A stretch of DNA of 60,186 nt from Caulobacteraceae bacterium (GTDB taxonomy: Bacteria; Pseudomonadota; Alphaproteobacteria; Caulobacterales; Caulobacteraceae): NCBI GenBank assembly GCA_003164925.1, contig PLRV01000037.1, positions 74,145 to 134,330 on the forward strand, in the 5' to 3' direction. Positions 1 to 60,186 of this stretch are shown here, one piece after another. Numbering within the stretch: the stretch's first letter is position 1; every line of letters starts with the position of its first letter. A model generated the notes under the pieces. It was given only the letters and a program-made list of their open reading frames with translations. It did not search any database and was not told the DNA's origin. The translations under genes were made by a program, and so were the position numbers.

Positions 1-1
1 G

Positions 2-178
2 GCGCCGGACGATGTGAGTCCGGCGGTCGTCCTACAGGCCGCCGCGATTTTCTTGGAAGCCTGCAATTACGCCAGTATCGTGCTGCCGAAGCTGCGAACC
101 GGCGTCGCCGCGCACGATGACCGGGACGCGGAACTGATCGAGACCATCAGGGCGGCCGTGAGCGGGCTCTCCCCCTAA
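2..178 (+). CDS. C-terminal end of an unidentified protein (partial)
   Basis: An open frame enters from the left edge and stops at TAA 176-178, giving the last 58 residues of a protein. The visible part is Ala/Leu-rich and looks helical, ending in a stretch with Asp-Arg-Asp and Leu-Ile-Glu-Thr-Ile. No family is recognisable. It converges on the gamma-glutamyltranspeptidase gene and overlaps its stop region by four bases, which supports it being a real gene end. The function cannot be told from this fragment. Confidence 0.5.
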   Translation, partial: APDDVSPAVVLQAAAIFLEACNYASIVLPKLRTGVAAHDDRDAELIETIRAAVSGLSP

Positions 179-2031
179 TACCCGAGCACCACCCCTTCGC
201 GCCGGGGATCGGCCGCGCCCGTCAACACTCCGCCCTTGGCGCTGATCACGTGGAAGCCGGAGTTCTCGCCCTGGCCGGGCCGCAGCGTCACGCCCAACTC
301 CGCCAGGCCCTGGATCAAGGCCGGACTCATCTTACCCGTCTCGGCGCTGACATCTGATCCGCGGGCGATGACATTGGGCAGACCCACGGCCCTGTCCGGC
401 GGCAGGCCCCAATCGAGCATGCCCACCAGCACCTTCAGGTTATAGGCCAGGATGGCATTGCCGCCGGGCGAGCCAAGCGCCGCATAGAAGCGCCCTTGCT
501 TGTCCAGCACGATCACCGGCGACATGGACGAGCGGGGGCGTTTAAGCGGCGCTACCGCATTGGCTGCTTGAGCGCCGTCTGGATCGGTCGGGCTGAACGA
601 GAAATCGGTCAGCTGGTTGTTGAGCACGAAGCCGTGCGTCATGCGGCCCGAGCCGAACACGCTCTCGACCGAGGTGGTCATCGAAACCACATTGCCTTGG
701 GCGTCCGCCACCACGAAATGCGACGTGCCGCCGGCCTCAAAGGTGGCGTCGGCCCGGCGGGGCGGGGCGCCTGGAGGCAGGCCGGGACCGGGCGCGGGGC
801 CGAGCCGCTCGCTGATCAGGGCCGCGCGCGCGGCGACATAGGCCGGGTCGAGCAGGCCTTCCAAGGGAACCTGCACGAAATCCGGATCGCCTACATAGCG
901 GTCGCGGTCGGCGTACATCAGCCGGCTGGCCTCGATGAACTGGAGCCATGCCTTGGGATCGCCCGGCCCGCGCGCGGCGATGTCAGTATGCTCCAGCATC
1001 TCCAGCGCCTGCAGCAGGCCTTCGCCGCTGGAGGGCGGCGGCGGCACGCACACGATGAACGCAAGATGCGGGCGGCACAGGGCGGGGCGCGCCTGCGCCC
1101 GATAGGTCGCCAGGTCCTGAGTGCTGAGGGTTCCGGGCATGGGATCGGCGTGGATCCGCGACTCAATCGCTTGAGCGACCTGGCCGCGGTAAAGCGCGGC
1201 AGGTCCCTCGGCCGCCAGCTTACGCAACATGGCGGCGTAGGCCGGGTTCTTCAGTACATCGCCGGTCTTGACCTCGCCGCCGTCCGGGCGGGCGAAATAG
1301 GCCAGGATGTCCGGCGCCTGAGCCTGACGCGCCGGGCCGCCGTTGATGAACCCGGACAAGCGCGGGCTGACCACAAAGCCCTTGTCGGCCAGGGACTCGG
1401 CGCCGGCGAACAGACCGCTCCACTTCAGCCGCCCGTGCGCCTTCTGCACGAGGGCCAGCATGGCCACCGCCCCCGGCGCGCCGGTGGAGCGGCCGCTCAT
1501 CACCGCGGTGAAAAACGGCAAGGGCCTGCCCGAGTCGTCCAGGAACAGGGTCGGCGCGGCGCCGGACGGGGCGGTCTCGCGGCCGTTGTAGGCGCTCACC
1601 TCATGCGTGGAGGCGTCGTAGTAGGTCATGAAGGCGCCCCCCCCCAGGCCCGAGCTTTGCGGTTCGACCAGCCCCAGGACCGCCTGGATGGCCACGGCGG
1701 CGTCCGCCGCGCTCCCGCCGGTCTTGAGCACCTTCAGCCCCGCCGCCGCCGCCAGGGGATTAGCCGCGACGACCATGACGTGGCCAGTGGTGGGCGAGCG
1801 GTTGGATGCCGGCTGGGCCAGGGACCGCGAAGCGCCGGCCGGAGCCGCGAGGGCCAGAACCGACAACAGAAGGGCATGGAGAAAGCGGAAGGGACGGGAC
1901 AATGACGGACTCGGCCAGGACGACGATTGAAGACCGCATGTGAACCTGCCCGCGCGCCGAGGTCCAGCCGCGAGGCCCAGATTTAGCCCGCAACCCCGCG
2001 CCAGCCCGGCCCCCAAAATTCCCGTCGCCAA
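175..2031 (-). CDS. ggt: Gamma-glutamyltranspeptidase (Ntn hydrolase), exported
   Basis: Gamma-glutamyltransferase/hydrolase of the T3 family acts on glutathione and other gamma-glutamyl compounds in the periplasm after self-cleavage. The nucleophile is the Thr of the GGTSHF segment, near residue 436 of the long reading. The upstream SGLGGGAFM segment and the PRSSMSP segment of the small subunit are also present. A hydrophobic export signal (LHALLLSVLALAAPAGA) lies at about residues 51-67 of the long form, so the real start is probably internal, for example the TTG before SRPFRF. The first 40 residues reach into the region before the tRNA gene and look non-coding. About 575 residues from the internal start fits the family. 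Confidence 0.93.
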   Translation of the reverse strand: MATGILGAGLARGCGLNLGLAAGPRRAGRFTCGLQSSSWPSPSLSRPFRFLHALLLSVLALAAPAGASRSLAQPASNRSPTTGHVMVVAANPLAAAAGLKVLKTGGSAADAAVAIQAVLGLVEPQSSGLGGGAFMTYYDASTHEVSAYNGRETAPSGAAPTLFLDDSGRPLPFFTAVMSGRSTGAPGAVAMLALVQKAHGRLKWSGLFAGAESLADKGFVVSPRLSGFINGGPARQAQAPDILAYFARPDGGEVKTGDVLKNPAYAAMLRKLAAEGPAALYRGQVAQAIESRIHADPMPGTLSTQDLATYRAQARPALCRPHLAFIVCVPPPPSSGEGLLQALEMLEHTDIAARGPGDPKAWLQFIEASRLMYADRDRYVGDPDFVQVPLEGLLDPAYVAARAALISERLGPAPGPGLPPGAPPRRADATFEAGGTSHFVVADAQGNVVSMTTSVESVFGSGRMTHGFVLNNQLTDFSFSPTDPDGAQAANAVAPLKRPRSSMSPVIVLDKQGRFYAALGSPGGNAILAYNLKVLVGMLDWGLPPDRAVGLPNVIARGSDVSAETGKMSPALIQGLAELGVTLRPGQGENSGFHVISAKGGVLTGAADPRREGVVLGY

Positions 2032-2089
2032 GCGGGTTGCACAGGCGCCCCGTTGCGGCTAGTTTCCGCGCCCTCGCCGCAAGGCATGC

Positions 2090-2166
2090 GCGCCCGTAGC
2101 TCAGCTGGATAGAGCATCAGACTACGAATCTGAGGGTCGGACGTTCGAATCGTTCCGGGCGCGCCA
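2090..2166 (+). tRNA. tRNA-Arg (anticodon ACG)
   Basis: A 77-nt cloverleaf including encoded CCA. The acceptor stem is GCGCCCG/CGGGCGC. The anticodon stem is TCAGA/TCTGA around loop CTACGAA, which reads ACG. The T arm is GGACG-TTCGAAT-CGTTC. The discriminator is G at 2163. The 3' half from 2118 on is repeated exactly at the far end of the island, so this gene is the integration target and has kept a complete sequence. Confidence 0.97.
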
Positions 2167-2168
2167 AA
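2118..2168 (+). repeat. attL: 51-bp direct repeat within tRNA-Arg 3' half
   Basis: Runs from the anticodon stem through CCA plus two more A bases. It is identical to 38323-38373. The crossover site of the adjacent integrase should lie inside it. Confidence 0.95.
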
Positions 2169-2282
2169 ATCTCCATAAAAATCAATACTCCCAGGCGAGC
2201 CGTCAAGGCCTCTCCACCCATTTGACAGTCTCACGCATTGCTCGCACACTTTCGGACACCCGAAAGCACGGGAGCAAAGGCG

Positions 2283-3611
2283 ATGCGAAACGGCGAATTG
2301 AGCCACGCCCTGATGGGCGGAAAACTGCATGTGTTTCGGCGCGAGCGTAGCTCCCGCTGGCAGTGCTCGACCTACCTGGCAGGCCGCGAGCACCGCATCT
2401 CGGCAAAGACCGACAGCCTGGCCCAGGCCAAGGCTTTCGCCGAGGATTGGTATTTGACGCTGCGCGGGAAGGTCGCGCGCGGCGAAGTGAGCGCCGAAAA
2501 GACCTTCAAGGAAGCGGCTGCGGCCTTCGAGCGCGAGTACGAGATCATCACCGAAGGCCAGCGCAGTCCCGCCTATGTGCGCGGGCACAAGGACCGACTC
2601 CGGTTGCATCTCAATCCCTTTTTCGGGTCGATGCCGCTATCTCAGGTGACGGCAAGCGCCGTCCAGGAATACCGCATCAAGCGCTTGAGCCTGCCGGTGA
2701 AGACGAAGCCCAAGGAGGCGGCCGAGGGCGAAGCGGCGGCGAAGGACAAGAAGAAGTCAAAGGAACCGAAGGAGGCCACCCGTCCGGCCCGCACCACACT
2801 GCACCATGAACTGGTGACGCTGCGGCAGGTGCTCAAGACCGCCATCCGGCATGGCTGGCTCCAGCACTTGCCGGACCTCACCGCGCCGTATCGGACTTCA
2901 GGCAAGATCGCGCACCGGGCCTGGTTCAGCCCAGAGGAATACCAGCAGCTCTATAAGGCCACCCGCGCCCGCGCCGCTGACAAGAAGAACCACCGCCACA
3001 AGGCGGCGGCACAGCTCCACGACTATGTGCTCTTCATGGCCAACACGGGCCTACGGCCAGACGAGGCGGCGCGGCTGCAATATCGCGACGTAACGATCGT
3101 GGACGACGAGGCGACCAGCGAGCAAATCCTCGAAATCTCGGTGCGCGGAAAACGGGGCGTCGGGTTCTGCAAGAGCACCCGAGGCGCGGTGCGCCCCTTC
3201 GAGCGGATCAGGGAGCGCAACGTCAACGATCGCCCCACCAGGGAGGAGCTGAAGCAGCGGAAGGCCGAGGGCGGGAAAGCGTCAGAACGCAAGGCCGCGC
3301 CGCCCAAGCCCACCGACCTCCTCTTCCCGACGCGGCAGACCATGCTCCTCAACAAGGTGCTGGCCGACACCGGCCTCAAGGAAGACCGCGAGGGCCAGGC
3401 CCGCACCGCCTACAGCCTGCGCCACACCTACATCTGCATGCGGCTGATGGAGGGGGCGGACATTTATCAGGTGGCGAAGAACTGCCGGACGAGCGTGGAA
3501 ATGATCGAAAAATACTACGCCTCGCATATCAAGACGCGGCTGGATGCGGCGGCAATCAATGTGCGGCGAAGACCCGTTGCCTCCGACTCGGAAGGCGAGA
3601 TAACGCCCTAG
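2283..3611 (+). CDS. int: Tyrosine recombinase/integrase of the island
   Basis: Site-specific DNA integrase (phage integrase family), the enzyme expected to recombine attL and attR. From the ATG at 2283 the protein is 442 residues. An N-terminal AP2-like/arm-binding region and a SAM-like core-binding domain (about 75-200) precede the catalytic domain. The first catalytic Arg is in NTGLRPDE (about R258), the second Arg-His is in SLRHT (about 380), and the nucleophile is Tyr in EKYYASH (about 412). The first His of the usual HxxR box is Tyr here. A Lys/Glu-rich insert lies at about 140-170. ATG 2283 has a GGAG 8-9 bases upstream and is preferred over the in-frame TTG at 2238. Confidence 0.93.
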   Translation: MRNGELSHALMGGKLHVFRRERSSRWQCSTYLAGREHRISAKTDSLAQAKAFAEDWYLTLRGKVARGEVSAEKTFKEAAAAFEREYEIITEGQRSPAYVRGHKDRLRLHLNPFFGSMPLSQVTASAVQEYRIKRLSLPVKTKPKEAAEGEAAAKDKKKSKEPKEATRPARTTLHHELVTLRQVLKTAIRHGWLQHLPDLTAPYRTSGKIAHRAWFSPEEYQQLYKATRARAADKKNHRHKAAAQLHDYVLFMANTGLRPDEAARLQYRDVTIVDDEATSEQILEISVRGKRGVGFCKSTRGAVRPFERIRERNVNDRPTREELKQRKAEGGKASERKAAPPKPTDLLFPTRQTMLLNKVLADTGLKEDREGQARTAYSLRHTYICMRLMEGADIYQVAKNCRTSVEMIEKYYASHIKTRLDAAAINVRRRPVASDSEGEITP

Positions 3612-3680
3612 ATTTCTTCGATATCCAAAGCGCGTCGACGGCCGCGCGGCCCCAAGTCGGTACAGAAGGGACATTGACTC

Positions 3681-3714
3681 GTCCAAAATAGACGCATATT
3701 TGTCTAATATGGAC
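3681..3714. promoter_or_regulatory. Paired inverted operator upstream of the ParA-like gene
   Basis: Two 13-bp elements, GTCCAAAATAGAC (3681-3693) and GTCTAATATGGAC (3702-3714), are near-perfect reverse complements (10 of 13). Each is itself close to palindromic. Their centres are 21 bp apart, two helical turns, and they end 16 bp before the ATG at 3731. This suggests an autoregulatory operator. A TTGACT at 3675 could be the -35 box. Confidence 0.55.
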
Positions 3715-3730
3715 ATTTACTGGAGGTCCC

Positions 3731-4747
3731 ATGCGTTACGCATTTTGGAACAACAAAGGGGGAACCGGTAAGACCAGTCTCTCTTTCCAGGCCATTTGCC
3801 GCTTTGCGGAAACGCATCAGGACCAGAGAATTCTCGTGGTCGACGCCTGCCCTCAGGCGAACCTGTCTGAACTATTCCTCGGCGGCCTAACCGGGATGGG
3901 TAGCCAACGGCTGCTCCAACAGCACGGCGCCGTGCCTCGCCGAAGCCTCGGCGGCTATTTTCAGATTCGGCTTCCATCGCCGTTTAATGTACCGCAGTTC
4001 CGACCGCAGGATTTCATCAGCACGCCGTCGAGCATGAACACGGCGATCCCAACGAATATCGATTTGGTCTGTGGTGATCCATTGCTGGAATTGCAGTCCA
4101 ATGCGATCAACACGCTGTCTAACACTCAGATACCAGGTACAAATACCTGGATTTCAGTGGTCGATTGGATCAATGACTTTTTAAAACCTCTTGGCAGTAG
4201 CTATGACACGGTTTTTATCGACTGCAATCCAAGCTTTTCGATATACACTCAAATAGCGCTGGCCACAGTCGAGCGTTTGGTCTTTCCGGTCATGGCCGAC
4301 GACTCTTCTCGCCGCGCCGTCCAGAACGCACTGTCGTTGCTCTACGGCTTGAGTTTGCCGTCGCCGATCTATGCGACCTACGCCTTCAATACGAAGCTCA
4401 CGGCAGCAGGCAGGACCCTTCCGAAGGTTCATCTGATCGCCAAGAACCGCATCACCCAGTACATGGGTCCAGCCTCAGCCTACGCTGCGGTGCTGACGGC
4501 TATCGATCATGACATCAACGCATTGCTGGCGACTAACCCCGATCTTTTCACCTTCTCCAACATCGCTGCTGGCACGGTTGAAATCCGGGATTTCCAAACC
4601 ACGGGCGTGGTAGCCTTCGCTAAGGGACTACCCTTCTCCCATCTGAGGGCCGGCAAGCAGACTATCAATAGCCACAGGGTGCAGGTGAAAGAGGACTACC
4701 GACTCCAGGTGGTCACGTCGGTCAACAACCTCGTTGCTATGCTTTAA
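3731..4747 (+). CDS. ParA/Soj-like partitioning ATPase
   Basis: A ParA-type P-loop ATPase of 338 residues. The deviant Walker A motif NNKGGTGKTS sits at residues 7-16, the A' segment is VVDACPQANLS, and the Walker B segment is TVFIDCNPS. Family members position or stabilise DNA; here it may maintain the excised island. No parB gene is next to it, and the usual centromere partner is not visible in the island. The start has a strong GGAGG 5-9 bases upstream. It follows the integrase but has its own operator-rich promoter, so it is probably transcribed separately. A role in regulation or transfer is also possible. Confidence 0.8.
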   Translation: MRYAFWNNKGGTGKTSLSFQAICRFAETHQDQRILVVDACPQANLSELFLGGLTGMGSQRLLQQHGAVPRRSLGGYFQIRLPSPFNVPQFRPQDFISTPSSMNTAIPTNIDLVCGDPLLELQSNAINTLSNTQIPGTNTWISVVDWINDFLKPLGSSYDTVFIDCNPSFSIYTQIALATVERLVFPVMADDSSRRAVQNALSLLYGLSLPSPIYATYAFNTKLTAAGRTLPKVHLIAKNRITQYMGPASAYAAVLTAIDHDINALLATNPDLFTFSNIAAGTVEIRDFQTTGVVAFAKGLPFSHLRAGKQTINSHRVQVKEDYRLQVVTSVNNLVAML

Positions 4748-4795
4748 GAGCCTTCGCGGCTAAGGCGCACTCATCCCACCAGGGGATGCAACAAA

Positions 4796-4827
4796 ACGGC
4801 GCGCCACGGGCACGCCGTCGTGTTTTT
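4796..4827. terminator. Possible terminator between converging genes
   Basis: A stem ACGGCG/CGCCGT (4796-4801 with 4813-4818) is followed by CGTG and five T bases. It lies between the converging ParA-like and RuvC-like genes. The stem is short, so the call is moderate. Confidence 0.4.
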
Positions 4828-4846
4828 CGTTCGCCAATAGTGCCGA

Positions 4847-5383
4847 CTACGCCGCCCCTTTCATCTCATCCAGAAAGAACTGCGCCTGGTAGCGGAAGTG
4901 GGTGAAGACGAGCGCCGCCGCGTTGAAGAGCGCCATGCGACGGTCGTCCGCCTTCCACGCCGCGCGCTTCGTTGGGAGCCGCCCGGCCAGGGCCGGAACA
5001 TGCCGCGCGATCGCCTCGGCAATCTCGTGGCGGGTGCGCGCACCATTTGTCCCGAAGCACGTCTCGATGTCCTTGCGGGTGTAGATGGCGAACTCCATGC
5101 TGCGGTCGTTGGCCATGCAGACGAGCGCCCGGCACAGTTTCGAGATCCGGTCGGTTCGCGCCGAATTTCGCCGCTCGAAGGCTTCGAGCACCAGCGTCTC
5201 CGGTTCAAGCTGGTCGAGCAGCGCTTCGATCTTTCGGAGACAGACGACGTTCTTGTCCTTGGTCACTTCGACCAGGCCGCCGCTGTGTGGGGCAAGCGGG
5301 CTTTCGAGCGCTGCCCACCCGAATCCGCGGGCCGTCGGGTAGACGGCGAAGATGAGCGGCAGGCGTGTGTGCGCCGGCTTCAT
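4847..5383 (-). CDS. RuvC-like (RNase H fold) protein with an altered active site
   Basis: A 178-residue protein resembling the RuvC-like hypothetical proteins of alphaproteobacterial mobile elements. The layout fits: an N-terminal beta strand with GFGWA (residues 20-24), a strand ending LVLEAF with the acidic Glu (about 87-92), and a C-terminal ADDRRMALFNAAAL helix with Asp-Asp (about 144-158). RuvC-type enzymes cut Holliday junctions using four acidic residues. The first, normally in a DPG-type turn, is Tyr-Pro here (AVYPT), so activity is doubtful. Its ATG overlaps the stop of the Xre gene by four bases (ATGA), so the two are co-translated. Confidence 0.6.
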   Translation of the reverse strand: MKPAHTRLPLIFAVYPTARGFGWAALESPLAPHSGGLVEVTKDKNVVCLRKIEALLDQLEPETLVLEAFERRNSARTDRISKLCRALVCMANDRSMEFAIYTRKDIETCFGTNGARTRHEIAEAIARHVPALAGRLPTKRAAWKADDRRMALFNAAALVFTHFRYQAQFFLDEMKGAA

Positions 5384-5727
5384 GCGCCCCTTCCGTTACC
5401 GGTCGCCCGTTTCATCATGTCGGCCAAAAGCTCGCGCTTGCGAGCCGACTTCCGGTCGGTCTTGCCTTCAAGCTGCTGATGGAAGCGCACGGCGCGGGCC
5501 ATGATGGTTTCCTCCACCTCTTCATAATGGCGCGGGAACATGTCTTGCGGAGCCACGCCGAAGATCACCTGGCAGCCGAGTGCGGCACGGCCGCCGGGCA
5601 TTTTCGCTCCCTTCTCAATCCGGGTCACCATGCTCGCGCCGCGCCCCAAGAGGCGCGCCAGTTCTTTTGATGACAGAGACCAGTATGCCCGGTGTGCTCG
5701 CACGTAACTGAACGTTCGTTTTTTCAT
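5380..5727 (-). CDS. Xre-family helix-turn-helix regulator
   Basis: About 115 residues from ATG 5727. An N-terminal HTH (residues about 10-40, core SSKELARLLGRGASMVTRIEKG) is followed by a charged, helical tail. It should bind DNA as a dimer and is the likely regulator of its own operon. A 20-bp operator-like element 60 bp upstream is repeated before the primase-like gene at 7148, which suggests control of both. The longer open frame to 5829 runs through that operator and is rejected. The start has no strong ribosome-binding site. Confidence 0.75.
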   Translation of the reverse strand: MKKRTFSYVRAHRAYWSLSSKELARLLGRGASMVTRIEKGAKMPGGRAALGCQVIFGVAPQDMFPRHYEEVEETIMARAVRFHQQLEGKTDRKSARKRELLADMMKRATGNGRGA

Positions 5728-5786
5728 ATCGGAAAGAACTAAGCTTTTAATCGTTCCATAATCGGGCCTAATCCTCGTGCGCACAC

Positions 5787-5810
5787 GGCTCCATTTATTG
5801 CGAAAAATGG
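5787..5810 (-). promoter_or_regulatory. Operator copy 1 (shared with 7184-7220)
   Basis: GGCTCCATTTATTGCG begins here. The 20-bp element at 5791-5810 has ends CCATTT/AAATGG and matches 7188-7207 in both sequence and spacing. It sits upstream of the Xre gene. Confidence 0.6.
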
Positions 5811-5855
5811 AACGCGGCGTGCAAAACACGTCGCCAATATCAGGCGTATACGAGA

Positions 5856-7148
5856 CTAGGCGGCGTCCTCGACGCCAAAGCGCTTCGCGAGCGCCGATAC
5901 TCGGGCGCGCTCACTCGGCGGGATCACATACACTCCGCCGGTCTTGGTGGTGGCGAGCCGCAGCCGGCGACGGATGAAACTTCCCACCCATTTGTTGGTC
6001 ATGGGCTTGCCGAAATCGTCGGCCTTGTTTGCATTGAATCGGTCGGTCACGTCCCTGACGGCGGCATAGTGTGCCGGCGACGCCGCGAAGGCATCCATGA
6101 CGGCCGCCAGCATGGCGGCGTCGAGCGTGTCCGCACGCTCCTCCACCGCGCACGCGTCGAGGCCCGCAAGGTGATCGACGAGGCGCGAGCGCAGACCCGC
6201 GTCGTCGATGAGGGACAAGAGCGCGAGCGAGGTCTGCTTGGTGCGCGGTGCGGCGTCGTCCGGGAGGCGCGACGGATCAGGCCGGACCTCGGCGCGCGCG
6301 CGAAAGCGCCAGGCCAGGAGCTTGTTGCGAAGCGCCAACGCCTCGCCCTTGAAGCTGTCCGGCAAGTGGATCGGAATGTCCGAACGAAGGGTACGTCCGC
6401 CGGTCTCCTCCGTCAGGAACCGGCTCTCCAGGGCGCGGTCGGAAAAGGACTCGCGCATGGCGATGACCTTGGGGCCGAAGACCCGGAACGCGGTCGGGTT
6501 CAATTCCCGGTGACGGTTGGTCATGGTGCGCAGCACCGGGAGACCCCGCGTGGTGCCGTTGTTCAGCACCTTGGTCAGCTCCGCGGTCTGGTCGGTGAAG
6601 CGGAAGTCCGCCTCGTCAAGGATGAGCGTGCCCTGGAAAGCATCCTGGATATGGAAAATGGGCGAGACGGTGGAGGCACCCGAAGCGAAGAACGGCTTGT
6701 ATGAGAGCGAACCCAGCGTCAACAGCGCGCGGGTCTTGCCCGAACCCCATTCGCCGCGAAGCCGAAGGTATCCGAGATCGGAGAATGCATCATAGACCCA
6801 GGTGAGGAGGACGTAGTGGGCGGCGACCTCTTCGAACAGGGGCGAGAGATCCACATACCGATGGAGGAAGGCCTGGATCTCCACGACTAAGTCCCCTTTG
6901 TCCCCGAAGTCCCCAATGTCCGACGGCAGGAGCACGCAGCCGGTCGAGATCAGGTTGTTTTTTGCCGAATACGGGACGAGCTGCTCGCCGGTGGGGGCGA
7001 GGAACGACGGCTCTATGGCGGCGGAGCCGTCAGGTCGGTGAACGGCGAATGCCGTGGTCGCCTTCTCAGGGTCATAGACCAGTTCGACCAGCGTCCCGTC
7101 ATCGAAGACGCGCGAGATGGTGGGGACTGAATTCGTATCGACGCTCAT
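5856..7148 (-). CDS. Primase/helicase-like P-loop ATPase
   Basis: A 430-residue protein with Walker A GEWGSGKT (residues 132-139) and Walker B LILDEAD (175-181), followed by conserved-looking NNGTTRG and FGPKVIAMRESFSDRALESR segments. This pattern resembles plasmid and phage replicative helicase/primase C-terminal domains (superfamily 3/D5-like). It could unwind DNA for replication of the excised element. The N-terminal 100 residues have no recognisable catalytic primase motif. The start is ATG 7148. A copy of the operator found before the Xre gene lies 36-60 bp upstream, and the divergent small gene and recombinase begin just beyond it. Confidence 0.65.
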   Translation of the reverse strand: MSVDTNSVPTISRVFDDGTLVELVYDPEKATTAFAVHRPDGSAAIEPSFLAPTGEQLVPYSAKNNLISTGCVLLPSDIGDFGDKGDLVVEIQAFLHRYVDLSPLFEEVAAHYVLLTWVYDAFSDLGYLRLRGEWGSGKTRALLTLGSLSYKPFFASGASTVSPIFHIQDAFQGTLILDEADFRFTDQTAELTKVLNNGTTRGLPVLRTMTNRHRELNPTAFRVFGPKVIAMRESFSDRALESRFLTEETGGRTLRSDIPIHLPDSFKGEALALRNKLLAWRFRARAEVRPDPSRLPDDAAPRTKQTSLALLSLIDDAGLRSRLVDHLAGLDACAVEERADTLDAAMLAAVMDAFAASPAHYAAVRDVTDRFNANKADDFGKPMTNKWVGSFIRRRLRLATTKTGGVYVIPPSERARVSALAKRFGVEDAA

Positions 7149-7183
7149 ACCTTGAGCGTACGGGTGAGCGCCCTATTCCGGCA

Positions 7184-7220
7184 GGCTCCACTTATTGCGT
7201 TTTGTGGAAAACGTGGAGCC
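7184..7220. promoter_or_regulatory. Operator copy 2 and inverted repeat in divergent promoter
   Basis: Contains GGCTCCACTTATTGCG, 15 of 16 identical to copy 1. The inner 20-bp element is 7188-7207 (CCAC/GTGG ends). An outer perfect 8-bp inverted repeat is GGCTCCAC (7184-7191) with GTGGAGCC (7213-7220). It lies between the primase-like gene and the recombinase operon, so it may control both directions. Confidence 0.6.
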
Positions 7221-7255
7221 TCGTCAAAGATATACCGTGGCTTCATGCTGTCCTC

Positions 7256-7483
7256 ATGGCCAACACCAAACGCCGGCCTGGCGACCTCATCCTTGATCGT
7301 TATCTATCAGACGCCGACGAAGAAACGCGCGAGCGGGCGCGCGAGGCGCTCCGTCGCTTTGCTTTGGTTCTCATAGGTATCGGCGAACGCCTCCACGCCG
7401 AGCAATCCACAGCGTTGGAGGCGGCCGAAGAAGATCGGCGCCATAATGGGTCGACTCCCTCGGGAGGCATTCTTACCAGCTAA
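7256..7483 (+). CDS. Small acidic/basic helical protein, function unknown
   Basis: A 75-residue protein, largely helical, with a central charged run (DEETRERAREALRRF) and a hydrophobic LVLIGIG segment. It ends 12 bases before the serine recombinase and reads in the same direction, so the two probably form an operon. It could be an accessory or regulatory factor for the recombinase, but that is only context. The start at ATG 7256 is chosen because the longer open frame overlaps the divergent gene's promoter. Confidence 0.55.
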   Translation: MANTKRRPGDLILDRYLSDADEETRERAREALRRFALVLIGIGERLHAEQSTALEAAEEDRRHNGSTPSGGILTS

Positions 7484-7495
7484 TCAAATACTTAT

Positions 7496-9100
7496 ATGAA
7501 AGCGTACTTCGGATACGTTCGCGTATCCACCAAGCGCCAGGGTGAGGGCGCGTCGCTGCCGCAGCAACAAACCGCCATCACCGAATACGCCGCCAAGCAC
7601 GGGCTCGAGATCATCGACTGGTTCATTGAAAAACGGTCGGCCGCAAAGCGGGGCCGAGCGCAGTTCGCAACAATGATGGATGGTCTGAACGCGGGCCGTG
7701 CCCAGGGCGTCATCATCCACAAGATCGACCGTAGCGCCCGGCACCTCGCAGACTGGGTGTGGGTCGGCGAACTTATCGATCGCGGCATCGACGTGCGCTT
7801 CGCGCATGAAAACCTCGACCTGACGACGCGAAGTGGTCGGCTCACCGGCGACATGCTCGCCGTCATCGCCGCCGACTTCATCCGCAACAACCGCGATGAG
7901 GTTCTCAAGGGTTTCGATGGACGCCTTAAACAGGGGCTCTATCCCATGAGGGCACCGCTCGGGTATTTCGATTGTGGCAAGGGCAAGCCAAAGGCGATCG
8001 ACCCCGGCAAGGGGCCGCTCATCCGCCAGATGTTCGAGCTGTACGCCTCCGGCCGGTATTCGCACTGGACGCTGCGGGCCGAGATGAAAAAGCGCGGTTT
8101 GCGCAACCACGCCGGAAAGGTGCTGTCGGTCAATTCCACCGCCCGCATCCTTCACAACCCGTTCTACATCGGCATCATCAAGATCGAGCGTCGGGGGGAG
8201 ACCTTCCAAGGCGTCCACCCTCCCCTTATCAAGAAGAGTGTCTTCGACCGCGTGCAGTCCATCCTGCTTGGCCGCGTTCCCGCACGGCCCATCAAGCACG
8301 ACTTCACCTTCCGCCGGCTCATCACCTGTGTCACCTGCGGCCGCACCCTCTACGGCGAACTCCAGAAGGGCCACGTCTACTACCGCTGCCATGGCCGAGA
8401 GTGCCGGGGCACCTCCTACCGCGAATCCGAGATCGAGAATCGCGTGCGCGAACTCCTCCATCTTCTCCAGTTCGATGACGTGGAGTTCGGGGACTTAAGG
8501 GACTTAGGGGAGGAAGCGAATGCAGACGACGCCACAGCCGAAGAGGCTCGCCAGGCGAACCTCACGCGCCTCATCAACCTTTGCGGAGAGCGCCTCACCC
8601 GTCTCACCGACGCGTTTCTTGACGCCGCCATCGACAAGGCCACGTTCGAGGAACGGAAGAGCAAACTGCTCCATGAGCGCCGCGAGCTAGAAGACGAGCT
8701 CGCAAACCCTGACGGGCTGCATAAGAGCGCCAATCTCCTTGAAAAACTCGAACTCGGAAGTACGGCCTACTTACAGTTCAATTCGCTGATCCCAGCCGAG
8801 CGGCGCGATGTCGTGGAATCAACTGTCTCGAACCTGTCCGCAGAGGGAAAAGAACTTGCAGTTACGCTACAATTTCCGTTCGATCGGATCGCTGCGGCGC
8901 GAAATTCCCACTTTGGTGCACCTGCTCGACGTACGGCTCGAAACGGCTCCAAATCCTGTGAAAACCAGAAGGCGGGGTACGTGTCCTCGCGCTTCACGCG
9001 CGCGGAGCTAAAAACCCTGTTCGATCAGCTTAAGCAGGAGATGACGTGCCTGCCCCCAGCGCAACATCTCCAGCGGGAGGCTCATTTGTTTCAACTATGA
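7496..9100 (+). CDS. Large serine recombinase
   Basis: Resolvase/invertase family recombinase of 534 residues. The N-terminal catalytic domain starts YVRVSTKRQGEGASLPQQ with the nucleophilic Ser near residue 11. HKIDRSARHLADW carries the catalytic Arg residues. A recombinase domain follows at about 150-250, then a zinc ribbon (CVTCG and C-x-G-x2-C near 280-305), then a coiled coil at about 350-420. Such enzymes integrate, excise or invert DNA between att sites. It is a second recombinase inside an island already bounded by a tyrosine integrase, so it may mark a nested element. Its end overlaps the converging HEPN-motif gene by 71 bp. Confidence 0.93.
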   Translation: MKAYFGYVRVSTKRQGEGASLPQQQTAITEYAAKHGLEIIDWFIEKRSAAKRGRAQFATMMDGLNAGRAQGVIIHKIDRSARHLADWVWVGELIDRGIDVRFAHENLDLTTRSGRLTGDMLAVIAADFIRNNRDEVLKGFDGRLKQGLYPMRAPLGYFDCGKGKPKAIDPGKGPLIRQMFELYASGRYSHWTLRAEMKKRGLRNHAGKVLSVNSTARILHNPFYIGIIKIERRGETFQGVHPPLIKKSVFDRVQSILLGRVPARPIKHDFTFRRLITCVTCGRTLYGELQKGHVYYRCHGRECRGTSYRESEIENRVRELLHLLQFDDVEFGDLRDLGEEANADDATAEEARQANLTRLINLCGERLTRLTDAFLDAAIDKATFEERKSKLLHERRELEDELANPDGLHKSANLLEKLELGSTAYLQFNSLIPAERRDVVESTVSNLSAEGKELAVTLQFPFDRIAAARNSHFGAPARRTARNGSKSCENQKAGYVSSRFTRAELKTLFDQLKQEMTCLPPAQHLQREAHLFQL

Positions 9101-9767
9101 CCGCACCGGCAGGAATTTCATCCACCTTCGTCACGATCAGATTGCCTTGCTGGTAGATCACCCGATCGGGAGGAGCCAGGACACGCTCGCTTGGTTTGGT
9201 GGCGGTGTCCTTTAGAACCTCAAAACGCACGAAATGGCAGAGACGCAGCAATGCAAGCGGGCCGCCATAGTGCCGCCAATCGAACGCGACTCCGTTCAGA
9301 TCGGTCGTATCGAGCGCGATGATGTCGCGGACGCTGAAGACTTGCCCCCGACAGTCGGCGTCAATGGACCAAACAGGGTTGAACGGGCTGTGCGCAAACG
9401 CATTCCGGACGAGCCTAGAAATTTGATAGGCGTTCCGAACCTCAGCGTCCGGGCTGTTTTTTGGGTCAGCCACTGTGTCCACGATGGCATCCTTCATGGC
9501 GACGGCCATCAGAAACGCAGCCGAACGGTGGAGGAAGTCGGCGGCAACGTCGGCCTGGTCGGCGCGAAGACCTATCTCGCTATACCGGACAACGTGCTGG
9601 CCGTGCGACCACTCCACCGGGAGATCAAGCGGCTGCCGTTCGCTGGTCGTGGCGAGCCGCACCGCCGACGCAAGCCGAAATTGTAGCTCGGCCAGAAACA
9701 CCAGGTTGATGTGAGGGGAGTCGCCCGCCATCGGCCGAATTATAAGCAATCCGAGATAGGAAGCCAC
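9030..9767 (-). CDS. HEPN-motif protein, unknown function
   Basis: A 245-residue protein read from GTG 9767; an ATG at 9731 is an alternative start. Residues 121-126 are RNAFAH, which fits the R-polar-x3-H signature of HEPN ribonucleases, inside a predicted helical segment (ISRLVRNAFAHSPF). HEPN proteins are common in toxin-antitoxin and defence loci, where they cleave RNA. The C-terminal part looks beta-rich. It overlaps the end of the serine recombinase gene by 71 bp. No clear nucleotidyltransferase-type antitoxin (MNT) is adjacent; the two upstream same-strand genes are candidates for partners. The HEPN assignment rests on one motif. Confidence 0.5.
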   Translation of the reverse strand: MASYLGLLIIRPMAGDSPHINLVFLAELQFRLASAVRLATTSERQPLDLPVEWSHGQHVVRYSEIGLRADQADVAADFLHRSAAFLMAVAMKDAIVDTVADPKNSPDAEVRNAYQISRLVRNAFAHSPFNPVWSIDADCRGQVFSVRDIIALDTTDLNGVAFDWRHYGGPLALLRLCHFVRFEVLKDTATKPSERVLAPPDRVIYQQGNLIVTKVDEIPAGAVIVETNEPPAGDVALGAGTSSPA

Positions 9768-9785
9768 CCGAGCGGCGACGGCGGA

Positions 9786-10130
9786 CTACTTCAATATCGG
9801 GGCGTCGCTCCCGTCCCCACCGATGCGAAGGCGAAGATCAACCCACCGGCCTATGATCGCAAGCGCCCGGTCTTCGGCGGTCGTCAACATACCGTCGATC
9901 GAGCGCGACAGCAGCCGCAGTTCGATCATGATGTTTTCCAACTCTAACGACCGACTATAGTCTTTTCCGGCATTTATAGCTTCCATCTCATCGGCGATGC
10001 GCTCGCTTGTTTTCGTCATTTCATCGTCGATCGCCTGTCGGAGACTATCCATTTGGTCAGCGAGCCGGTGCATATTTCCTCGTATGCCGGGTATGTCTTC
10101 GATCGAGAGGCGGGCGCGGTTGTTATGCAT
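9786..10130 (-). CDS. Coiled-coil protein, unknown
   Basis: A 114-residue, strongly helical protein with heptad-like acidic/basic segments (MHRLADQMDSLRQAIDDEM and a following KTSERIADEMEAIN). No family is recognised. The ATG at 10130 lies 7 bases after the stop of the upstream gene, so the two are probably one operon from the promoter region at 10567-10645. The longer open frame to 10319 overlaps that upstream gene in another frame and is rejected. Confidence 0.6.
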   Translation of the reverse strand: MHNNRARLSIEDIPGIRGNMHRLADQMDSLRQAIDDEMTKTSERIADEMEAINAGKDYSRSLELENIMIELRLLSRSIDGMLTTAEDRALAIIGRWVDLRLRIGGDGSDAPILK

Positions 10131-10137
10131 ACGGCCG

Positions 10138-10566
10138 CTACCCCTCGCCCATGCTCCATGGATGCTGGAGCACGCCAACATGGATCGCTGGCCCGTCGAA
10201 CTGATCGGCGGCGATGTCGACGACGACCCGACCGTCCTTGCCCTCCACCAACAGGAAGGAGTGGGCGATCTTCTCCCCATCGACCTCGTAGAAGCCGTCA
10301 CGGATGACCTCGCCGTCACCGAAGACCTCCTTCACGTAGAGGGTTCCAAGGGTGTCGCCGTGCCGAGGAAACTCCTTGACGAGGAAATCGACGAACTGAT
10401 CCACATCCGGCCGATCGAAGAATTCCCGATAGCGCGTCTTTATCCTGTTGAGTACCGGCTTATCGATGCTACCCTTTTCAAGCTGAAGCCTGCACGAAAA
10501 GGCAACCTGGAATAGGAATTTCTGAGTAATAGGTTTCTTATCGTCTTCTTTTGAAAGCATACTCAC
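10138..10566 (-). CDS. Possible papain-like-fold protein, unknown
   Basis: A 142-residue protein with an N-terminal helix containing Cys25 (VAFSCRL), then a beta-rich C-terminal half with His102 (KIAHSFLLVE) and Asp117 (VVVDIAADQF). The order Cys, His in a strand, and a [V/I]D[I/L]xADQF strand is typical of small papain-like/transglutaminase-like hydrolases. This is a pattern resemblance only. It is divergent from the HerA-like ATPase at 10646 and first in an operon with the coiled-coil gene. The start is ATG 10566; a second in-frame Met lies two codons on. Confidence 0.55.
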   Translation of the reverse strand: MSMLSKEDDKKPITQKFLFQVAFSCRLQLEKGSIDKPVLNRIKTRYREFFDRPDVDQFVDFLVKEFPRHGDTLGTLYVKEVFGDGEVIRDGFYEVDGEKIAHSFLLVEGKDGRVVVDIAADQFDGPAIHVGVLQHPWSMGEG

Positions 10567-10645
10567 ACACAGTATCGCATTGAGACATTTCTGACAAACA
10601 ATGTGGACTCGTGTGTGTTATTGAAACCTGTCTCACTATGGGAAT
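10567..10645. promoter_or_regulatory. Divergent promoter region with interleaved inverted repeats
   Basis: Two interleaved inverted repeats are seen: CACACAC (from about 10564) with GTGTGTG (about 10611), and TGAGACA (10581-10587) with TGTCTCA (10629-10635). They lie between the divergent genes at 10566 and 10646 and could bind a shared regulator. Confidence 0.45.
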
Positions 10646-11836
10646 ATGCCCTCTGAAGCTATTTCCCAAGTTTCTCACCTCGGACGCACGAACTGGCGAA
10701 GCGCGAATGTGCGCTTCGGCATCAAACAGTCAGACCGCCTCTCTCACGTCTATCTGATCGGCAAGACGGGCGTCGGAAAGTCCACCCTCCTCGAAGTCCT
10801 CGCCCGCCAGGACCTCGACACCGGCCGTGGCTTTGCCCTCATCGATCCGCATGGCGATCTCGTTGAGCGGCTTGCGAGGCTGGTGCCGGCGTCAATGGCG
10901 GCCCGCGTTCGCTATCTCGACGCTGCCAACCCTTCCCAGCCCTTCGGATACAACCCCCTCCGGCGCGTGCGTGACGACAAGATTCCGCTCGCTGCCTCCG
11001 GCCTACTTGAATCCCTGAAAAAGCTCTGGCCGGACGCCTGGGGCGTCCGCATGGAGCATGTGCTCAGGAGCACGCTCTTTGCGCTCCTCGAGCGGGACGG
11101 CTCCACTCTTCCCGACATCCTCCGGCTCTACGCCGACGACGCCTTCCGAAAGCAGGTTGTTCGGAATCTCCGCAACGAGGTGGTGCGGGAATTCTGGAAA
11201 GTGGAGTTCGAGAAATACCCCTGGCGCTATCGCGCCGAGGCGGTTGCGCCGATCCAGAACAAGTTGGGCGCACTGCTTTCCGATCCCACCCTGTACCGCA
11301 TCCTGGTCGCCCCGGAGCGTGACCTGCACTTCCGCGCCCTGATGGACACGGGTGGCGTCCTTCTGGTCAATCTCTCCAAGGGGCAGCTCGGTGAGGACAG
11401 CGCGACGATCTTAGGGAGTTTGCTTGTCTCGACGATCGGACTTGCGGCGCTGAGCCGCGCCGGCAATCCCGAGGCGGACCGTCGCCCCTTCTTCCTCTAT
11501 GTTGATGAGTTCCACTCCTTCACCACCCTCTCCTTCGCCAACATGATGGCGGAGATGCGCAAGTACGGCCTGGGGCTCACGCTCGGGAATCAGCACCTCC
11601 ACCAGCTTGATCCCGACATTCGCCATGCCGTCCTCGGGAACGCGGCGACCTTGATTTCATTCCGCGTGGGCGCGGAGGACGCGGCGATCCTCGCCCGCGA
11701 GTTCCAGCCGACATTCGGCGTCGAAGATCTGATCAATCTTCCGAACCGCGACATGTACCTCAAGCTCATGATCGACGGCACGCCATCGCGCCCGTTCAGC
11801 GCGAGGACGGAAGACGCCCGCGCACCACCGCCCTGA
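10646..11836 (+). CDS. HerA/VirD4-type DNA-transfer ATPase (first of two)
   Basis: A 396-residue P-loop ATPase. Walker A GKTGVGKST is at residues 39-46, followed by the characteristic RGFALIDPHGDL segment. A Walker B LYVDEFHSF lies near 286 and a sensor-like LTLGNQHLHQL near 310. Family members (TraD/VirD4/HerA-like, type IV secretion DNA-binding) pump DNA during conjugation or act in DNA processing. No N-terminal membrane helices are present, so it is a soluble form. It is followed 75 bases later by the ArdC-type gene. A paralogue lies at 26167-27888. Confidence 0.8.
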   Translation: MPSEAISQVSHLGRTNWRSANVRFGIKQSDRLSHVYLIGKTGVGKSTLLEVLARQDLDTGRGFALIDPHGDLVERLARLVPASMAARVRYLDAANPSQPFGYNPLRRVRDDKIPLAASGLLESLKKLWPDAWGVRMEHVLRSTLFALLERDGSTLPDILRLYADDAFRKQVVRNLRNEVVREFWKVEFEKYPWRYRAEAVAPIQNKLGALLSDPTLYRILVAPERDLHFRALMDTGGVLLVNLSKGQLGEDSATILGSLLVSTIGLAALSRAGNPEADRRPFFLYVDEFHSFTTLSFANMMAEMRKYGLGLTLGNQHLHQLDPDIRHAVLGNAATLISFRVGAEDAAILAREFQPTFGVEDLINLPNRDMYLKLMIDGTPSRPFSARTEDARAPPP

Positions 11837-11911
11837 CGCAGGCCTGCGCCTCCCCCGCATCGGGGAGCGCCGGAATGGTCCGACGCTCCCGCAGTGCGTG
11901 GGAGACGTGAA

Positions 11912-12811
11912 ATGCACGACAGTTCTTTCAAAGAAGGTCCGAGCGTCTATCGGGCGATAACGGACAAGATCATCGCCGCCATAGAGGCCGGTGCTGGTGA
12001 GTTCGTGATGCCGTGGCATTTCTGCCAGGCGATCACGAGGCCGGTGAACGCCGCGACCGGAGCAAGCTATCGGGGCGTAAACGTCGTCGGCCTGTGGGCC
12101 GAGGCGATGCTTTCGAAGTACGAAACCGGCTACTGGGCAAGCTACCGCCAGTGGCAGGCCATAGGTGGCCAGGTGCGTCGCGGGGAACACGGCGCGACGA
12201 TCGTCTTTTACCGAAAGATCGAGCCGGCCGGCGATACGCAGCGAAGCCTCGAAGACGACCAGCCCGACCGGCGCTTCGTCGCCCGCGCCTCGCACGTGTT
12301 CAATGCCGAGCAGGTGGACGGCTGGTCGCCCCCGGTCCAGGTCTTGGTGTCTGAATGGGAGGCCTGCCAGCACGCCGAAGCGTTCATCGCGGCCACCAAC
12401 GCCGAGATCGCCCACGGCGGAGAGCACGCCTTTTACGACATCCGGCATGACCGGATTTGCCTTCCCCATAGGGAGCGTTTCATCGGCACGCCGACCAGTT
12501 CTGCCGCCGAGAGCTTTTACTCGACGACCCTGCATGAGCTGGTCCACTGGTCGGGAGCAGCCCACCGCCTCGCCCGCACGTATGGCAGGTTCGGCACGGC
12601 GGAGTACGCGTTCGAAGAACTCATCGCCGAGTTGGGCGCTGCGTTCCTGTGCGGACATCTGGGCGTATCGAACGAGCCCAGGCCCGATCACGCCGCATAC
12701 GTTGGGCACTGGCTGCAACGCCTACGCGAAGATTCTCGGGCGATCTTGCACGCGGCAAGCGCAGCGGAAAAAGCCGTGACCTGGCTCACGGAGCTTGCAG
12801 CGGAAGATTGA
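11912..12811 (+). CDS. ardC: ArdC-like antirestriction protein (ssDNA-binding + zincin domain)
   Basis: A 299-residue protein of the ArdC type. An N-terminal DUF1738-like ssDNA-binding domain (about 1-130, with MPWHF and the RGVNVVGLW segment) is followed by a zinc-metallopeptidase-like domain with HELVH at 208-212 and acidic EELIAELGA as third-ligand helix at about 236-242. ArdC proteins protect incoming plasmid DNA from restriction during conjugation, in keeping with a mobile island. The ATG at 11912 has GGGAGA upstream. It is probably co-transcribed with the ATPase before it, and a strong terminator follows. Confidence 0.85.
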   Translation: MHDSSFKEGPSVYRAITDKIIAAIEAGAGEFVMPWHFCQAITRPVNAATGASYRGVNVVGLWAEAMLSKYETGYWASYRQWQAIGGQVRRGEHGATIVFYRKIEPAGDTQRSLEDDQPDRRFVARASHVFNAEQVDGWSPPVQVLVSEWEACQHAEAFIAATNAEIAHGGEHAFYDIRHDRICLPHRERFIGTPTSSAAESFYSTTLHELVHWSGAAHRLARTYGRFGTAEYAFEELIAELGAAFLCGHLGVSNEPRPDHAAYVGHWLQRLREDSRAILHAASAAEKAVTWLTELAAED

Positions 12812-12817
12812 GAACTT

Positions 12818-12848
12818 AAGACCCCACTACCTGTGGGGTCTTCTTTTC
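12818..12848 (+). terminator. Rho-independent terminator after ArdC gene
   Basis: A perfect 10-bp stem AAGACCCCAC/GTGGGGTCTT (12818-12827 with 12833-12842), 5-nt loop, then a T run. It may also serve the converging gene ending at 12883. Confidence 0.9.
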
Positions 12849-12882
12849 ATTGATGACCGCAAAGTCCCATCGTCTCCGCATT

Positions 12883-13311
12883 TCACCGCCGGTTCATCCT
12901 GCCTGACTGGTGGTAGTTGCTGCGGCCCGGAGCCGCGAAGATGGTGAAGGCCTGGTAGCTCAACGCCCCGTCGGCGGCTTTCAGTATGATCAGCGTCTGG
13001 ATTCCCGCCTGGTCGAACTGCACGATGGCTTCGTCAGCGCCCGCGTCCACCGGAACGCCCACGTTCGGCGTGAACAATTGAGCCGGCACTTCCCCCCAGT
13101 CGCAGTCGTTCGGATGGCACCTGCCCCAGACGTGCACGACCAGCTGGCCGCCGTCGCTGCGGATGGCGATCTGGCTGATGCCGCGTGTAGCGGGATCGGC
13201 GTTGATCCATGCGCCCCGGAAGTCCGTGACCGCAGCCGAAGCAGTCGAGGCCACGAGCGCGAGCGAAAGGCCGGCGATGAGGGCTGCCTGGCGGATGAAG
13301 GGACGGCGCAT
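12883..13311 (-). CDS. Secreted protein of unknown function
   Basis: A 142-residue protein with a clear Sec signal peptide (AALIAGLSLALVASTASAA, cleavage near residue 27). A small beta-rich domain with FRGAWINADP and WGRCHPNDCDWG follows; two cysteines there may form a disulphide. Similar architecture is seen in small lipocalin-like or extracellular beta-barrel proteins, but no family is claimed. It is the last gene of the minus-strand block running from 18291. Confidence 0.7.
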   Translation of the reverse strand: MRRPFIRQAALIAGLSLALVASTASAAVTDFRGAWINADPATRGISQIAIRSDGGQLVVHVWGRCHPNDCDWGEVPAQLFTPNVGVPVDAGADEAIVQFDQAGIQTLIILKAADGALSYQAFTIFAAPGRSNYHQSGRMNRR

Positions 13312-13347
13312 GTGAATCTCCTGTTGGCTGGTCAGGCGGTGGTCGTC

Positions 13348-14769
13348 TCAATGGTGTGGGAAGGCCGGTCGCGCAGCGGCTTGCCGGATGAGGCCCGCCA
13401 TAGCGGCAACGTCTAGGAAGTAGAGGTAGCGATAGTCGCAGGCGTTCGAGATGACGAAAAAGCTCGCCGTAAACAGCAGCGCCGCACCGAGCATGGCGGC
13501 CACGGCGATAAGCTCCGGCCGCCGGTCCGCCCGAAGGTGATCCCGCAGCGCCATCGCGAGCAAGGCCATGGCGACCATTGCGTAGAAGAGATGTGAGAAT
13601 ACGGGCGTGCCAAGGAAGAGCGACGCGTAGCGGTCATCCAGCCGGTCCTTGCCGTCATACCGCGCGCGAAGTCCGGCGTCCTTCAGCAGCTGTGGCTGGT
13701 CCGGGTCGATGCCCACGAACACCATCGGGCAGGCGTCGGCCTCGGGCGTCAGCAACGTGGACAGGAAGACGCCCATCCGCGTCCGCAAATAGAGAGCAGG
13801 ACGATGAGCCACTAGCGCCGCCCATTGGCGGCTGGCAGCATCCCCATCCGGTATCAGCAAGTCGCCGCCCGGCAAGCTTTCAAGGTTGTCAGCCCCGGCC
13901 GCTCGGTAATGCGGAGCTGCTTCGTCACGTATGAAGCGTTCCAGTTCGGGAGCCTGGTCGTGCAAGATCGACAAGTCGATATTGGGGTCTATATGGGCCG
14001 CCCCAGCGAGATCGAAGACCTGCAGGCGCTTGAGCTGATGCAGGTTTTCCGGCTGGCCGTCGCTGTGCGCGTCCAGCTCATACGTCGCGAGACTCATAAC
14101 AAGGACGGTCAGAGCCAGGAAGAGGAGGCCGTAGGCGGCAGAACGCCCAAGGGCCGCTTTTGGCGAAGCGCCCGGAGGACTTCGCATCAGACTTATCGCC
14201 GCCAGCGCTGCCGCGCCACATACAGGGACGATGAAACCGTTCTGGCGCGCCAAGCCGGCTAGCGAGAACAGGCCAAAGGCAATGAACAGGCAGCCAAATC
14301 GCCTGCCCACGCTAAACCAACTCCGCCCCGCCCAAGCCAGCGCCGCGAACCCCGCGACCGACACGTCTGCGAACAGCACGTCCTTCCAGACGACGCCCTG
14401 ATAGATCAGCACAAGCGGGGACGCGACCACCAGTACTGCGAGCGGGAGACACAGGTGACGCGGCCGGGCTTCGAGCGCCACGAAGGCCAGCAGGCCGCCG
14501 AAGAAGAGCGCACCGTCAAAGACGATGAACAGCGGCGCACTGGGGTCGAGCCGCGCGGCCACCCCCAGAAGCCACGCCATGACCGGCGGGTGCCAGGTGT
14601 TGTAGACGCCGGTGCGGCCTTGGGCGAGCTGCCACAACGAGTCGGGCTCGAAATGGCCGGGCAGGTTAAGCGCTAGGCTCGCCCCAAAGCCAGCGAAGAC
14701 GATAGCCGCCAAAGGAAACGTCTTCCACCGCCACACCTCCGCAAAGATCGACGGCGGCCGCATTGCCAT
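13348..14769 (-). CDS. Multi-spanning membrane protein, glycosyltransferase-39-like
   Basis: A 473-residue integral membrane protein with about 10-12 hydrophobic helices. The first loop after helix 1 has FEPDSLWQL and NTWHPPVMAWLL, which resembles the acidic and Pro-rich loop of GT39/PMT-type lipid-linked sugar transferases. A large external loop (about 235-370) is followed by three further helices. It may add a sugar to a surface glycan or protein. The catalytic assignment rests on topology and the loop motif, so it is tentative. It sits among exported proteins, consistent with an envelope role. Confidence 0.6.
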   Translation of the reverse strand: MAMRPPSIFAEVWRWKTFPLAAIVFAGFGASLALNLPGHFEPDSLWQLAQGRTGVYNTWHPPVMAWLLGVAARLDPSAPLFIVFDGALFFGGLLAFVALEARPRHLCLPLAVLVVASPLVLIYQGVVWKDVLFADVSVAGFAALAWAGRSWFSVGRRFGCLFIAFGLFSLAGLARQNGFIVPVCGAAALAAISLMRSPPGASPKAALGRSAAYGLLFLALTVLVMSLATYELDAHSDGQPENLHQLKRLQVFDLAGAAHIDPNIDLSILHDQAPELERFIRDEAAPHYRAAGADNLESLPGGDLLIPDGDAASRQWAALVAHRPALYLRTRMGVFLSTLLTPEADACPMVFVGIDPDQPQLLKDAGLRARYDGKDRLDDRYASLFLGTPVFSHLFYAMVAMALLAMALRDHLRADRRPELIAVAAMLGAALLFTASFFVISNACDYRYLYFLDVAAMAGLIRQAAARPAFPHH

Positions 14770-14845
14770 AAGCCCTTATGTTAAAAGGTGTTTTTGCAAA
14801 TATGGTTGCCGGTTTTCCCAGCCGCGCTGGGGACCGGCCGACGCT

Positions 14846-15889
14846 TCAGAATCGACGCGCCAGGTTGCTTGACGTGCGGAAGTTGATCGGTATCCGGACC
14901 ACGCCGCCGCGGATGGGCTGGCCGTCCTGGTCGACCGATTGCATCCGGAACAGCCCCGCCATAGCGATCGCGCTTGCGCCGAACCCAAAACCCTCCGGTG
15001 TTTCGGAAGCCACCACGCACCGGTTCAGCTCGCCGGTCTCAGCCACCATGCATTGTATAAGTGCGCGGCCTGCGAGACCCGCCTGCCGGGCTCCCTGCGG
15101 ATAATATTGGCCAAGCTCAAAGGGCGTGGGCACGCGAAGCCAGGCTGGCCTTAGTATGAGATGCGACCGGGCGGCAGGCGGCTGGTTCTGCAGGGGAACC
15201 GCCAACGCAGGCAGCTGAACGACCTGAGCGGCGCTCGCCTCGGACGCGCCTAGTTCCGCGATGCGCTCTTCGTACGCTTCTGAGACGCAAGAGATGCCGT
15301 TTGCGGCGGAACAGCCATTTCGTCTCCCGATCCAGTCCCGCTGCTCCTGCCGCAGGCGCTCGCGGTCCTCGGAAGCGGCGCTTGCGAAGCGATGACGGTA
15401 CAGACGATCGACGGTCCGATCCGCTTCCGCGAGCTTGTCCGAGCTGCATACCTGCTGTTCGGCCCAGGTGGTCGCAAGTCCGCACTCAAAGCTCGGCGTC
15501 GATACGTGGACGGGCGGAATGACTGCAACGGGCGCGGATGAAACTGGCAAGGAGCCGAGGACGAGAGGCACGACGTGCACCTGCCCCTGCGGCATCCCGG
15601 AATGCCTCAGCATTGGCTTGCCCACAATGAACGCTGCGACGCCGCCGAGAGCGAGCGCGCCGATGGCGAGCGGCATCACGAAGACGGGCTTCTTCCAGAA
15701 CGGCCCGGTTCCGAGGAACCACGACACAAACGTCTTTTGCCCCGCCGGGCCCCTGCGCGCGCCTGCTGCGGAAAGTTCTTCGAGCCCCTGGCCGCATCGC
15801 CGGCAAAAACGTGCAGCTGGACGATTGGTCGTTGCGCAGGCGGGGCACGGCTGGATGCCCGCGGTTGTGTCCATGGAAAGCGCGGTCAT
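14846..15889 (-). CDS. Zinc-ribbon / LprI-like / TonB C-terminal fusion membrane protein
   Basis: A 347-residue protein with an unusual domain order. First is a cytoplasmic zinc ribbon (CPAC at about 15-18 and CRRCG at about 29-33). Then comes one transmembrane helix (about 70-92), a periplasmic LprI-like cysteine domain (about 130-215; FECGLATTWAEQQVC, the WIGRRNGC segment and C-V-S-EAYEERI), and a TonB C-terminal-like domain (about 255-340; YPQGARQAGLAGRALIQCMV). LprI-type domains occur in lysozyme inhibitors, while TonB C-termini bind outer-membrane receptors. A strong AGGAG precedes ATG 15889. It is in tandem with another zinc-ribbon protein 15 bases upstream. Confidence 0.75.
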   Translation of the reverse strand: MTALSMDTTAGIQPCPACATTNRPAARFCRRCGQGLEELSAAGARRGPAGQKTFVSWFLGTGPFWKKPVFVMPLAIGALALGGVAAFIVGKPMLRHSGMPQGQVHVVPLVLGSLPVSSAPVAVIPPVHVSTPSFECGLATTWAEQQVCSSDKLAEADRTVDRLYRHRFASAASEDRERLRQEQRDWIGRRNGCSAANGISCVSEAYEERIAELGASEASAAQVVQLPALAVPLQNQPPAARSHLILRPAWLRVPTPFELGQYYPQGARQAGLAGRALIQCMVAETGELNRCVVASETPEGFGFGASAIAMAGLFRMQSVDQDGQPIRGGVVRIPINFRTSSNLARRF

Positions 15890-15904
15890 GCTGGCTCCTG
15901 TCTG

Positions 15905-16495
15905 TTAGGCGGGGACTGCAAAGGAAACTCGCGCGCCGCAGCCGCTGCAGAAGCTCGCGTCCTCCTCAAGAGGACTGCTGCACCCCTGGCAAGCGAAGGA
16001 CAGGCGGCCTGCCGACGGCTCGGGTGGCGTTCCGCCCAGGCGCACGAGCTTCCGGGTAGCGAGCGCCGCGAAACGTCCTTGGGGGAACCGGACGAGGTAT
16101 TCTTCGAGGCAGTCAGGGTCGTTCTTGTCGGGAAGAGAGTCCCAGCAGGCCGCGTCGCCGTCTGCCGACGTCGCGGATTCCGCGACAGATGCGCTGACCG
16201 CCGCCTGCGGCTCGTACCGGCTTTGGTCCTGCGCGCCGGGTCCCACGCCCGCCGTATTCGACACTGCGGTGTTGACGATCACCGTAGAGTTCGCCCGGCC
16301 TGGGTCGGTTAGGGACCAGACCAAGCACATGATCCAGCCGATGATCGTCCATCCAAAAAAGAGGTTCAGCGCGAAGACCGCGAACCCCTGCCGGTGCTTG
16401 CGTGCAGCGGCGATGATGGTCGGGATGAAATAGCAGACGGCGGCAACGCACAGCACGAGGAACAAGGAAGAACCGACCTGGCTTGACGACGGCAT
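15905..16495 (-). CDS. Imm-like superinfection-immunity membrane domain with C-terminal zinc ribbon
   Basis: A 196-residue protein. The N-terminal 70 residues contain two helices around AARKHRQGFAVFALNLFFGW, the hallmark of the T4 Imm-type superinfection immunity family, which sits in the inner membrane and can block phage DNA entry. A linker with a DPDCLEEYLVRFPQGRFA segment follows, then a C-terminal zinc ribbon (CQGC and CSGCG, about 170-190). The start has a GGAGG ribosome-binding site. It is the middle gene of a same-strand cluster of envelope proteins. An actual phage-exclusion role is inference from the domain. Confidence 0.7.
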   Translation of the reverse strand: MPSSSQVGSSLFLVLCVAAVCYFIPTIIAAARKHRQGFAVFALNLFFGWTIIGWIMCLVWSLTDPGRANSTVIVNTAVSNTAGVGPGAQDQSRYEPQAAVSASVAESATSADGDAACWDSLPDKNDPDCLEEYLVRFPQGRFAALATRKLVRLGGTPPEPSAGRLSFACQGCSSPLEEDASFCSGCGARVSFAVPA

Positions 16496-16543
16496 GTCAC
16501 CCTCCGACTGCTCTGAAAGTTTCGATAGTCCCGGGCCGGCGGC

Positions 16544-17443
16544 TCACTGCCCGTTGGCCTGCATTCCAGAGGCGACGCCCGCGACCGCACCCTGCAAGAG
16601 CGCACTGCCAAGCTGGTTCCAGAAGCCCTGCGCACTTGCGGCTGCTGCGGGCTTCCACCCCAAGGCCGCGACGAGGTCTGGGGAGGCCAGGACGAGCTTC
16701 GCCGTCTTCACGACTTGCCAGTCGTTGTCCTTGGGGACGGCCACCGACACGTCGAAGCTGCTGCTGCCGGTCTGCGTATAGGAGACGCGCTCGTACTGGC
16801 CGTTGTTCTGCATGGTCTCGACGTAGGCGTTGTCGGAGACCTCGATCTGGGCCGTGACCGTTTGGCCGGAATGGGTGGTCTGTTCGGTGATCGTCTGGTT
16901 CGTCGGATCGAGTTGGAAGGCGCCCGTGGTCTCCTGCCCATGCCGGTCGAGCCCCGAGAAGCTGAGCACCTGCCCCGGTACATCCCACTTGAATGTGATG
17001 TATTGCTGGGGCTCGCCGTCCACTTCCATCCAAGTCTGCCCCGCCATCCCGGCGAGCGGTCCCCACTCGGACTGTGCAGTTGGCGCAGCTGCGCGGCCGT
17101 ATGCCGTGCCGGCGTTCAGCGCGTCCTGAAGCGCCGCCTGCGCATCAGTGTCCGAAGGCGCAAGCCGTACTGCGGCGCGGAAGTCCGAGGTGGCCAAGGT
17201 CCGCTGCCCCTTTTGCAGGTATGCCCGGCCTCGGTTGAGGTATGCGAACTCCTGGTCCGACGAGGCGAGATCCCCTGCCTTCAGGGCGCGGGTGAAGAGG
17301 CGGATGGCCTCGTCGTATGAGCCCTTGTTAAGGGCATCGAGCCCGGCGTTGCCGTCGTCGATACTGGAAGCGTGCGCCACGCCCGCCAGGAGCGTCGCGG
17401 CCGCCATAAGCGCAACAGCACTCGTTCCGAACGCTCCCCTCAT
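16544..17443 (-). CDS. Exported TPR protein (module 1 of two paralogues)
   Basis: A 299-residue exported protein with signal peptide (VALMAAATLLAGVAHAS). A tetratricopeptide region (about 28-105; DDGNAGLDALNKGSYDEAI, AYLNRGRAYLQKGQ) is followed by a beta-rich domain (about 120-260) with GPLAGMAGQTWMEVDGEP and a C-terminal helical tail (QLGSALLQGAVAGVASG). A second island protein at 23894-24865 has the same order and motifs, so they are paralogues. Its ATG overlaps the stop of the upstream FG-repeat protein (ATGA), which shows tight coupling. The function is unknown; a periplasmic scaffold is plausible. Confidence 0.75.
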   Translation of the reverse strand: MRGAFGTSAVALMAAATLLAGVAHASSIDDGNAGLDALNKGSYDEAIRLFTRALKAGDLASSDQEFAYLNRGRAYLQKGQRTLATSDFRAAVRLAPSDTDAQAALQDALNAGTAYGRAAAPTAQSEWGPLAGMAGQTWMEVDGEPQQYITFKWDVPGQVLSFSGLDRHGQETTGAFQLDPTNQTITEQTTHSGQTVTAQIEVSDNAYVETMQNNGQYERVSYTQTGSSSFDVSVAVPKDNDWQVVKTAKLVLASPDLVAALGWKPAAAASAQGFWNQLGSALLQGAVAGVASGMQANGQ

Positions 17444-18291
17444 TGCCCTGTCCCTGGGTCAGCGGGTGCGTCGGCCACGAATTCCCCTTGGGGAACGTCG
17501 TCGCCCTCTTCAAATGCGCTATGCACGACGTCCTGAACTTGGCCGGTCGTAGGATCGACGAGGAGGAGGTCAGGACCGTACCGGACCCACTGGAGCCCCG
17601 GCGGCGGCGGCTCGATCTGATAGGCGGCGTAGTCGGTGATGTAGTATTGGTCGACCAGGAAGATTATCGGCAACCGATAGCCTATCTCATAGCGCCGATA
17701 CCGATAGCCTGCCGGCCACGCATAGCGGGCCACGTGGAAGGGATGGTAGGTGCGACCGTGGTATTGGTACACGCGGCCGGTCAGGCTCCGGCGCACCTCA
17801 CCGCCCGCGACTCGTTCTGTGCCCGCATGTCCGAAGCTTCGTGCTTCTGGAGTGGCGGCACCAAAATGCCGTTCGCCGGCCCCCATCGCAGGGCCGCTCC
17901 CAGAGCCGAAATGCCGCTCCACCGGCGCGGTCCGAGGCGTAGCCGCCGACCCGAAGGTTTGCGGCGCTGCCCGCGATGCCCCGCCACCAGCAGCGCCGAA
18001 GCTATGCTGTCCCACAGAATTCTGCGGTGTCGGCGCTGAGCCGAATGGCCGCTGCTGCACGTTGCGCGCCTGTGCGGGCGCACCAAAGCTTTGTTGTTGA
18101 GGGGCGGACGGGCGCACAGCCGGGGCACGGCCGACTGCCGGCGCTTGCTGCCGGACCGCCGGTGCGGCGGCGGGCCTCGCCGCCGCCTGGCACTTCTGGT
18201 TCGGAGGACAGTTTGCCGCGAGGGCCAGCGATGGCGCGCCGAGCGCCAGGGCAAGGGAGATGGCTACTGGCGTGGCGGGCGACGGCTTCAT
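17440..18291 (-). CDS. Exported low-complexity protein with repeated xFG motifs, RcnB-like end
   Basis: A 283-residue exported protein read from ATG 18291, which has AGGAG upstream; the longer frame to 18393 is rejected. A signal peptide (ISLALALGAPSLALA) is followed by about 120 Ala/Pro/Gln-rich residues. These carry a repeated xFG motif about every 15 residues: QSFGAP, RPFGSA, HSFGAA, QTFGSA, RHFGSG, RHFGAA, RSFGHA. The C-terminal part (Tyr/Arg-rich, WPAGYRYRRYEIGYRLP) resembles RcnB-type periplasmic proteins. The next gene, a TPR protein, overlaps its stop. A larger island protein (21517-23871) has similar spaced xF motifs. Confidence 0.7.
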   Translation of the reverse strand: MKPSPATPVAISLALALGAPSLALAANCPPNQKCQAAARPAAAPAVRQQAPAVGRAPAVRPSAPQQQSFGAPAQARNVQQRPFGSAPTPQNSVGQHSFGAAGGGASRAAPQTFGSAATPRTAPVERHFGSGSGPAMGAGERHFGAATPEARSFGHAGTERVAGGEVRRSLTGRVYQYHGRTYHPFHVARYAWPAGYRYRRYEIGYRLPIIFLVDQYYITDYAAYQIEPPPPGLQWVRYGPDLLLVDPTTGQVQDVVHSAFEEGDDVPQGEFVADAPADPGTGQ

Positions 18292-18367
18292 GCGGGCTCC
18301 TGTAGGGATTGGATTTCGACGTACTGGGCACGCCAGAGCCGGGCTCTGGATGGGACGGTGCGGGCGC

Positions 18368-18673
18368 TCATGATTTCGCTTCCTCCGCACCAAGGTCTTT
18401 CACAGGCGGATACCGCTGCAGTGTGAGGCCGCCTGTGGTATCGTCCGACAAATCGGATTCGCACGGCGCTTTGTCGCCTTCAGCGGGGAGAAGATCGGGC
18501 TTGTTGAGCTCTTCGAGGATTGCCGTCGTCGTCCGGGCAACCGTACGGCCGCGCAGCACGTCGCTTACGGAAGCGCGGGGCAGGCCTTTGGCCTGCTCGA
18601 ACGCCCCGACCGAGCCGTACCGCCGCCGGAGGAGGGCTTTGACGTCCTCCCGGTGCCAGCTTTCGAGTCCCAC
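18368..18673 (-). CDS. Ner/Nlp-like winged HTH regulator
   Basis: A 101-residue protein starting at GTG 18673. The first 70 residues match the Ner/Nlp (SfsB) DNA-binding domain: WHREDVKALLRRRYGSVGAFE, then the recognition region LPRASVSDVLRGR. In Mu-like phages Ner opposes the main repressor. Here it is divergent from a CI/LexA-type repressor 29 bases away, the same regulatory geometry. The acidic C-terminal 30 residues are of unknown role. Confidence 0.75.
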   Translation of the reverse strand: MGLESWHREDVKALLRRRYGSVGAFEQAKGLPRASVSDVLRGRTVARTTTAILEELNKPDLLPAEGDKAPCESDLSDDTTGGLTLQRYPPVKDLGAEEAKS

Positions 18674-18692
18674 GTTGCCCCCAACCGGATTT

Positions 18693-18711
18693 AAGGTCCG
18701 TAATGCCGGAC
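18693..18711. promoter_or_regulatory. Operator between Ner-like and repressor genes
   Basis: An inverted repeat GTCCG/CGGAC (18696-18700 with 18707-18711) straddles the repressor start codon (ATG 18703). This suggests autorepression that blocks translation or transcription start. Confidence 0.45.
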
Positions 18712-19383
18712 GATAACGCGGTTAATCGTACTACTCAAGCGCGAATCCGCAGCGATGCATTTTCTGCGCGCCTTGAAGCCGCGCTGGCTGGCCGGGATAA
18801 GGCGTGGCTTGCACGGGAAACCGGATTATCGACCTCCACCATCGGCGACTACGCCAAGGGCTCTATCCCTGGAGCTGACCGGGCGTTCGCGATGGCAGAC
18901 GCGCTTGGGGTCGGCGCGCGTTGGCTGGTGACGGGCGAGAAAGACCAAGCGCCCGCGCTCGGGGACGAGTGGGTCATGCTTCCCTATTACGACCCCTACA
19001 CGCTCAAGCCCGACGGCAAGCCGGACCCGCTGTACGGGATTCCGGTGCGTAGGGATTGGCTCCTGAGCGCCACGCGAACGAGCGGCGGCTGGTGGCTCAC
19101 CGAAATGCCGGCGGACTTGCGCAGTTCCGGCGCGCGCTTTGGCGACGTCATCGTCTGCCAAGACCCGCCCGGCCGCATTACCGACGGTGGCCTTTATCTT
19201 TTCCAGCTTGGCGAGGGGCTCGCCGTCCGGCGGGCGGTGCTATGGCCGGAAACTCGTGAGCGGTCATCGCGGACCATGCCGGCCGAGCATCCGGATGAAG
19301 AGCAGCTCCACATATTCGCCGACGAGGCGGGCGCGCTGTCGGTGCTCGGCATCGTCCGAGCGCTTTACTTGAAGAGCGTCTGA
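18703..19383 (+). CDS. Phage-type repressor (HTH + S24/LexA-like domain)
   Basis: A 226-residue protein. The N-terminal HTH (about 20-62; KAWLARETGLSTSTIGDYAKG) is followed by a peptidase-S24-like C-terminal domain (about 85-225; FGDVIVCQDPPGRITDGGLYLF). CI-type repressors keep mobile elements silent and may self-cleave on DNA damage. The usual catalytic Ser sits after an MxP/SMxP-type motif; here the corresponding segment WWLTEMPADLRSSGA is shifted, so cleavage competence is uncertain. It is divergent from the Ner-like gene. It may be the island's master switch. Confidence 0.85.
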   Translation: MPDDNAVNRTTQARIRSDAFSARLEAALAGRDKAWLARETGLSTSTIGDYAKGSIPGADRAFAMADALGVGARWLVTGEKDQAPALGDEWVMLPYYDPYTLKPDGKPDPLYGIPVRRDWLLSATRTSGGWWLTEMPADLRSSGARFGDVIVCQDPPGRITDGGLYLFQLGEGLAVRRAVLWPETRERSSRTMPAEHPDEEQLHIFADEAGALSVLGIVRALYLKSV

Positions 19384-19391
19384 AGCTGGCT

Positions 19392-19739
19392 CTATCCCGG
19401 CGTTATAAGGAGCCGGTATCGGAGGATGAGACCCCTGCTTCGGGCTTCCCCGAGCGAGATGTCCGTGAGGCCCGAAAGGTCGGTCGGGGGATCGTCGTCC
19501 GCCTCGAGCCGATCGCCGGTGGCCGGCTCGATTCCCAATCGTGAATAGGCCATGGCCCAGATGACACCCAGGGCCATGTCCTTACGCACCGGAAAGTCGA
19601 GCACCCGCCCCGCCTGGACGTGCTGTATGTTAATGAGAGCCAGGTCGTTTTCACACGAAGGAGGCTCTTCGGTGGGAGCGTCGCCCGAACCCGCTTCGGA
19701 CACACCGCTGCCGTGCCTGTCGGCACCTTTTTCGCGCAC
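19392..19739 (-). CDS. Hypothetical protein divergent from the Xre-RES operon
   Basis: A 115-residue protein from GTG 19739. The C-terminal half (about 50-115) has an ordered look (VRKDMALGVIWAMAYSRLG), while the N-terminal 30 residues are low complexity. No family is recognised. It converges with the repressor gene (9 bases between stops) and diverges from the antitoxin gene, sharing the GGACTA-rich region. It could be a separate regulator or part of the toxin module. Moderate confidence that it is expressed. Confidence 0.5.
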   Translation of the reverse strand: MREKGADRHGSGVSEAGSGDAPTEEPPSCENDLALINIQHVQAGRVLDFPVRKDMALGVIWAMAYSRLGIEPATGDRLEADDDPPTDLSGLTDISLGEARSRGLILRYRLLITPG

Positions 19740-19770
19740 TGGAAACCCCGCTTGGCGCTAATCGCGATTC

Positions 19771-19852
19771 GGACTATTTATCCGCACTAGTCCGCGCTTG
19801 GACTAATTCCATATTCGGACTAAAACTCGTCGTCAAGATTGATTCTGGACTA
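19771..19852. promoter_or_regulatory. Array of GGACTA operator motifs upstream of antitoxin
   Basis: Four direct GGACTA copies start at 19771, 19800, 19817 and 19847, and one reversed copy (TAGTCC) is at 19788-19793. The last lies 8 bases before the antitoxin ATG. Such an array is typical of autoregulated toxin-antitoxin promoters. No Shine-Dalgarno is seen before ATG 19860, so the transcript may be nearly leaderless. Confidence 0.65.
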
Positions 19853-19859
19853 TTTGTTA

Positions 19860-20240
19860 ATGGCCGCAGCGCACCCGACCGAGACGACGACCGTCGATAG
19901 CCGAACAGCGCTCGACGCATTTTTCCGCGTTGCCGATGCCTGGGGGCTTTCGACCGACCAGCAGATCGTCCTGCTCGGTGCGCCCGCGCGCTCGACCTTC
20001 TTCAAGTGGAAGAAGGAAGGCGGCCTGCTGCCAAACGACACCATCGAACGCATCTCCCACCTCCTCAATATCTATAAGTGCCTGGAGATCCTGCTGCCCG
20101 AGCCATCGGCCGCCGACGGGTGGATCAAGCGCCCCAGCCGGTACTGGGAGGGCCAGAGCGCCCTTGAGAAGATGCTGCGCGGGCGCATGGCCGACATCAT
20201 CGACGTGCGCCGGTATCTCGACGCGAGCCGAGGCGGCTAG
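19860..20240 (+). CDS. Xre/MbcA/ParS-type antitoxin of RES module
   Basis: A 126-residue protein with an N-terminal Xre-like HTH (about 15-60; TDQQIVLLGAPARSTFFKWKK) and a C-terminal toxin-binding domain (DUF2384-type; about 70-120, LEKMLRGRMADIIDVRRYLD). It binds and neutralises the RES protein and represses the shared promoter. The stop codon is followed directly by the toxin ATG with no gap. The ATG at 19860 is preferred over the TTG at 19839, which lies inside the operator array. Confidence 0.88.
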   Translation: MAAAHPTETTTVDSRTALDAFFRVADAWGLSTDQQIVLLGAPARSTFFKWKKEGGLLPNDTIERISHLLNIYKCLEILLPEPSAADGWIKRPSRYWEGQSALEKMLRGRMADIIDVRRYLDASRGG

Positions 20241-20918
20241 ATGGACCTGCCCACCATTGAGATCGAGGCGGAGTATTTCCGCCTCATCCCATCAAGGTTC
20301 CCGCCCGTCCCGCTCTATGCCCGAATCGCGCCGGAGGAAGCATGGGCCGGCATATTGGCAGTCGAGCAATTCACGAACCCGCGCCTTGCGGCGCGCACGG
20401 TGCTTGCCGGTGACGTCAAAGAGGAAGATTCCTCGCCACGCTTCCAGAACTGGAACCACGCCCCTTTCGTCTATGGGGATCCCGACGGTAGCCGCTTCCT
20501 GGACTCCCGATTCGGGACGCTTGAGCTGGCCGACTCGCGCGCGACCGCGCTCGCCGTCTCGGTTCGACGGCGCGAACAATTCCTGAGCATGACGAGCGAG
20601 CCCACCCTCGGACTCGACATGCGGCTCCTTAGGGTGCCGGTATCTGGCGCATTTGCGGACGGACGTGATTTGCCGCCCGCACTGAGCCAGGCTGAGCGGT
20701 GGCGGATCGGCCTGGCCCTCTTCGAGGCTGGGACAGCCGGCATTGTCTATCCGTGCCCCATTCGGGCAGCAGGTGCATGTCTCTCGGTCTTTGATCCGGG
20801 GACGCTCGGCAGGAGCATCCAGGCCGAGCACTACCGGTTCGTGTGGAACGGGACACAGATACCGACACTCTATGATTTCCAAGATGGCGAGGAAATTACC
20901 GTCAAAAATCTGTGGTGA
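20241..20918 (+). CDS. RES-domain toxin, active-site residues apparently changed
   Basis: A 225-residue RES-domain protein; family toxins degrade NAD+ in the cytoplasm. The N-terminal YFRLIPSRFPP carries the conserved Arg (R14), and the segments FGTLELADSRATALAV and GIVYPCPIRAAGACLSVFDP align with the second and third blocks. The family is named for invariant Arg, Glu and Ser. As I align it, the Glu position (usually in an AET/LE segment) is Val106 and the Ser (usually YPS) is Cys172. So the protein may be weak or inactive, or belong to a divergent branch. It directly follows the antitoxin. Confidence 0.85.
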   Translation: MDLPTIEIEAEYFRLIPSRFPPVPLYARIAPEEAWAGILAVEQFTNPRLAARTVLAGDVKEEDSSPRFQNWNHAPFVYGDPDGSRFLDSRFGTLELADSRATALAVSVRRREQFLSMTSEPTLGLDMRLLRVPVSGAFADGRDLPPALSQAERWRIGLALFEAGTAGIVYPCPIRAAGACLSVFDPGTLGRSIQAEHYRFVWNGTQIPTLYDFQDGEEITVKNLW

Positions 20919-21044
20919 AATGTCAAGATGAACAAGTATCGGAAATTTAAACAGTAATCCCCAAAGGATCGCGATTCTGAAGGCCAGATAGGTCTCTTTT
21001 CCGGTTAATTTTGGCTATCAAATTAAGCCAAACCCAATGCACTA

Positions 21045-21482
21045 CTAGATGCAATTATCGATGCACCTCCAAAATGCTGCGCATACTTCTGTCATACTGC
21101 CTGAAACCACCTCGGACATTGAGGTCATCGCGTCATAAGATTTTCCACGCCGGGTTGGGGTAAACTCGATTTTGTCCGCTTGCCGCAAAATACTCACTTT
21201 CTTAAATAGGCTTCTCATCTCTTTATCGGAGCCGACGCTCAAGGTTATGTTTCTAAATTTGACGAGTTTGGAAAGGGCGTCGCGGTTAGGCGCGTCCACC
21301 CCGGCAATGGATTTATCTAAACTAGATTCAATCCCAGTGTATAAAAAATTGCATGGCACATCTATATTTAACTTTACAATATTATTTGTTCCGGTCCAGT
21401 ATCCCGCCTTTGTTTTATTGAACGATATCAGGAATATATCAAATTTACCGATATAAGCAGAGCACGCACTGTACGTATTCAT
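21045..21482 (-). CDS. AT-rich small gene after FG-repeat protein; immunity candidate
   Basis: A 145-residue protein with no recognisable family, encoded in DNA clearly richer in A+T than its neighbours. It begins 34 bases after the stop of the large secreted FG-repeat gene on the same strand. Composition includes several aromatic residues and Lys (FDIFLISFNKTKAGYWTG). A small foreign-composition gene directly behind a large exported protein is the usual place for an immunity protein, but nothing in its sequence proves that. It could also be an unrelated insert. Confidence 0.55.
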   Translation of the reverse strand: MNTYSACSAYIGKFDIFLISFNKTKAGYWTGTNNIVKLNIDVPCNFLYTGIESSLDKSIAGVDAPNRDALSKLVKFRNITLSVGSDKEMRSLFKKVSILRQADKIEFTPTRRGKSYDAMTSMSEVVSGSMTEVCAAFWRCIDNCI

Positions 21483-21516
21483 GAGAATAATATTACCATG
21501 TAAACTTCCCTATTCG

Positions 21517-23871
21517 TTATGGCGGCACCTCGCTAACAGCATTACCAACCTCTACCACATCGACCGTGACACCTTGATACGTTGATTCCACCTCGGCCTT
21601 TATAGCAGATATCGCAGCTTTTTGCTCTTCGGTTGCCGCTCCCGGCTGCACACCAATCTTTAAAACCTTTGACGTTATGTCCGAAGCTTTTACTTCTATA
21701 TTTCCGACCTCCGCTCCCTCAAAATTTGCAAGCTGTTGGGCGGATGACCGTATGGTTGATTTTAGAGCAGACGTTGAATTTACGTAAGTCTGTGCTGTTA
21801 AGTCTATGGTCTTTACAGACGTAGCGACGCCGTTTGTAATGTCATCAATTACTGGAAAATTCGGAACGACACTACTGAGGCTTGGCGTGTGACCCAACGT
21901 CTCTGCTTCCAGAGCCACGCCCCTCACGACCGGGGGAAGACCCCAAGCACTTGATGCAGCCGACGAGCCGATAACGCTTGGCGTAACGGAAGGGGTAACT
22001 GCGGCAACGCCAGCGGCGGCCGTTGCCCTAGCCGCACTACTTGCATTGCCCGTAGCAGTGTTGCTTGAGCTGTTCGCCTTTCCGGTTGTTCCGCTCCCGG
22101 TGGAATTTGCCGCCGAGACAACACTCGCTGTCGCTGGTGTGGAATTTGCGATCTGAAAGGACGCCGCAGCATTTTTCGGTGTCACTTGAAGATAGGTAGA
22201 TACGGCCGATAGCCCCGGCGCTGCAGTTGGCGCTACGCCCTGTGAGATCACGCCTGCAGACGAGGATAGCAACGCGCTTAATGTGTCGGGAGACTTTGCG
22301 GTCGTCGTTCCAACAGATGCGTTCGGCTTTGAACTCGAAACAGATGCGACGGTTGCAGGTGTCGCGGTTCCAATAGAAACATTTGTGGCAGCGCTGGTGG
22401 CTGGCACGGCCCTTACGGGGGCGGTACTAGCTGTGTTGACCCTCGCATTGATTGTGTTGGCACTGCTCGCCGCAGCCATCGCTGCCCACGCGGCGTTGTT
22501 CTGTGTTTGCGCCGTTTGGTTGGCCGCTTGCACCTGATCGTGCGTCTTAGCGGCGGCGGCGTTCTGGGCGGTCCAATAGGCTAGGCTTTGCGCCGATTGC
22601 GCTTGGGTGGCGGCCTGCGCAGCAGCAGCCTTGGCGTTGATGGTACTGGCACTGCTCGCCGCAGCCATCGCTGCCCAGCGAGGATCATTCTCGTTGGCCT
22701 GAAACTGTGCGTCTTGAGCCGCCTGCGCCTGATCGTGCGTCTTAGCGGCGGCGGCGTTCTGGGCGGTCCAATAGGCTAGGCTCTGCGCCGCTTGCGCTTC
22801 GGTGGCCGCACTCGCAGCGCTGGCTCGCGCATTGATCGCCTCACGAGTGTATGGAGCGTCAGTAACAGCCCACGCCGCGTTGGTTTGAGCTTGAAGGGCT
22901 TGGTTTGCAGCATCAGAAGCGGTCGCTCTCGCATTAACGGCGGCGCGGCTGAAATCATCTGCAGCGTAGGGCACTGCCGTGTTGCTCTGCGGCGAAACGG
23001 ACTGACTCGAGGATGCTACGTTCGCCGGCGACGATCCGGCCCCAAAACGTCTCTGCGGTGTCTGAGAACCGTTCTGGGCGGCCGATGAGCCCTGAGACGG
23101 TGAGTTAGCGGAATTGGCAACGAGGGCAGGCGCTAAATTTGGTTGAGCGGCGACAGCTCTAAATCGGCGCTGTTGGAATGGGGCTTGTGTTGAAGAGCCA
23201 GAAGATACCGAGCCGCCATTTGGGGCTGAAGCGGTAGCCTGGCCGGAATTTCCGAGGGTGCCGTCAGTGCCGGAAGCTCGGAATCTGCGCTGCGTCGAAG
23301 AATTGGTCGGTGCGGTTACAGGAGCGTAGGGTGGCGAGACTGCATCCGCGACGCTGCCATTGGCGGCGCTCGGCGTTCCCGCGGTCTGGAAGCGCCGCCG
23401 CTGGACAGCTGAGGATCCTTGGGGCCCCGACGAATAATCGCTCGCGCCAGCTTCTGATGCGCCCTGAGTTTGCGAAGCGATCGATCCAGAGCCGGAATAG
23501 CTAGAAGCACCTGTGCTTCCGAAACGCCGCCGCGTCTGCAAAGTGGTCTGGCTCGCAGCCGCGTCAAGAACCGGAGCTGAACCCCGATTTCGAAAGCCGC
23601 CAGCGTTGGGAGTCTGAATTGGCGGGCTGGCTGCAGACGCCGATGGAAATACTTGGCCCGGCGAGTTTGGGCTGCTCTGCGCGCCGTTTTGGGTTCCAAA
23701 GCCTCCTGTCCTTCCGCGAGCTCTGTTCTGAGTTGCCACCCCAGATTGGCTTTGCGTGGAGGAGGCCTGGCCCCGTCCATGCCCGTACCCCCCTGATTGA
23801 TCCTGCCCGAATGCTGAACAGAAGCTGGAGGCTAGAGCTGCGAGCGTGCAGGCGAAAAGCAACTGACGCAT
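21517..23871 (-). CDS. Large exported low-complexity protein with RRF repeats (module 2)
   Basis: A 784-residue exported protein from ATG 23871 (GGGAGG upstream; the frame to 23988 is rejected). The signal peptide is LLFACTLAALASSFCSAFGQ. Residues about 60-290 are Ser/Gly/Gln-rich with five RRF boxes about 35-40 residues apart (RRRFGST, RRRFQTA, RRFRASG, RRFRAVA, RRFGAGS). About 300-480 hold Ala-rich 63-65-residue tandem repeats (AQSLAYWTAQNAAAAKTHDQ). The Ala/Thr/Ser-rich end closes with an ordered segment including VLKIGVQPGAATEEQKAA. That last part resembles, in form only, C-terminal segments of some polymorphic toxins. It follows its TPR partner gene closely. Confidence 0.7.
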   Translation of the reverse strand: MRQLLFACTLAALASSFCSAFGQDQSGGYGHGRGQASSTQSQSGVATQNRARGRTGGFGTQNGAQSSPNSPGQVFPSASAASPPIQTPNAGGFRNRGSAPVLDAAASQTTLQTRRRFGSTGASSYSGSGSIASQTQGASEAGASDYSSGPQGSSAVQRRRFQTAGTPSAANGSVADAVSPPYAPVTAPTNSSTQRRFRASGTDGTLGNSGQATASAPNGGSVSSGSSTQAPFQQRRFRAVAAQPNLAPALVANSANSPSQGSSAAQNGSQTPQRRFGAGSSPANVASSSQSVSPQSNTAVPYAADDFSRAAVNARATASDAANQALQAQTNAAWAVTDAPYTREAINARASAASAATEAQAAQSLAYWTAQNAAAAKTHDQAQAAQDAQFQANENDPRWAAMAAASSASTINAKAAAAQAATQAQSAQSLAYWTAQNAAAAKTHDQVQAANQTAQTQNNAAWAAMAAASSANTINARVNTASTAPVRAVPATSAATNVSIGTATPATVASVSSSKPNASVGTTTAKSPDTLSALLSSSAGVISQGVAPTAAPGLSAVSTYLQVTPKNAAASFQIANSTPATASVVSAANSTGSGTTGKANSSSNTATGNASSAARATAAAGVAAVTPSVTPSVIGSSAASSAWGLPPVVRGVALEAETLGHTPSLSSVVPNFPVIDDITNGVATSVKTIDLTAQTYVNSTSALKSTIRSSAQQLANFEGAEVGNIEVKASDITSKVLKIGVQPGAATEEQKAAISAIKAEVESTYQGVTVDVVEVGNAVSEVPP
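22455..22860. repeat. Tandem 189-195-bp repeat inside the FG-repeat gene
   Basis: At least two near-identical units, for example the 60-bp stretch starting at 22534 and again at 22729, and the block starting near 22460 and again near 22649. They encode the Ala-rich AQSLAYWTAQN units and could vary in number by slippage or recombination. Confidence 0.8.
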
Positions 23872-23893
23872 GAGAGCCTCCCCAGGCTTGTCC

Positions 23894-24865
23894 TCAACAG
23901 TTCGCTTCGAAACGACGACATTTTGGTGGTGGTGGCGGAGGTGGTGGAGGGGGCGTGATGGCGTCCTGGGTTCGCTGCTGGACGCCATTGGCTACCCCCG
24001 TAAGCGCGCCCTGCTTTATGGCGCTTCCGAGATCCCTGAAAAAGCTACTGGCTGCATCATTGGAAGTTCCAGCATTCTGCTTCCAACTGAGCGCCTGTAC
24101 GAAATCAGAAGAAACTTGGACGACGTTGATCGTCTTTGCCGTGTGCCATTCGCCCTTTTGCAGCGTCTGTGCGGTTACCTGGAACGCGCCAGCGCTGGTT
24201 TGTTGGTAGGTCAACCGCACATGAGTTCCCCGCTGATCGCCCTCTTCGACGAAGTGATCGGGCGCTACCTCAACCGTGCCCAGGGTGGTCTGTCCCTTAT
24301 AGAGGGTCAGATCGGAAATTTGAGATGTGGTGGGGTCAAGCTGAAACCGGCCGACAATGACATTGCCTGAGCGATCTAGCCCGGTGTAGGCAAGGATGAG
24401 CCCCGGTGTCTCCCATTTGTATTGATTATACTGAACGGGCTGACCATCGATCTGCATCCAGTATTGGCCCGCCAGCGAAGCGAGGATACCCCACGCATTG
24501 GTGGCCGGCCTGCGCTCGGGTTCAGCGATACTTGAGCGCGGGGCACCCTTAGTGGCGCTTGCGTCCGCAAGTGCGGCTTTCGCGTCGGGGTCGTCCGGCT
24601 TGAGCTTCAGTGCATGTTCAATATCGACGATCGCGGACTTACGGTTTCCTTCCCCAAGGTAGGCTTGGCCGCGGCTGAGATAGGCAAGCTCCTTTTGGCC
24701 CAAAGGAAGATCACCAGAATTTATAGCGCGCGTCAGAAGGCGAACCGCTTCGGCGTACTGTTTGCTATCGAGGGCATCAAGCCCGGCGTTGCCGTCGTCT
24801 AGGCCGCTGGCCAAAGCAGCAGTGGACGTGATGAAAAGCGCCGCAGCAACGGCGGCGAATATCAT
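23894..24865 (-). CDS. Exported TPR protein (module 2), paralogue of 16544-17443
   Basis: A 323-residue exported protein from ATG 24865. The signal peptide is IFAAVAAALFITSTAALAS. A TPR region (about 28-100; DDGNAGLDALDSKQYAEAV, AYLSRGQAYLGEGNRKSA) is followed by a beta-rich domain with GILASLAGQYWMQIDGQPVQY, matching the module-1 protein segment by segment. The tail has a run of ten prolines and ends in a Cys. It lies 22 bases upstream of the large FG-repeat protein on the same strand. The reversed gene order relative to module 1 argues for separate rearrangement. Confidence 0.75.
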   Translation of the reverse strand: MIFAAVAAALFITSTAALASGLDDGNAGLDALDSKQYAEAVRLLTRAINSGDLPLGQKELAYLSRGQAYLGEGNRKSAIVDIEHALKLKPDDPDAKAALADASATKGAPRSSIAEPERRPATNAWGILASLAGQYWMQIDGQPVQYNQYKWETPGLILAYTGLDRSGNVIVGRFQLDPTTSQISDLTLYKGQTTLGTVEVAPDHFVEEGDQRGTHVRLTYQQTSAGAFQVTAQTLQKGEWHTAKTINVVQVSSDFVQALSWKQNAGTSNDAASSFFRDLGSAIKQGALTGVANGVQQRTQDAITPPPPPPPPPPKCRRFEANC

Positions 24866-25180
24866 TCCGCCCTTAATCTGGGAGTTTTCGCTCAATTGTG
24901 CACCTCGTCGGCCCGCTACGACTTCAGCACCAAACACCACAAGGGAAAGTACCCACCCACGGCCTGCCGCAACACGCAGACAGAGCTTGATAACTGAACG
25001 CCTCGGTCCCCGGATTACTATGCCGGCATCGAAAGCATTTACTCAATCCCCCACATAGGAAATCACAACCAAGGGACGATTGGTCGGCGCTGGCCCAATA
25101 CGCCGACGCTGCCGTCTCAGGCTAAAACGATGCCACTTTTGGTCCAAGCGCGTGCACTTGCACCAGCACCATGCACCCGA
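24866..25180. other. Intergenic region
   Basis: About 315 bp between the module-2 TPR gene and the end of the replication-relaxation gene. It must hold the promoter of the TPR gene. I see no convincing gene, repeat or strong hairpin. Confidence 0.5.
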
Positions 25181-26161
25181 TCAGCGGAGAATTAGCGGCG
25201 CGGCCTTGCCGGCCGCATCGTGCCACTGCATCTCAAAAGGACTCAGCCTATCGGTCTCGCCGGCAAACAAGAAGAGTCCCGCCGGGAGTCCGAGTGGCCC
25301 AACGACCACACCCTGCGCCGCTCGGCGCATCGCTTCCGCTCGCACAAGCGAGGTCGTAAGAAAAAGGACCCGCGCTGCCGGAATTCCGAGATGCTCCACA
25401 TGGAGCGCGAGCCGGTAACTTTCAGCGTAGGCGAGGAGCTTGCGCAGGATCGTAGCCCGGTAAAGGAAGGCGTCGCTTTCCTGAACGCGCTTGGCAGGCG
25501 CGATGGTCATCGTGCCTCGGTCAACTTCGAGGAAGACATAGGATCGGCGCGTCGGCTCACCCGCCCGCTCAACCCGCAGCCCGAATATGGCGTCCGGCGC
25601 AAGGTGCACCTCCGCCTTCGCGAGGCTCCACTGCACCGGCACCGGCCAACGCCCCGGAAACGGCGAGCGCCGGGTCGCTTCCGGCGCGTCCTCAAGAATC
25701 TCCTCCAAGCGGATGAGCCGCACATCGTCATTCGCGCGGCAGGCCAGTTCCAAGCCGACCATGTACTCGGTCGTGGCCAGCGTATGGTCGAGGTTTTCGC
25801 GGGTGTAGGTGCGGTTGCGGGCGCGCCAGTCGGTAGGGCCGACACGCACACCAAGCCGCTCTTTGAGGATGCGTGCCCCGGCACTGTCGAGGCCGTACAC
25901 CAGGGAGCGTGAGCCGCCCTCAGTGAACCGGTCGATCTGGGCAATAGGTCGGTCGAGATAGCGGTTGCGGTAGAGCCAGGTCAGCCGGCGCGAAAGCTTG
26001 TCACGGCTGCGATGGTCAAGGAGGCGCTGCAGATCGTCCGCCCGGATGAAACGGTGCCGGTGGACATGGCGCAGAATTTCTAGATCGTCGTCCGTCAGTT
26101 CGATGTTAGGGACGCCACCCGCGCGCTTGAAGCGCGGATAGGAAGCGCGGACCTCCGCCAC
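25181..26161 (-). CDS. Replication-relaxation family protein
   Basis: A 326-residue protein resembling the Replic_Relax family of mobile elements. An N-terminal winged helix (about 20-85; DDDLEILRHVHRHRFIRADDLQRLL, SRRLTWLYRNRYLDR) is followed by a hinge with LDHTLATTEYMVGLE and a C-terminal alpha/beta part (SYVFLEVDRGTMTI, KLLAYAESYR) reminiscent of nuclease-like folds. Family members are linked to plasmid replication or relaxation. It is last in a four-gene operon and begins 5 bases after the VirD4-like gene, so it may be the DNA-processing partner of that ATPase. Confidence 0.75.
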   Translation of the reverse strand: MAEVRASYPRFKRAGGVPNIELTDDDLEILRHVHRHRFIRADDLQRLLDHRSRDKLSRRLTWLYRNRYLDRPIAQIDRFTEGGSRSLVYGLDSAGARILKERLGVRVGPTDWRARNRTYTRENLDHTLATTEYMVGLELACRANDDVRLIRLEEILEDAPEATRRSPFPGRWPVPVQWSLAKAEVHLAPDAIFGLRVERAGEPTRRSYVFLEVDRGTMTIAPAKRVQESDAFLYRATILRKLLAYAESYRLALHVEHLGIPAARVLFLTTSLVRAEAMRRAAQGVVVGPLGLPAGLFLFAGETDRLSPFEMQWHDAAGKAAPLILR

Positions 26162-26166
26162 CTCCG

Positions 26167-27888
26167 CTACGCCCCCTCTTCGACCCAGAAGGGGTCGGTC
26201 CCGTCGTCCGGCGGCTTCGGCTTGCCCGAAAGCTGGGCCTGCCGAACAGCAATCTCAGCTTCCACAGCAGACATCGGCGAGATGTAGGAACTGGCGGCGC
26301 GGGTGCGTTCAATGAACCGCGCGACCTCTTCTTCGCGCACAAGCGCCGGCTTCACGGTCACCGGGCGCAGCCTGACCGGCACGCTTTCGGGCCGCTTGAG
26401 GATCGCCATCTGTTTCGGGAGGCTGCGCAGCTTCACGATGGCCAGATGTATCTCCTCATCAAGGCTATGGACCGCAGTGGGCAACATGACGCGAACCGGC
26501 TTGAGGGTCTGCGAGCGGCCCTGCGTGTTCGCCCAGCCATGTGTGCTGCTTTCATTCGAGCCCCAGGCGCTTGCGTCTGTCGTGCTTTCCGAGCTGCCCG
26601 TATTTTGCGACCGTCCATACGGGAGGGCGTCGTCGCCCGAGTATTGGTCCGCGCCGCCCTCGGAAGTCCCTGAACTGCGGGACGACGAACCCCCGGTGCT
26701 TGACCCAGAGGTGTCGCTTCCGCTGTCCGTATAGCTTTCGGACTCCAGCCAGAACGGCACCTCGTCCACCACCGTCGGCTTGTCCAGGATGTGCTTTGCG
26801 CGCTCCAGGTTGAAGGAATTGCGGAACACCTCCCGCGCCATCACCTCGGCGTCGCTGTCGGTCATGCCGCCGAAGACGACCTTGGTCTGCCCGCCGGCCA
26901 TGATGCCGTTGTATATGGGGCTGTCGTCCCGGCCGAGCTGCCCTAACCGCTGGTGGCTCAGCACCACGTGGAGCCCGAACTTGCGGGTCTGGTCGAGCAT
27001 CTGCTCGATGTCACTCGTGATGAACTGGTAGCACTCGTCCACATAGAGGGTGAACGGCCGGCGCTTGGCCATCGTCTGGCTGCGGGCTTTCGCCAGCAAG
27101 AACAGCTCGCTCGTGATGAGCGTGCCCAGAAGCTGGCTGTTGGCTTCCGAGATCGCGCCCTTGAGCGTCAAGTTGACGATGACAATCTCGCCTTCGTCCA
27201 TCGCGCGGCCGAAGTCGAGCACCTTGTACCGCTGCCCCACGATCCGCCGGATGACCGGCGAACTCAAAAATTCCATGAGCCGGTTGTTGGTGCTCGAAAA
27301 CTGCTCCAGGAAGTCCCGCGCACTCATCGCGTTCCAGTCGCCCCACTGCGCGTCGAACACGTAGTTGGGCAGGTCCTGCGTGAGGCTACGCCGCAGGCTT
27401 TGGGCGTTCCGTGTCGTGATCAGTTCGACCGCTTCGATAAGGGTCAATTCGCGCACCGCGAGGACGTAGAAGACGGCCTTGAGGCAGCGCTTGAGGAGCG
27501 GAGTCGCCGTCAGGTCTTCCCCGCCCCACACCTGGGCGCACGCCGACACCATCGCGTCCACCCGCGCCTGGGGCTCCACGACGTTGTCGAGGCGAAGCGG
27601 GTTGAAGCCGGCGGACCAGGCAAGGTCGGCAGGCGTGACGACATGGATCTTCCGCTGTTTGTCCACTTGCCGGCTTGCGCACCACGCGACCACGTCGTCG
27701 GCAAGCGTCCCGTGCGGGTCGATCAGGCAGAGGCCCCGCCCGGCGAGGATGTCCTGACGGATGAGGGACTCCAGGAATTTTGACTTGCCCGTCCCGCTCG
27801 CGCCGACAACATGGACATGGCGGGAGCGCTGCTCATTCGTGAGCGATACGTCCTTGCCGCGCCCCGTCTGGCCGAGCGTGAAGGGCAT
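26167..27888 (-). CDS. VirD4/HerA-type DNA-transfer ATPase (second of two)
   Basis: A 573-residue P-loop ATPase from ATG 27888. Walker A GASGTGKS is at residues 29-36, then RGLCLIDPHGTLADDV. A Walker B-type LYVDECYQF lies near 275 and an SHQRLGQL sensor near 305. A Ser/Gly/Thr-rich linker (about 380-455) separates a C-terminal tail. It has the same core as the 10646 ATPase but is longer. Such coupling ATPases deliver DNA in conjugation. The upstream coiled-coil gene ends one base before this start. The ORF extension to 27927 overlaps that gene and is rejected. Confidence 0.85.
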   Translation of the reverse strand: MPFTLGQTGRGKDVSLTNEQRSRHVHVVGASGTGKSKFLESLIRQDILAGRGLCLIDPHGTLADDVVAWCASRQVDKQRKIHVVTPADLAWSAGFNPLRLDNVVEPQARVDAMVSACAQVWGGEDLTATPLLKRCLKAVFYVLAVRELTLIEAVELITTRNAQSLRRSLTQDLPNYVFDAQWGDWNAMSARDFLEQFSSTNNRLMEFLSSPVIRRIVGQRYKVLDFGRAMDEGEIVIVNLTLKGAISEANSQLLGTLITSELFLLAKARSQTMAKRRPFTLYVDECYQFITSDIEQMLDQTRKFGLHVVLSHQRLGQLGRDDSPIYNGIMAGGQTKVVFGGMTDSDAEVMAREVFRNSFNLERAKHILDKPTVVDEVPFWLESESYTDSGSDTSGSSTGGSSSRSSGTSEGGADQYSGDDALPYGRSQNTGSSESTTDASAWGSNESSTHGWANTQGRSQTLKPVRVMLPTAVHSLDEEIHLAIVKLRSLPKQMAILKRPESVPVRLRPVTVKPALVREEEVARFIERTRAASSYISPMSAVEAEIAVRQAQLSGKPKPPDDGTDPFWVEEGA

Positions 27889-27889
27889 G

Positions 27890-28579
27890 TCAGAGGCCCT
27901 CCATGATCTCTCGGATCTGGTTTTCAAGCGACAGGGCGAGCGTTTCGAGATGCTGCCGGTCGTCGTCGGTGAGGCGGTCTTCGCCGCCGGCCGCCTTGAT
28001 GAGGGCGGCCCTCAGTTCAGCAGAGTCTTCCTTCGCGCGTGCGATCGCCTGCGCTGCACGCTGCGCCCGGCTGAGCGTCGCGTCCGGATGCGGCTGCGGC
28101 GGTGGATTCTTGATCCTCTCGACCCTGGCCTCCGCTTCAAGCGCCTCGGCTTCCAGGTTGGCGCGCTCGATGCGCTTCTTGAGCGCCTTGGTCGCCTTAT
28201 CGTCCTGCCGGTCGATCTGGGCTTCCGCGAGGCCCTCGAAAATCCCATCAAGCTCGGCCAGGAGCGTGGCCTCATCGGCGAGCAATATCTCGTCGAGGTG
28301 CCGTTGGCGTTGAAAAGCCTTGGCGAGCCGCTCTTCCGCCGCGAGCAGGCCCTGCATGGCCCCCAGGAGGCTGGCTTCGACCTCGACGTGCTCCCGCTGG
28401 GCCAGGCGGAATTCGGTATAGGCGCGGAAGGCGCGCGCATGGGCCTCGTACTTGGCGCGCGCCAGCAGGGGTATGCCGAGCGGCGTGCCGGGCGGCAGAC
28501 TCGGCAGGCCGGGGCTGCGCGGTTCCTGCGGGGGCAGGACTTCGCCCTGGTGAATCTTCCTAACCGGCTCGTCGCTCAT
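27890..28579 (-). CDS. Coiled-coil protein of the transfer-like operon
   Basis: A 229-residue protein, Pro-rich for the first 35 residues and then almost entirely helical with long charged heptads (about 45-215), as in AKYEAHARAFRAYTEF and KKRIERANLEAEALEAEARV. No enzyme motif is visible. It overlaps the upstream membrane-protein gene by four bases and is followed by the VirD4/HerA-like gene with a one-base gap. It may bridge the membrane protein and the ATPase. That role is inferred from position only. Confidence 0.7.
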   Translation of the reverse strand: MSDEPVRKIHQGEVLPPQEPRSPGLPSLPPGTPLGIPLLARAKYEAHARAFRAYTEFRLAQREHVEVEASLLGAMQGLLAAEERLAKAFQRQRHLDEILLADEATLLAELDGIFEGLAEAQIDRQDDKATKALKKRIERANLEAEALEAEARVERIKNPPPQPHPDATLSRAQRAAQAIARAKEDSAELRAALIKAAGGEDRLTDDDRQHLETLALSLENQIREIMEGL

Positions 28580-29628
28580 GCCAATTTCCCCTGCGCCCGC
28601 AAAATGGTTTCGAGCCGGCGCTTGATGCGCGCCTGCATTTCCAATCCCTCGGCAAGTCCGGCCTGGCCCTTGAGGTATTCCGTCTCCTCTTCGAGTTCCG
28701 CCTTCGTCCGCTCGCTATGGGCGCTCAGGTTCCGCAGCAGGTCGCGCGCTTGTCGGGCGCGCACCTCGCGCTCGACGGAATTCTCGGGCGTAACCGCTAG
28801 GATGCGGGCGAGCCGATCCGGGTCGTACGACTCGCCTGAGTAAATGACGCCATCGACCAGGGGCGATGCCGGGTGGGGCGTGAGGCCATAGTAGAAGCGG
28901 AGGATGGCGAGCCGCTGCGACCAGAGCCAAACGCCGACCCCGAGCAGCATCAGCAACTGCACGAAGCCCCATAACTGCCCGGCTGCCCGCTTGCCGGCGG
29001 CTTCGCTCGCCGCCGCCGCGGTCGCGTTGGCAGCTTGTTGCGCGGCCATAGCCTGCGCCTGCGTCGCGGCTGCTTGGTCTGCTTCCGCCTGCTTTTGGCG
29101 CTCACCGAGGACGTTGCGGAAGTTCTTCCACCGGTACGTTCGGCCGGGGATCAGGCCCTGGTCGCCCATGCCATACATGCCAAGCGTGGCTTGGTATGCG
29201 AGCTGGTTGTCCGGCCCGTACACGTCCACTTCGCTTACGTCGTAGTGGAAACGGCCCTCCGCCTGATGGCTGATGAGGTCCAGGAAGGGGCGCGGGCATT
29301 GCGCCCAGGCGTATTGCGCGCCCTTGAGCAGGAGCGCGTTGACCACGTCGTCGTCGAGCGCACCGCCCTTCGAGACCTGGACCCGGACGATGCGGTCGTC
29401 CTCGAACACCGCCAAGCCCGAGCACTTGTCCATCGAAAGGGCTACATCTCCAGCGGCCTCATTGACTTGGTCATCCGCCGCAAAGCCGCCGGTAGTTGGC
29501 GGGAGCACCACGCCGCCCTCGGGCGTGGTCTGGCCGGCCGGGGCGGCAGGCGCATCCTGGGCGCGACCCGTTGTCGGCAATAGCGCGATTGCCGCAAGCA
29601 TGCCACACGTGGCCCCCCAACGTCGCAC
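28576..29628 (-). CDS. Membrane-anchored protein of the transfer-like operon
   Basis: About 350 residues from GTG 29628, which has a GGAG upstream; the frame continues to 29712 without a better start. A signal peptide (MLAAIALLPTTGRAQ) precedes a periplasmic domain (about 30-180; DKCSGLAVFEDDRIVRVQV, YDVSEVDVYGPDNQ). A Gln/Ala coiled coil (about 190-230), one transmembrane helix (QLLMLLGVGVWLW, about 240) and a cytoplasmic coiled coil to the end follow. It is the first gene of the operon that runs to 25181. It may be the membrane anchor for the ATPase. No family is recognised. Confidence 0.7.
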   Translation of the reverse strand: MRRWGATCGMLAAIALLPTTGRAQDAPAAPAGQTTPEGGVVLPPTTGGFAADDQVNEAAGDVALSMDKCSGLAVFEDDRIVRVQVSKGGALDDDVVNALLLKGAQYAWAQCPRPFLDLISHQAEGRFHYDVSEVDVYGPDNQLAYQATLGMYGMGDQGLIPGRTYRWKNFRNVLGERQKQAEADQAAATQAQAMAAQQAANATAAAASEAAGKRAAGQLWGFVQLLMLLGVGVWLWSQRLAILRFYYGLTPHPASPLVDGVIYSGESYDPDRLARILAVTPENSVEREVRARQARDLLRNLSAHSERTKAELEEETEYLKGQAGLAEGLEMQARIKRRLETILRAQGKLA

Positions 29629-29830
29629 CGCAGCTTTTCTCCAGGCTGGCGGGCAATGATACAACCTAGACGGTTGCCCACCAACGGGAATTGAGGGCCA
29701 CGTCCGGCACAAGCCGCTCGCGCAGCGACCTTCCCGCCAATCGCGCGGTTATAGGGCTTGGAACTGCGCGAGTGGCTCAGGCCGCTGCCGGGATTCCAAC
29801 GAAATCATCCACTTCTTTGGAGATATGCCC

Positions 29831-30007
29831 ATGGCCAAGGCACCCTTGGATCGTGCTCGGCTTGCGATTGCCGACAAGATCGACGAGTGGACCCTGGATA
29901 CCGCCGCCCGACGATGCCAGCGCGGACAGGATATCGGGCGTCAGCTCGAGGTCCTTACGACCAACTACCAACGTCGGCAGGCGATCCTCGCTCACCCCGC
30001 CGTATGA
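29831..30007 (+). CDS. Small protein, unknown
   Basis: A 58-residue, Arg/Asp-rich helical protein (LDRARLAIADKIDEWTLDTAARRC). The second ATG (29831) has GGAG at a good distance; the first (29825) is too close to it. A strong terminator follows 26 bases after the stop, which supports it as a real transcript. It is divergent from the transfer-like operon and could be a small regulator. No HTH is evident. Confidence 0.5.
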   Translation: MAKAPLDRARLAIADKIDEWTLDTAARRCQRGQDIGRQLEVLTTNYQRRQAILAHPAV

Positions 30008-30032
30008 TCCAGACGCGGAGAACAACGAGTCC

Positions 30033-30064
30033 AAGCGCCACCCCCAAAGGGTGGCGCTTTTCTG
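30033..30064 (+). terminator. Rho-independent terminator
   Basis: Stem AAGCGCCACCC/GGGTGGCGCTT (30033-30043 with 30049-30059), short loop, T run. It ends the small gene at 29831-30007. Confidence 0.85.
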
Positions 30065-30402
30065 AGCCAATTGGATGGGTCGAGAAACTCGGGGGGTCTT
30101 GTCTGCCGCAGCACAGGAATATCGGGCTCCGTGTCCATCAAATCGTCCCGCGCCAACCCTAAGCAGCTTGCTTTGGCCCTCGGACAGAACGATAATCCGA
30201 CCGTGGGGAAGCTCACGAAAGGTTCGGGGCACATTGCTGGAGTGCGAGTTTGGCGTTCAACGCAACCGCACGGAACTATGGTCGGATTTTTCGCTATCCA
30301 CACCTGGATAAGCAAGAGGCATTCTTACCCCTAACGCCAGGGTATAGTGGGCGCAGAAAAGCTGGGGCGAGAGCAGCGTCCCGCCCCAGGACTCAAGTCC
30401 TT
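30065..30402. other. Intergenic region without a convincing gene
   Basis: About 340 bp. Several open frames cross it on both strands, but none has a plausible start or a protein-like sequence. Confidence 0.45.
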
Positions 30403-30693
30403 TCAGCCTCTTCTTTTCTTGAACAACAACTGCAGGCGCCGGGCGCGGCGCGCGTGATAGCGGGCGTCGATGCTGAATTCGACGACCTTGAAGAAATCCG
30501 CGCTAAGGCCCACGAGAAGAAGCAACAGCCACGGCGACATTACGCCACTGCGCTGAATTTCTTCTATGACGGCTACCAACCTATACGTCAGCAGGTGTCC
30601 GCCATCGACAACGCCAAAGACGTTCAGCACGCTGGCTGCGTACTGTGCGCCGAGTTGACGCCAGGAAAGCAGAGCAATCGTTCTCAATTTCAT
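30403..30693 (-). CDS. Small membrane protein, unknown
   Basis: A 96-residue protein with one clear membrane helix (MSPWLLLLLVGLSADFF, about 52-68) followed by a basic tail (YHARRARRLQLLFKKRRG). An AGGAG sits 5-9 bases before ATG 30693, which makes it credible. The N-terminal half contains a second, weaker hydrophobic segment. The basic C-terminus suggests a cytoplasmic side that contacts membrane lipid or nucleic acid. Nothing more can be said. Confidence 0.6.
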   Translation of the reverse strand: MKLRTIALLSWRQLGAQYAASVLNVFGVVDGGHLLTYRLVAVIEEIQRSGVMSPWLLLLLVGLSADFFKVVEFSIDARYHARRARRLQLLFKKRRG

Positions 30694-30762
30694 ATCACTC
30701 TCCTGGACGGGTCCGGCTTCCGGCTGTGAGAAACTAGTCGCCGAACCCGCCGCTTGTGGAGG

Positions 30763-30793
30763 AGGCCGTCATTCGAAAGAATGGCGGCCTTTC
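30763..30793. terminator. Hairpin terminator
   Basis: Stem GGCCGTCATTC/GAATGGCGGCC (30764-30774 with 30779-30789; one wobble pair), GAAA-type loop, followed by TTT. No convincing plus-strand gene ends just before it. Confidence 0.6.
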
Positions 30794-31308
30794 CTCACGG
30801 TCCCTGTCCCCGATTCATCTGCTTACGGACGCCGCAGACTTCGGTCGCCGACAGTTGAACGACCAAATGAGAATTCAAGAACAGCCGAGCCATGCCGCGT
30901 GCGTGTGCGACGGCTGTTCTGCGCTTGAATTTTGGATTTAAGGAAAAAACCGACCCACGCCGGAGAATCGCCCCAAGTCGGGGTGCCGGTCGAAGGAGCT
31001 GCACATCGGACTGCCCAGAAGGGCCCATCACCACCTCAGAGACTCGCGTCCCGGAGAAGCCGGTGACGGAGGATTCCGATTGATGTCTGTCCAAACGCGC
31101 TTAGACGCTGCTCCCGCTAACGTGAGGTGGCTGTGCTGCCCATCATCGAAAACTTAATGGGAGTTAATTGCAAGCCTGGAATCAAGCTACACAATTCGTT
31201 GATTGCCTGGGCTCGCCGGTTCCAACCATTTTCCTTGCACGAGCCACAGGGCATACCTCAATCTTATCGCAAGAATTTCCCAGCCGCTGTCGGCACTTCT
31301 GCTTCCGG
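30794..31308. other. Intergenic region without a convincing gene
   Basis: About 515 bp. The open frames here (for example minus strand 30795-31094) have no ribosome-binding site and unprotein-like composition. I see no strong repeat. Confidence 0.4.
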
Positions 31309-31491
31309 TTAGCAGTCCTTCCGGAAGAGACGAGCTATAGTTTCCCGCCGCTCGTCGGCAGATAGGCCCTTCCGGTCAAACTCCCGGAACAGCGCCTCCA
31401 TTTCCGGCGTGATGCGGATACCTTCAACGGCGCTGATTTTCGCGAAAGCTCGGCGTCCGAGGACGTACGCCTTGCCGCTGGATTTGGTCAT
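31309..31491 (-). CDS. Small conserved-looking protein after MucR
   Basis: A 60-residue protein, basic at the N-terminus, with a core AFAKISAVEGIRITPEMEA and ending ERRETIARLFRK. Short proteins of this pattern occur in Caulobacterales, where they are uncharacterised. It begins 17 bases after the MucR stop on the same strand, so it is probably co-transcribed. There is no clear ribosome-binding site, so translation may depend on the upstream gene. Confidence 0.55.
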   Translation of the reverse strand: MTKSSGKAYVLGRRAFAKISAVEGIRITPEMEALFREFDRKGLSADERRETIARLFRKDC

Positions 31492-31508
31492 TCGAACAAT
31501 ACAGCCGG

Positions 31509-31964
31509 TCAGGCCTTCGCCCTGGCCTTCGCCTTGCCGCGAACTGGCGCTTTCGCGACGGCGCGTCTGCTATTCCCGAGGCCCGCGGCCTTGGCGAACG
31601 CTGAGCGCGCGGCGGCGTAGTTCGGGGCCACCATGGGGTAGTCCTTCGGCAGGCTCCACTTGGCCCGGTATTCCTCGGGACTCATCCCGTACGCGGTCCG
31701 CAAGTGGCGCTTCAGCGACTTGTACTGCCGGCCGTCCTCCAGGCTGATCAGGAAGTCGGGCGTGATCGACTTCTTGACCGGCACGGCCGGCGAGGGCTTC
31801 CCGACTGGGGCTTCCGCCGCGCCGTTCCCGAGGCGGCTCAAGCACTCATAGACGACGCGTATCAGGGCCGGAACCTCGGCGGGGGCCAACGAATTGGAAG
31901 CGACGTAGGCGGCCGCGATATCGGTGGTGAGTTCAACCAAGCTCGAAGGGAGGGCTTGTTCCAT
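31509..31964 (-). CDS. MucR/Ros-family transcriptional regulator
   Basis: A 151-residue MucR/Ros-type DNA-binding protein from ATG 31964. The N-terminal helical part (about 5-50) drives oligomerisation, and the C-terminal core is LEDGRQYKSLKRHLRTAYGMSPEEYRAKW, followed by DYPMVAPNYA. MucR proteins silence AT-rich or horizontally acquired genes and control surface traits. The zinc-finger Cys residues are absent (SLED instead of CLEC/CLED) and a finger His is Ala, as in other zinc-free homologues. The tail is Lys/Arg/Ala-rich. It may control island cargo. Confidence 0.88.
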   Translation of the reverse strand: MEQALPSSLVELTTDIAAAYVASNSLAPAEVPALIRVVYECLSRLGNGAAEAPVGKPSPAVPVKKSITPDFLISLEDGRQYKSLKRHLRTAYGMSPEEYRAKWSLPKDYPMVAPNYAAARSAFAKAAGLGNSRRAVAKAPVRGKAKARAKA

Positions 31965-32221
31965 GGGGCGGATTCCAGGTGTCGGGAAGGTCAAGGTGAA
32001 AGAGCAATAAGCAGCCGACAAATCAAGGGCGGTATATTGCGGTGCAGGGAGTCCCAGCATCGCCCGGTCATTGTGTTTTTATCACGACGCCTCAGCTTAC
32101 GCCCCTGTCCCGCCACCGCGAACAACCCGGCCCTTTTTCAACGAAATTGGCGCAAGCCGGCATCTGGTGCCGCGCCTAAATGCGCCCATGGCCGACCCGG
32201 GCCAGAACTGCAGGTGCTGAA

Positions 32222-34066
32222 TCACTGATCCTCGAGTTCGGCAAGCGCATCCTGGCGCCATGCGGCAGTAGGGCCATTGTCCCTCAGCGGAGCCAAGCTC
32301 TGACGAGCGTTGTCGGCATCGACACGCGCCTGCTCAAACCCTCGCACTAACAATACCCCACCGAGTTGAGTGGATGCAAAGAACACAAACACAATCCCCA
32401 TAATAAAGGCAAACTCGGATCCCTTTATTAAGGCGTGTTCAAATGAAGGTACGATTAAAAATCCCATTAATACGTAGCATATTATAAACAATGGCAAGCC
32501 GTCATCGCCTGACATACCAGATCCCATTATTGCCATAACATCTATTGATAGATAAAATATAAATGGGAGAAACAGGAACCATAAAAAAAATGTCCAAATA
32601 AACTGACTTCCCGGAATGAACCCCCGAAAATATCTTCCAATTTCCATATTGAACAACATTCGTCGACCCGGCGGATCTTCTTCTTTAGTTGCCTTGACGG
32701 AGATGGCGAATGGAAGACCAAGACTGGCCAAGAGCACACCGAAAACCATCAGGCTGCGCGCCAGCACTATCCCGACCGAAGCATGCTGACCGTCCCGCAG
32801 GACACCTTCATAAATTTCAATCTGCCCCTGGCGCTCTGCTTCCGCCTTCGCGGCGATATCAGGCCAACGCTCGGTTTCGAACCGGGTCTTCGTCGCGCGG
32901 ACGCAGCCCTGAAAGCTGTCCGTGTCGGCCGTTGAGAAGCAACCGCCGAATAGCGGATAGGCGGCCGGACGCTGAATTCCGTCCGACGCGGCCTGACTCA
33001 CACCGCTCAGAGAGATCCGCCCGACAACCTTCCCCGAGCGCCTTTCCACCATTACTTGGCCCGCGCCAAAGACCTGCTCTTCCAGCGGATTGACTGTTAG
33101 GACAAGGTCATCGCCGGTAATGCCCCTCAGGAAGTTCCCCACTGTGTTCGGTCGTGTGGACGCCAATGCACGAAGTCTCTGCAAAACGTCATCGCTATTG
33201 ATGTCACCGAGAGCACCGAAGGGCGTGAACGAGCCAGAATTACAGCCTATCGGAAGCAAATTCACCTTGGCGGCAGCAGCCGCTGCCAGCCATTCTCCGA
33301 TGCCCAATGGCTGGGGTTGCCCATCCGGCCCCACGACAAAGAAATCGGATTTATCTGGCGGGACATGCCCCACCATGATCACTGTCTGGCCTCGATAGAG
33401 GCGCAGGTCCGCAATCTTCTCATCGAGCGACGTTTCTCCTCTCACACCTGCGGCCAACTTCGAGAGCGGACCGACCCGGTCGATCATCGACCTCGGCAAT
33501 GAGCGCCTGTACCGGCCGGCTTCAGCTGAAGAGGTCTTGGCGTCATCGGCCATAGCCAAGGGGATGACCTTGAGACTGTCGATGTGGAAGGGCGCATTCA
33601 GCTGACTGTCGAGGCGGACGTGGGAGAAAGCGAGCAGGACCGCATCGTATGCCGCCACGCCTGTGGTGCGCACGCGGATAAATGGCAAGGTCGGGCCAAA
33701 GGGTGCCGTCTGCGATAGTGCGCCGTCATTGTCCCGGACGAAAGCGGCGGCGGCCTGCAAGGACTTGAATGCCGTGGGATCGGCAGTCTGAAAACTTTCA
33801 ACGTCCCGCCCAAACTCCTGCGTTTCAAATTCGGTGCGCTCGGCGGATGTGTCGGCCAGGGTCTCCGCGGCGGTGACTTCGGCCTCGTGTTCCGCAACCG
33901 CTTTCGCCGCGTTCTTGCCGGCTATCTCCCCTACGCCGGTTGCCGAGTGCTCAGCGGACTGTCCAAGCAGACCAAGCCACTGGGCATGAACCGACGCGCC
34001 AGGCCCCACCGCCAACGCGACGGCCAGTGACGCGATAGTCAGGAGCCGACCGACCGGGCGTCCCAT
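32222..34066 (-). CDS. Caspase-like-signature exported/membrane protein
   Basis: A 614-residue protein from ATG 34066. An N-terminal signal or anchor (LLTIASLAVALAVGPGASVHA) precedes a large extracytoplasmic region. In it, TVIMVGHVPP (His234) and NLLPIGCNSGSF (Cys275) have the spacing and strand context of the His-Cys dyad of caspase-like/CHAT peptidases. Then come about four transmembrane helices (about 433-455, 487-511, 523-547, 551-577) and an acidic tail. The fold call is motif-based. Its start overlaps the stop of the upstream two-helix membrane gene, so they form a coupled pair. The membrane-coding 3' part is AT-richer. Confidence 0.6.
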   Translation of the reverse strand: MGRPVGRLLTIASLAVALAVGPGASVHAQWLGLLGQSAEHSATGVGEIAGKNAAKAVAEHEAEVTAAETLADTSAERTEFETQEFGRDVESFQTADPTAFKSLQAAAAFVRDNDGALSQTAPFGPTLPFIRVRTTGVAAYDAVLLAFSHVRLDSQLNAPFHIDSLKVIPLAMADDAKTSSAEAGRYRRSLPRSMIDRVGPLSKLAAGVRGETSLDEKIADLRLYRGQTVIMVGHVPPDKSDFFVVGPDGQPQPLGIGEWLAAAAAAKVNLLPIGCNSGSFTPFGALGDINSDDVLQRLRALASTRPNTVGNFLRGITGDDLVLTVNPLEEQVFGAGQVMVERRSGKVVGRISLSGVSQAASDGIQRPAAYPLFGGCFSTADTDSFQGCVRATKTRFETERWPDIAAKAEAERQGQIEIYEGVLRDGQHASVGIVLARSLMVFGVLLASLGLPFAISVKATKEEDPPGRRMLFNMEIGRYFRGFIPGSQFIWTFFLWFLFLPFIFYLSIDVMAIMGSGMSGDDGLPLFIICYVLMGFLIVPSFEHALIKGSEFAFIMGIVFVFFASTQLGGVLLVRGFEQARVDADNARQSLAPLRDNGPTAAWRQDALAELEDQ

Positions 34067-34683
34067 CACACCGGCTTGAAGCTCGGCTGAAAGCCGACCT
34101 CATTCAGAATTTGAAACGCCTCACGAGCCAGGTCGTTGGCCTTCTCAATGGCCTTGTCGAGTTTAGCCTTTTCCTCAAGCGAGATTCGATCAAGGTCGGC
34201 GGATAGGGCCATAGCATCCCAGCAGAGCTTCTGGAGCTTGGCGAACGCCATGCTCATGGTCTGCCCGGAAATACCCTTCTGCAGCCATTTCGCAACAAGG
34301 GGTGCCGCAGTCCCGGCAAACCCGGCGGTTCCCAATGCCAGGACGAGGTATGGCCTGTGCTGCACTGCCGAGGCCGCCATCACCCCACTGGAGGCCAACA
34401 GGGCTAAGATCCGGCCGCATACGTCCAAACCCGATCCAGCATGGAGCTTTCGCCCGACATCAGCGATCGCCGCTGCGGTCACCTCGCCCACGCTGTTGAG
34501 CATAATGCGGGCAGCGTCCAGCCTTGCTTCCGTCCCTTGCTGGGCTCTTCCCAGAGTCACGCCCTTCGATTTCAGGACCGTAGAGGCTTCTGGGTGGCGC
34601 TGACGCACCTCTTGCAGCTTTTCAGGTTCGTAGGTCTCCAGGAAACTGACAATGTCCGGTATCGGAGCTGTCATCTCACCCAC
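34066..34683 (-). CDS. Two-helix membrane partner of the caspase-like protein
   Basis: About 202-205 residues. The start is GTG 34683 or ATG 34674, which has a nearby GGGTGAG. The N-terminal helical soluble part (about 1-85; SVGEVTAAAIADVGRKLHAG) precedes two hydrophobic helices (about 88-105, 112-135). A charged coiled coil follows (EEKAKLDKAIEKANDLA) and the protein ends QPSFKPV. Its stop overlaps the start of the caspase-like gene (TGATG), a sign of translational coupling. It may anchor, sense for, or restrain that protein. No family is recognised. Confidence 0.65.
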   Translation of the reverse strand: MGEMTAPIPDIVSFLETYEPEKLQEVRQRHPEASTVLKSKGVTLGRAQQGTEARLDAARIMLNSVGEVTAAAIADVGRKLHAGSGLDVCGRILALLASSGVMAASAVQHRPYLVLALGTAGFAGTAAPLVAKWLQKGISGQTMSMAFAKLQKLCWDAMALSADLDRISLEEKAKLDKAIEKANDLAREAFQILNEVGFQPSFKPV

Positions 34684-34971
34684 TGCCTTTCCTGAACGGC
34701 TCTACCTAGGCCGAAGGATGTGTCCACCCGATTGACACGCCCGACTGCCAGCGGCCGGAGCCAGCGGAACACCACTCAAAGCCTCGGAAAGCTGGACCCA
34801 ATCGCCCCCTGATCGCAAGCTTCTCGGCGATGTCTCACGATCCTCGACCAGGAACTGGTCAATATCGGCTTCCGGCGCTGCTGCTCGCTGCGTATCGGTC
34901 GCTTTGGCGTTCATGCGGGCAGTAGACACACCCGCCGGCGGCCTGACGGTGGAGAGCACGGAGGGAAAGCG

Positions 34972-35340
34972 ATGACTGATCAAGACCAGGCCGAATGGAA
35001 GCAGCGACGCGAGGTCGAAGAGTTTATCCGCCGCCTGCCGCTTATTCCGGGCGTCCCGCTGGTCCTGACCGCTATGCGGCCCGACGTGTTGAAAAAGAAA
35101 AGCGCGGCGGAGATCGGCACGCTCATTGTCGCCGAACGGGAGCGGCGCGGAGCTTCGCTTGCCGAAGCTGCCAAATGTCTTGGTGTTTCCGAACTCGCCC
35201 TCGCGGCGTGGGAAAGCGGCGCACAGCGGCCCGAGGGTGAGGATATGTTCAAGCTCGGCAGCTTCTTGGGGAAAGGTCTCGCGGCCCGGAAGCGGCCCCC
35301 TTCGCCCTCGACCCGCGCCAGAACCTTTCGGGTCGAATGA
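34972..35340 (+). CDS. HTH-domain protein, Xre-like
   Basis: A 122-residue protein. An N-terminal helical region is followed by a clear HTH at about 52-90 (LIVAERERRGASLAEAAKCL, GVSELALAAWESGAQRPEG), then a basic Pro-rich tail. A GGAGGG lies 6-11 bases before ATG 34972. It is divergent from the caspase-like operon, so it may regulate that pair. The 288-bp gap between them would hold both promoters; I saw no strong operator there. Confidence 0.65.
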   Translation: MTDQDQAEWKQRREVEEFIRRLPLIPGVPLVLTAMRPDVLKKKSAAEIGTLIVAERERRGASLAEAAKCLGVSELALAAWESGAQRPEGEDMFKLGSFLGKGLAARKRPPSPSTRARTFRVE

Positions 35341-35408
35341 CCGGTTGAGGTGGCGTTGCGCTGAATAGCGCTTTCGATCCCAGACCCAGTCGTTCGAAAC
35401 ATCCGATT

Positions 35409-35798
35409 TCACGCCGGCTGAGTGTCCAACGCCCGCTGGACTCCTTGGGGGTCACCGGCAATCGCCCTCAAATAAGCCCGCGCCGGCTGGTCGGGCTGAG
35501 CACGGCCCTGCTCCCAATCTCGTAGCGTCCCAAGCGGAATGTGATACCGAGCCGCGAATTCTTCCTGGGTTAGCTGCAGCGCGCGGCGAATGACCTTGGC
35601 GCGCGGCACAGCTTTCATGCGCTGGAAGTCTTCAGCCGTCAGCGGCTGAGCGTCAGGGTCGCTGAGCGCCGCCGCGTGCACCTCTGCATCGGTCATGGGC
35701 CGAACAGGCCGCTTTTCCATAACGTCCTCGCGGCCATCGGGGTGGACCTGGACGAGCTGGCCGTCACTCTTGCGAATTCTGGAGGTAATAATTGTCAT
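35409..35798 (-). CDS. brnA: BrnA-like antitoxin, intact
   Basis: A 129-residue protein from ATG 35798. The N-terminal segment is followed by RPMTDAEVHAAALSDPDAQPL, then a C-terminal Xre-like HTH (about 75-115; LTQEEFAARYHIPLGTLRDWEQG). BrnA binds BrnT and represses the operon. Its ATG lies inside the normal BrnT 3' end, as usual in this family. Because of a frameshift in brnT, the brnT start now reads straight into this frame, giving one 214-residue open frame (35409-36053). Whether a fusion or a separate antitoxin is made is not known. Confidence 0.8.
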   Translation of the reverse strand: MTIITSRIRKSDGQLVQVHPDGREDVMEKRPVRPMTDAEVHAAALSDPDAQPLTAEDFQRMKAVPRAKVIRRALQLTQEEFAARYHIPLGTLRDWEQGRAQPDQPARAYLRAIAGDPQGVQRALDTQPA

Positions 35799-36053
35799 GT
35801 TCGCGCTTCGTCGCCCTGCGGGCTGAAATGATGCGGAGGCTCTCTCCGTGCTGTACACGACGGTCAGGAGCGAGCCGCCTCCCATCCCGGTGATCAGGAA
35901 TCGGTCCTCGCCATAGTCGGCGCTGCGAGGATCGGCTTGTTCAATGCCGAAGGGATCGTTGAACACCTCAATGGCGACCGGGAAATCAACCCCGTGTTTG
36001 AGGTAGTTGGCCTCGGCCTTGTCCTCATCCCATTCGAACACGTCACCGCTCAT
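35764..36053 (-). pseudogene. brnT: BrnT-like ribonuclease toxin, frameshifted
   Basis: The N-terminal BrnT sequence (FEWDEDKAEANYLKHGVDF, then DYGEDRFLITGMG and LLTVVYS) is in frame from ATG 36053. The expected C-terminus (ESLRIISARRATKREHDNYY) is in another frame and stops at 35764-35766. The switch is in the dinucleotide tract GAGAGAG at about 35840-35848. Removing one GA unit restores a 95-residue BrnT of normal length, so a 2-base insertion explains it. BrnT cuts mRNA; as it stands the toxin is broken or fused to BrnA. Confidence 0.8.
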
Positions 36054-36242
36054 AGATACGGGCTGCCAGTAGCGCTGTCAACTACCCAGCGAATCGCTGG
36101 GCATTTGGAGAGGGTAGCCCATCGTGCCAGCGTCAGCTCGCGACGGTCGGGGTTGCGACCGTCGCGCAAAGCGTGAATGCTGGTGCGATGGGCCATGGCT
36201 GAGGCGGATTTGGAAGCGGCGCTGTGCGCCGCTGACAGCAAT

Positions 36243-36361
36243 GTGCCGGCGCTCCTTCCCGCCTGCGCGGGATGAGCGCTTCGGAGGGTGTCGCCCCGAC
36301 ACCCCGCGACTTCGTCGCCAACCTTCGGACGTGACCCGGCACGGACGACGCATTCCCCCGC
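36243..36361. repeat. Direct repeat copy A, left of Fic gene
   Basis: About 118 bp, closely similar to 37720-37836 in the same direction. Both copies hold hairpins CCCGC/GCGGG and GGGTGTCG/CGACACCC, and the shared tail GTGACCCGGCACGGACGACG. Confidence 0.85.
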
Positions 36362-36391
36362 CCGGCCAAGACGGGCAGACGCATCCGCCCG

Positions 36392-36419
36392 TTTAACATG
36401 CTGGGCACTTCATGTTAAA
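36392..36419. promoter_or_regulatory. Inverted repeat upstream of Fic gene
   Basis: A perfect 9-bp inverted repeat TTTAACATG (36392-36400) / CATGTTAAA (36411-36419), 10-base spacer, ending 33 bases before the GTG start. It is a likely operator. Confidence 0.55.
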
Positions 36420-36452
36420 AAGTTCCAGATTCGCGAACATGAGGGCGGGCAC

Positions 36453-37547
36453 GTGTTAAAGCCGACCTATCAACTGCCGGCTTTGCCGCCGCCGGGTGAG
36501 CTCGAAACACCCGCCGTGCTGCGCGAGCTGACCCGTGCCCATCGGCACCTGGCCGAACTCAAGGGGCGGGCGGCCAGCATCCCTAACCAATCCATTCTGA
36601 TCGATACGCTATCTCTGCAAGAGGCGAAGGCCAGTTCGGAAATCGAGAATATCGTCACCACCCAGGACGAGTTGTTCCAAGCTAGTCTATTTCTTGATGG
36701 CCCCGGCTCGCCGGCCGCCAAGGAAGTGGCAAGCTACCGGGACGCCCTAAAATGCGGGTTCGACAGCCTGGGCCAGAACCACGGCCTGCTGACCAACAAT
36801 GCAATCATCGAGATGTTTCGCGTCCTCAAGCGCACCACCGAGGGATTTCGTGCGACTCCGGGAACGGCCCTCAAGAACGAGGCGACCGGGGCGCTCGTCT
36901 ATGTCCCACCGCAAGATCAGGGCGAGATCATCGCCCACATGACCGCCCTCGAACGCTTCATCAACGACGACGACGCGAGCCCTCTGGACCCCTTGGTCAA
37001 GATGGCACTGATCCACCATCAGTTCGAAAGCATTCACCCGTTTTCGGACGGCAACGGCCGGATCGGACGCATCATCAACGTCCTTTACCTGACCCGCGTT
37101 GGCCTTCTGGACATCCCCATCCTCTACCTCAGCCGCTACATCACCACGCACAAGCCCGACTACTACCGCCTGCTCCAGACGGTGCGCGACGACGATGCGT
37201 GGGAATCCTGGCTGCTCTACATCCTGCGTGCGGTGTCCGAGACATCGCAGCAGACGCTTGAACTGATCGAGGGCATGCGCATGCTCATGGCCGACTACAA
37301 GCGGCGGCTGCGCGCCCATCCTTCGGTCCGATATTCCCAGGACCTGCTCAACAACCTGTTCCGCCACCCCTACACGCGGATCGAGTTTCTGCAGGCCGAC
37401 CTCGGCGTCACGCGCCAGACGGCGGCGAAATATCTCGACCAACTCGCCGCCGCGGGCTTCGTCGAGAAGCACCAGCACGGGCGCAACAACTACTATATCA
37501 ACGCGCCGCTGGTCGCCCTGCTCATGCATGTTTCGCAGGGCCAGTGA
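36453..37547 (+). CDS. Fic-family AMPylase, class II (self-inhibited)
   Basis: A 364-residue Fic protein; the family usually transfers AMP from ATP to a target protein. The N-terminal inhibitory motif is SSEIEN (about residues 66-71, pattern [S/T]xxxE[G/N]) within NQSILIDTLSLQEAKASSEI. The catalytic motif is HPFSDGNGRIGR (about 195-206) with the catalytic His first. A C-terminal winged-helix region (FLQADLGVTRQTAAKYLDQL, about 310-345) fits this subfamily. GTG 36453 has GAGG upstream and gives the usual family N-terminus. It lies between two 118-bp direct repeats. It may act as a regulator or stress toxin. Confidence 0.93.
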   Translation: MLKPTYQLPALPPPGELETPAVLRELTRAHRHLAELKGRAASIPNQSILIDTLSLQEAKASSEIENIVTTQDELFQASLFLDGPGSPAAKEVASYRDALKCGFDSLGQNHGLLTNNAIIEMFRVLKRTTEGFRATPGTALKNEATGALVYVPPQDQGEIIAHMTALERFINDDDASPLDPLVKMALIHHQFESIHPFSDGNGRIGRIINVLYLTRVGLLDIPILYLSRYITTHKPDYYRLLQTVRDDDAWESWLLYILRAVSETSQQTLELIEGMRMLMADYKRRLRAHPSVRYSQDLLNNLFRHPYTRIEFLQADLGVTRQTAAKYLDQLAAAGFVEKHQHGRNNYYINAPLVALLMHVSQGQ

Positions 37548-37719
37548 CGCAAGCCTTGCCGGCAGAGACGCAGGGATTTTAGGGGGAGATGTCGTTAACG
37601 CGCTGCGCGCTCGTGAGCCTTGCGTAGCGGGGCTTCGAGCGGCTCAAGCGGTGCGACCTCTTCGTACTGCAGGCGTGGCGAGAAGGAAATGAGCCGCCCT
37701 GGCGGCGAGATAAATTAGG

Positions 37720-37836
37720 TGCGGGCGCTCATTCCCGCCTGCGCGGGATGAGCGCCTTCGGAGGGTGTCGCCCCGACACCCCGCGGCTCTGCCGCCATTC
37801 GGATGTGACCCGGCACGGACGACGCATTCCCCCCGC
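37720..37836. repeat. Direct repeat copy B, right of Fic gene
   Basis: The second copy of the repeat at 36243-36361. Its right end runs into the left arm of the large inverted-repeat structure at 37830. Confidence 0.85.
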
Positions 37837-38093
37837 AACCGTCGGCCCCGCTGTCCGCCCGCAAAGAGCGGCGGTATCTACGCCGCGATGAGTGGCTGCG
37901 GCAGCGAGGGAGCGAAGCGCCCGACTTCGACCGTTTTGGGGTGAGCGGCGTGCTGTCGAAAGACCCGCGAACCCCCGAAGAAGGCGCGCTATCTAGCGCG
38001 CCTTCGGAGCCCGGACGGAGGGGCTGGCGCTCCAGGCCCCAACGTACAGGGAAAACGGTCGAAGTCGGGCGGTTAGCCCGACGGTTGCGGGGG
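37830..38093. other. Nested inverted-repeat structure, candidate structured RNA or DNA site
   Basis: A 264-nt noncoding stretch closed by long perfect stems. The 16-bp stem is 37830-37845 with 38078-38093. Nested inside is a 19-bp stem, 37919-37937 with 38052-38070. Inside that are a 12-bp palindromic stem (37980-37991 with 37994-38005), a GTC-GAAA-GAC GNRA hairpin (37955-37964), GGGGT/ACCCC (37938-37942 with 37971-37975) and GGGGCTGG/CCAGGCCCC (38020-38040). An alternative hairpin GTCGGGC/GCCCGAC (38064-38082) would compete with both long stems. No open frame explains it. It lies between the Fic gene and attR. Confidence 0.8.
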
Positions 38094-38098
38094 TATGA

Positions 38099-38195
38099 AA
38101 GCCGTTGTGGGACAACGGCTAATGGCCTTCCGGGGAAAGGCCATACCCCGCCAATTCATAGTTGGCGGGGTGCTTGGCGGGCTCTCGGCCGCCCC
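38099..38195. other. Run of four further hairpins next to attR
   Basis: Consecutive stems GCCGTTGT/ACAACGGC (38101-38119), ATGGCCTT/AAGGCCAT (about 38122-38143), ACCCCGCCAA/TTGGCGGGGT (about 38145-38171) and GGCGG/CCGCC (about 38176-38193). They continue the structured region and stand 130 bases before attR. Such clusters occur at transfer or replication origins and in structured RNAs. Confidence 0.75.
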
Positions 38196-38322
38196 ACGAA
38201 GAAAAAAGTGCGGGTGGCCGAAAAAGTCTGCATTTTAGGGCAAAAAGCACACACACCCTCACGCACTCACACTTTTTCAAAAAGTCTTATGTGTATATTC
38301 AATGACTTATAAGGATTGAGCG

Positions 38323-38373
38323 CAGACTACGAATCTGAGGGTCGGACGTTCGAATCGTTCCGGGCGCGCCAAA
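38323..38373 (+). repeat. attR: 51-bp copy of tRNA-Arg 3' half
   Basis: Identical to 2118-2168. It lacks the tRNA 5' half and is not a functional tRNA. It marks the right end of the island. Confidence 0.95.
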
Positions 38374-38769
38374 TTTTCCAAACCTTTCCAACGCGTTGCG
38401 AGGTTGCGGAGACAGTTTTCCAGTCTCTCTCTGACGCTCAACTGTGACCACTGCTGTGTCCACCATCCCTTATCATGATGGAGGGTCCACGACGCAGAGC
38501 AGCGGCACGCGTCACGATGACGGCTTTCCGCCGGGATGCCAGCGCGCAGAACGACCCTGACCGGCGCTCGCTGGCGTCCGGCGGCTGGTCGATAGATGGT
38601 TCTTGGGACCCCGCCTTTTGATCTTGATCCGGCGTTTATCCTGTCGCCCCGAAAGCCGCATCGAACCTTTATGGCTTTTGGGCGTGTACTAACGATCCGG
38701 ACTAGCGCGCACGTCGGTCCTTGGCGCCGCGCCTATTTCAGGCGCCGCCGTTATTTGGGTCCTTGGCCA
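38374..38769. other. Intergenic, right of the island
   Basis: About 400 bp of chromosomal DNA without a convincing gene. The open frame upstream of 38770 has no clear start. Confidence 0.4.
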
Positions 38770-39030
38770 ATGCAGCAATCATTGAAACCCGCCGGTATCC
38801 TCCACTCGCTTCGCAGCGGTGATCCGCAAGCCGAGAGGAACGATCCTGATGCATTGTACGTATGGGCTGGCGTAACCGGCCCAATGCGGGGCGGCTGGGA
38901 AGCCTATAGAGCAAGCCCGCACTCCACGTCACTGTATCCGGAAATCGATTGGGTCGTCGCCATAGGCGCGACCGTCGAGGAAGCATACAGTCTCGGTATC
39001 TCGAGGGTGTACGTGATCGACAATGTCTAA
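38770..39030 (+). CDS. Small hypothetical protein
   Basis: An 86-residue protein from ATG 38770, with an alternation of ordered segments (DALYVWAGVTGPMRGGWEAY and IDWVVAIGATVEEAYSLG). It looks like a small alpha/beta domain. No family is recognised. The frame continues upstream to 38596, but the extra residues are Arg-rich and unprotein-like. It stands alone between attR and kdpA. Confidence 0.45.
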   Translation: MQQSLKPAGILHSLRSGDPQAERNDPDALYVWAGVTGPMRGGWEAYRASPHSTSLYPEIDWVVAIGATVEEAYSLGISRVYVIDNV

Positions 39031-39315
39031 CACCCCAACGCATGGCTAGGTTTGCGGCCGCATCGAGGACGCGCACAAGCGGCTCGCTGCGATTGGATTT
39101 ACGCCCAATGGCGTGGAAGGCGATCGTCTCGGCTGAGCGACATTCGCCGTAGCGGACGGGCGGCGCTCACAATTTCGGTTCGGGCATTGGCTGCTCCACG
39201 CCGCCCTGTGGGTCATCGGGATGCTCAATGAGCCTGTGCGCCCAAGCGTCATGTTGCGCCGGCTGCCTTCCCGTGCCGAAACTGACCGTTATTGGTTCAT
39301 CCTGGGGGCGACCGC

Positions 39316-41007
39316 ATGACACTGACCGGATGGCTGGAGATCGCAGCGTTCCTAGCCCTGCTTGGGGCCTGCGTTGTCCCCCTGGGGCGCTATATGGCCA
39401 AGGTCTTCTCCGGTCAGCGAACCTTCGCGCACGTGCTGATCGAGCCGATCGAGCGGGGCTTTTATCGCCTCGCCGGAATCGACCCCACGCGCGAACAGGG
39501 CTGGTTTACCTATTCGCTCTGCCTACTGGCCTTTCATCTGCTGGGCGTGCTGATCCTTTACTGGCTTCTGCGGACCCAGGCTTGGCTGCCGTTCAATCCT
39601 CAGCATTTTCAGGGCATGGCGCCGGACCTGGCGTTCAACACAGCAATCAGCTTCGTCACCAACACCAGTTGGCAATCCTACGCCGGCGAAAGCGCCCTCA
39701 GCCATCTGTCCCAGATGGCGGGCATCGCTGTCGCCTCATTCCTGTCGGCCGCCGCCGGCGTGGCCGTGGCCATGGCGCTGATACGCGGCTTCGCGCGGTC
39801 GGGCGCCGAGACCATCGGCAACTTCTGGGTCGATCTGACCCGTTCGGTGCTCTACGTCCTCCTGCCGCTGTCGATCCTCGGCGCGGTTGTGCTGCTGGCT
39901 CAGGGCGCGCCCCAGACGCTCGCCGCTAATGTGGCCTCGATCGCCGTCGAAGGCGCCCATCAGTCGATCGCGGTGGGGCCGGTCGCTTCGCAGGAGTCGA
40001 TTAAGCTGCTCAGCGGCGATGGCGGCGGCTTCTTCAACGCAAATTCCGCCCATCCCTTCGAAAACCCCAACGCCTTCACAAACCTCTTGGAAATGTTGCT
40101 GATCTTCGTGGTTGGAGCAGCCCTGACCCACACCTTCGGCAAGATGATCGGATCGACCCGGCAGGGCTGGGTGCTGCTGACGGTGATGGCGATCCTGTTC
40201 GTGGGCGGCGTGGCGGTGATCTACGCCGCCGAGGCGCAGGGTAATCCGGCGCTGTCCTATCTGGGCGTCAACGGGCCCAACATGGAAGGCAAGGAGACGC
40301 GCTTCGGCGCGCCCGGCTCAAGCCTATTCGCGGAGGTCTCCACCGCCTCGGCCGACGGTGCGGTCAATTCCATGCACGACAGCTACATGCCGCTGAGCGG
40401 CCTCGTTCTGATGGCCAATATGAAGATCGGCGAGGTTATCGTCGGCGCGCCAGGCTCAGGCCTGTTCAGCATGCTGCTGTTCGCCATCATTGCCGTGTTC
40501 GTCGCCGGCTTGATGGTGGGACGCACCCCGGAATATCTCGGCAAGAAGATCGAGACGCGGGAGGTGCAGTTCGCCATGCTGGCCTCGCTGGCGCCTCCGA
40601 TCATCACCCTGGGCTTCACGGCCATCGCTGCGGTCCTGCCTGCGGGATTGGCCGGGCGCGAGGCGACCGGGCCGCACGGGCTGTCGGAGATCCTCTACGC
40701 CTACACCTCCGCCGCGGCGACCAACGGCAGCGCCTTCGCTGGGCTGTCGGCCAACGCCCCGTTCTACAATCTGACTTTGGCGCTCGCGATGGCGCTCGGG
40801 CGGTTCGCCGTGATCGTCCCGGTGCTGGCCTTGGCCGGCGCCCTAGCGGCCAAGCCGCGCCTTGAGCTCTCCGCCGGCGCCATGCCCACCGACACCGCCC
40901 TGTTCGGTGGCCTGCTGATCGGCGTGATCCTGATCATCGGCGGGCTGGCCTATTTCCCGGCCCTCACGCTGACTCCGATCCTGGAGCAGATGTCGATGCA
41001 CCGGTGA
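39316..41007 (+). CDS. kdpA: KdpA, potassium-binding subunit, without kdpB/kdpC
   Basis: The K+-channel-like subunit of the high-affinity KdpFABC pump, in the inner membrane. The 563-residue protein has all four selectivity-filter regions: NTSWQSYAGE (about 106-115), GDGGGFFNANSAHPFENP (about 222-239), KETRFG (about 337) and AATNGSAFAGLSAN (about 461-474), plus about ten membrane helices. The ATG at 39316 is chosen over TTG 39292. kdpB and kdpC, which normally follow at once, are absent: the next 685 bases hold no gene, and the following genes are on the other strand. Function therefore needs partners encoded elsewhere. Confidence 0.93.
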   Translation: MTLTGWLEIAAFLALLGACVVPLGRYMAKVFSGQRTFAHVLIEPIERGFYRLAGIDPTREQGWFTYSLCLLAFHLLGVLILYWLLRTQAWLPFNPQHFQGMAPDLAFNTAISFVTNTSWQSYAGESALSHLSQMAGIAVASFLSAAAGVAVAMALIRGFARSGAETIGNFWVDLTRSVLYVLLPLSILGAVVLLAQGAPQTLAANVASIAVEGAHQSIAVGPVASQESIKLLSGDGGGFFNANSAHPFENPNAFTNLLEMLLIFVVGAALTHTFGKMIGSTRQGWVLLTVMAILFVGGVAVIYAAEAQGNPALSYLGVNGPNMEGKETRFGAPGSSLFAEVSTASADGAVNSMHDSYMPLSGLVLMANMKIGEVIVGAPGSGLFSMLLFAIIAVFVAGLMVGRTPEYLGKKIETREVQFAMLASLAPPIITLGFTAIAAVLPAGLAGREATGPHGLSEILYAYTSAAATNGSAFAGLSANAPFYNLTLALAMALGRFAVIVPVLALAGALAAKPRLELSAGAMPTDTALFGGLLIGVILIIGGLAYFPALTLTPILEQMSMHR

Positions 41008-41692
41008 CCTCAGTCATCACGGCCGCGCCGGTTCACTGACCTGAATAGGGGGATTTGATCGCCAACTGGGCCTCTGAGGCCGAATGGGACTGGGGCTCGC
41101 GGTAACAGCGCTCGCCGCAGCGGGTTCGTGAAAGCCGTATGCTCGAACGACCCCTATGGCTATGCAGATGACGAGCCAACTGGAGATTGCCGCAAAGGTC
41201 AGACGAGCAGGCGGTCCGGCTTCGGCTTGAGATCGGGCCCTTGTGACATAGCGACTGGTCAATGAGGGAACGAGGCGGCGGACGCTGTTGGGACGAAACA
41301 AGCGCCCGCCGCCTTTTCCCGACGCGTCAGGGGACTCACGCTCGGGAAACGCGTCTGGATCAGGATCGTCGGAGACGATTGAGCAGGGTCGAAGGGCGGT
41401 ATTCCGTGGGGAACGCATTGGACAAAGATCCAGATCAGGGCGTCGCTAATACCGGCGGGGCGCCGTGCTCGGCCATGTGGCGTCTAGCTTTCAACCGCCA
41501 ATATGAACCCAAGGCCCATAAGCGTTCGATCTCGACCTGCAGGCGGGCACATAAAGGCCTCATCAAAATTGAGGGGACTTGGAGCCCGCAGCGGCGCTTC
41601 CACCGAAACGATCGCGGTCCTCGGCATGAGCCCCGTTCAAGGCGTTCGCGGAGCCTGTAAAGGTGAGCGGTCGCCCGTGTCCCTTCAGTGGA
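41008..41692. other. Gene-free region after kdpA
   Basis: 685 bp with no convincing gene. Six-frame reading shows no KdpB (P-type ATPase DKTGT) or KdpC sequence, intact or fragmentary. Confidence 0.6.
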
Positions 41693-41911
41693 TCAACGTA
41701 TGTCTGGAGACCGCTCGATCTTTTCCGCGTCGACCTTGAGGTCCAACGCGAACCTCGCGGCTCCGAAGCCAAAGAACCAGATAAACGCCAATACCCGAAG
41801 CGGATCGGCCGCCGATTGGAAATAATGGCTTGCCACTAACAGACTGACAAAGCCTCCGGCGCCGGCGCCAGTGATTACTGTGCGCGATAGCCAGGGATGG
41901 GATTGAATCAT
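41693..41911 (-). CDS. Small inner-membrane protein
   Basis: A 72-residue protein from ATG 41911, preceded by AAGAGGA at 7-base spacing. Two hydrophobic segments (VITGAGAGGFVSLLVAS, about 12-28, and LRVLAFIWFFGFGAARFAL, about 38-56) suggest a hairpin in the membrane. The C-terminal tail is charged. Its start lies 30 bases after the stop of the next gene upstream on the same strand, so they may be one transcript. The function is unknown. Confidence 0.6.
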   Translation of the reverse strand: MIQSHPWLSRTVITGAGAGGFVSLLVASHYFQSAADPLRVLAFIWFFGFGAARFALDLKVDAEKIERSPDIR

Positions 41912-41940
41912 CAATCGATCCTCTTGCGACAACAGCCGCC

Positions 41941-42414
41941 TCACGCCGCCTGACGACAAGCGGCAGTGGTTCGCCGGCGGGCGACATGGACTTCATTGGA
42001 TCGATGAGGGATGCAGCGCTCCACAAGGTATCCGGCTCGTTCGAGGATCAGGTGGATGGGATCGCGCCCGTCTGCGGTCTTCACGGCGGGGGTCTGCACG
42101 ATCAGCACTCCGCCTTCGCGCACGCATGGACGCTCATTGAGAAGGTGTTCGAGTTCGGCCGGCGGAGTGCTTTGTAGGATCAGAAGCACATCGGCCGGAT
42201 CTCTGGGGCCGCCGCCGTGATAGTGGACATAGGCCACGTCGTCGAAGCCGCGGCGGCACAGCCAGATCAGCGGCGCCAAGCCGCCCTTTCCGGTGACACG
42301 CACGGCGCTGCCGGCGTTTACGCCGGCGTTATCAAGAATAGTCGACAGCACATCGGCGGCTCGCCGCGCCCGGGGAACAGCGTCTTTCATCAACTTCATG
42401 TCTCCATCCCGCAA
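41941..42414 (-). CDS. Hypothetical protein, methyltransferase-like remnant
   Basis: A 157-residue protein; the start could be Met 1, 6 or 9. The sequence alternates strands and helices: SAVRVTGKGGLAPLIWLCRRG, VAYVHYHGGG, ADVLLILQ, GGVLIVQTP. This recalls a nucleotide-binding (Rossmann-like) domain such as truncated SAM methyltransferases, but no catalytic motif is certain. It sits upstream of the small membrane protein, same strand. Confidence 0.5.
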   Translation of the reverse strand: MRDGDMKLMKDAVPRARRAADVLSTILDNAGVNAGSAVRVTGKGGLAPLIWLCRRGFDDVAYVHYHGGGPRDPADVLLILQSTPPAELEHLLNERPCVREGGVLIVQTPAVKTADGRDPIHLILERAGYLVERCIPHRSNEVHVARRRTTAACRQAA

Positions 42415-42893
42415 TTCGCCGCGGCGCTCGTTGTCGAGCGCCCGGCGGGCTCATCAGGATCGACCGTAGTTTCCCGCCGAAGGGGATAAAGGGTCGATCG
42501 GAGTCCCGGCGCGCGGGCATAAAGGACCTACAAATCAAGGCGCGTAGGGGACTGATCGCCGGGTTCGAGCACGGACGGCCTGACGCTGCAGGCCGACCGC
42601 TCGGGCGGGGCCCACAACGGCGCCCATTTTTCGACAAAACGTTGATTGGTCTTGGGAAACGACTCTGCTAGGGCCGTGTCCAAGTTGATGTCGCCCAAAT
42701 TATAGGCGCCGCGCCCGCCTAAATTAGGAGCAAATCCGACGATATTGTCCAGGTTGGCTAATATACAAGCAATAATGGTCTAGCTGCCCGGGTAATTGTC
42801 CGGTTGATTTCTTCGAAGCTGGGAATAACATTCAACACAACACTCGCAACGAGCGAGCCCGGTAATCACCGGACGCCTTGGAGGAAACGACCT
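42415..42893. other. Intergenic region
   Basis: About 480 bp between divergent genes; must carry both promoters. The half next to the UrcA gene is AT-richer (42690-42850). No further gene or clear operator was found. Confidence 0.45.
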
Positions 42894-43241
42894 ATGCTTA
42901 AGGTGCTATTTTCTGCGGCTGCGGCTACTGCCCTGTTGTCCGGCCACGCTCTGGCCGGCGACTTTGTGACCCAATCGGTGAGGCTGCACGTCGACCGTGT
43001 GAACTATGACAATCCCGCCCAAGTCCAGGCGCTCTACGTCCACATCGAAACCGTGGCGCGCCAAACCTGCATCGATCAGCCCGACCCCGCGCTTCCGCAT
43101 GTCGCCCCGGACTTGAACTGCGTGAACCATTTGGTTGCCGATGCCGTGGGCAAGATCAACCGGCCCCAACTGACCGCGATCTACGAAAACCTAACCCCCG
43201 CTCGTAGCCCGCGCAGCGTCCTGGCCGGCAACGATCAGTAG
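42894..43241 (+). CDS. UrcA-family secreted protein
   Basis: A 115-residue protein of the UrcA family, common in Caulobacterales and Sphingomonadales. The signal peptide (VLFSAAAATALLSGHALAG) is followed by the typical SVRLHVDRVNYDNPAQVQAL, IETVARQTC and a second Cys in LNC that probably forms a disulphide, then VADAVGKINRPQLTA. The family's function is unknown. GGAGG lies 9-13 bases before ATG 42894. A hairpin terminator follows. Confidence 0.88.
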   Translation: MLKVLFSAAAATALLSGHALAGDFVTQSVRLHVDRVNYDNPAQVQALYVHIETVARQTCIDQPDPALPHVAPDLNCVNHLVADAVGKINRPQLTAIYENLTPARSPRSVLAGNDQ

Positions 43242-43269
43242 GCGCGACGCGCTTAGCTGGGTTTGAAGA

Positions 43270-43303
43270 CAAGGCGCCTCGGACTCCTGTCCGGGGCGTC
43301 TTG
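43270..43303 (+). terminator. Terminator after UrcA gene
   Basis: A 14-bp stem with two wobble pairs (43270-43283 with 43290-43303) and a 6-base loop, followed by a weakly T-rich tail. Confidence 0.6.
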
Positions 43304-43360
43304 CTTGATTATTCGATACAGCGAGAGCCATTTCGTCGGGGCCCCGGACCGGAGGGGGCC

Positions 43361-43642
43361 TTAGGCGCGTCGCGCCGCCGTCGCGGCCTGGGCCATGCGC
43401 ACCTTGGCGTTGTTGTCGCGCGTGGATGCGTTCACGCAGTCGCGGTACTCGATGTAGGGATCGTCTTTCGAGCACTGCAGCTCACGGTGATCGCCGGACG
43501 TCTTGGCTTGGTCGTCCCTGACCGAATGGGTCGATTCGGATGCCGATGAGGCCGTGGCGCCGGTTGCGGCCGGCCCCTGCGCGAACGCCGGACTGGCGCC
43601 CAGGGCGGCGTTGGCCATCATGATCAGTACGATTTTTTTCAT
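43361..43642 (-). CDS. Small secreted protein, unknown
   Basis: A 93-residue protein from ATG 43642. The signal peptide (KKIVLIMMANAALGASPAFAQ) precedes a Ser/Thr-rich stretch and a mature part with two cysteines (LQCSKDDPYIEYRDCVNAS), probably a disulphide. It ends in an Ala-rich helix. No family is recognised. Confidence 0.65.
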   Translation of the reverse strand: MKKIVLIMMANAALGASPAFAQGPAATGATASSASESTHSVRDDQAKTSGDHRELQCSKDDPYIEYRDCVNASTRDNNAKVRMAQAATAARRA

Positions 43643-44030
43643 CAGGTCTGAGCCTTCATGGCCGAGGCGTAGAGCGCCAAAGCCATTGCAACCCGCCATG
43701 GTCCCGGCCGGAAGCCTGCATGCCGTTGGGTCGGGATTCCTTGCCTAATTGCGGAACTTTTGAGCACCGCAGGGGGAGGGCGCCGGCGTACGGTTCGAGT
43801 GGCCGGAACCGCAGCGCCCCACCTCCAAAACTCGACCAGTAATAATTACAAAAACTGGCGGTTCTGAGTAGCCAATGAGGACCGTACCCATGACAAATAC
43901 AAATCGACAGTCGGCCGAATAAAAAATCCACAGGACGGAAATTTCGCGACCCAGAGATGCGGTTCGGCGCGTTCTACGAAGACATGCTGCTCGCCGACAG
44001 CTACTTTCAAACCTGATCGGAGAGGCCATC
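43643..44030. other. Intergenic region with a possible gene remnant
   Basis: About 390 bp. A short open frame ending TGA at about 44014-44016 reads FRDPEMRFGAFYEDMLLADS, protein-like but too short to name. It may be the end of a lost gene or chance. Confidence 0.35.
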
Positions 44031-44744
44031 GTGAAGTCCGTTAGCATCATCCGGCATGTTCATTTCGAGGATCTGGGCGCCTTCGCGCCGCTGCTCAGGC
44101 GCCTTGGCTACGAGATTAGCTATCTCGACGCCGGCGTCGACGAACTGCCTGACGACGTCGCGGACCGGGCGGACCTGATGGTCGTCCTCGGCGGCCCGAT
44201 CGGGGCCTATGAGGACGACCTCTATCCGTTCCTGCATGAGGAGTTGCGCCTGATCCAACGGCGTCTTGCCAAGGGCGCGCCGCTGCTCGGGATTTGCCTC
44301 GGCGCCCAGCTCATCGCTCGGGCGCTGGGCGCGAAGGTCTACCCCGGACCCGCCAAGGAGATCGGCTGGAAGACATTGGATTTGACCGATGCCGGCCGCC
44401 AAGGACCGCTGGCCTGCCTGGAGGATGTCGCCGTGCTCCACTGGCACGGCGACACCTTCGACCTGCCCGTGGGCGCGACCCGGCTTGCCTCCACCCCGCT
44501 GTGCCCCAACCAGGCCTTCTCCGTGGGCCGCCAGGTGCTTGCGTTTCAATTCCATCCCGAGGCCGCCGAAAGCGGTTTCGAGCGCTGGCTGATCGGCCAT
44601 GCCTGCGAGATCGCCGCCACTCCGGGGGTCAGCGTCCAAGGCCTGCGCGCCCAAGCGCGAGCGCTCGCGGCGAACGGCGCCCGGCAGGGCCAGCTGTGCT
44701 TTGAGGCATGGCTTGCCGGGCTCAGCCCCGGCGGGCCCGTCTGA
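44031..44744 (+). CDS. Class I glutamine amidotransferase
   Basis: A 237-residue class I glutamine amidotransferase-like protein (GMP-synthase-type). The nucleophile is Cys in PLLGICLGAQLIA (about residue 86), and the His and Glu of the triad are in FQFHPEAAES (about 173-177). The oxyanion-side segment VVLGGPIGAYEDD is present. Such proteins hydrolyse glutamine or gamma-glutamyl compounds; no synthase partner is adjacent, so the substrate is unknown. GTG 44031 has GGAGAGG upstream. Confidence 0.9.
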   Translation: MKSVSIIRHVHFEDLGAFAPLLRRLGYEISYLDAGVDELPDDVADRADLMVVLGGPIGAYEDDLYPFLHEELRLIQRRLAKGAPLLGICLGAQLIARALGAKVYPGPAKEIGWKTLDLTDAGRQGPLACLEDVAVLHWHGDTFDLPVGATRLASTPLCPNQAFSVGRQVLAFQFHPEAAESGFERWLIGHACEIAATPGVSVQGLRAQARALAANGARQGQLCFEAWLAGLSPGGPV

Positions 44745-44932
44745 GCATGGATGGCCTGACTCTCCATGGCCGATCCGCAGTCACGTCGATGTTGTTTTGC
44801 CACACCCTGGCGAGCCGCGGTCGAATTTGGATCCTCGCCTTTGCGGGCTCCCGCTTCGCCGCCGTGTCCACCCGTCGCGCTCGACGCCCTGGCCATCGAC
44901 CAGCTGCACAAAATCAAGGGGCCCCAGGGGCG

Positions 44933-45343
44933 TCAGACGTTCAGGTAGTGAACTGGACGGGCGGCCGGAGCAGGGCGCATCAGCCAGCTCACCCGCTCGA
45001 GGATGTCCTGGCCGCTGAACGGCTTGACGATGCACGACCGCGCGCCCAGCTGCATGATCTCCTGCAGGTTCTCCGGCGTCAGGTTGCGACCCATCAGCAG
45101 GACGGGAAATGTGAGCAGGCTCTTGCGACGCAACTCTTCCATCACGCCTTTGGCGCCCGCGCCCTGCAGATTGTAGTCCAGGATCATGGCGTTCGGGCGC
45201 GCGTTCTTGACGGCTTCCATGAGCTCGGCGCTGTCGCGCGACACATAGACGCGATGGCCGCTCAGCTCCAAACGGATCTGAAGCAATTCCAGCACGGTGC
45301 GATCGGTATCGGCGACCGCGATGCGGGAAGCGGTGGTCTTCAT
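44933..45343 (-). CDS. Single-domain response regulator (CheY-like)
   Basis: A 136-residue receiver domain. The acidic pair is in VADTDRT (about 10-14), the phospho-acceptor is Asp in AMILDYNL (about 56), and the conserved Lys is in IVKPF (about 108). The usual Thr/Ser at the end of strand 4 is replaced (LLMGRN), so signalling may differ. No output domain. It lies 36 bases after a hypothetical gene on the same strand. It probably passes phosphate or binds a partner in the cytoplasm. Confidence 0.85.
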   Translation of the reverse strand: MKTTASRIAVADTDRTVLELLQIRLELSGHRVYVSRDSAELMEAVKNARPNAMILDYNLQGAGAKGVMEELRRKSLLTFPVLLMGRNLTPENLQEIMQLGARSCIVKPFSGQDILERVSWLMRPAPAARPVHYLNV

Positions 45344-45379
45344 GGTGAGGGCCTTCGCCGGACGCCGCTGCGGCGCATT

Positions 45380-45766
45380 TCAGAACAGGTCGACATTCCC
45401 AGCCGACTCGCGTTCGTTGATGCCTTTTTCGCCGCCTCCGAGCGCCGCGGTCATTCGATCCGCCAGGGCGCCGAGAGTAATGCCTTGCAGCGCCTCATCG
45501 ACCTGAGCCGAAACTTCGATGGGAACCTTCTCGCTCATCTTCCGCGTGAAGGAAGACAGGCCCGTGAGCTGCTGGCTGAGCAGGTCTACGATATGCATGC
45601 CTTCCATGAACTCGGCCTGATCCTCGTCGGCGAGACGGCCCATGACCCGCCCCAGCATGGCGTCGAGCATCAGACACCGCGCGGCGGCCAGCTCCATTTC
45701 CCACGCCACGACATCAAGGGTCGTGGCGACAGGCGCTTCCAGACGGGAAACCGCGAAAACATTCAC
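45380..45766 (-). CDS. Helical protein paired with response regulator
   Basis: A 128-residue, mostly helical protein (VVAWEMELAAARCLMLDAML; FMEGMHIVDLLSQQLTGLSS). No family is certain. Because it is directly upstream of a CheY-like protein in one operon, it may be a partner, phosphatase-like or docking protein. The phrase is inference from position. The mid-region 'HIVDLLSQQL' resembles histidine-containing helices, but the His is not proven functional. Confidence 0.6.
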   Translation of the reverse strand: MNVFAVSRLEAPVATTLDVVAWEMELAAARCLMLDAMLGRVMGRLADEDQAEFMEGMHIVDLLSQQLTGLSSFTRKMSEKVPIEVSAQVDEALQGITLGALADRMTAALGGGEKGINERESAGNVDLF

Positions 45767-45871
45767 ATCCAGCCCTCCAGCCGCACATGAATCTGGAGTT
45801 GGTGTCGTTAACTTTGGCTGAATGGCCAGGGTATCTGGCGCGAATTGTGACGGAATGCCACTGAGGCGGGC

Positions 45872-47752
45872 CTAATCCTCGTTCTCCGCGGCGTCCGGCT
45901 CAAGTGTTTGCGGCGTGGGAAGCTGGCGTACGGCCACGATCTCGGCCCCGGGAAAGGCCTGCATCACCGACTGGACGAAAGGATCGGCCTCGATCTGGCG
46001 GCGAGCGGCCAGGCGTTCGCGCTGCTCGCGCTCGTACAGGCTTTCCCCGCCGCCGCCGCCCTCGGCCGCCACCAGCCAGGGCTGGCCGGTCCATTCCTTC
46101 AGGCGAACGGCCAGGCGCTGGGCCAGGTTGCCGGGCGCGCCGGGAGCGGGCTCGAAGGTGATGGCGCCGGGGCGGAAGGAAATCGGACGGGCGAACTTGG
46201 CCAGGTCGAGTTTGAGCGTGATGTCGCGCCGGGCGTCGATCAGGCGCATCACGTCGTCCATCGACTGCAAGACGATCTGCGCCGCCGGCTCGGTCGCGCT
46301 GCGCGGCTGCGCTAAAGCCCGGGCCATCGCCGTGGCGCCGCCGCTTCCCCCGCCGCCGGGCGCGGGCGGGCGGGCGCCCCCGCCGCCCGGCAAAGGCTCG
46401 CCCGCCTGCAACGCCTTGAGCGCCTCCTCGGGCCCCGGCAGGTCCGCCGCATAGCACAGCCGAATGAGCGCCATTTCGCACGCCGCGGCCGGGTCGGGCG
46501 CGCGGCGGCATTCCTCGTAGGCCTTGAGCAGCATCTGCCACAGGCGCGCCAGGGTCCCGGCCGAGGCCGACGCTCCGACGGCCGCCAACCGCGCGGCCTG
46601 ATCCGAAGGCAGGGTCAAGGCGTCCGGACCGATGGCCTTGGCCACCGAGGCGCCGTGCGCATGCTCGAGCAGGTCCAGCAGCACCACCGCCGGGTCGGCC
46701 CCGAAGCCGTGCAGGGTGCGAAAGCCGTGCAGGGCTCCGGCCGCGTCGCCGTGCATCACCTGCTCGAACAGGGCGATGGTCTGGGCGCGGTCAGCCAAAC
46801 CCAGCATGTCGCGGATCACCGCGGCGTTGACCGTCTGGCCCCGCTCAGCCTGGACCATGGCCTGGTCGAGCAGAGACTGGGCGTCGCGCACGGACCCTTC
46901 CGCCGCCCGCGCGATCAGAATCAGGCCCTCCTCGTCCACCAGGGCGCCTTCCGCCTGGCAAATGGCCTCCAGGTTACGCACCAGCACCTGCGGCTCCACG
47001 CGGCGCAGGTCGAAGCGCTGGCAGCGCGACAGGATGGTCACCGGCACCTTGCGGATCTCGGTGGTGGCGAAGATGAACTTGGCGTGCGGCGGCGGCTCTT
47101 CCAGGGTCTTGAGCAGGGCGTTGAACGCCGCCGTCGACAGCATGTGCACTTCGTCGATGACATAGACCTTGTAGCGGGCCTCCACCGGCGAATACCGGAC
47201 GGAGTCCAGCAGCTCGCGCATCTCGTCGACCTTGGTGCGACTGGCGGCGTCCATCTCCAGCACGTCGATGTGGCGGCCCTCGATGATGGCGCGGCAGTGG
47301 CGGCCTTCCACCGACAGATCCACCGAGGGCTGATGCACGCTGTCGCTCTCGTAGTTGAGCGCGCGGGCCAAGAGACGGGCGGTGGTGGTCTTGCCCACCC
47401 CGCGCACGCCGGTCAGCATGAAGGCGTGGGCGATGCGGCCGGAGGCGAAGGCGTTCTTGAGGGTGCGGACCATGGCCTCCTGGCCGATCAGGTCCTCAAA
47501 GGTGCGCGGGCGATATTTGCGCGCCAGCACCTGATAGGCGGCGCCGGGCGCGGGATCCGGGGCGAGCGCCAAGGAAGCCGGCAGGGAAGCTGGCGTCGGC
47601 GCGATGGGCGTCTGGGCGACAGGCGTCTGGGGAGCGGTTTCCTCGCCGAACATGGAGAAGGTCTGGTCGTCGCGCTCTTCGGCCGCGCCAGGCACGTCCC
47701 AGGGGGGCGGCTCTTCCGTCTCATCGGCAAGGGGCGGACGGTCGGCGGGCAT
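45872..47752 (-). CDS. dnaX: DNA polymerase III tau/gamma subunit
   Basis: The clamp-loader ATPase, 626 residues. After a Pro-rich N-terminal leader of about 75 residues comes RKYRPRTFEDLIGQ, Walker A GVRGVGKTT (about 115-123), the zinc-module region reduced to a single clear Cys (GRHCRAI), Walker B VYVIDEVHMLS and sensor TTEIRKVPVTILSRCQRFD. The C-terminal tau part is Gly/Pro-rich then conserved around DVMRLIDARRDITLKLDL. The four-Cys zinc site of enteric DnaX is mostly lost, as in relatives. The SRP RNA gene lies just upstream on the same strand. Confidence 0.96.
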   Translation of the reverse strand: MPADRPPLADETEEPPPWDVPGAAEERDDQTFSMFGEETAPQTPVAQTPIAPTPASLPASLALAPDPAPGAAYQVLARKYRPRTFEDLIGQEAMVRTLKNAFASGRIAHAFMLTGVRGVGKTTTARLLARALNYESDSVHQPSVDLSVEGRHCRAIIEGRHIDVLEMDAASRTKVDEMRELLDSVRYSPVEARYKVYVIDEVHMLSTAAFNALLKTLEEPPPHAKFIFATTEIRKVPVTILSRCQRFDLRRVEPQVLVRNLEAICQAEGALVDEEGLILIARAAEGSVRDAQSLLDQAMVQAERGQTVNAAVIRDMLGLADRAQTIALFEQVMHGDAAGALHGFRTLHGFGADPAVVLLDLLEHAHGASVAKAIGPDALTLPSDQAARLAAVGASASAGTLARLWQMLLKAYEECRRAPDPAAACEMALIRLCYAADLPGPEEALKALQAGEPLPGGGGARPPAPGGGGSGGATAMARALAQPRSATEPAAQIVLQSMDDVMRLIDARRDITLKLDLAKFARPISFRPGAITFEPAPGAPGNLAQRLAVRLKEWTGQPWLVAAEGGGGGESLYEREQRERLAARRQIEADPFVQSVMQAFPGAEIVAVRQLPTPQTLEPDAAENED

Positions 47753-47771
47753 GGCTCTTTCGAACAGGAGA

Positions 47772-47872
47772 GGTGGAGACTGGACGACGACCCGCAGCGG
47801 AACTCGTTACGGCTGCTTCCTTCCGGACCTGACCGGGTTGGCGAGGACTACGCCCGTCGCCAGTCTCCGCCC
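47772..47872 (-). ncRNA. ffs: Signal recognition particle RNA (4.5S-type)
   Basis: About 100 nt on the minus strand. It has the SRP core GGTCAGGTCCGGAAGGAAGC followed by AGCCGTAACG, and closing arms GGAGACTGG/CCAGTCTCC (near 47863-47871 and 47774-47782). It pairs with Ffh for membrane-protein targeting. Ends are approximate. Location before dnaX is common in alphaproteobacteria. Confidence 0.93.
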
Positions 47873-47941
47873 CCAATATCAGGCGCCGGACGAACGGGCG
47901 CAAGCCGCACGGCGCCCTTTGTCGATCGACCCGCCATTGAT

Positions 47942-48883
47942 ATGGATCGAGACATGAGCGCCGATCCCCACCGACACACCTTTTCCGGCAATCGCCTGGA
48001 CCGCGCCGGGGGCCTGCGCGGCGACCCCGCGTGGCTGGCCCAGCAGATGGACGATCCCCGCGCGGCGGCGCTCGCCCTGTGGAACGGCCAGCCCCTGCTG
48101 AACGAGGCCGAGGACGGCCAACTGGCCCCCGTCTGGCTTGAGGGCGGTTTCGCCCGGCGCATCGCCGGCGGCGACGAGAGGCTGGTTCTGCTGGGCCTGT
48201 CCGAAACCGGGCCGGTCTTCGCCGTCGATCTGGAAGGAACCGCCGATCCCGCCGAGGGCGTGCTGAAGGGGCTGGGGCGCTTTGGCGATCTGCGCGCCAC
48301 CTTGGCAAACCTGGCGGCCGAGGACGCCAATCTGATCGGGACGGCGCGCAGCCTGTTCGAATGGCGGCGCAAGCACCGCTTCTGTTCAGCGTGCGGACAT
48401 GCCAGTCGGACGTCCGACGGCGGCTGGCGGCGCATCTGCCCCAACTGCAACGCCCAGCATTTTCCCAGGGTGGACCCCTGCGTGATCATGCTGCCGGTGC
48501 AGGGTGATCGATGCCTGCTGGGCCGCCAGGCGGCCTGGCCGCCCGGACGTCTGTCAACCCTGGCCGGCTTTGTCGAGCCGGGCGAATCCGTGGAGGAGGC
48601 CTGCGCGCGCGAGGTGCGCGAGGAATCCGGCCTGGAGGTGACGGCGGTGCGCTACCACTCCAGCCAGCCCTGGCCCTTCCCCTCCAACCTGATGATCGGC
48701 CTGATCGCCGAGGTGGCCCAGGGCGAAGCGGTTCCCGATCTGGAGGAACTGGAAGCGGTGCGCTGGTTCACCAAGCCCGAGGCCCGCGCCCTGCTGGAAG
48801 GCCGCCTGGAAAACATCTCTCCCCCCGCGCCCACGGCCATCGCGCACCACCTGATCCAGTATTGGGCTTACGATCCGGCGTGA
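47942..48883 (+). CDS. nudC: NADH pyrophosphatase (Nudix)
   Basis: A 313-residue NudC-type enzyme that hydrolyses NADH/NAD caps to the mononucleotides. The zinc ribbon CSACGH...CPNCNAQHFPR lies at about 147-172. The Nudix box GFVEPGESVEEACAREVREE (about 206-225), ending SGLEV, and the diagnostic SQPWPFPS motif follow. ATG 47942 or 47954 could be the start. It is divergent from the SRP RNA and dnaX. Confidence 0.95.
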   Translation: MDRDMSADPHRHTFSGNRLDRAGGLRGDPAWLAQQMDDPRAAALALWNGQPLLNEAEDGQLAPVWLEGGFARRIAGGDERLVLLGLSETGPVFAVDLEGTADPAEGVLKGLGRFGDLRATLANLAAEDANLIGTARSLFEWRRKHRFCSACGHASRTSDGGWRRICPNCNAQHFPRVDPCVIMLPVQGDRCLLGRQAAWPPGRLSTLAGFVEPGESVEEACAREVREESGLEVTAVRYHSSQPWPFPSNLMIGLIAEVAQGEAVPDLEELEAVRWFTKPEARALLEGRLENISPPAPTAIAHHLIQYWAYDPA

Positions 48884-48956
48884 TTTGCGAGGTTGGCTGT
48901 CCGGCGCCGCTGGAAGACGGCCTCATGGCGGCTGCTGCTGGGCGAGGGGTTGGCCG

Positions 48957-49805
48957 CTACCCCGCCCTGCGCCGGAACGGATCGGCCGGGTAGACGCCCA
49001 GCACCTCCAGCCGCTCGCAGAAGAAGCTCAGCTCCTCCAGCGCCAGGGCCAGGTCACGATCCTCGGGCCGGCCGTCGACCTCGGCGTAGAACAGGGTCGC
49101 GGTGAAGCTGCCGTTCTCCATGTAGCTTTCCAGCTTGGTCATGTTCACGCCGTTGGTGGCGAAGCCGCCCAGCGCCTTGTAGAGGGCGGCCGGCACGTTG
49201 CGCACCTTGAACACGAAGCTGGTGACGCAGGTGTCGGTGAAGGGCGGCGGCGGCGGATTGGGCTCGGCCGTCATCACCAAGAAGCGCGTGGTGTTGGTGT
49301 GCTCGTCCTCCACATGGCGCTGAAGGACGTTCAGGCCGTAGAGCTCGGCCGCCAGGGCCGGAGCGATGGCGGCCCGGTGCGGGTCGGGATGCTCGGCCAG
49401 GGCCTTGGCCGCGCCCGCCGTGTCGCCGAACGGCTCCAACCGCACCTTAAGTTTGCGCAAAACCTTGCGGCACTGGCCGAGTGCGATGGGCATGCTCTGC
49501 ACCACCTGCACGTCTTCCAGCTTCACCCCCGGGTTGGCCATCAGGAAGAAGCCGATCGGCTTGAACCGTTCACCGACGATCTTGAGGCCCGACGCGGGCA
49601 ACAGGTGGTGTACGTCGGCCACGCGGCCGGCGAGCGAATTCTCGACAGGGATCATGCCCAGTCGGCACTCCCCGCTCTTCACCGCCTCGAAAGCGTCCTC
49701 GAAAGTGGCGCAGGCGACCGGCTCAAGCTCGGAGAAATAGTCACGGCAGGCCTCATGGCTGTTGGCGCCCGGCTCGCCCTGGAAGGCGATTCTGTCCTTG
49801 CTCAT
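48957..49805 (-). CDS. pheA: Prephenate dehydratase
   Basis: A 282-residue monofunctional prephenate dehydratase, making phenylpyruvate for phenylalanine synthesis. N-terminal IAFQGEPGANSHEAC, ENSLAGRVADVHHLL and the catalytic-loop NTTRFLVM (TRF motif) are present. The C-terminal ACT domain (about 195-275) has an LESYM segment in place of ESRP, the effector-binding site. The ATG 49805 overlaps the kdsB stop by four bases (ATGA), so they are co-translated; the longer frame to 50171 is a shadow of kdsB. Confidence 0.95.
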   Translation of the reverse strand: MSKDRIAFQGEPGANSHEACRDYFSELEPVACATFEDAFEAVKSGECRLGMIPVENSLAGRVADVHHLLPASGLKIVGERFKPIGFFLMANPGVKLEDVQVVQSMPIALGQCRKVLRKLKVRLEPFGDTAGAAKALAEHPDPHRAAIAPALAAELYGLNVLQRHVEDEHTNTTRFLVMTAEPNPPPPPFTDTCVTSFVFKVRNVPAALYKALGGFATNGVNMTKLESYMENGSFTATLFYAEVDGRPEDRDLALALEELSFFCERLEVLGVYPADPFRRRAG

Positions 49806-50536
49806 AACCCCTCCGCCGCGGCCCGCGCCCGCTCCAGGTCGGCCGGGGTATCCACTGAGATAGGGGGTTTGTCGATCTTCGCGGCCCAAATGGACAGGCC
49901 CAACTCCAGCGCGCGAAGCTGCTCGAGCTTTTCCCTCAGTTCCAGCGGCGAGGGCGGGGCGGCGTTGAACCGCTCCAGCGCGGCGCGGCGATAGCCGTAG
50001 ATGCCGATGTGGCGCCAGATTGGACCCGGGCCATGCAAGGTCGAGCGGGTGAAGTACAGGGCCTTGCCAGCCACGGCGCCCGGCGCCAGGGCGAGCACCG
50101 CCTTGACCACATCGGGATTGTTCCTGTCCGCCTCGGAATCCTCGCCCGCCACCACCGTGGCGATATCGCAAGCGGCCTGTTCGGCCAGAAGCTCCACACA
50201 GGCGCTGAGCACTTGCCCCTGCACGAACGGCATGTCGCCCTGCAGATTGATCACCGCATCGTGGCGGCCGTGAGGGTCGAGCTCGGCGAGGGCCGCGAGA
50301 ATGCGGTCCGAACCCGACGGAAGCGCCGGATCGGTCAGCACCGCCTGGCCGCCCGCCGCGCGCACCGCGTCGACAATCTCCGCGTCGCCCGCCGCCACGG
50401 CCACGGGGCCGATAGCCGCCGCCTGCGCCGCGCGCAGCACCCGCACGATCATCGGCTGGCCGCCGATATCCGCCAGGGGCTTGCCGGGCAGGCGCGTGGC
50501 GGCCATGCGGGCCGGTATGATGACAATGGGGTTCAT
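49802..50536 (-). CDS. kdsB: CMP-KDO synthetase
   Basis: 3-Deoxy-manno-octulosonate cytidylyltransferase, 244 residues, which activates KDO for lipopolysaccharide. The N-terminal IIPARMAATRLPGKPLADI nucleotide-binding loop, INLQGDMPFV and the C-terminal DKPPISVDTPADLERAR segment are typical. The start is ATG 50536; the frame to 50671 lacks support. It overlaps pheA by four bases. Confidence 0.95.
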   Translation of the reverse strand: MNPIVIIPARMAATRLPGKPLADIGGQPMIVRVLRAAQAAAIGPVAVAAGDAEIVDAVRAAGGQAVLTDPALPSGSDRILAALAELDPHGRHDAVINLQGDMPFVQGQVLSACVELLAEQAACDIATVVAGEDSEADRNNPDVVKAVLALAPGAVAGKALYFTRSTLHGPGPIWRHIGIYGYRRAALERFNAAPPSPLELREKLEQLRALELGLSIWAAKIDKPPISVDTPADLERARAAAEGL

Positions 50537-50717
50537 CGGTCCAGATCGGTCATGGCTGAGTTTTTTACGACGAATCGCCTCGTCTTCTTGCGTCCGGGCG
50601 GATGTCCGGATTTGCGCCTGGGCCGGTAGCGTGTAAGACAGCCCAAAGCAAGGATGGGCGTGCAATCGCACCCGATTCTATAGACGTCAGGTTTCCAAGG
50701 AGGGGCGACGGGCAGAC

Positions 50718-51305
50718 ATGAGCGACCTCACATTCAACAAGATCGCCGGAGCCGTTCTGGCCACGGCCCTGGCCATCGTCGGCCTCGAAGAGCTGTCGTC
50801 CATCGTCTACCAGAGCAAGCCTGCGGCCAAGGCCGGCTACGACATTGAGGTCGCGGCCGAAACGCCCGGCGGGGGCCCGGCGACCCCGGAACTCCCGCCC
50901 GACTGGGGTACAGTGCTGCCCACCGCCGACGTCGCCGCCGGTCAGGCCGCCACCGCCGTCTGCCAGACGTGCCACAACTTCGCCAAGGGCGGCCCCAACA
51001 TGACCGGCCCGAATCTTTACGGCGTGGTCGGCCGCAAGCCCGGAACGCACGAAGGCTTCTCCTACTCGCCCGGCATGGTGGCCGAAGGGGACAAGCTGGG
51101 AACCTGGACCTACGACGAGCTGAACACCTTCCTCAGCGGTCCACAGGCCTATGTGCAAGGCACCAAGATGACCTTCGTGGGGCTGAAGAAACAGGACACG
51201 CGGATCAATGTGATCGCCTATCTGCGCAGCCTCAGCGACTCGCCCGCGCCGATTCCCCCGCCGGCGCCCAAGGCCGCAGCGCCAGCGGCCGCAGCTAAGC
51301 CCTAA
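50718..51305 (+). CDS. Membrane-anchored c-type cytochrome
   Basis: A 195-residue class I cytochrome c of the CycM/c552 type. An uncleaved N-terminal helix (IAGAVLATALAIVGLEELSS) anchors it. The heme motif CQTCH is at about residues 86-90, followed by GPNLYGVVGR and the axial Met in TKMTFVGLK (about 155). The tail is Ala/Pro-rich. It moves electrons between respiratory complexes in the periplasm. Its last 11 bases overlap the converging NlpC/P60 gene. Confidence 0.92.
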   Translation: MSDLTFNKIAGAVLATALAIVGLEELSSIVYQSKPAAKAGYDIEVAAETPGGGPATPELPPDWGTVLPTADVAAGQAATAVCQTCHNFAKGGPNMTGPNLYGVVGRKPGTHEGFSYSPGMVAEGDKLGTWTYDELNTFLSGPQAYVQGTKMTFVGLKKQDTRINVIAYLRSLSDSPAPIPPPAPKAAAPAAAAKP

Positions 51306-52133
51306 GTCCGACCCGCCGAAAGGCGCTCGCCGGCCCGATGCGCGCCAGCGCATCGGCCAGGGGCTCGATGCTCACCGCCATGTCCCTTGCGTTGGCGTGG
51401 ATTATCCGCGCGCCGTCCAGCATCATGCCCACGTGGCCGCGCCAGAACACCAGGTCGGCGCGCCCCAGCTCACCGTGGGCGATCGGCCGGCCGATGAGGG
51501 CCTGCTGGTCCGAATCGCGCGGGCAGGCAAGGCCGCATGCGAACAGGGCCTGTTGCACCAGTCCCGAGCAGTCCAGCCCCAGGCTCTCGCGTCCACCCCA
51601 CTGGTAGGGCGCCCCCAAAAAGCGCTCGGCCACGGCGGCCGGGTCCGCCTCGAACCGTCCGACCGGCGAAAGCTGGCTGGTCACGATCCAGCCGCTGTCC
51701 AGCACACGCGAAAAGCGGCCCTCCTCCCCTTCCACCCTGACCAGGGCGTTGAGGCTGTAGAGTCCCACGGGCGTGGATTTGATGTCGGGCGCGGCGAAGG
51801 CATAGGCGCGCAGGGCGCCGATGCGATGCGTGGGCAGGGGCGCGCCCGGCGCCAGCTGAGCCATGGCCACGAAGCCGACATAGCCGTCCCGGCGGGCCTG
51901 GCCCCAGGCCCAGCCGCCATCGTCCTCCAGCACGTCGAAGATTTCTCCGAACAGGAGCTGATCGCACTGTTCGACGGCCGCGTCCGGCGCGGATCGCACA
52001 GCCGCGGCCGGCGCGATACAGCGGTAGGCCGTCGTGGGACGGTAGGCCGCGGCGGGAACCTGGCCCTCCAGGCTCGCCGCCGCCAGATCCGGCCGGGCAA
52101 GCGTGAACCGGGGATCGAGTTTGGCGGGATCGC

Positions 52134-52137
<4 letters not shown>
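51295..52137 (-). CDS. NlpC/P60 endopeptidase with SH3 domains
   Basis: A 280-residue cell-wall peptidase. N-terminal SH3b-like domains (about 35-170) are followed by an NlpC/P60 domain: GLDCSGLVQQAL with the catalytic Cys (about 201) and HVGMMLDGARIIHAN with the catalytic His. Such enzymes cut gamma-D-Glu-diaminopimelate bonds. No signal peptide is seen. GTG 52137 overlaps the M17 peptidase stop (GTGA), so they form a peptide-recycling pair. Confidence 0.92.
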
Positions 52138-53543
<1,406 letters not shown>

Positions 53544-53648
53544 GGCCGTCCTTCTGGGCGCTCAGCGCCGGTAAGACTTCGTCAAGCTTAACGCTTCGTT
53601 GAGACGCGCGCGCCATGCTCGTCGCGAACGCCTTCCGGAGCGTCCTTC

Positions 53649-54539
53649 ATGTGGAACAAGCTCGCCCTCGCCGCAACCGCCCTTGCGCCCTTGGCGCTCG
53701 TCCTGGCCCTGACCGGCCCAGCCATGGCCGACCCCGCCCCCGCCAAATCCGCCGCGCCTTCCACCGCCGCCAAGCCCGCCAGCGCCCAGGAGCGGGCCGC
53801 GGCCGACCGGTTGGAACCTTTGGCGCGCGCCGCCTTCTGGGCCTCGGAACTGGACAAGAGCCCCGCCGACGTCGAAGCGGGCGTCAAGCTGGCCGTGGCC
53901 CTGCGCCAGCTCGGCCGCACCCAGGAGGCTTATAGCACCACCCAGCAGGTGCTGGCCCTGCAGCCGGATAATGTCGACGCCCTGTTGGAGGAGGCCCGAG
54001 CGGCCATCGCGGGGAATCAGGGCTTCTACGCCATCGCCCCGGCCAAGCGGGTTGAGACGCTGCGGCCCAAGGACTGGCGCGCGCTCTCCCTGCTGGGCGT
54101 GGCCTATGAACAGACGCGCCAGCCGACGCTCGCGCTCGCCGCTCACCACCAGGCCTTGACCCTGGCGCCCGACAATCCGGCCGTGCTGTGCAACCTGGCC
54201 ATGTTCCTGGCCGGCAACGGGGATTCGGGCCAAGCCGAGGCTCTGCTGCGCAAAGCCGCCGGAGAGCCAGGCGCCACCGCGCAGATCCGGCAGGATCTAG
54301 CCCTGGTGCTGGGCCTGCAAGGCAAGCTAGCCGAGGCCGAGCAGCTGGAGCGCCAGGACCTTCCGCCGGATGTGGCTGACAACAACATCGCCTATCTGAC
54401 GGCCGCGGCCAGCGCCCCGCACGGCGCCGGCGTCCAGCCCACGGCGACGCCGACGTCGACCTCGCAGACCGAACCCAAGGATCGCAGCTGGAGCGCCGTC
54501 GCTAAGGCACAGGCGCAGGACGGGACGCCGATCGACTGA
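53649..54539 (+). CDS. Exported TPR protein near tad cluster (TadD-like)
   Basis: A 296-residue exported protein with signal peptide (LAATALAPLALVLALTGPAMA). Three to four TPR units cover about 55-235 (LAVALRQLGRTQEAYSTTQQ; WRALSLLGVAYEQTRQPTLA; PAVLCNLAMFLAGNGDSGQA). It resembles TadD, the pilotin/assembly TPR factor of Tad pili. It converges on tadC with 11 bases between stops, so it belongs to the pilus locus by position. Confidence 0.82.
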   Translation: MWNKLALAATALAPLALVLALTGPAMADPAPAKSAAPSTAAKPASAQERAAADRLEPLARAAFWASELDKSPADVEAGVKLAVALRQLGRTQEAYSTTQQVLALQPDNVDALLEEARAAIAGNQGFYAIAPAKRVETLRPKDWRALSLLGVAYEQTRQPTLALAAHHQALTLAPDNPAVLCNLAMFLAGNGDSGQAEALLRKAAGEPGATAQIRQDLALVLGLQGKLAEAEQLERQDLPPDVADNNIAYLTAAASAPHGAGVQPTATPTSTSQTEPKDRSWSAVAKAQAQDGTPID

Positions 54540-54550
54540 GCCTGATGGCG

Positions 54551-55546
54551 TCAGTGCTGCGCGTATGGGTTGTTCTGCTTGAGGGTGTCGCTGACGTGGA
54601 TGATCGCCGGACCGAGGATCACCACGAACAACACCGGCAGGAAGAACACGATCATGGGCACGGTCAGCTTGGCCGGCAGGGCGGCGGCCTTCTTCTCCGC
54701 CACCGCCATGCGCAGGTCGCGGTTCTCCTTGGACATCATCCGCAAGGCACCCCCCAGCGGCGTGCCGTAGCGCTCCGCCTGGATCATGGCCATGACGACG
54801 GACCTGACGCCGGGATAGTTCACCCGCCGACCCAGGCCCTCGTAGGCTTGGCGCCGTTCAGGCAGGTAGGATAGCTCGGCCACCAGCAGCGAAAGCTCCT
54901 CGGCCAGTTCGATGGAGCTGGAGCCCACCTCCTGACTGACCTTCTGCAGGGACGCCTCGATGGACATGCCCGCTTCCACGCAGATCAACAGCAGGTCCAA
55001 GGCGTCGGGGAACACCGCGACGATGCTCTGCCGCCGTTTGGTGGCCAGGTTGGAGATGTACAGGTTGGGCGCATAGAAGCCGAGCATGAAGCCCGCGAAC
55101 ATGATGCAGAGCCTGATGTTCATCGCCAGGCCGAAATTTTTGACGAAGAACACATAGAAGCCGACCAGGGCCGCCATGAGAAAGGGGGAGACGAAGCGGA
55201 AAAAATAGAAGGTCGTCACCGGCTTGGGGCCGCGGAAGCCCGCCTCCGCGAGACGATCGACCACCTTGGGATCCTCCAGCAGCCGCGAAAGCTGCAATCG
55301 GTCCACCACCTTCTTGTAAAGCCCTCCGTCGGTCTGACGCAGGCTGGAGGGCTGCTCCTTGTTCATGGCCTGACGCGAGCGGCGACGCAGCTCTTCGCGG
55401 CGGTTGGCCACCGACTTGAGCCGCACCTCCAGGGTGTCGCGCTTGAGCAAAGGCGCCGCCAGGGTGACAAGCGTGGCGAACGACAAGGCGCCGACGCCGA
55501 TACTGAGAATGTTGACGGGGTCTTCCAGGAAGTCGATCAGGCTCAT
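54551..55546 (-). CDS. tadC: Tad pilus inner-membrane protein TadC
   Basis: A 331-residue type II secretion F-family protein. Membrane helices lie near residues 14-34, 115-160 and 300-320, with a cytoplasmic T2SSF domain in between (ALDLLLICVEAGMSIEASLQ; RSVVMAMIQAERYGTPL). With TadB it forms the platform for the Flp pilus motor. Follows tadB by 7 bases. Confidence 0.94.
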   Translation of the reverse strand: MSLIDFLEDPVNILSIGVGALSFATLVTLAAPLLKRDTLEVRLKSVANRREELRRRSRQAMNKEQPSSLRQTDGGLYKKVVDRLQLSRLLEDPKVVDRLAEAGFRGPKPVTTFYFFRFVSPFLMAALVGFYVFFVKNFGLAMNIRLCIMFAGFMLGFYAPNLYISNLATKRRQSIVAVFPDALDLLLICVEAGMSIEASLQKVSQEVGSSSIELAEELSLLVAELSYLPERRQAYEGLGRRVNYPGVRSVVMAMIQAERYGTPLGGALRMMSKENRDLRMAVAEKKAAALPAKLTVPMIVFFLPVLFVVILGPAIIHVSDTLKQNNPYAQH

Positions 55547-55553
55547 GAGGCGC

Positions 55554-56537
55554 TCAGATTTTGAAGTCGATCATCTTGCGCATCACGAAGATGCCGAAGG
55601 CCATCCAGATCGCGCCGGCGCCCAGGTACATGTGCCCGCGCGGATCGGTGAACAGGATGGACAGATAGTTGTGGTTGGTGAGCTGGATCAGCAGCATCAC
55701 CAGAGGCGGCAGCGATCCGATGATAAAGGCGGACGCCACGGCCTCGCCGGACATGGCCTTGATCTTCTCGCGCATCATGCGTCGCCCACGCACCACAGCC
55801 GACAGATTGGCCAGGGCCTCGCCCAGATTGCCGCCGGACTTGTTCTGGATGCTGAGCACGATGGCGAAAAAACGCATTTCCGGGATCGGCATGCGCTCGA
55901 CGATCTTATCGAGCGCCTGATCCAGCGGCATGCCGAGGGCCATGTTCTCCACCAGCCAGCGGAACTCCCCGGCCAGGGGCTCGGGCGACTCCTTGCCGAT
56001 CACCTTCAGGCAATCCTGCAGCGGCAGGCCGGACTTGATGCCGCGCACGATGATGTCCACCGCATCGGCGAAGATCAGCACGAAACGGGCGCGTCGGCGC
56101 TTACCCAGAAAACCCAGCAGCCACAGGGGCAGTCCCACGCCGGCCACGAATCCGATCGGACCGGCCAGGTACAGGGGCTGGCGCAGCATCAGGGCGATCA
56201 GCATGGCCACGACGCCGAAAACGGCCGCGCCGATGCAGAACGCCTGGACGGTGACGGGCAATCCCGCCTGACTGAGACGGTTGGCCAGGCTGAACGCAGC
56301 GGCGCGCTGCTTGCGCTCGTTCTCTTTCAGGGAACGGACGATCTGCTTGCGACGCTGGCCGGCATCCGGCGGGGCGGTGCGGGCGGCGGCGCGCTGGGCC
56401 TTGTCGCGCCCGCGCGACGAGGCGATCGCCTGGGTGCGCCTGGCGACGCGCTGGTTGGCGCCGGACGCCCCCGCCAGGGCCAGCCCAGCGCCGGCTATGG
56501 CCACGAAGGCCAGAATGGCGACCATGATCAGCAGCAT
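55554..56537 (-). CDS. tadB: Tad pilus inner-membrane protein TadB
   Basis: A 327-residue T2SSF-family protein from ATG 56537; the frame to 56609 overlaps cpaF and is rejected. An N-terminal helix (LLIMVAILAFVAIAGAGLAL), a pair near 95-140, the T2SSF domain (DAVDIIVRGIKSGLPLQDCL; IVLSIQNKSGGNLGEALANL) and C-terminal helices are seen. Partner of TadC. Starts 5 bases after the cpaF stop. Confidence 0.94.
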   Translation of the reverse strand: MLLIMVAILAFVAIAGAGLALAGASGANQRVARRTQAIASSRGRDKAQRAAARTAPPDAGQRRKQIVRSLKENERKQRAAAFSLANRLSQAGLPVTVQAFCIGAAVFGVVAMLIALMLRQPLYLAGPIGFVAGVGLPLWLLGFLGKRRRARFVLIFADAVDIIVRGIKSGLPLQDCLKVIGKESPEPLAGEFRWLVENMALGMPLDQALDKIVERMPIPEMRFFAIVLSIQNKSGGNLGEALANLSAVVRGRRMMREKIKAMSGEAVASAFIIGSLPPLVMLLIQLTNHNYLSILFTDPRGHMYLGAGAIWMAFGIFVMRKMIDFKI

Positions 56538-56542
56538 GGGCC

Positions 56543-58039
56543 CTACTCCGCCGCGTCCAGGGCTTCGGCCAGTTCGCGCTCCAGGCCGAAATAGCGGGCG
56601 CGCTCCCAAAAGCGCGGACGGGCGATGCCGGTGGAGCGGTGTTTGCCGATCACGCGGCCCTCGGCGTCCTCGCCGGTGATTTCGTACACGAACAGGTCCT
56701 GGGTGATGATCACCTCGCCTTCCAGGCCCACGACCTCGGTGATGTGGGTGATGCGGCGCGAGCCGTCGCGCAGGCGCGCGGCCTGGATGATCACGTCCAC
56801 CGAGCCGACGATCATCTCGCGGATCGTCTTGGACGGCAGGCCGTAACCGCCCATGGTGATCATGGATTCCATACGGCTGATCGCTTCGCGCGGGGAGTTG
56901 GCGTGCAGCGTGCCCATGGACCCGTCGTGGCCGGTATTCATGGCCTGCAGCAGATCGAAGGCTTCCGGTCCGCGCACCTCGCCCACGATGATCCGCTCGG
57001 GACGCATGCGCAGGCAGTTGCGCACCAGATCGCGCATGGTGATCTGGCCCTGGCCCTCCAGGTTGGGCGGACGGGTTTCCAGGCGCACCACATGGGGCTG
57101 TTGCAGCTGCAGCTCGGCGGCGTCCTCGCAGGTCACCACCCGCTCCGACGGATCGATGAAGGCGGTGAGGGTATTGAGCAGGGTGGTCTTGCCCGAGCCG
57201 GTGCCGCCGGAGATCAGCACGTTACAGCGGCAGGCTCCGATCACGCCGAGCACCCGCGCGCCTTCGGGACTGATCGAGCGGTATTCGACCATGTTGCGCA
57301 TGGTCAGCTTGTCTTTTTTGAACTTGCGGATGGTCAGCGTCGGGCCGTCCAGAGCCAGCGGCGGGGCGATGACATTGACCCGCGAGCCATCGGGCAGGCG
57401 CGCGTCGCAAATGGGAGAGGATTCATCGACGCGCCGGCCCACCTGGGACACGATGCGCTGGCAGATGTTCATGAGCTGCGCGTTGTCGCGGAAGCGGACA
57501 TTGGTCAGCTGGACCTTGCCGGACACTTCGATGAACACCCGGCTGGCGCCGTTGACCATGATGTCGGCGATGTCGTCCCGGCTCAGCAGCGGCTCCAACG
57601 GTCCATAGCCCAGCACATCGTTGATGATGTCCTGGACCAGGTGCTCCTGTTCCGCCACGGACATGGACACATTCTTGATCGCCACCAGTTCGGCGACGAT
57701 GTCCCTGATCTCCTCGGCGGCGCTCTTGGCGTCGAGCTGAGCCAGTTGCGAAAGGTCGATGGTGTTGATCAGGGCGTTGAAGATGGTGGTTTTGGTGGCG
57801 TGGTAGTAGTCGCTCTGTGGACGGACGATCTCCGTCACCGGCGCCTGGGCGGCGCGCAGTTGCTCGATGCCCGACGGGCCCGCGCTCATGTTGGACGGCG
57901 CCGGGCCGCTGGCGCGCTGAACCGGCTTGGCCGGAGCCTGTTCGATCGGCTTGGGACGGACGGACACGGGGGCGCCTGCCGACGCCGGCGGGGGCGCCGG
58001 AGCCTTTTCGGCGTGTTCGCCTGCGCGCTTCCCGAACAC
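56543..58039 (-). CDS. cpaF: Tad pilus assembly ATPase CpaF/TadA
   Basis: A 498-residue type II/IV secretion ATPase powering Flp pilin assembly. A Pro/Ala-rich N-terminus, then a conserved N-domain (about 75-250), Walker A GGTGSGKT at 278-285, the Asp box VTCEDAAELQL, Walker B-type PERIIVGEVRGPEAFD and the His box TGHDGSMGTLHAN. Acts as a cytoplasmic hexamer. It lies 8 bases after cpaE. Confidence 0.97.
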   Translation of the reverse strand: MFGKRAGEHAEKAPAPPPASAGAPVSVRPKPIEQAPAKPVQRASGPAPSNMSAGPSGIEQLRAAQAPVTEIVRPQSDYYHATKTTIFNALINTIDLSQLAQLDAKSAAEEIRDIVAELVAIKNVSMSVAEQEHLVQDIINDVLGYGPLEPLLSRDDIADIMVNGASRVFIEVSGKVQLTNVRFRDNAQLMNICQRIVSQVGRRVDESSPICDARLPDGSRVNVIAPPLALDGPTLTIRKFKKDKLTMRNMVEYRSISPEGARVLGVIGACRCNVLISGGTGSGKTTLLNTLTAFIDPSERVVTCEDAAELQLQQPHVVRLETRPPNLEGQGQITMRDLVRNCLRMRPERIIVGEVRGPEAFDLLQAMNTGHDGSMGTLHANSPREAISRMESMITMGGYGLPSKTIREMIVGSVDVIIQAARLRDGSRRITHITEVVGLEGEVIITQDLFVYEITGEDAEGRVIGKHRSTGIARPRFWERARYFGLERELAEALDAAE

Positions 58040-58047
58040 CGCGGCTC

Positions 58048-59562
58048 CTAACTACGCTTGAACAGGGCGCTCAAAATCGAGGCCTTGGCCTTGGGTTCAA
58101 TCGGCTCACGCCGGCCAATCAACTGGGCCAGGTGGTTGATGCCGTCCACGACCCGGCTCTTGGCGTTGACCTGCTCGAGCATCTGACCGTTGTTGGCCGC
58201 CTGGCCGAACAGCTTGGCGTCGAACGGCAGACACAGGGCCGGCGTCAGACCCAGAGCCTCGCCGAAGTCCTTCACCGGGATTTCCGGTCGCCCCTGCACG
58301 CCCACCTGGTTGAGCACCAGCTTGGGCGGGCCGTCGTTGGGCCGCCCCTGCCGGATCAGATCCACCAGGTTCTTGGCGTTGCGCAGGCTGGCCAGTTCGG
58401 GCGTGGCGACCAGCACCACGTCGTCCGCGGCCAGCAAGGTGCGCCGCATCCAGCTGGACCATAGATGGGGCAGATCGAACACCACGAACGGCGCGGTGCC
58501 ACAAATCTTGCCGACCACCTCCTCGAAGGCGTCGGGCGAAATGTCGTAGTCATCGTCCAGGGTGGCGGGCGCCGCGAACAGGCTCAGCTTCTCGGAGCAG
58601 CGCACCATCATTCGCTCCAGCAGCACCGGATCAAGCCGGTCGGGCTGGGACAAGGCGTTGGCGACGCCCTGCAGAGGGTCCTGATTGAAGTCCAGGCCCG
58701 CGGTGCCGAACGGCAGGTCCAGGTCCACCAGCACCGTGTTGGCCTGCATGCGCTCGGATAGGGCATGGGCCAGGTTGTGGGCCAGGGTCGAGGACCCTAC
58801 GCCGCCTTTGGCCCCCACCACGGCCACCGAGCGGCCGGTGAACGGCGCGGACGGATCAGCGTAGAGCCCGGCAATGGTGTTGATCAACTGCAGCGGCTGC
58901 AGGGGCGGAACCAGGTATTCGCTCACCCCTTGGCGCATCAGCTCCCGGTACAGGCTGATGTCGTTGGTCTCGCCGATGACCAGCACCTTGGTGCCGGGGT
59001 CGCATACCTCGGCCAGCCGGTCCAGGGCGCTCAGAAGGGCGGCCCCGCGCTCGCCGCTCTCGACGATGACCAGGGAGGGCGTCGGCTGGTTCTGATAAAG
59101 TGAAACCGCCTCGATCAATCCGCCCGTGTGGCTGGTGACCGCCGCGCGCGATAGGCGACGGTCGCGCACGGCCGCCTCGGCCACGGCGGCCGTTTCCGGC
59201 TTTTCGCAGAAGATATGGATAGCGATGCGCGGCACCCCGGCGCTGTTCAAGGCGCCTTCGAGATCGGCCTGCAGATCGCCTACGGGGTTGGGCGCGGGCG
59301 GAGTCGCGGCCGCGCCCAGCGGCTCATAGCTGTACTGATCGTCGAACGGACCTTGGCGCTCGGCGCCGGCGTGTTCGCCGAACGGGTCGTAGGCGGGCCC
59401 GGCGAAAGCGGTTTCATCGGCCGGCCCCAAGGCGCCGGCGTCGAATCCCAGGCCCGCGTCGGCCGCGGGCGACGACCATCCGCTCGGCGCTGGAGGCGTC
59501 GTGAATTCGTCGTCGGCCTCGAAGCCGGCTTCAAACGGATCGTCTCGGAGATTTCCGATCAT
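58048..59562 (-). CDS. cpaE: Tad pilus localization ATPase CpaE
   Basis: A 504-residue CpaE. A disordered acidic N-terminal 80 residues, a receiver-like domain (about 100-235; LSRAAVTSHTGGLIEAVSLY, TKVLVIGETNDISLY) and a ParA/MinD-like ATPase domain with deviant Walker A GAKGGVGSST (about 252-261) and VFDLPH. In Caulobacter it places the pilus machine at the pole. It follows cpaD. Confidence 0.95.
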   Translation of the reverse strand: MIGNLRDDPFEAGFEADDEFTTPPAPSGWSSPAADAGLGFDAGALGPADETAFAGPAYDPFGEHAGAERQGPFDDQYSYEPLGAAATPPAPNPVGDLQADLEGALNSAGVPRIAIHIFCEKPETAAVAEAAVRDRRLSRAAVTSHTGGLIEAVSLYQNQPTPSLVIVESGERGAALLSALDRLAEVCDPGTKVLVIGETNDISLYRELMRQGVSEYLVPPLQPLQLINTIAGLYADPSAPFTGRSVAVVGAKGGVGSSTLAHNLAHALSERMQANTVLVDLDLPFGTAGLDFNQDPLQGVANALSQPDRLDPVLLERMMVRCSEKLSLFAAPATLDDDYDISPDAFEEVVGKICGTAPFVVFDLPHLWSSWMRRTLLAADDVVLVATPELASLRNAKNLVDLIRQGRPNDGPPKLVLNQVGVQGRPEIPVKDFGEALGLTPALCLPFDAKLFGQAANNGQMLEQVNAKSRVVDGINHLAQLIGRREPIEPKAKASILSALFKRS

Positions 59563-59574
59563 CGGTCCGTCGTC

Positions 59575-60186
59575 CTAAGGTATGGCATTGGAGATCACGC
59601 CTGAGGCCTTGCTATCGGCGGCCGCCGAGGTGACCTCGCCCTTGCGGTAGGTTTGCATCACCGTCACGCGGCGACCGGCGTCCGCCGAACCGACCTGGCG
59701 GGGAGCGGCGATATCGGCGGGATCGGCGATCATGGCCGCGATGTTGGCGGTGACCGCGCAACCGAAATTGGATTGAACCGCGTTGTTTTTCGTGGCCGTC
59801 AGATCTTCCCAGCTCTGGCCGCAGGCGGGCACGTCGGCCTGGAAGTGCACGAAACTGACCTTGAGCGGGGCCTTGGCGTCTCCCGTGGCGTCATAGGCGT
59901 GCTGTTCTATCGCGGCGGCGGGCACCCCAGCGGCGATCAGCCGCTGGCGCACGGTCTGCGCGGCCCGGTAGGCGACGGTCGAGTCCGCCGGGTCCTGAGG
60001 GGCGTCGATCTGGATCGACCGGCCGCCGCCGTCGCGCCAGCGATCGGCCAGGGCGCGCACAGCCTCGTCCTGGGCCGGCGAGAGGCCGTCTGTGTGCACC
60101 GCCAGCAGGATCTGGTCGGTCTGGTCCTCGGCTTGCAGCTTGTACAGCTGGCTGGGCGTGGTCGCCGCCTTGGCCCGGGCATTCTC
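59575..60186 (-). CDS. cpaD: Tad pilus protein CpaD (partial, N-terminus off edge)
   Basis: The frame is open to the window edge; 203 residues are visible. The C-terminal CpaD pattern is clear: SFVHFQADVPACGQSWEDLT and NFGCAVTANIAAMIADPADI with two Cys, then PRQVGSADAGRRVTVMQTYRKG. CpaD is an outer-membrane lipoprotein-type pilus biogenesis factor; the signal region lies outside. Starts proposed inside (GTG 60099) are too short. Confidence 0.93.
   Translation of the reverse strand, partial: ENARAKAATTPSQLYKLQAEDQTDQILLAVHTDGLSPAQDEAVRALADRWRDGGGRSIQIDAPQDPADSTVAYRAAQTVRQRLIAAGVPAAAIEQHAYDATGDAKAPLKVSFVHFQADVPACGQSWEDLTATKNNAVQSNFGCAVTANIAAMIADPADIAAPRQVGSADAGRRVTVMQTYRKGEVTSAAADSKASGVISNAIP

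Follow-up and report, generated by a model that had tools for sequence, protein, structure and literature searches.

The island and its attR end

The window, i.e. the whole 60,186-nt stretch of Caulobacteraceae bacterium DNA that was analysed, carries an integrated island extending from a tRNA-Arg gene (2090-2166) to a near-identical copy of the 3' end of that tRNA (38313-38371, + strand, matching 2107-2166), which is taken as attR. An integrase gene lies beside the tRNA-Arg gene at 2238-3611, with a Phage_integrase score slightly below the cut-off. A Replic_Relax protein adjoins a TrwB/HerA-like ATPase at 25181-27927, a second TrwB/HerA-like ATPase is encoded at 10646-11836, and an 823-aa open frame at 21517-23988 joins a long low-complexity N-terminal part to a CDI toxin nuclease-like C-terminal domain. 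Toward the attR end a Fic open frame (36288-37547, + strand) with Fic_N, Fic and SoFic-like C-terminal domains is situated between two structured tracts, and divergent from it is a single open frame (35409-36053) that combines a BrnT toxin domain with an HTH domain.

The downstream tract contains a 264-nt nested structure (37830-38093, + strand) that was placed next to attR in a preliminary description of this DNA; it is indeed found about 220 bp inside the island end, before the tRNA-Arg 3'-end copy. The sequence AAAAAGTCT occurs exactly twice in the window, at 38221-38229 and 38279-38287, both between the structure and attR, and the pair possibly represents integrase arm sites.

Architecture of the 264-nt element

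The element consists of an outer stem P1, a side hairpin P2 and an inner stem P3 that surrounds three hairpins, with 77% of bases paired in the fold, almost all by Watson-Crick pairs. The two perfect long stems of the preliminary description are both present, and its other stems are present as well with small corrections. P1 joins 37830-37845 to 38078-38093 and has the 16 bp assigned to it, all 16 of them Watson-Crick; the inner stem also stands, but its length of 19 bp has to be revised to 20 perfect pairs (37918-37937/38052-38071) within 26-nt arms (37912-37937 and 38052-38077) that are 92% complementary. P2 (37846-37911) bears a tandem G.A/A.G loop at 37866-37867/37887-37888. Within P3, hairpin a (37938-37975) bears a second such loop at 37943-37944/37969-37970, hairpin b (37980-38005) is the palindromic stem of 12 bp (37980-37991/37994-38005) noticed earlier, lying at most 2 nt from the centre of the P3 domain, and hairpin c (38010-38051) has a G.A/A.A loop at 38018-38019/38041-38042. 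Hairpin a also contains GTCGAAAGAC at 37955-37964, the supposed GNRA hairpin; the sequence is there, but the RNA minimum-energy fold forms instead a 6-nt loop closed at 37954/37961, and it is the DNA-parameter fold that does form the GNRA hairpin.

An alternative hairpin at 38064-38082 exists as proposed, but the assertion that it would break both long stems was too strong: a fold in which it is enforced has -168.5 rather than -183.8 kcal/mol and keeps about 11 of the 16 outer and about 12 of the 20 inner pairs. A switch between the long stems and this hairpin was therefore rejected, since the hairpin only shortens the stems and its cost of ~15 kcal/mol leaves the idea without energetic support. 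The limits first given to the structure were too narrow, although the structure itself holds. On the + strand it is followed at 38094-38250 by more perfect hairpins, closely spaced, and then a longer one, and the structured tract extends over ~37713-38250, with a sister tract at 36080-36365.

When 37912-38077 is taken out, P1 and P2 join into an uninterrupted hairpin of 98 nt (-79.7 kcal/mol, z -9.8); the inner part on its own folds with -107.3 kcal/mol (z -8.1). The whole thus behaves like two palindromes, one inside the arm of the other. By eye, AGC flanks the inner element on both sides. Hairpin b marks the centre of a dyad symmetry in the P3 domain, the - strand of which scores 61.6 bits against the + strand covariance model.

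Stability beyond chance

Comparison of the minimum free energy with that of shuffled sequence, a check proposed along with the preliminary description, confirms the structure and shows that it far exceeds what chance would give. The + strand of the 264 nt folds with -183.8 kcal/mol against a shuffle mean of -123.7 (z -10.8) and the - strand with -172.7 kcal/mol (z -9.9), and on either strand none of 200 shuffles was as stable. When both long stems were held fixed and the remainder shuffled, the real sequence was more stable than 200 of 200 (z -6.1), and a fold with DNA parameters gave z -15.4 (100 shuffles). The whole window has exactly two perfect inverted repeats whose arms reach 16 or more within ~320 nt, namely the long stems of the element, and 60 shuffled windows contained none with such arms. 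Tiling of the window (908 windows of 264 nt, 10 shuffles each) placed all of the top 8 windows of excess stability within 35971-36366 or 37819-38346. Strong local structure is also seen at 441-560, outside the island (z -6.6).

The 115-nt module and the tract upstream of Fic

A 115-nt module with several hairpins precedes the element on the + strand at 37719-37833 (copy 2), overlapping the first 4 nt of P1 and bearing a tandem G.A/A.G loop at 37802-37803/37818-37819. Copy 1 (36243-36359, + strand) is 91% identical and lies directly upstream of the likely Fic start, and is itself preceded by a second structured tract (36080-36240, + strand) with a long nested hairpin at 36117-36193; the module copies, this second tract and the later hairpins together amount to structured tracts on both sides of Fic. 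The 264-nt element is present once and the module twice in the 3.4-Mb draft genome, where a model of the 115 nt finds the two known copies and one match at E 8.

The listed GTG start of the Fic frame falls inside copy 1, and relatives of the protein align from about residue 36-56. The module was considered as part of the Fic coding sequence, given the start of the frame inside copy 1, the 59 open residues in the corresponding frame at copy 2 and the length of 3 nt of the single gap between the copies after the listed start. This was rejected: every substituted codon examined by eye alters the residue, whereas the hairpin is preserved.

Compared on a fixed structure, the copies show one compensatory change, A-U to G-C, and a second pair in which C-G has become U-G, and none of the 38 pairs is broken. 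A single compensatory pair in two sequences does not reach significance: 235 of 500 shuffles have as much, and the score is equalled by a control in which the structure is slid by -3 columns. The palindrome GGGTGTCG-CCC-CGACACCC is invariant in both copies, and copy 2 contains the stem ATTCCCGC-CTGC-GCGGG. The upstream tract has G-U pairs at 8 of 60 positions in its + fold and 2 of 53 in its - fold (3 of 33 in the long nested hairpin), and because of these counts it seems more RNA-like than the 264-nt element.

Strand signature

Tandem sheared G.A pairs and unpaired A are marks of functional RNA. Symmetric mismatches in the 264-nt element are purine-purine in 10 of 10 cases on the + strand and 0 of 8 on the - strand (12 of 12 and 0 of 10 over 37713-38250), the unpaired bases of the + fold are 37% A compared with 17% A overall, and the - fold is without this signature. 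Two tandem G.A/A.G loops form on the + strand of the 264 nt, a number reached by 2 of 400 shuffles (mean 0.08). Such loops are found on the + strand in P2, hairpin a, the upstream tract and each copy of the module, and the - strand has none in the stretches folded; at least two were formed in 2 of the 908 window-wide folds, wherever in the window these may lie.

The energy model itself prefers purine-purine mismatches, which make up 58% in shuffles, and a count of loops independent of energy gives the signature no more than partial backing. If at least 4 inner and 3 outer pairs are required, 2 of the 3 GA/GA loops on the + strand of the window lie in the 825 nt examined, compared with 0 of 3 TC/TC loops; with 4 and 4 pairs the sole GA/GA loop is in the region and three TC/TC loops are elsewhere; with 3 and 3 pairs the region has 2 of 7 GA/GA and 0 of 6 TC/TC. 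Of the five tandem G.A loops, two meet the energy-free definition at 4 and 3 pairs and one at 4 and 4. The module folded alone has modest enrichment of unpaired A in copy 2 (22% against 14%) and none in copy 1 (15% against 13%), and the single mismatch on the - strand of each copy is purine-purine. G-U pairs number 1 of 101 in the 264-nt fold against a shuffle average of 8.2 of 86, and none of 300 shuffles was as low. This scarcity seems indifferent to strand, like that of a DNA palindrome, but genuine RNAs can have equally few G-U pairs: among the known RNAs of the window, the SRP RNA has 1 of 30 on its own strand and the tRNA fold 2 of 24.

Since a decaying palindrome would mostly give G.T and A.C, and the symmetric mismatches are all purine-purine on the + strand, decay of a palindrome was rejected as the sole explanation. 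The signature favours, without certainty, a folded + strand, RNA before single-stranded DNA, over a decayed DNA palindrome.

Known families, coding and promoters

The earlier statement that neither a protein nor a known RNA family explains the structure is borne out by these tests. None of 4227 Rfam families, a library that we take to include GOLLD, ROOL, OLE, HEARO and the group II introns, matched the element at its gathering score, the whole window giving only tRNA and SRP RNA; a search at E up to 10 over 35900-38500 produced five matches, all far under their gathering scores, and no GOLLD, ROOL, OLE, HEARO or group II intron. A known Rfam class was rejected accordingly. Nine open frames of at least 40 residues occur over 37713-38250, and the longest (123 residues) has no Pfam family. 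No promoter or terminator above chance was found at the element, 37713-38250 being free of T-tract terminators and of sigma-70 consensus by scan, although alphaproteobacterial promoters may differ. With no Rfam family, no recognisable gene and a strand-specific signature, the original designation as a candidate new structured RNA or DNA site stands.

The lack of a nearby reverse transcriptase was also correctly noted. No RVT_1 was found among the 30 frames of the window scanned with Pfam, and a search of the whole genome gave two RVT_1 loci on other contigs (C1 and C23), both of which appear by eye, from their motifs, to encode group II intron-like proteins.

Searches for relatives

Relatives of the region were sought in samples of several collections, which do not amount to proof of absence. 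Among plasmids, blastn of 37560-38320 gave no match; 37700-38320 at E up to 10 gave 9 records with 26-45 nt pieces (E 2-7) that were judged chance, and 36040-36400 gave 3 records with 33-41 nt pieces and nothing usable. Phages gave no match. Of 200 family genomes, 6 including the own genome matched the 264 nt by blastn, the other five with 33-40 nt pieces that were folded and rejected by eye, and 761 nt searched against 398 genomes of the order found the own genome alone. The same was true when 200 genomes of the family and 385 of the class, sets that overlap, were searched with a covariance model of the 264 nt, using the stricter filters of Infernal and scoring 5-10 candidates per genome. Exact patterns were absent from viral contigs, and in genome contigs one occurred at two Bifidobacterium places that were taken as chance from the pattern alone. 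No homologue thus emerged from the collections searched, and hence no covariation for the 264-nt element.

The proteins of the island are similarly isolated. The Replic_Relax protein was found in 1 of 299 genomes, its own, and in one plasmid record at 34% identity; the island ATPase was found in 10 of 385 genomes including its own, elsewhere at 34% identity at best, and three island proteins used as queries found nothing in viral contigs. Judged by sequence comparison, the island thus seems to have no near relative in what was searched. In the flanks of 14 relatives of Fic, from 4 viral contigs and 10 plasmid loci (the latter taken from 20 matches listed where 926 records matched), neither model found a counterpart of the element: at E up to 10 the two models gave 9 and 2 hits, the best (E 0.02) over a 37-nt piece that was rejected. 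Some of these flanks bear stable hairpins of their own. Plasmids L043 (2740-3450) and L049 (2630-3340) are alike around Fic and have downstream of it a GC-rich stretch dense in hairpins, with no convincing match to either model.

Interpretation

The stable multi-branched fold, the presence of the 115-nt module on both sides of fic and the strand-specific purine-purine and tandem G.A signature point, tentatively and with somewhat less than even confidence, to a structured RNA made from the + strand, which is the fic coding strand, at the attR end of the integrated mobile island. The tract would be transcribed with or beside fic and fold into a very stable RNA, and the two tracts might then be the leader and trailer of a fic transcript or, alternatively, distinct small RNAs from that strand. 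A shared binding or recognition platform at both ends of the fic unit could be the role of the 115-nt module, and the 264-nt element could fold into a compact domain that resists nucleases and by which expression of this unit is stabilised or controlled. The element is accordingly described as an orphan candidate structured RNA of putative function.

The chief rival is that the element consists of nested palindromic DNA repeats of REP- or MITE-like kind, one inserted in the arm of the other, which are passive and whose RNA hairpin is incidental; we regard this as unlikely. It accounts for the Watson-Crick character of 100 of the 101 pairs, for the nearly equal folding of both strands, and for the single hairpin that P1 and P2 make once the inner segment is taken out, as if P3 had been inserted there; the dyad symmetry of the P3 domain and the AGC on both its sides agree with such an insertion, and REPs inserted within palindromes, with dimers that may form large stems, have a precedent in PMC3733652. 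Against it are the single copy of the element and the two copies of the module in the genome, the lack by eye of any target duplication beyond AGC and of any at P1, the failure to recognise a GTAG or CGTC tag, and the purine-purine mismatches where decay should yield G.T and A.C. A strict CGTC-type pattern also has 0 matches in the genome.

A site of island transfer or replication, i.e. a single-strand initiation site, single-strand DNA promoter or origin that folds when the + strand is single-stranded, appears less probable still. The + strand signature would hold for single-stranded DNA as well, the fold with DNA parameters is even more extreme, the island encodes the Replic_Relax protein and TrwB/HerA-like ATPases, Frpo provides precedents (PMC11541004), and in the excised circle the element would sit just upstream of attP, followed by int on the same strand; however, the Replic_Relax gene is ~12 kb away, the element has no sigma-70 consensus, and the module is found also upstream of fic, where an origin has no need of it. 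Far more improbable is that these are transcription barriers or operator palindromes, with hairpins that insulate fic and one palindrome to which either the winged-helix-like domain of Fic or the HTH of the BrnT fusion binds. The module palindrome conserved in both copies and the domains of the two divergent genes are suited to such a role, but 37713-38250 has no T-tract terminator, and this reading does not account for a 264-nt element that is so large and nested.

If the preferred reading of a + strand RNA is carried further, it could represent an undescribed class: a ~540-nt multi-domain RNA (37713-38250) with a sister domain upstream of fic, controlling or partnering the Fic enzyme on a mobile island, in which the module would be the recognition domain and tandem sheared G.A loops the recurrent joints. 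This extension is speculative and in itself rather doubtful. If the element is an RNA, the few large bacterial RNAs known would gain one that is unclassified, strongly folded and associated with both a Fic gene and a mobile island, and its strand signature would show how RNAs of this kind can be recognised in one sequence when homologues are lacking. Nested DNA palindromes would make the locus an instructive case of mosaics that mimic structured RNA.

Comparison with known systems

The ornate large bacterial RNAs GOLLD, ROOL and OLE are, like the element, large and multi-branched. The element differs from them in having no Rfam match at threshold, in its size of 264-540 nt, in being 77% paired with nearly all pairs Watson-Crick, and in the lack of relatives found. 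With the retron msr-msd RNA the element shares an outer inverted repeat around hairpins and a long stem; a retron was rejected, as the whole-genome search found no RVT_1 on the contig of the island. MITEs are resembled in the presence of inverted repeats, but as a target-site duplication there is only a 3-base repeat beside the inner element, and the 264-nt element is in single copy.

GTAG- and CGTC-tagged REPs and REP dimers, as treated in PMC3733652, share with the region GC-rich palindromes that are clustered between genes and palindromes within palindromes. REP stems there have 8-9 bp (CGTC) or 5-13 bp (GTAG), and the copy 2 stem ATTCCCGC-CTGC-GCGGG of the module resembles the CGTC type; by eye, it is preceded by GCTC. 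The stems of the element are far longer (16-20 bp), its tag and tail were not seen, and neither it nor the module has the many genomic copies of a REP. A RAYT-like transposase gene is present elsewhere in the genome, with only 12-nt matches common to it and the region. The Frpo and ssi single-strand DNA promoters and initiation sites, on the evidence of PMC11541004, are likewise intergenic DNA of mobile elements with extensive single-strand structure; unlike Frpo, the element carries no -35/-10 in a folded stem as judged by a sigma-70 scan, from which alphaproteobacterial promoters may depart, and what it has in common with these sites is the mobile-element setting and the extent of the single-strand fold.
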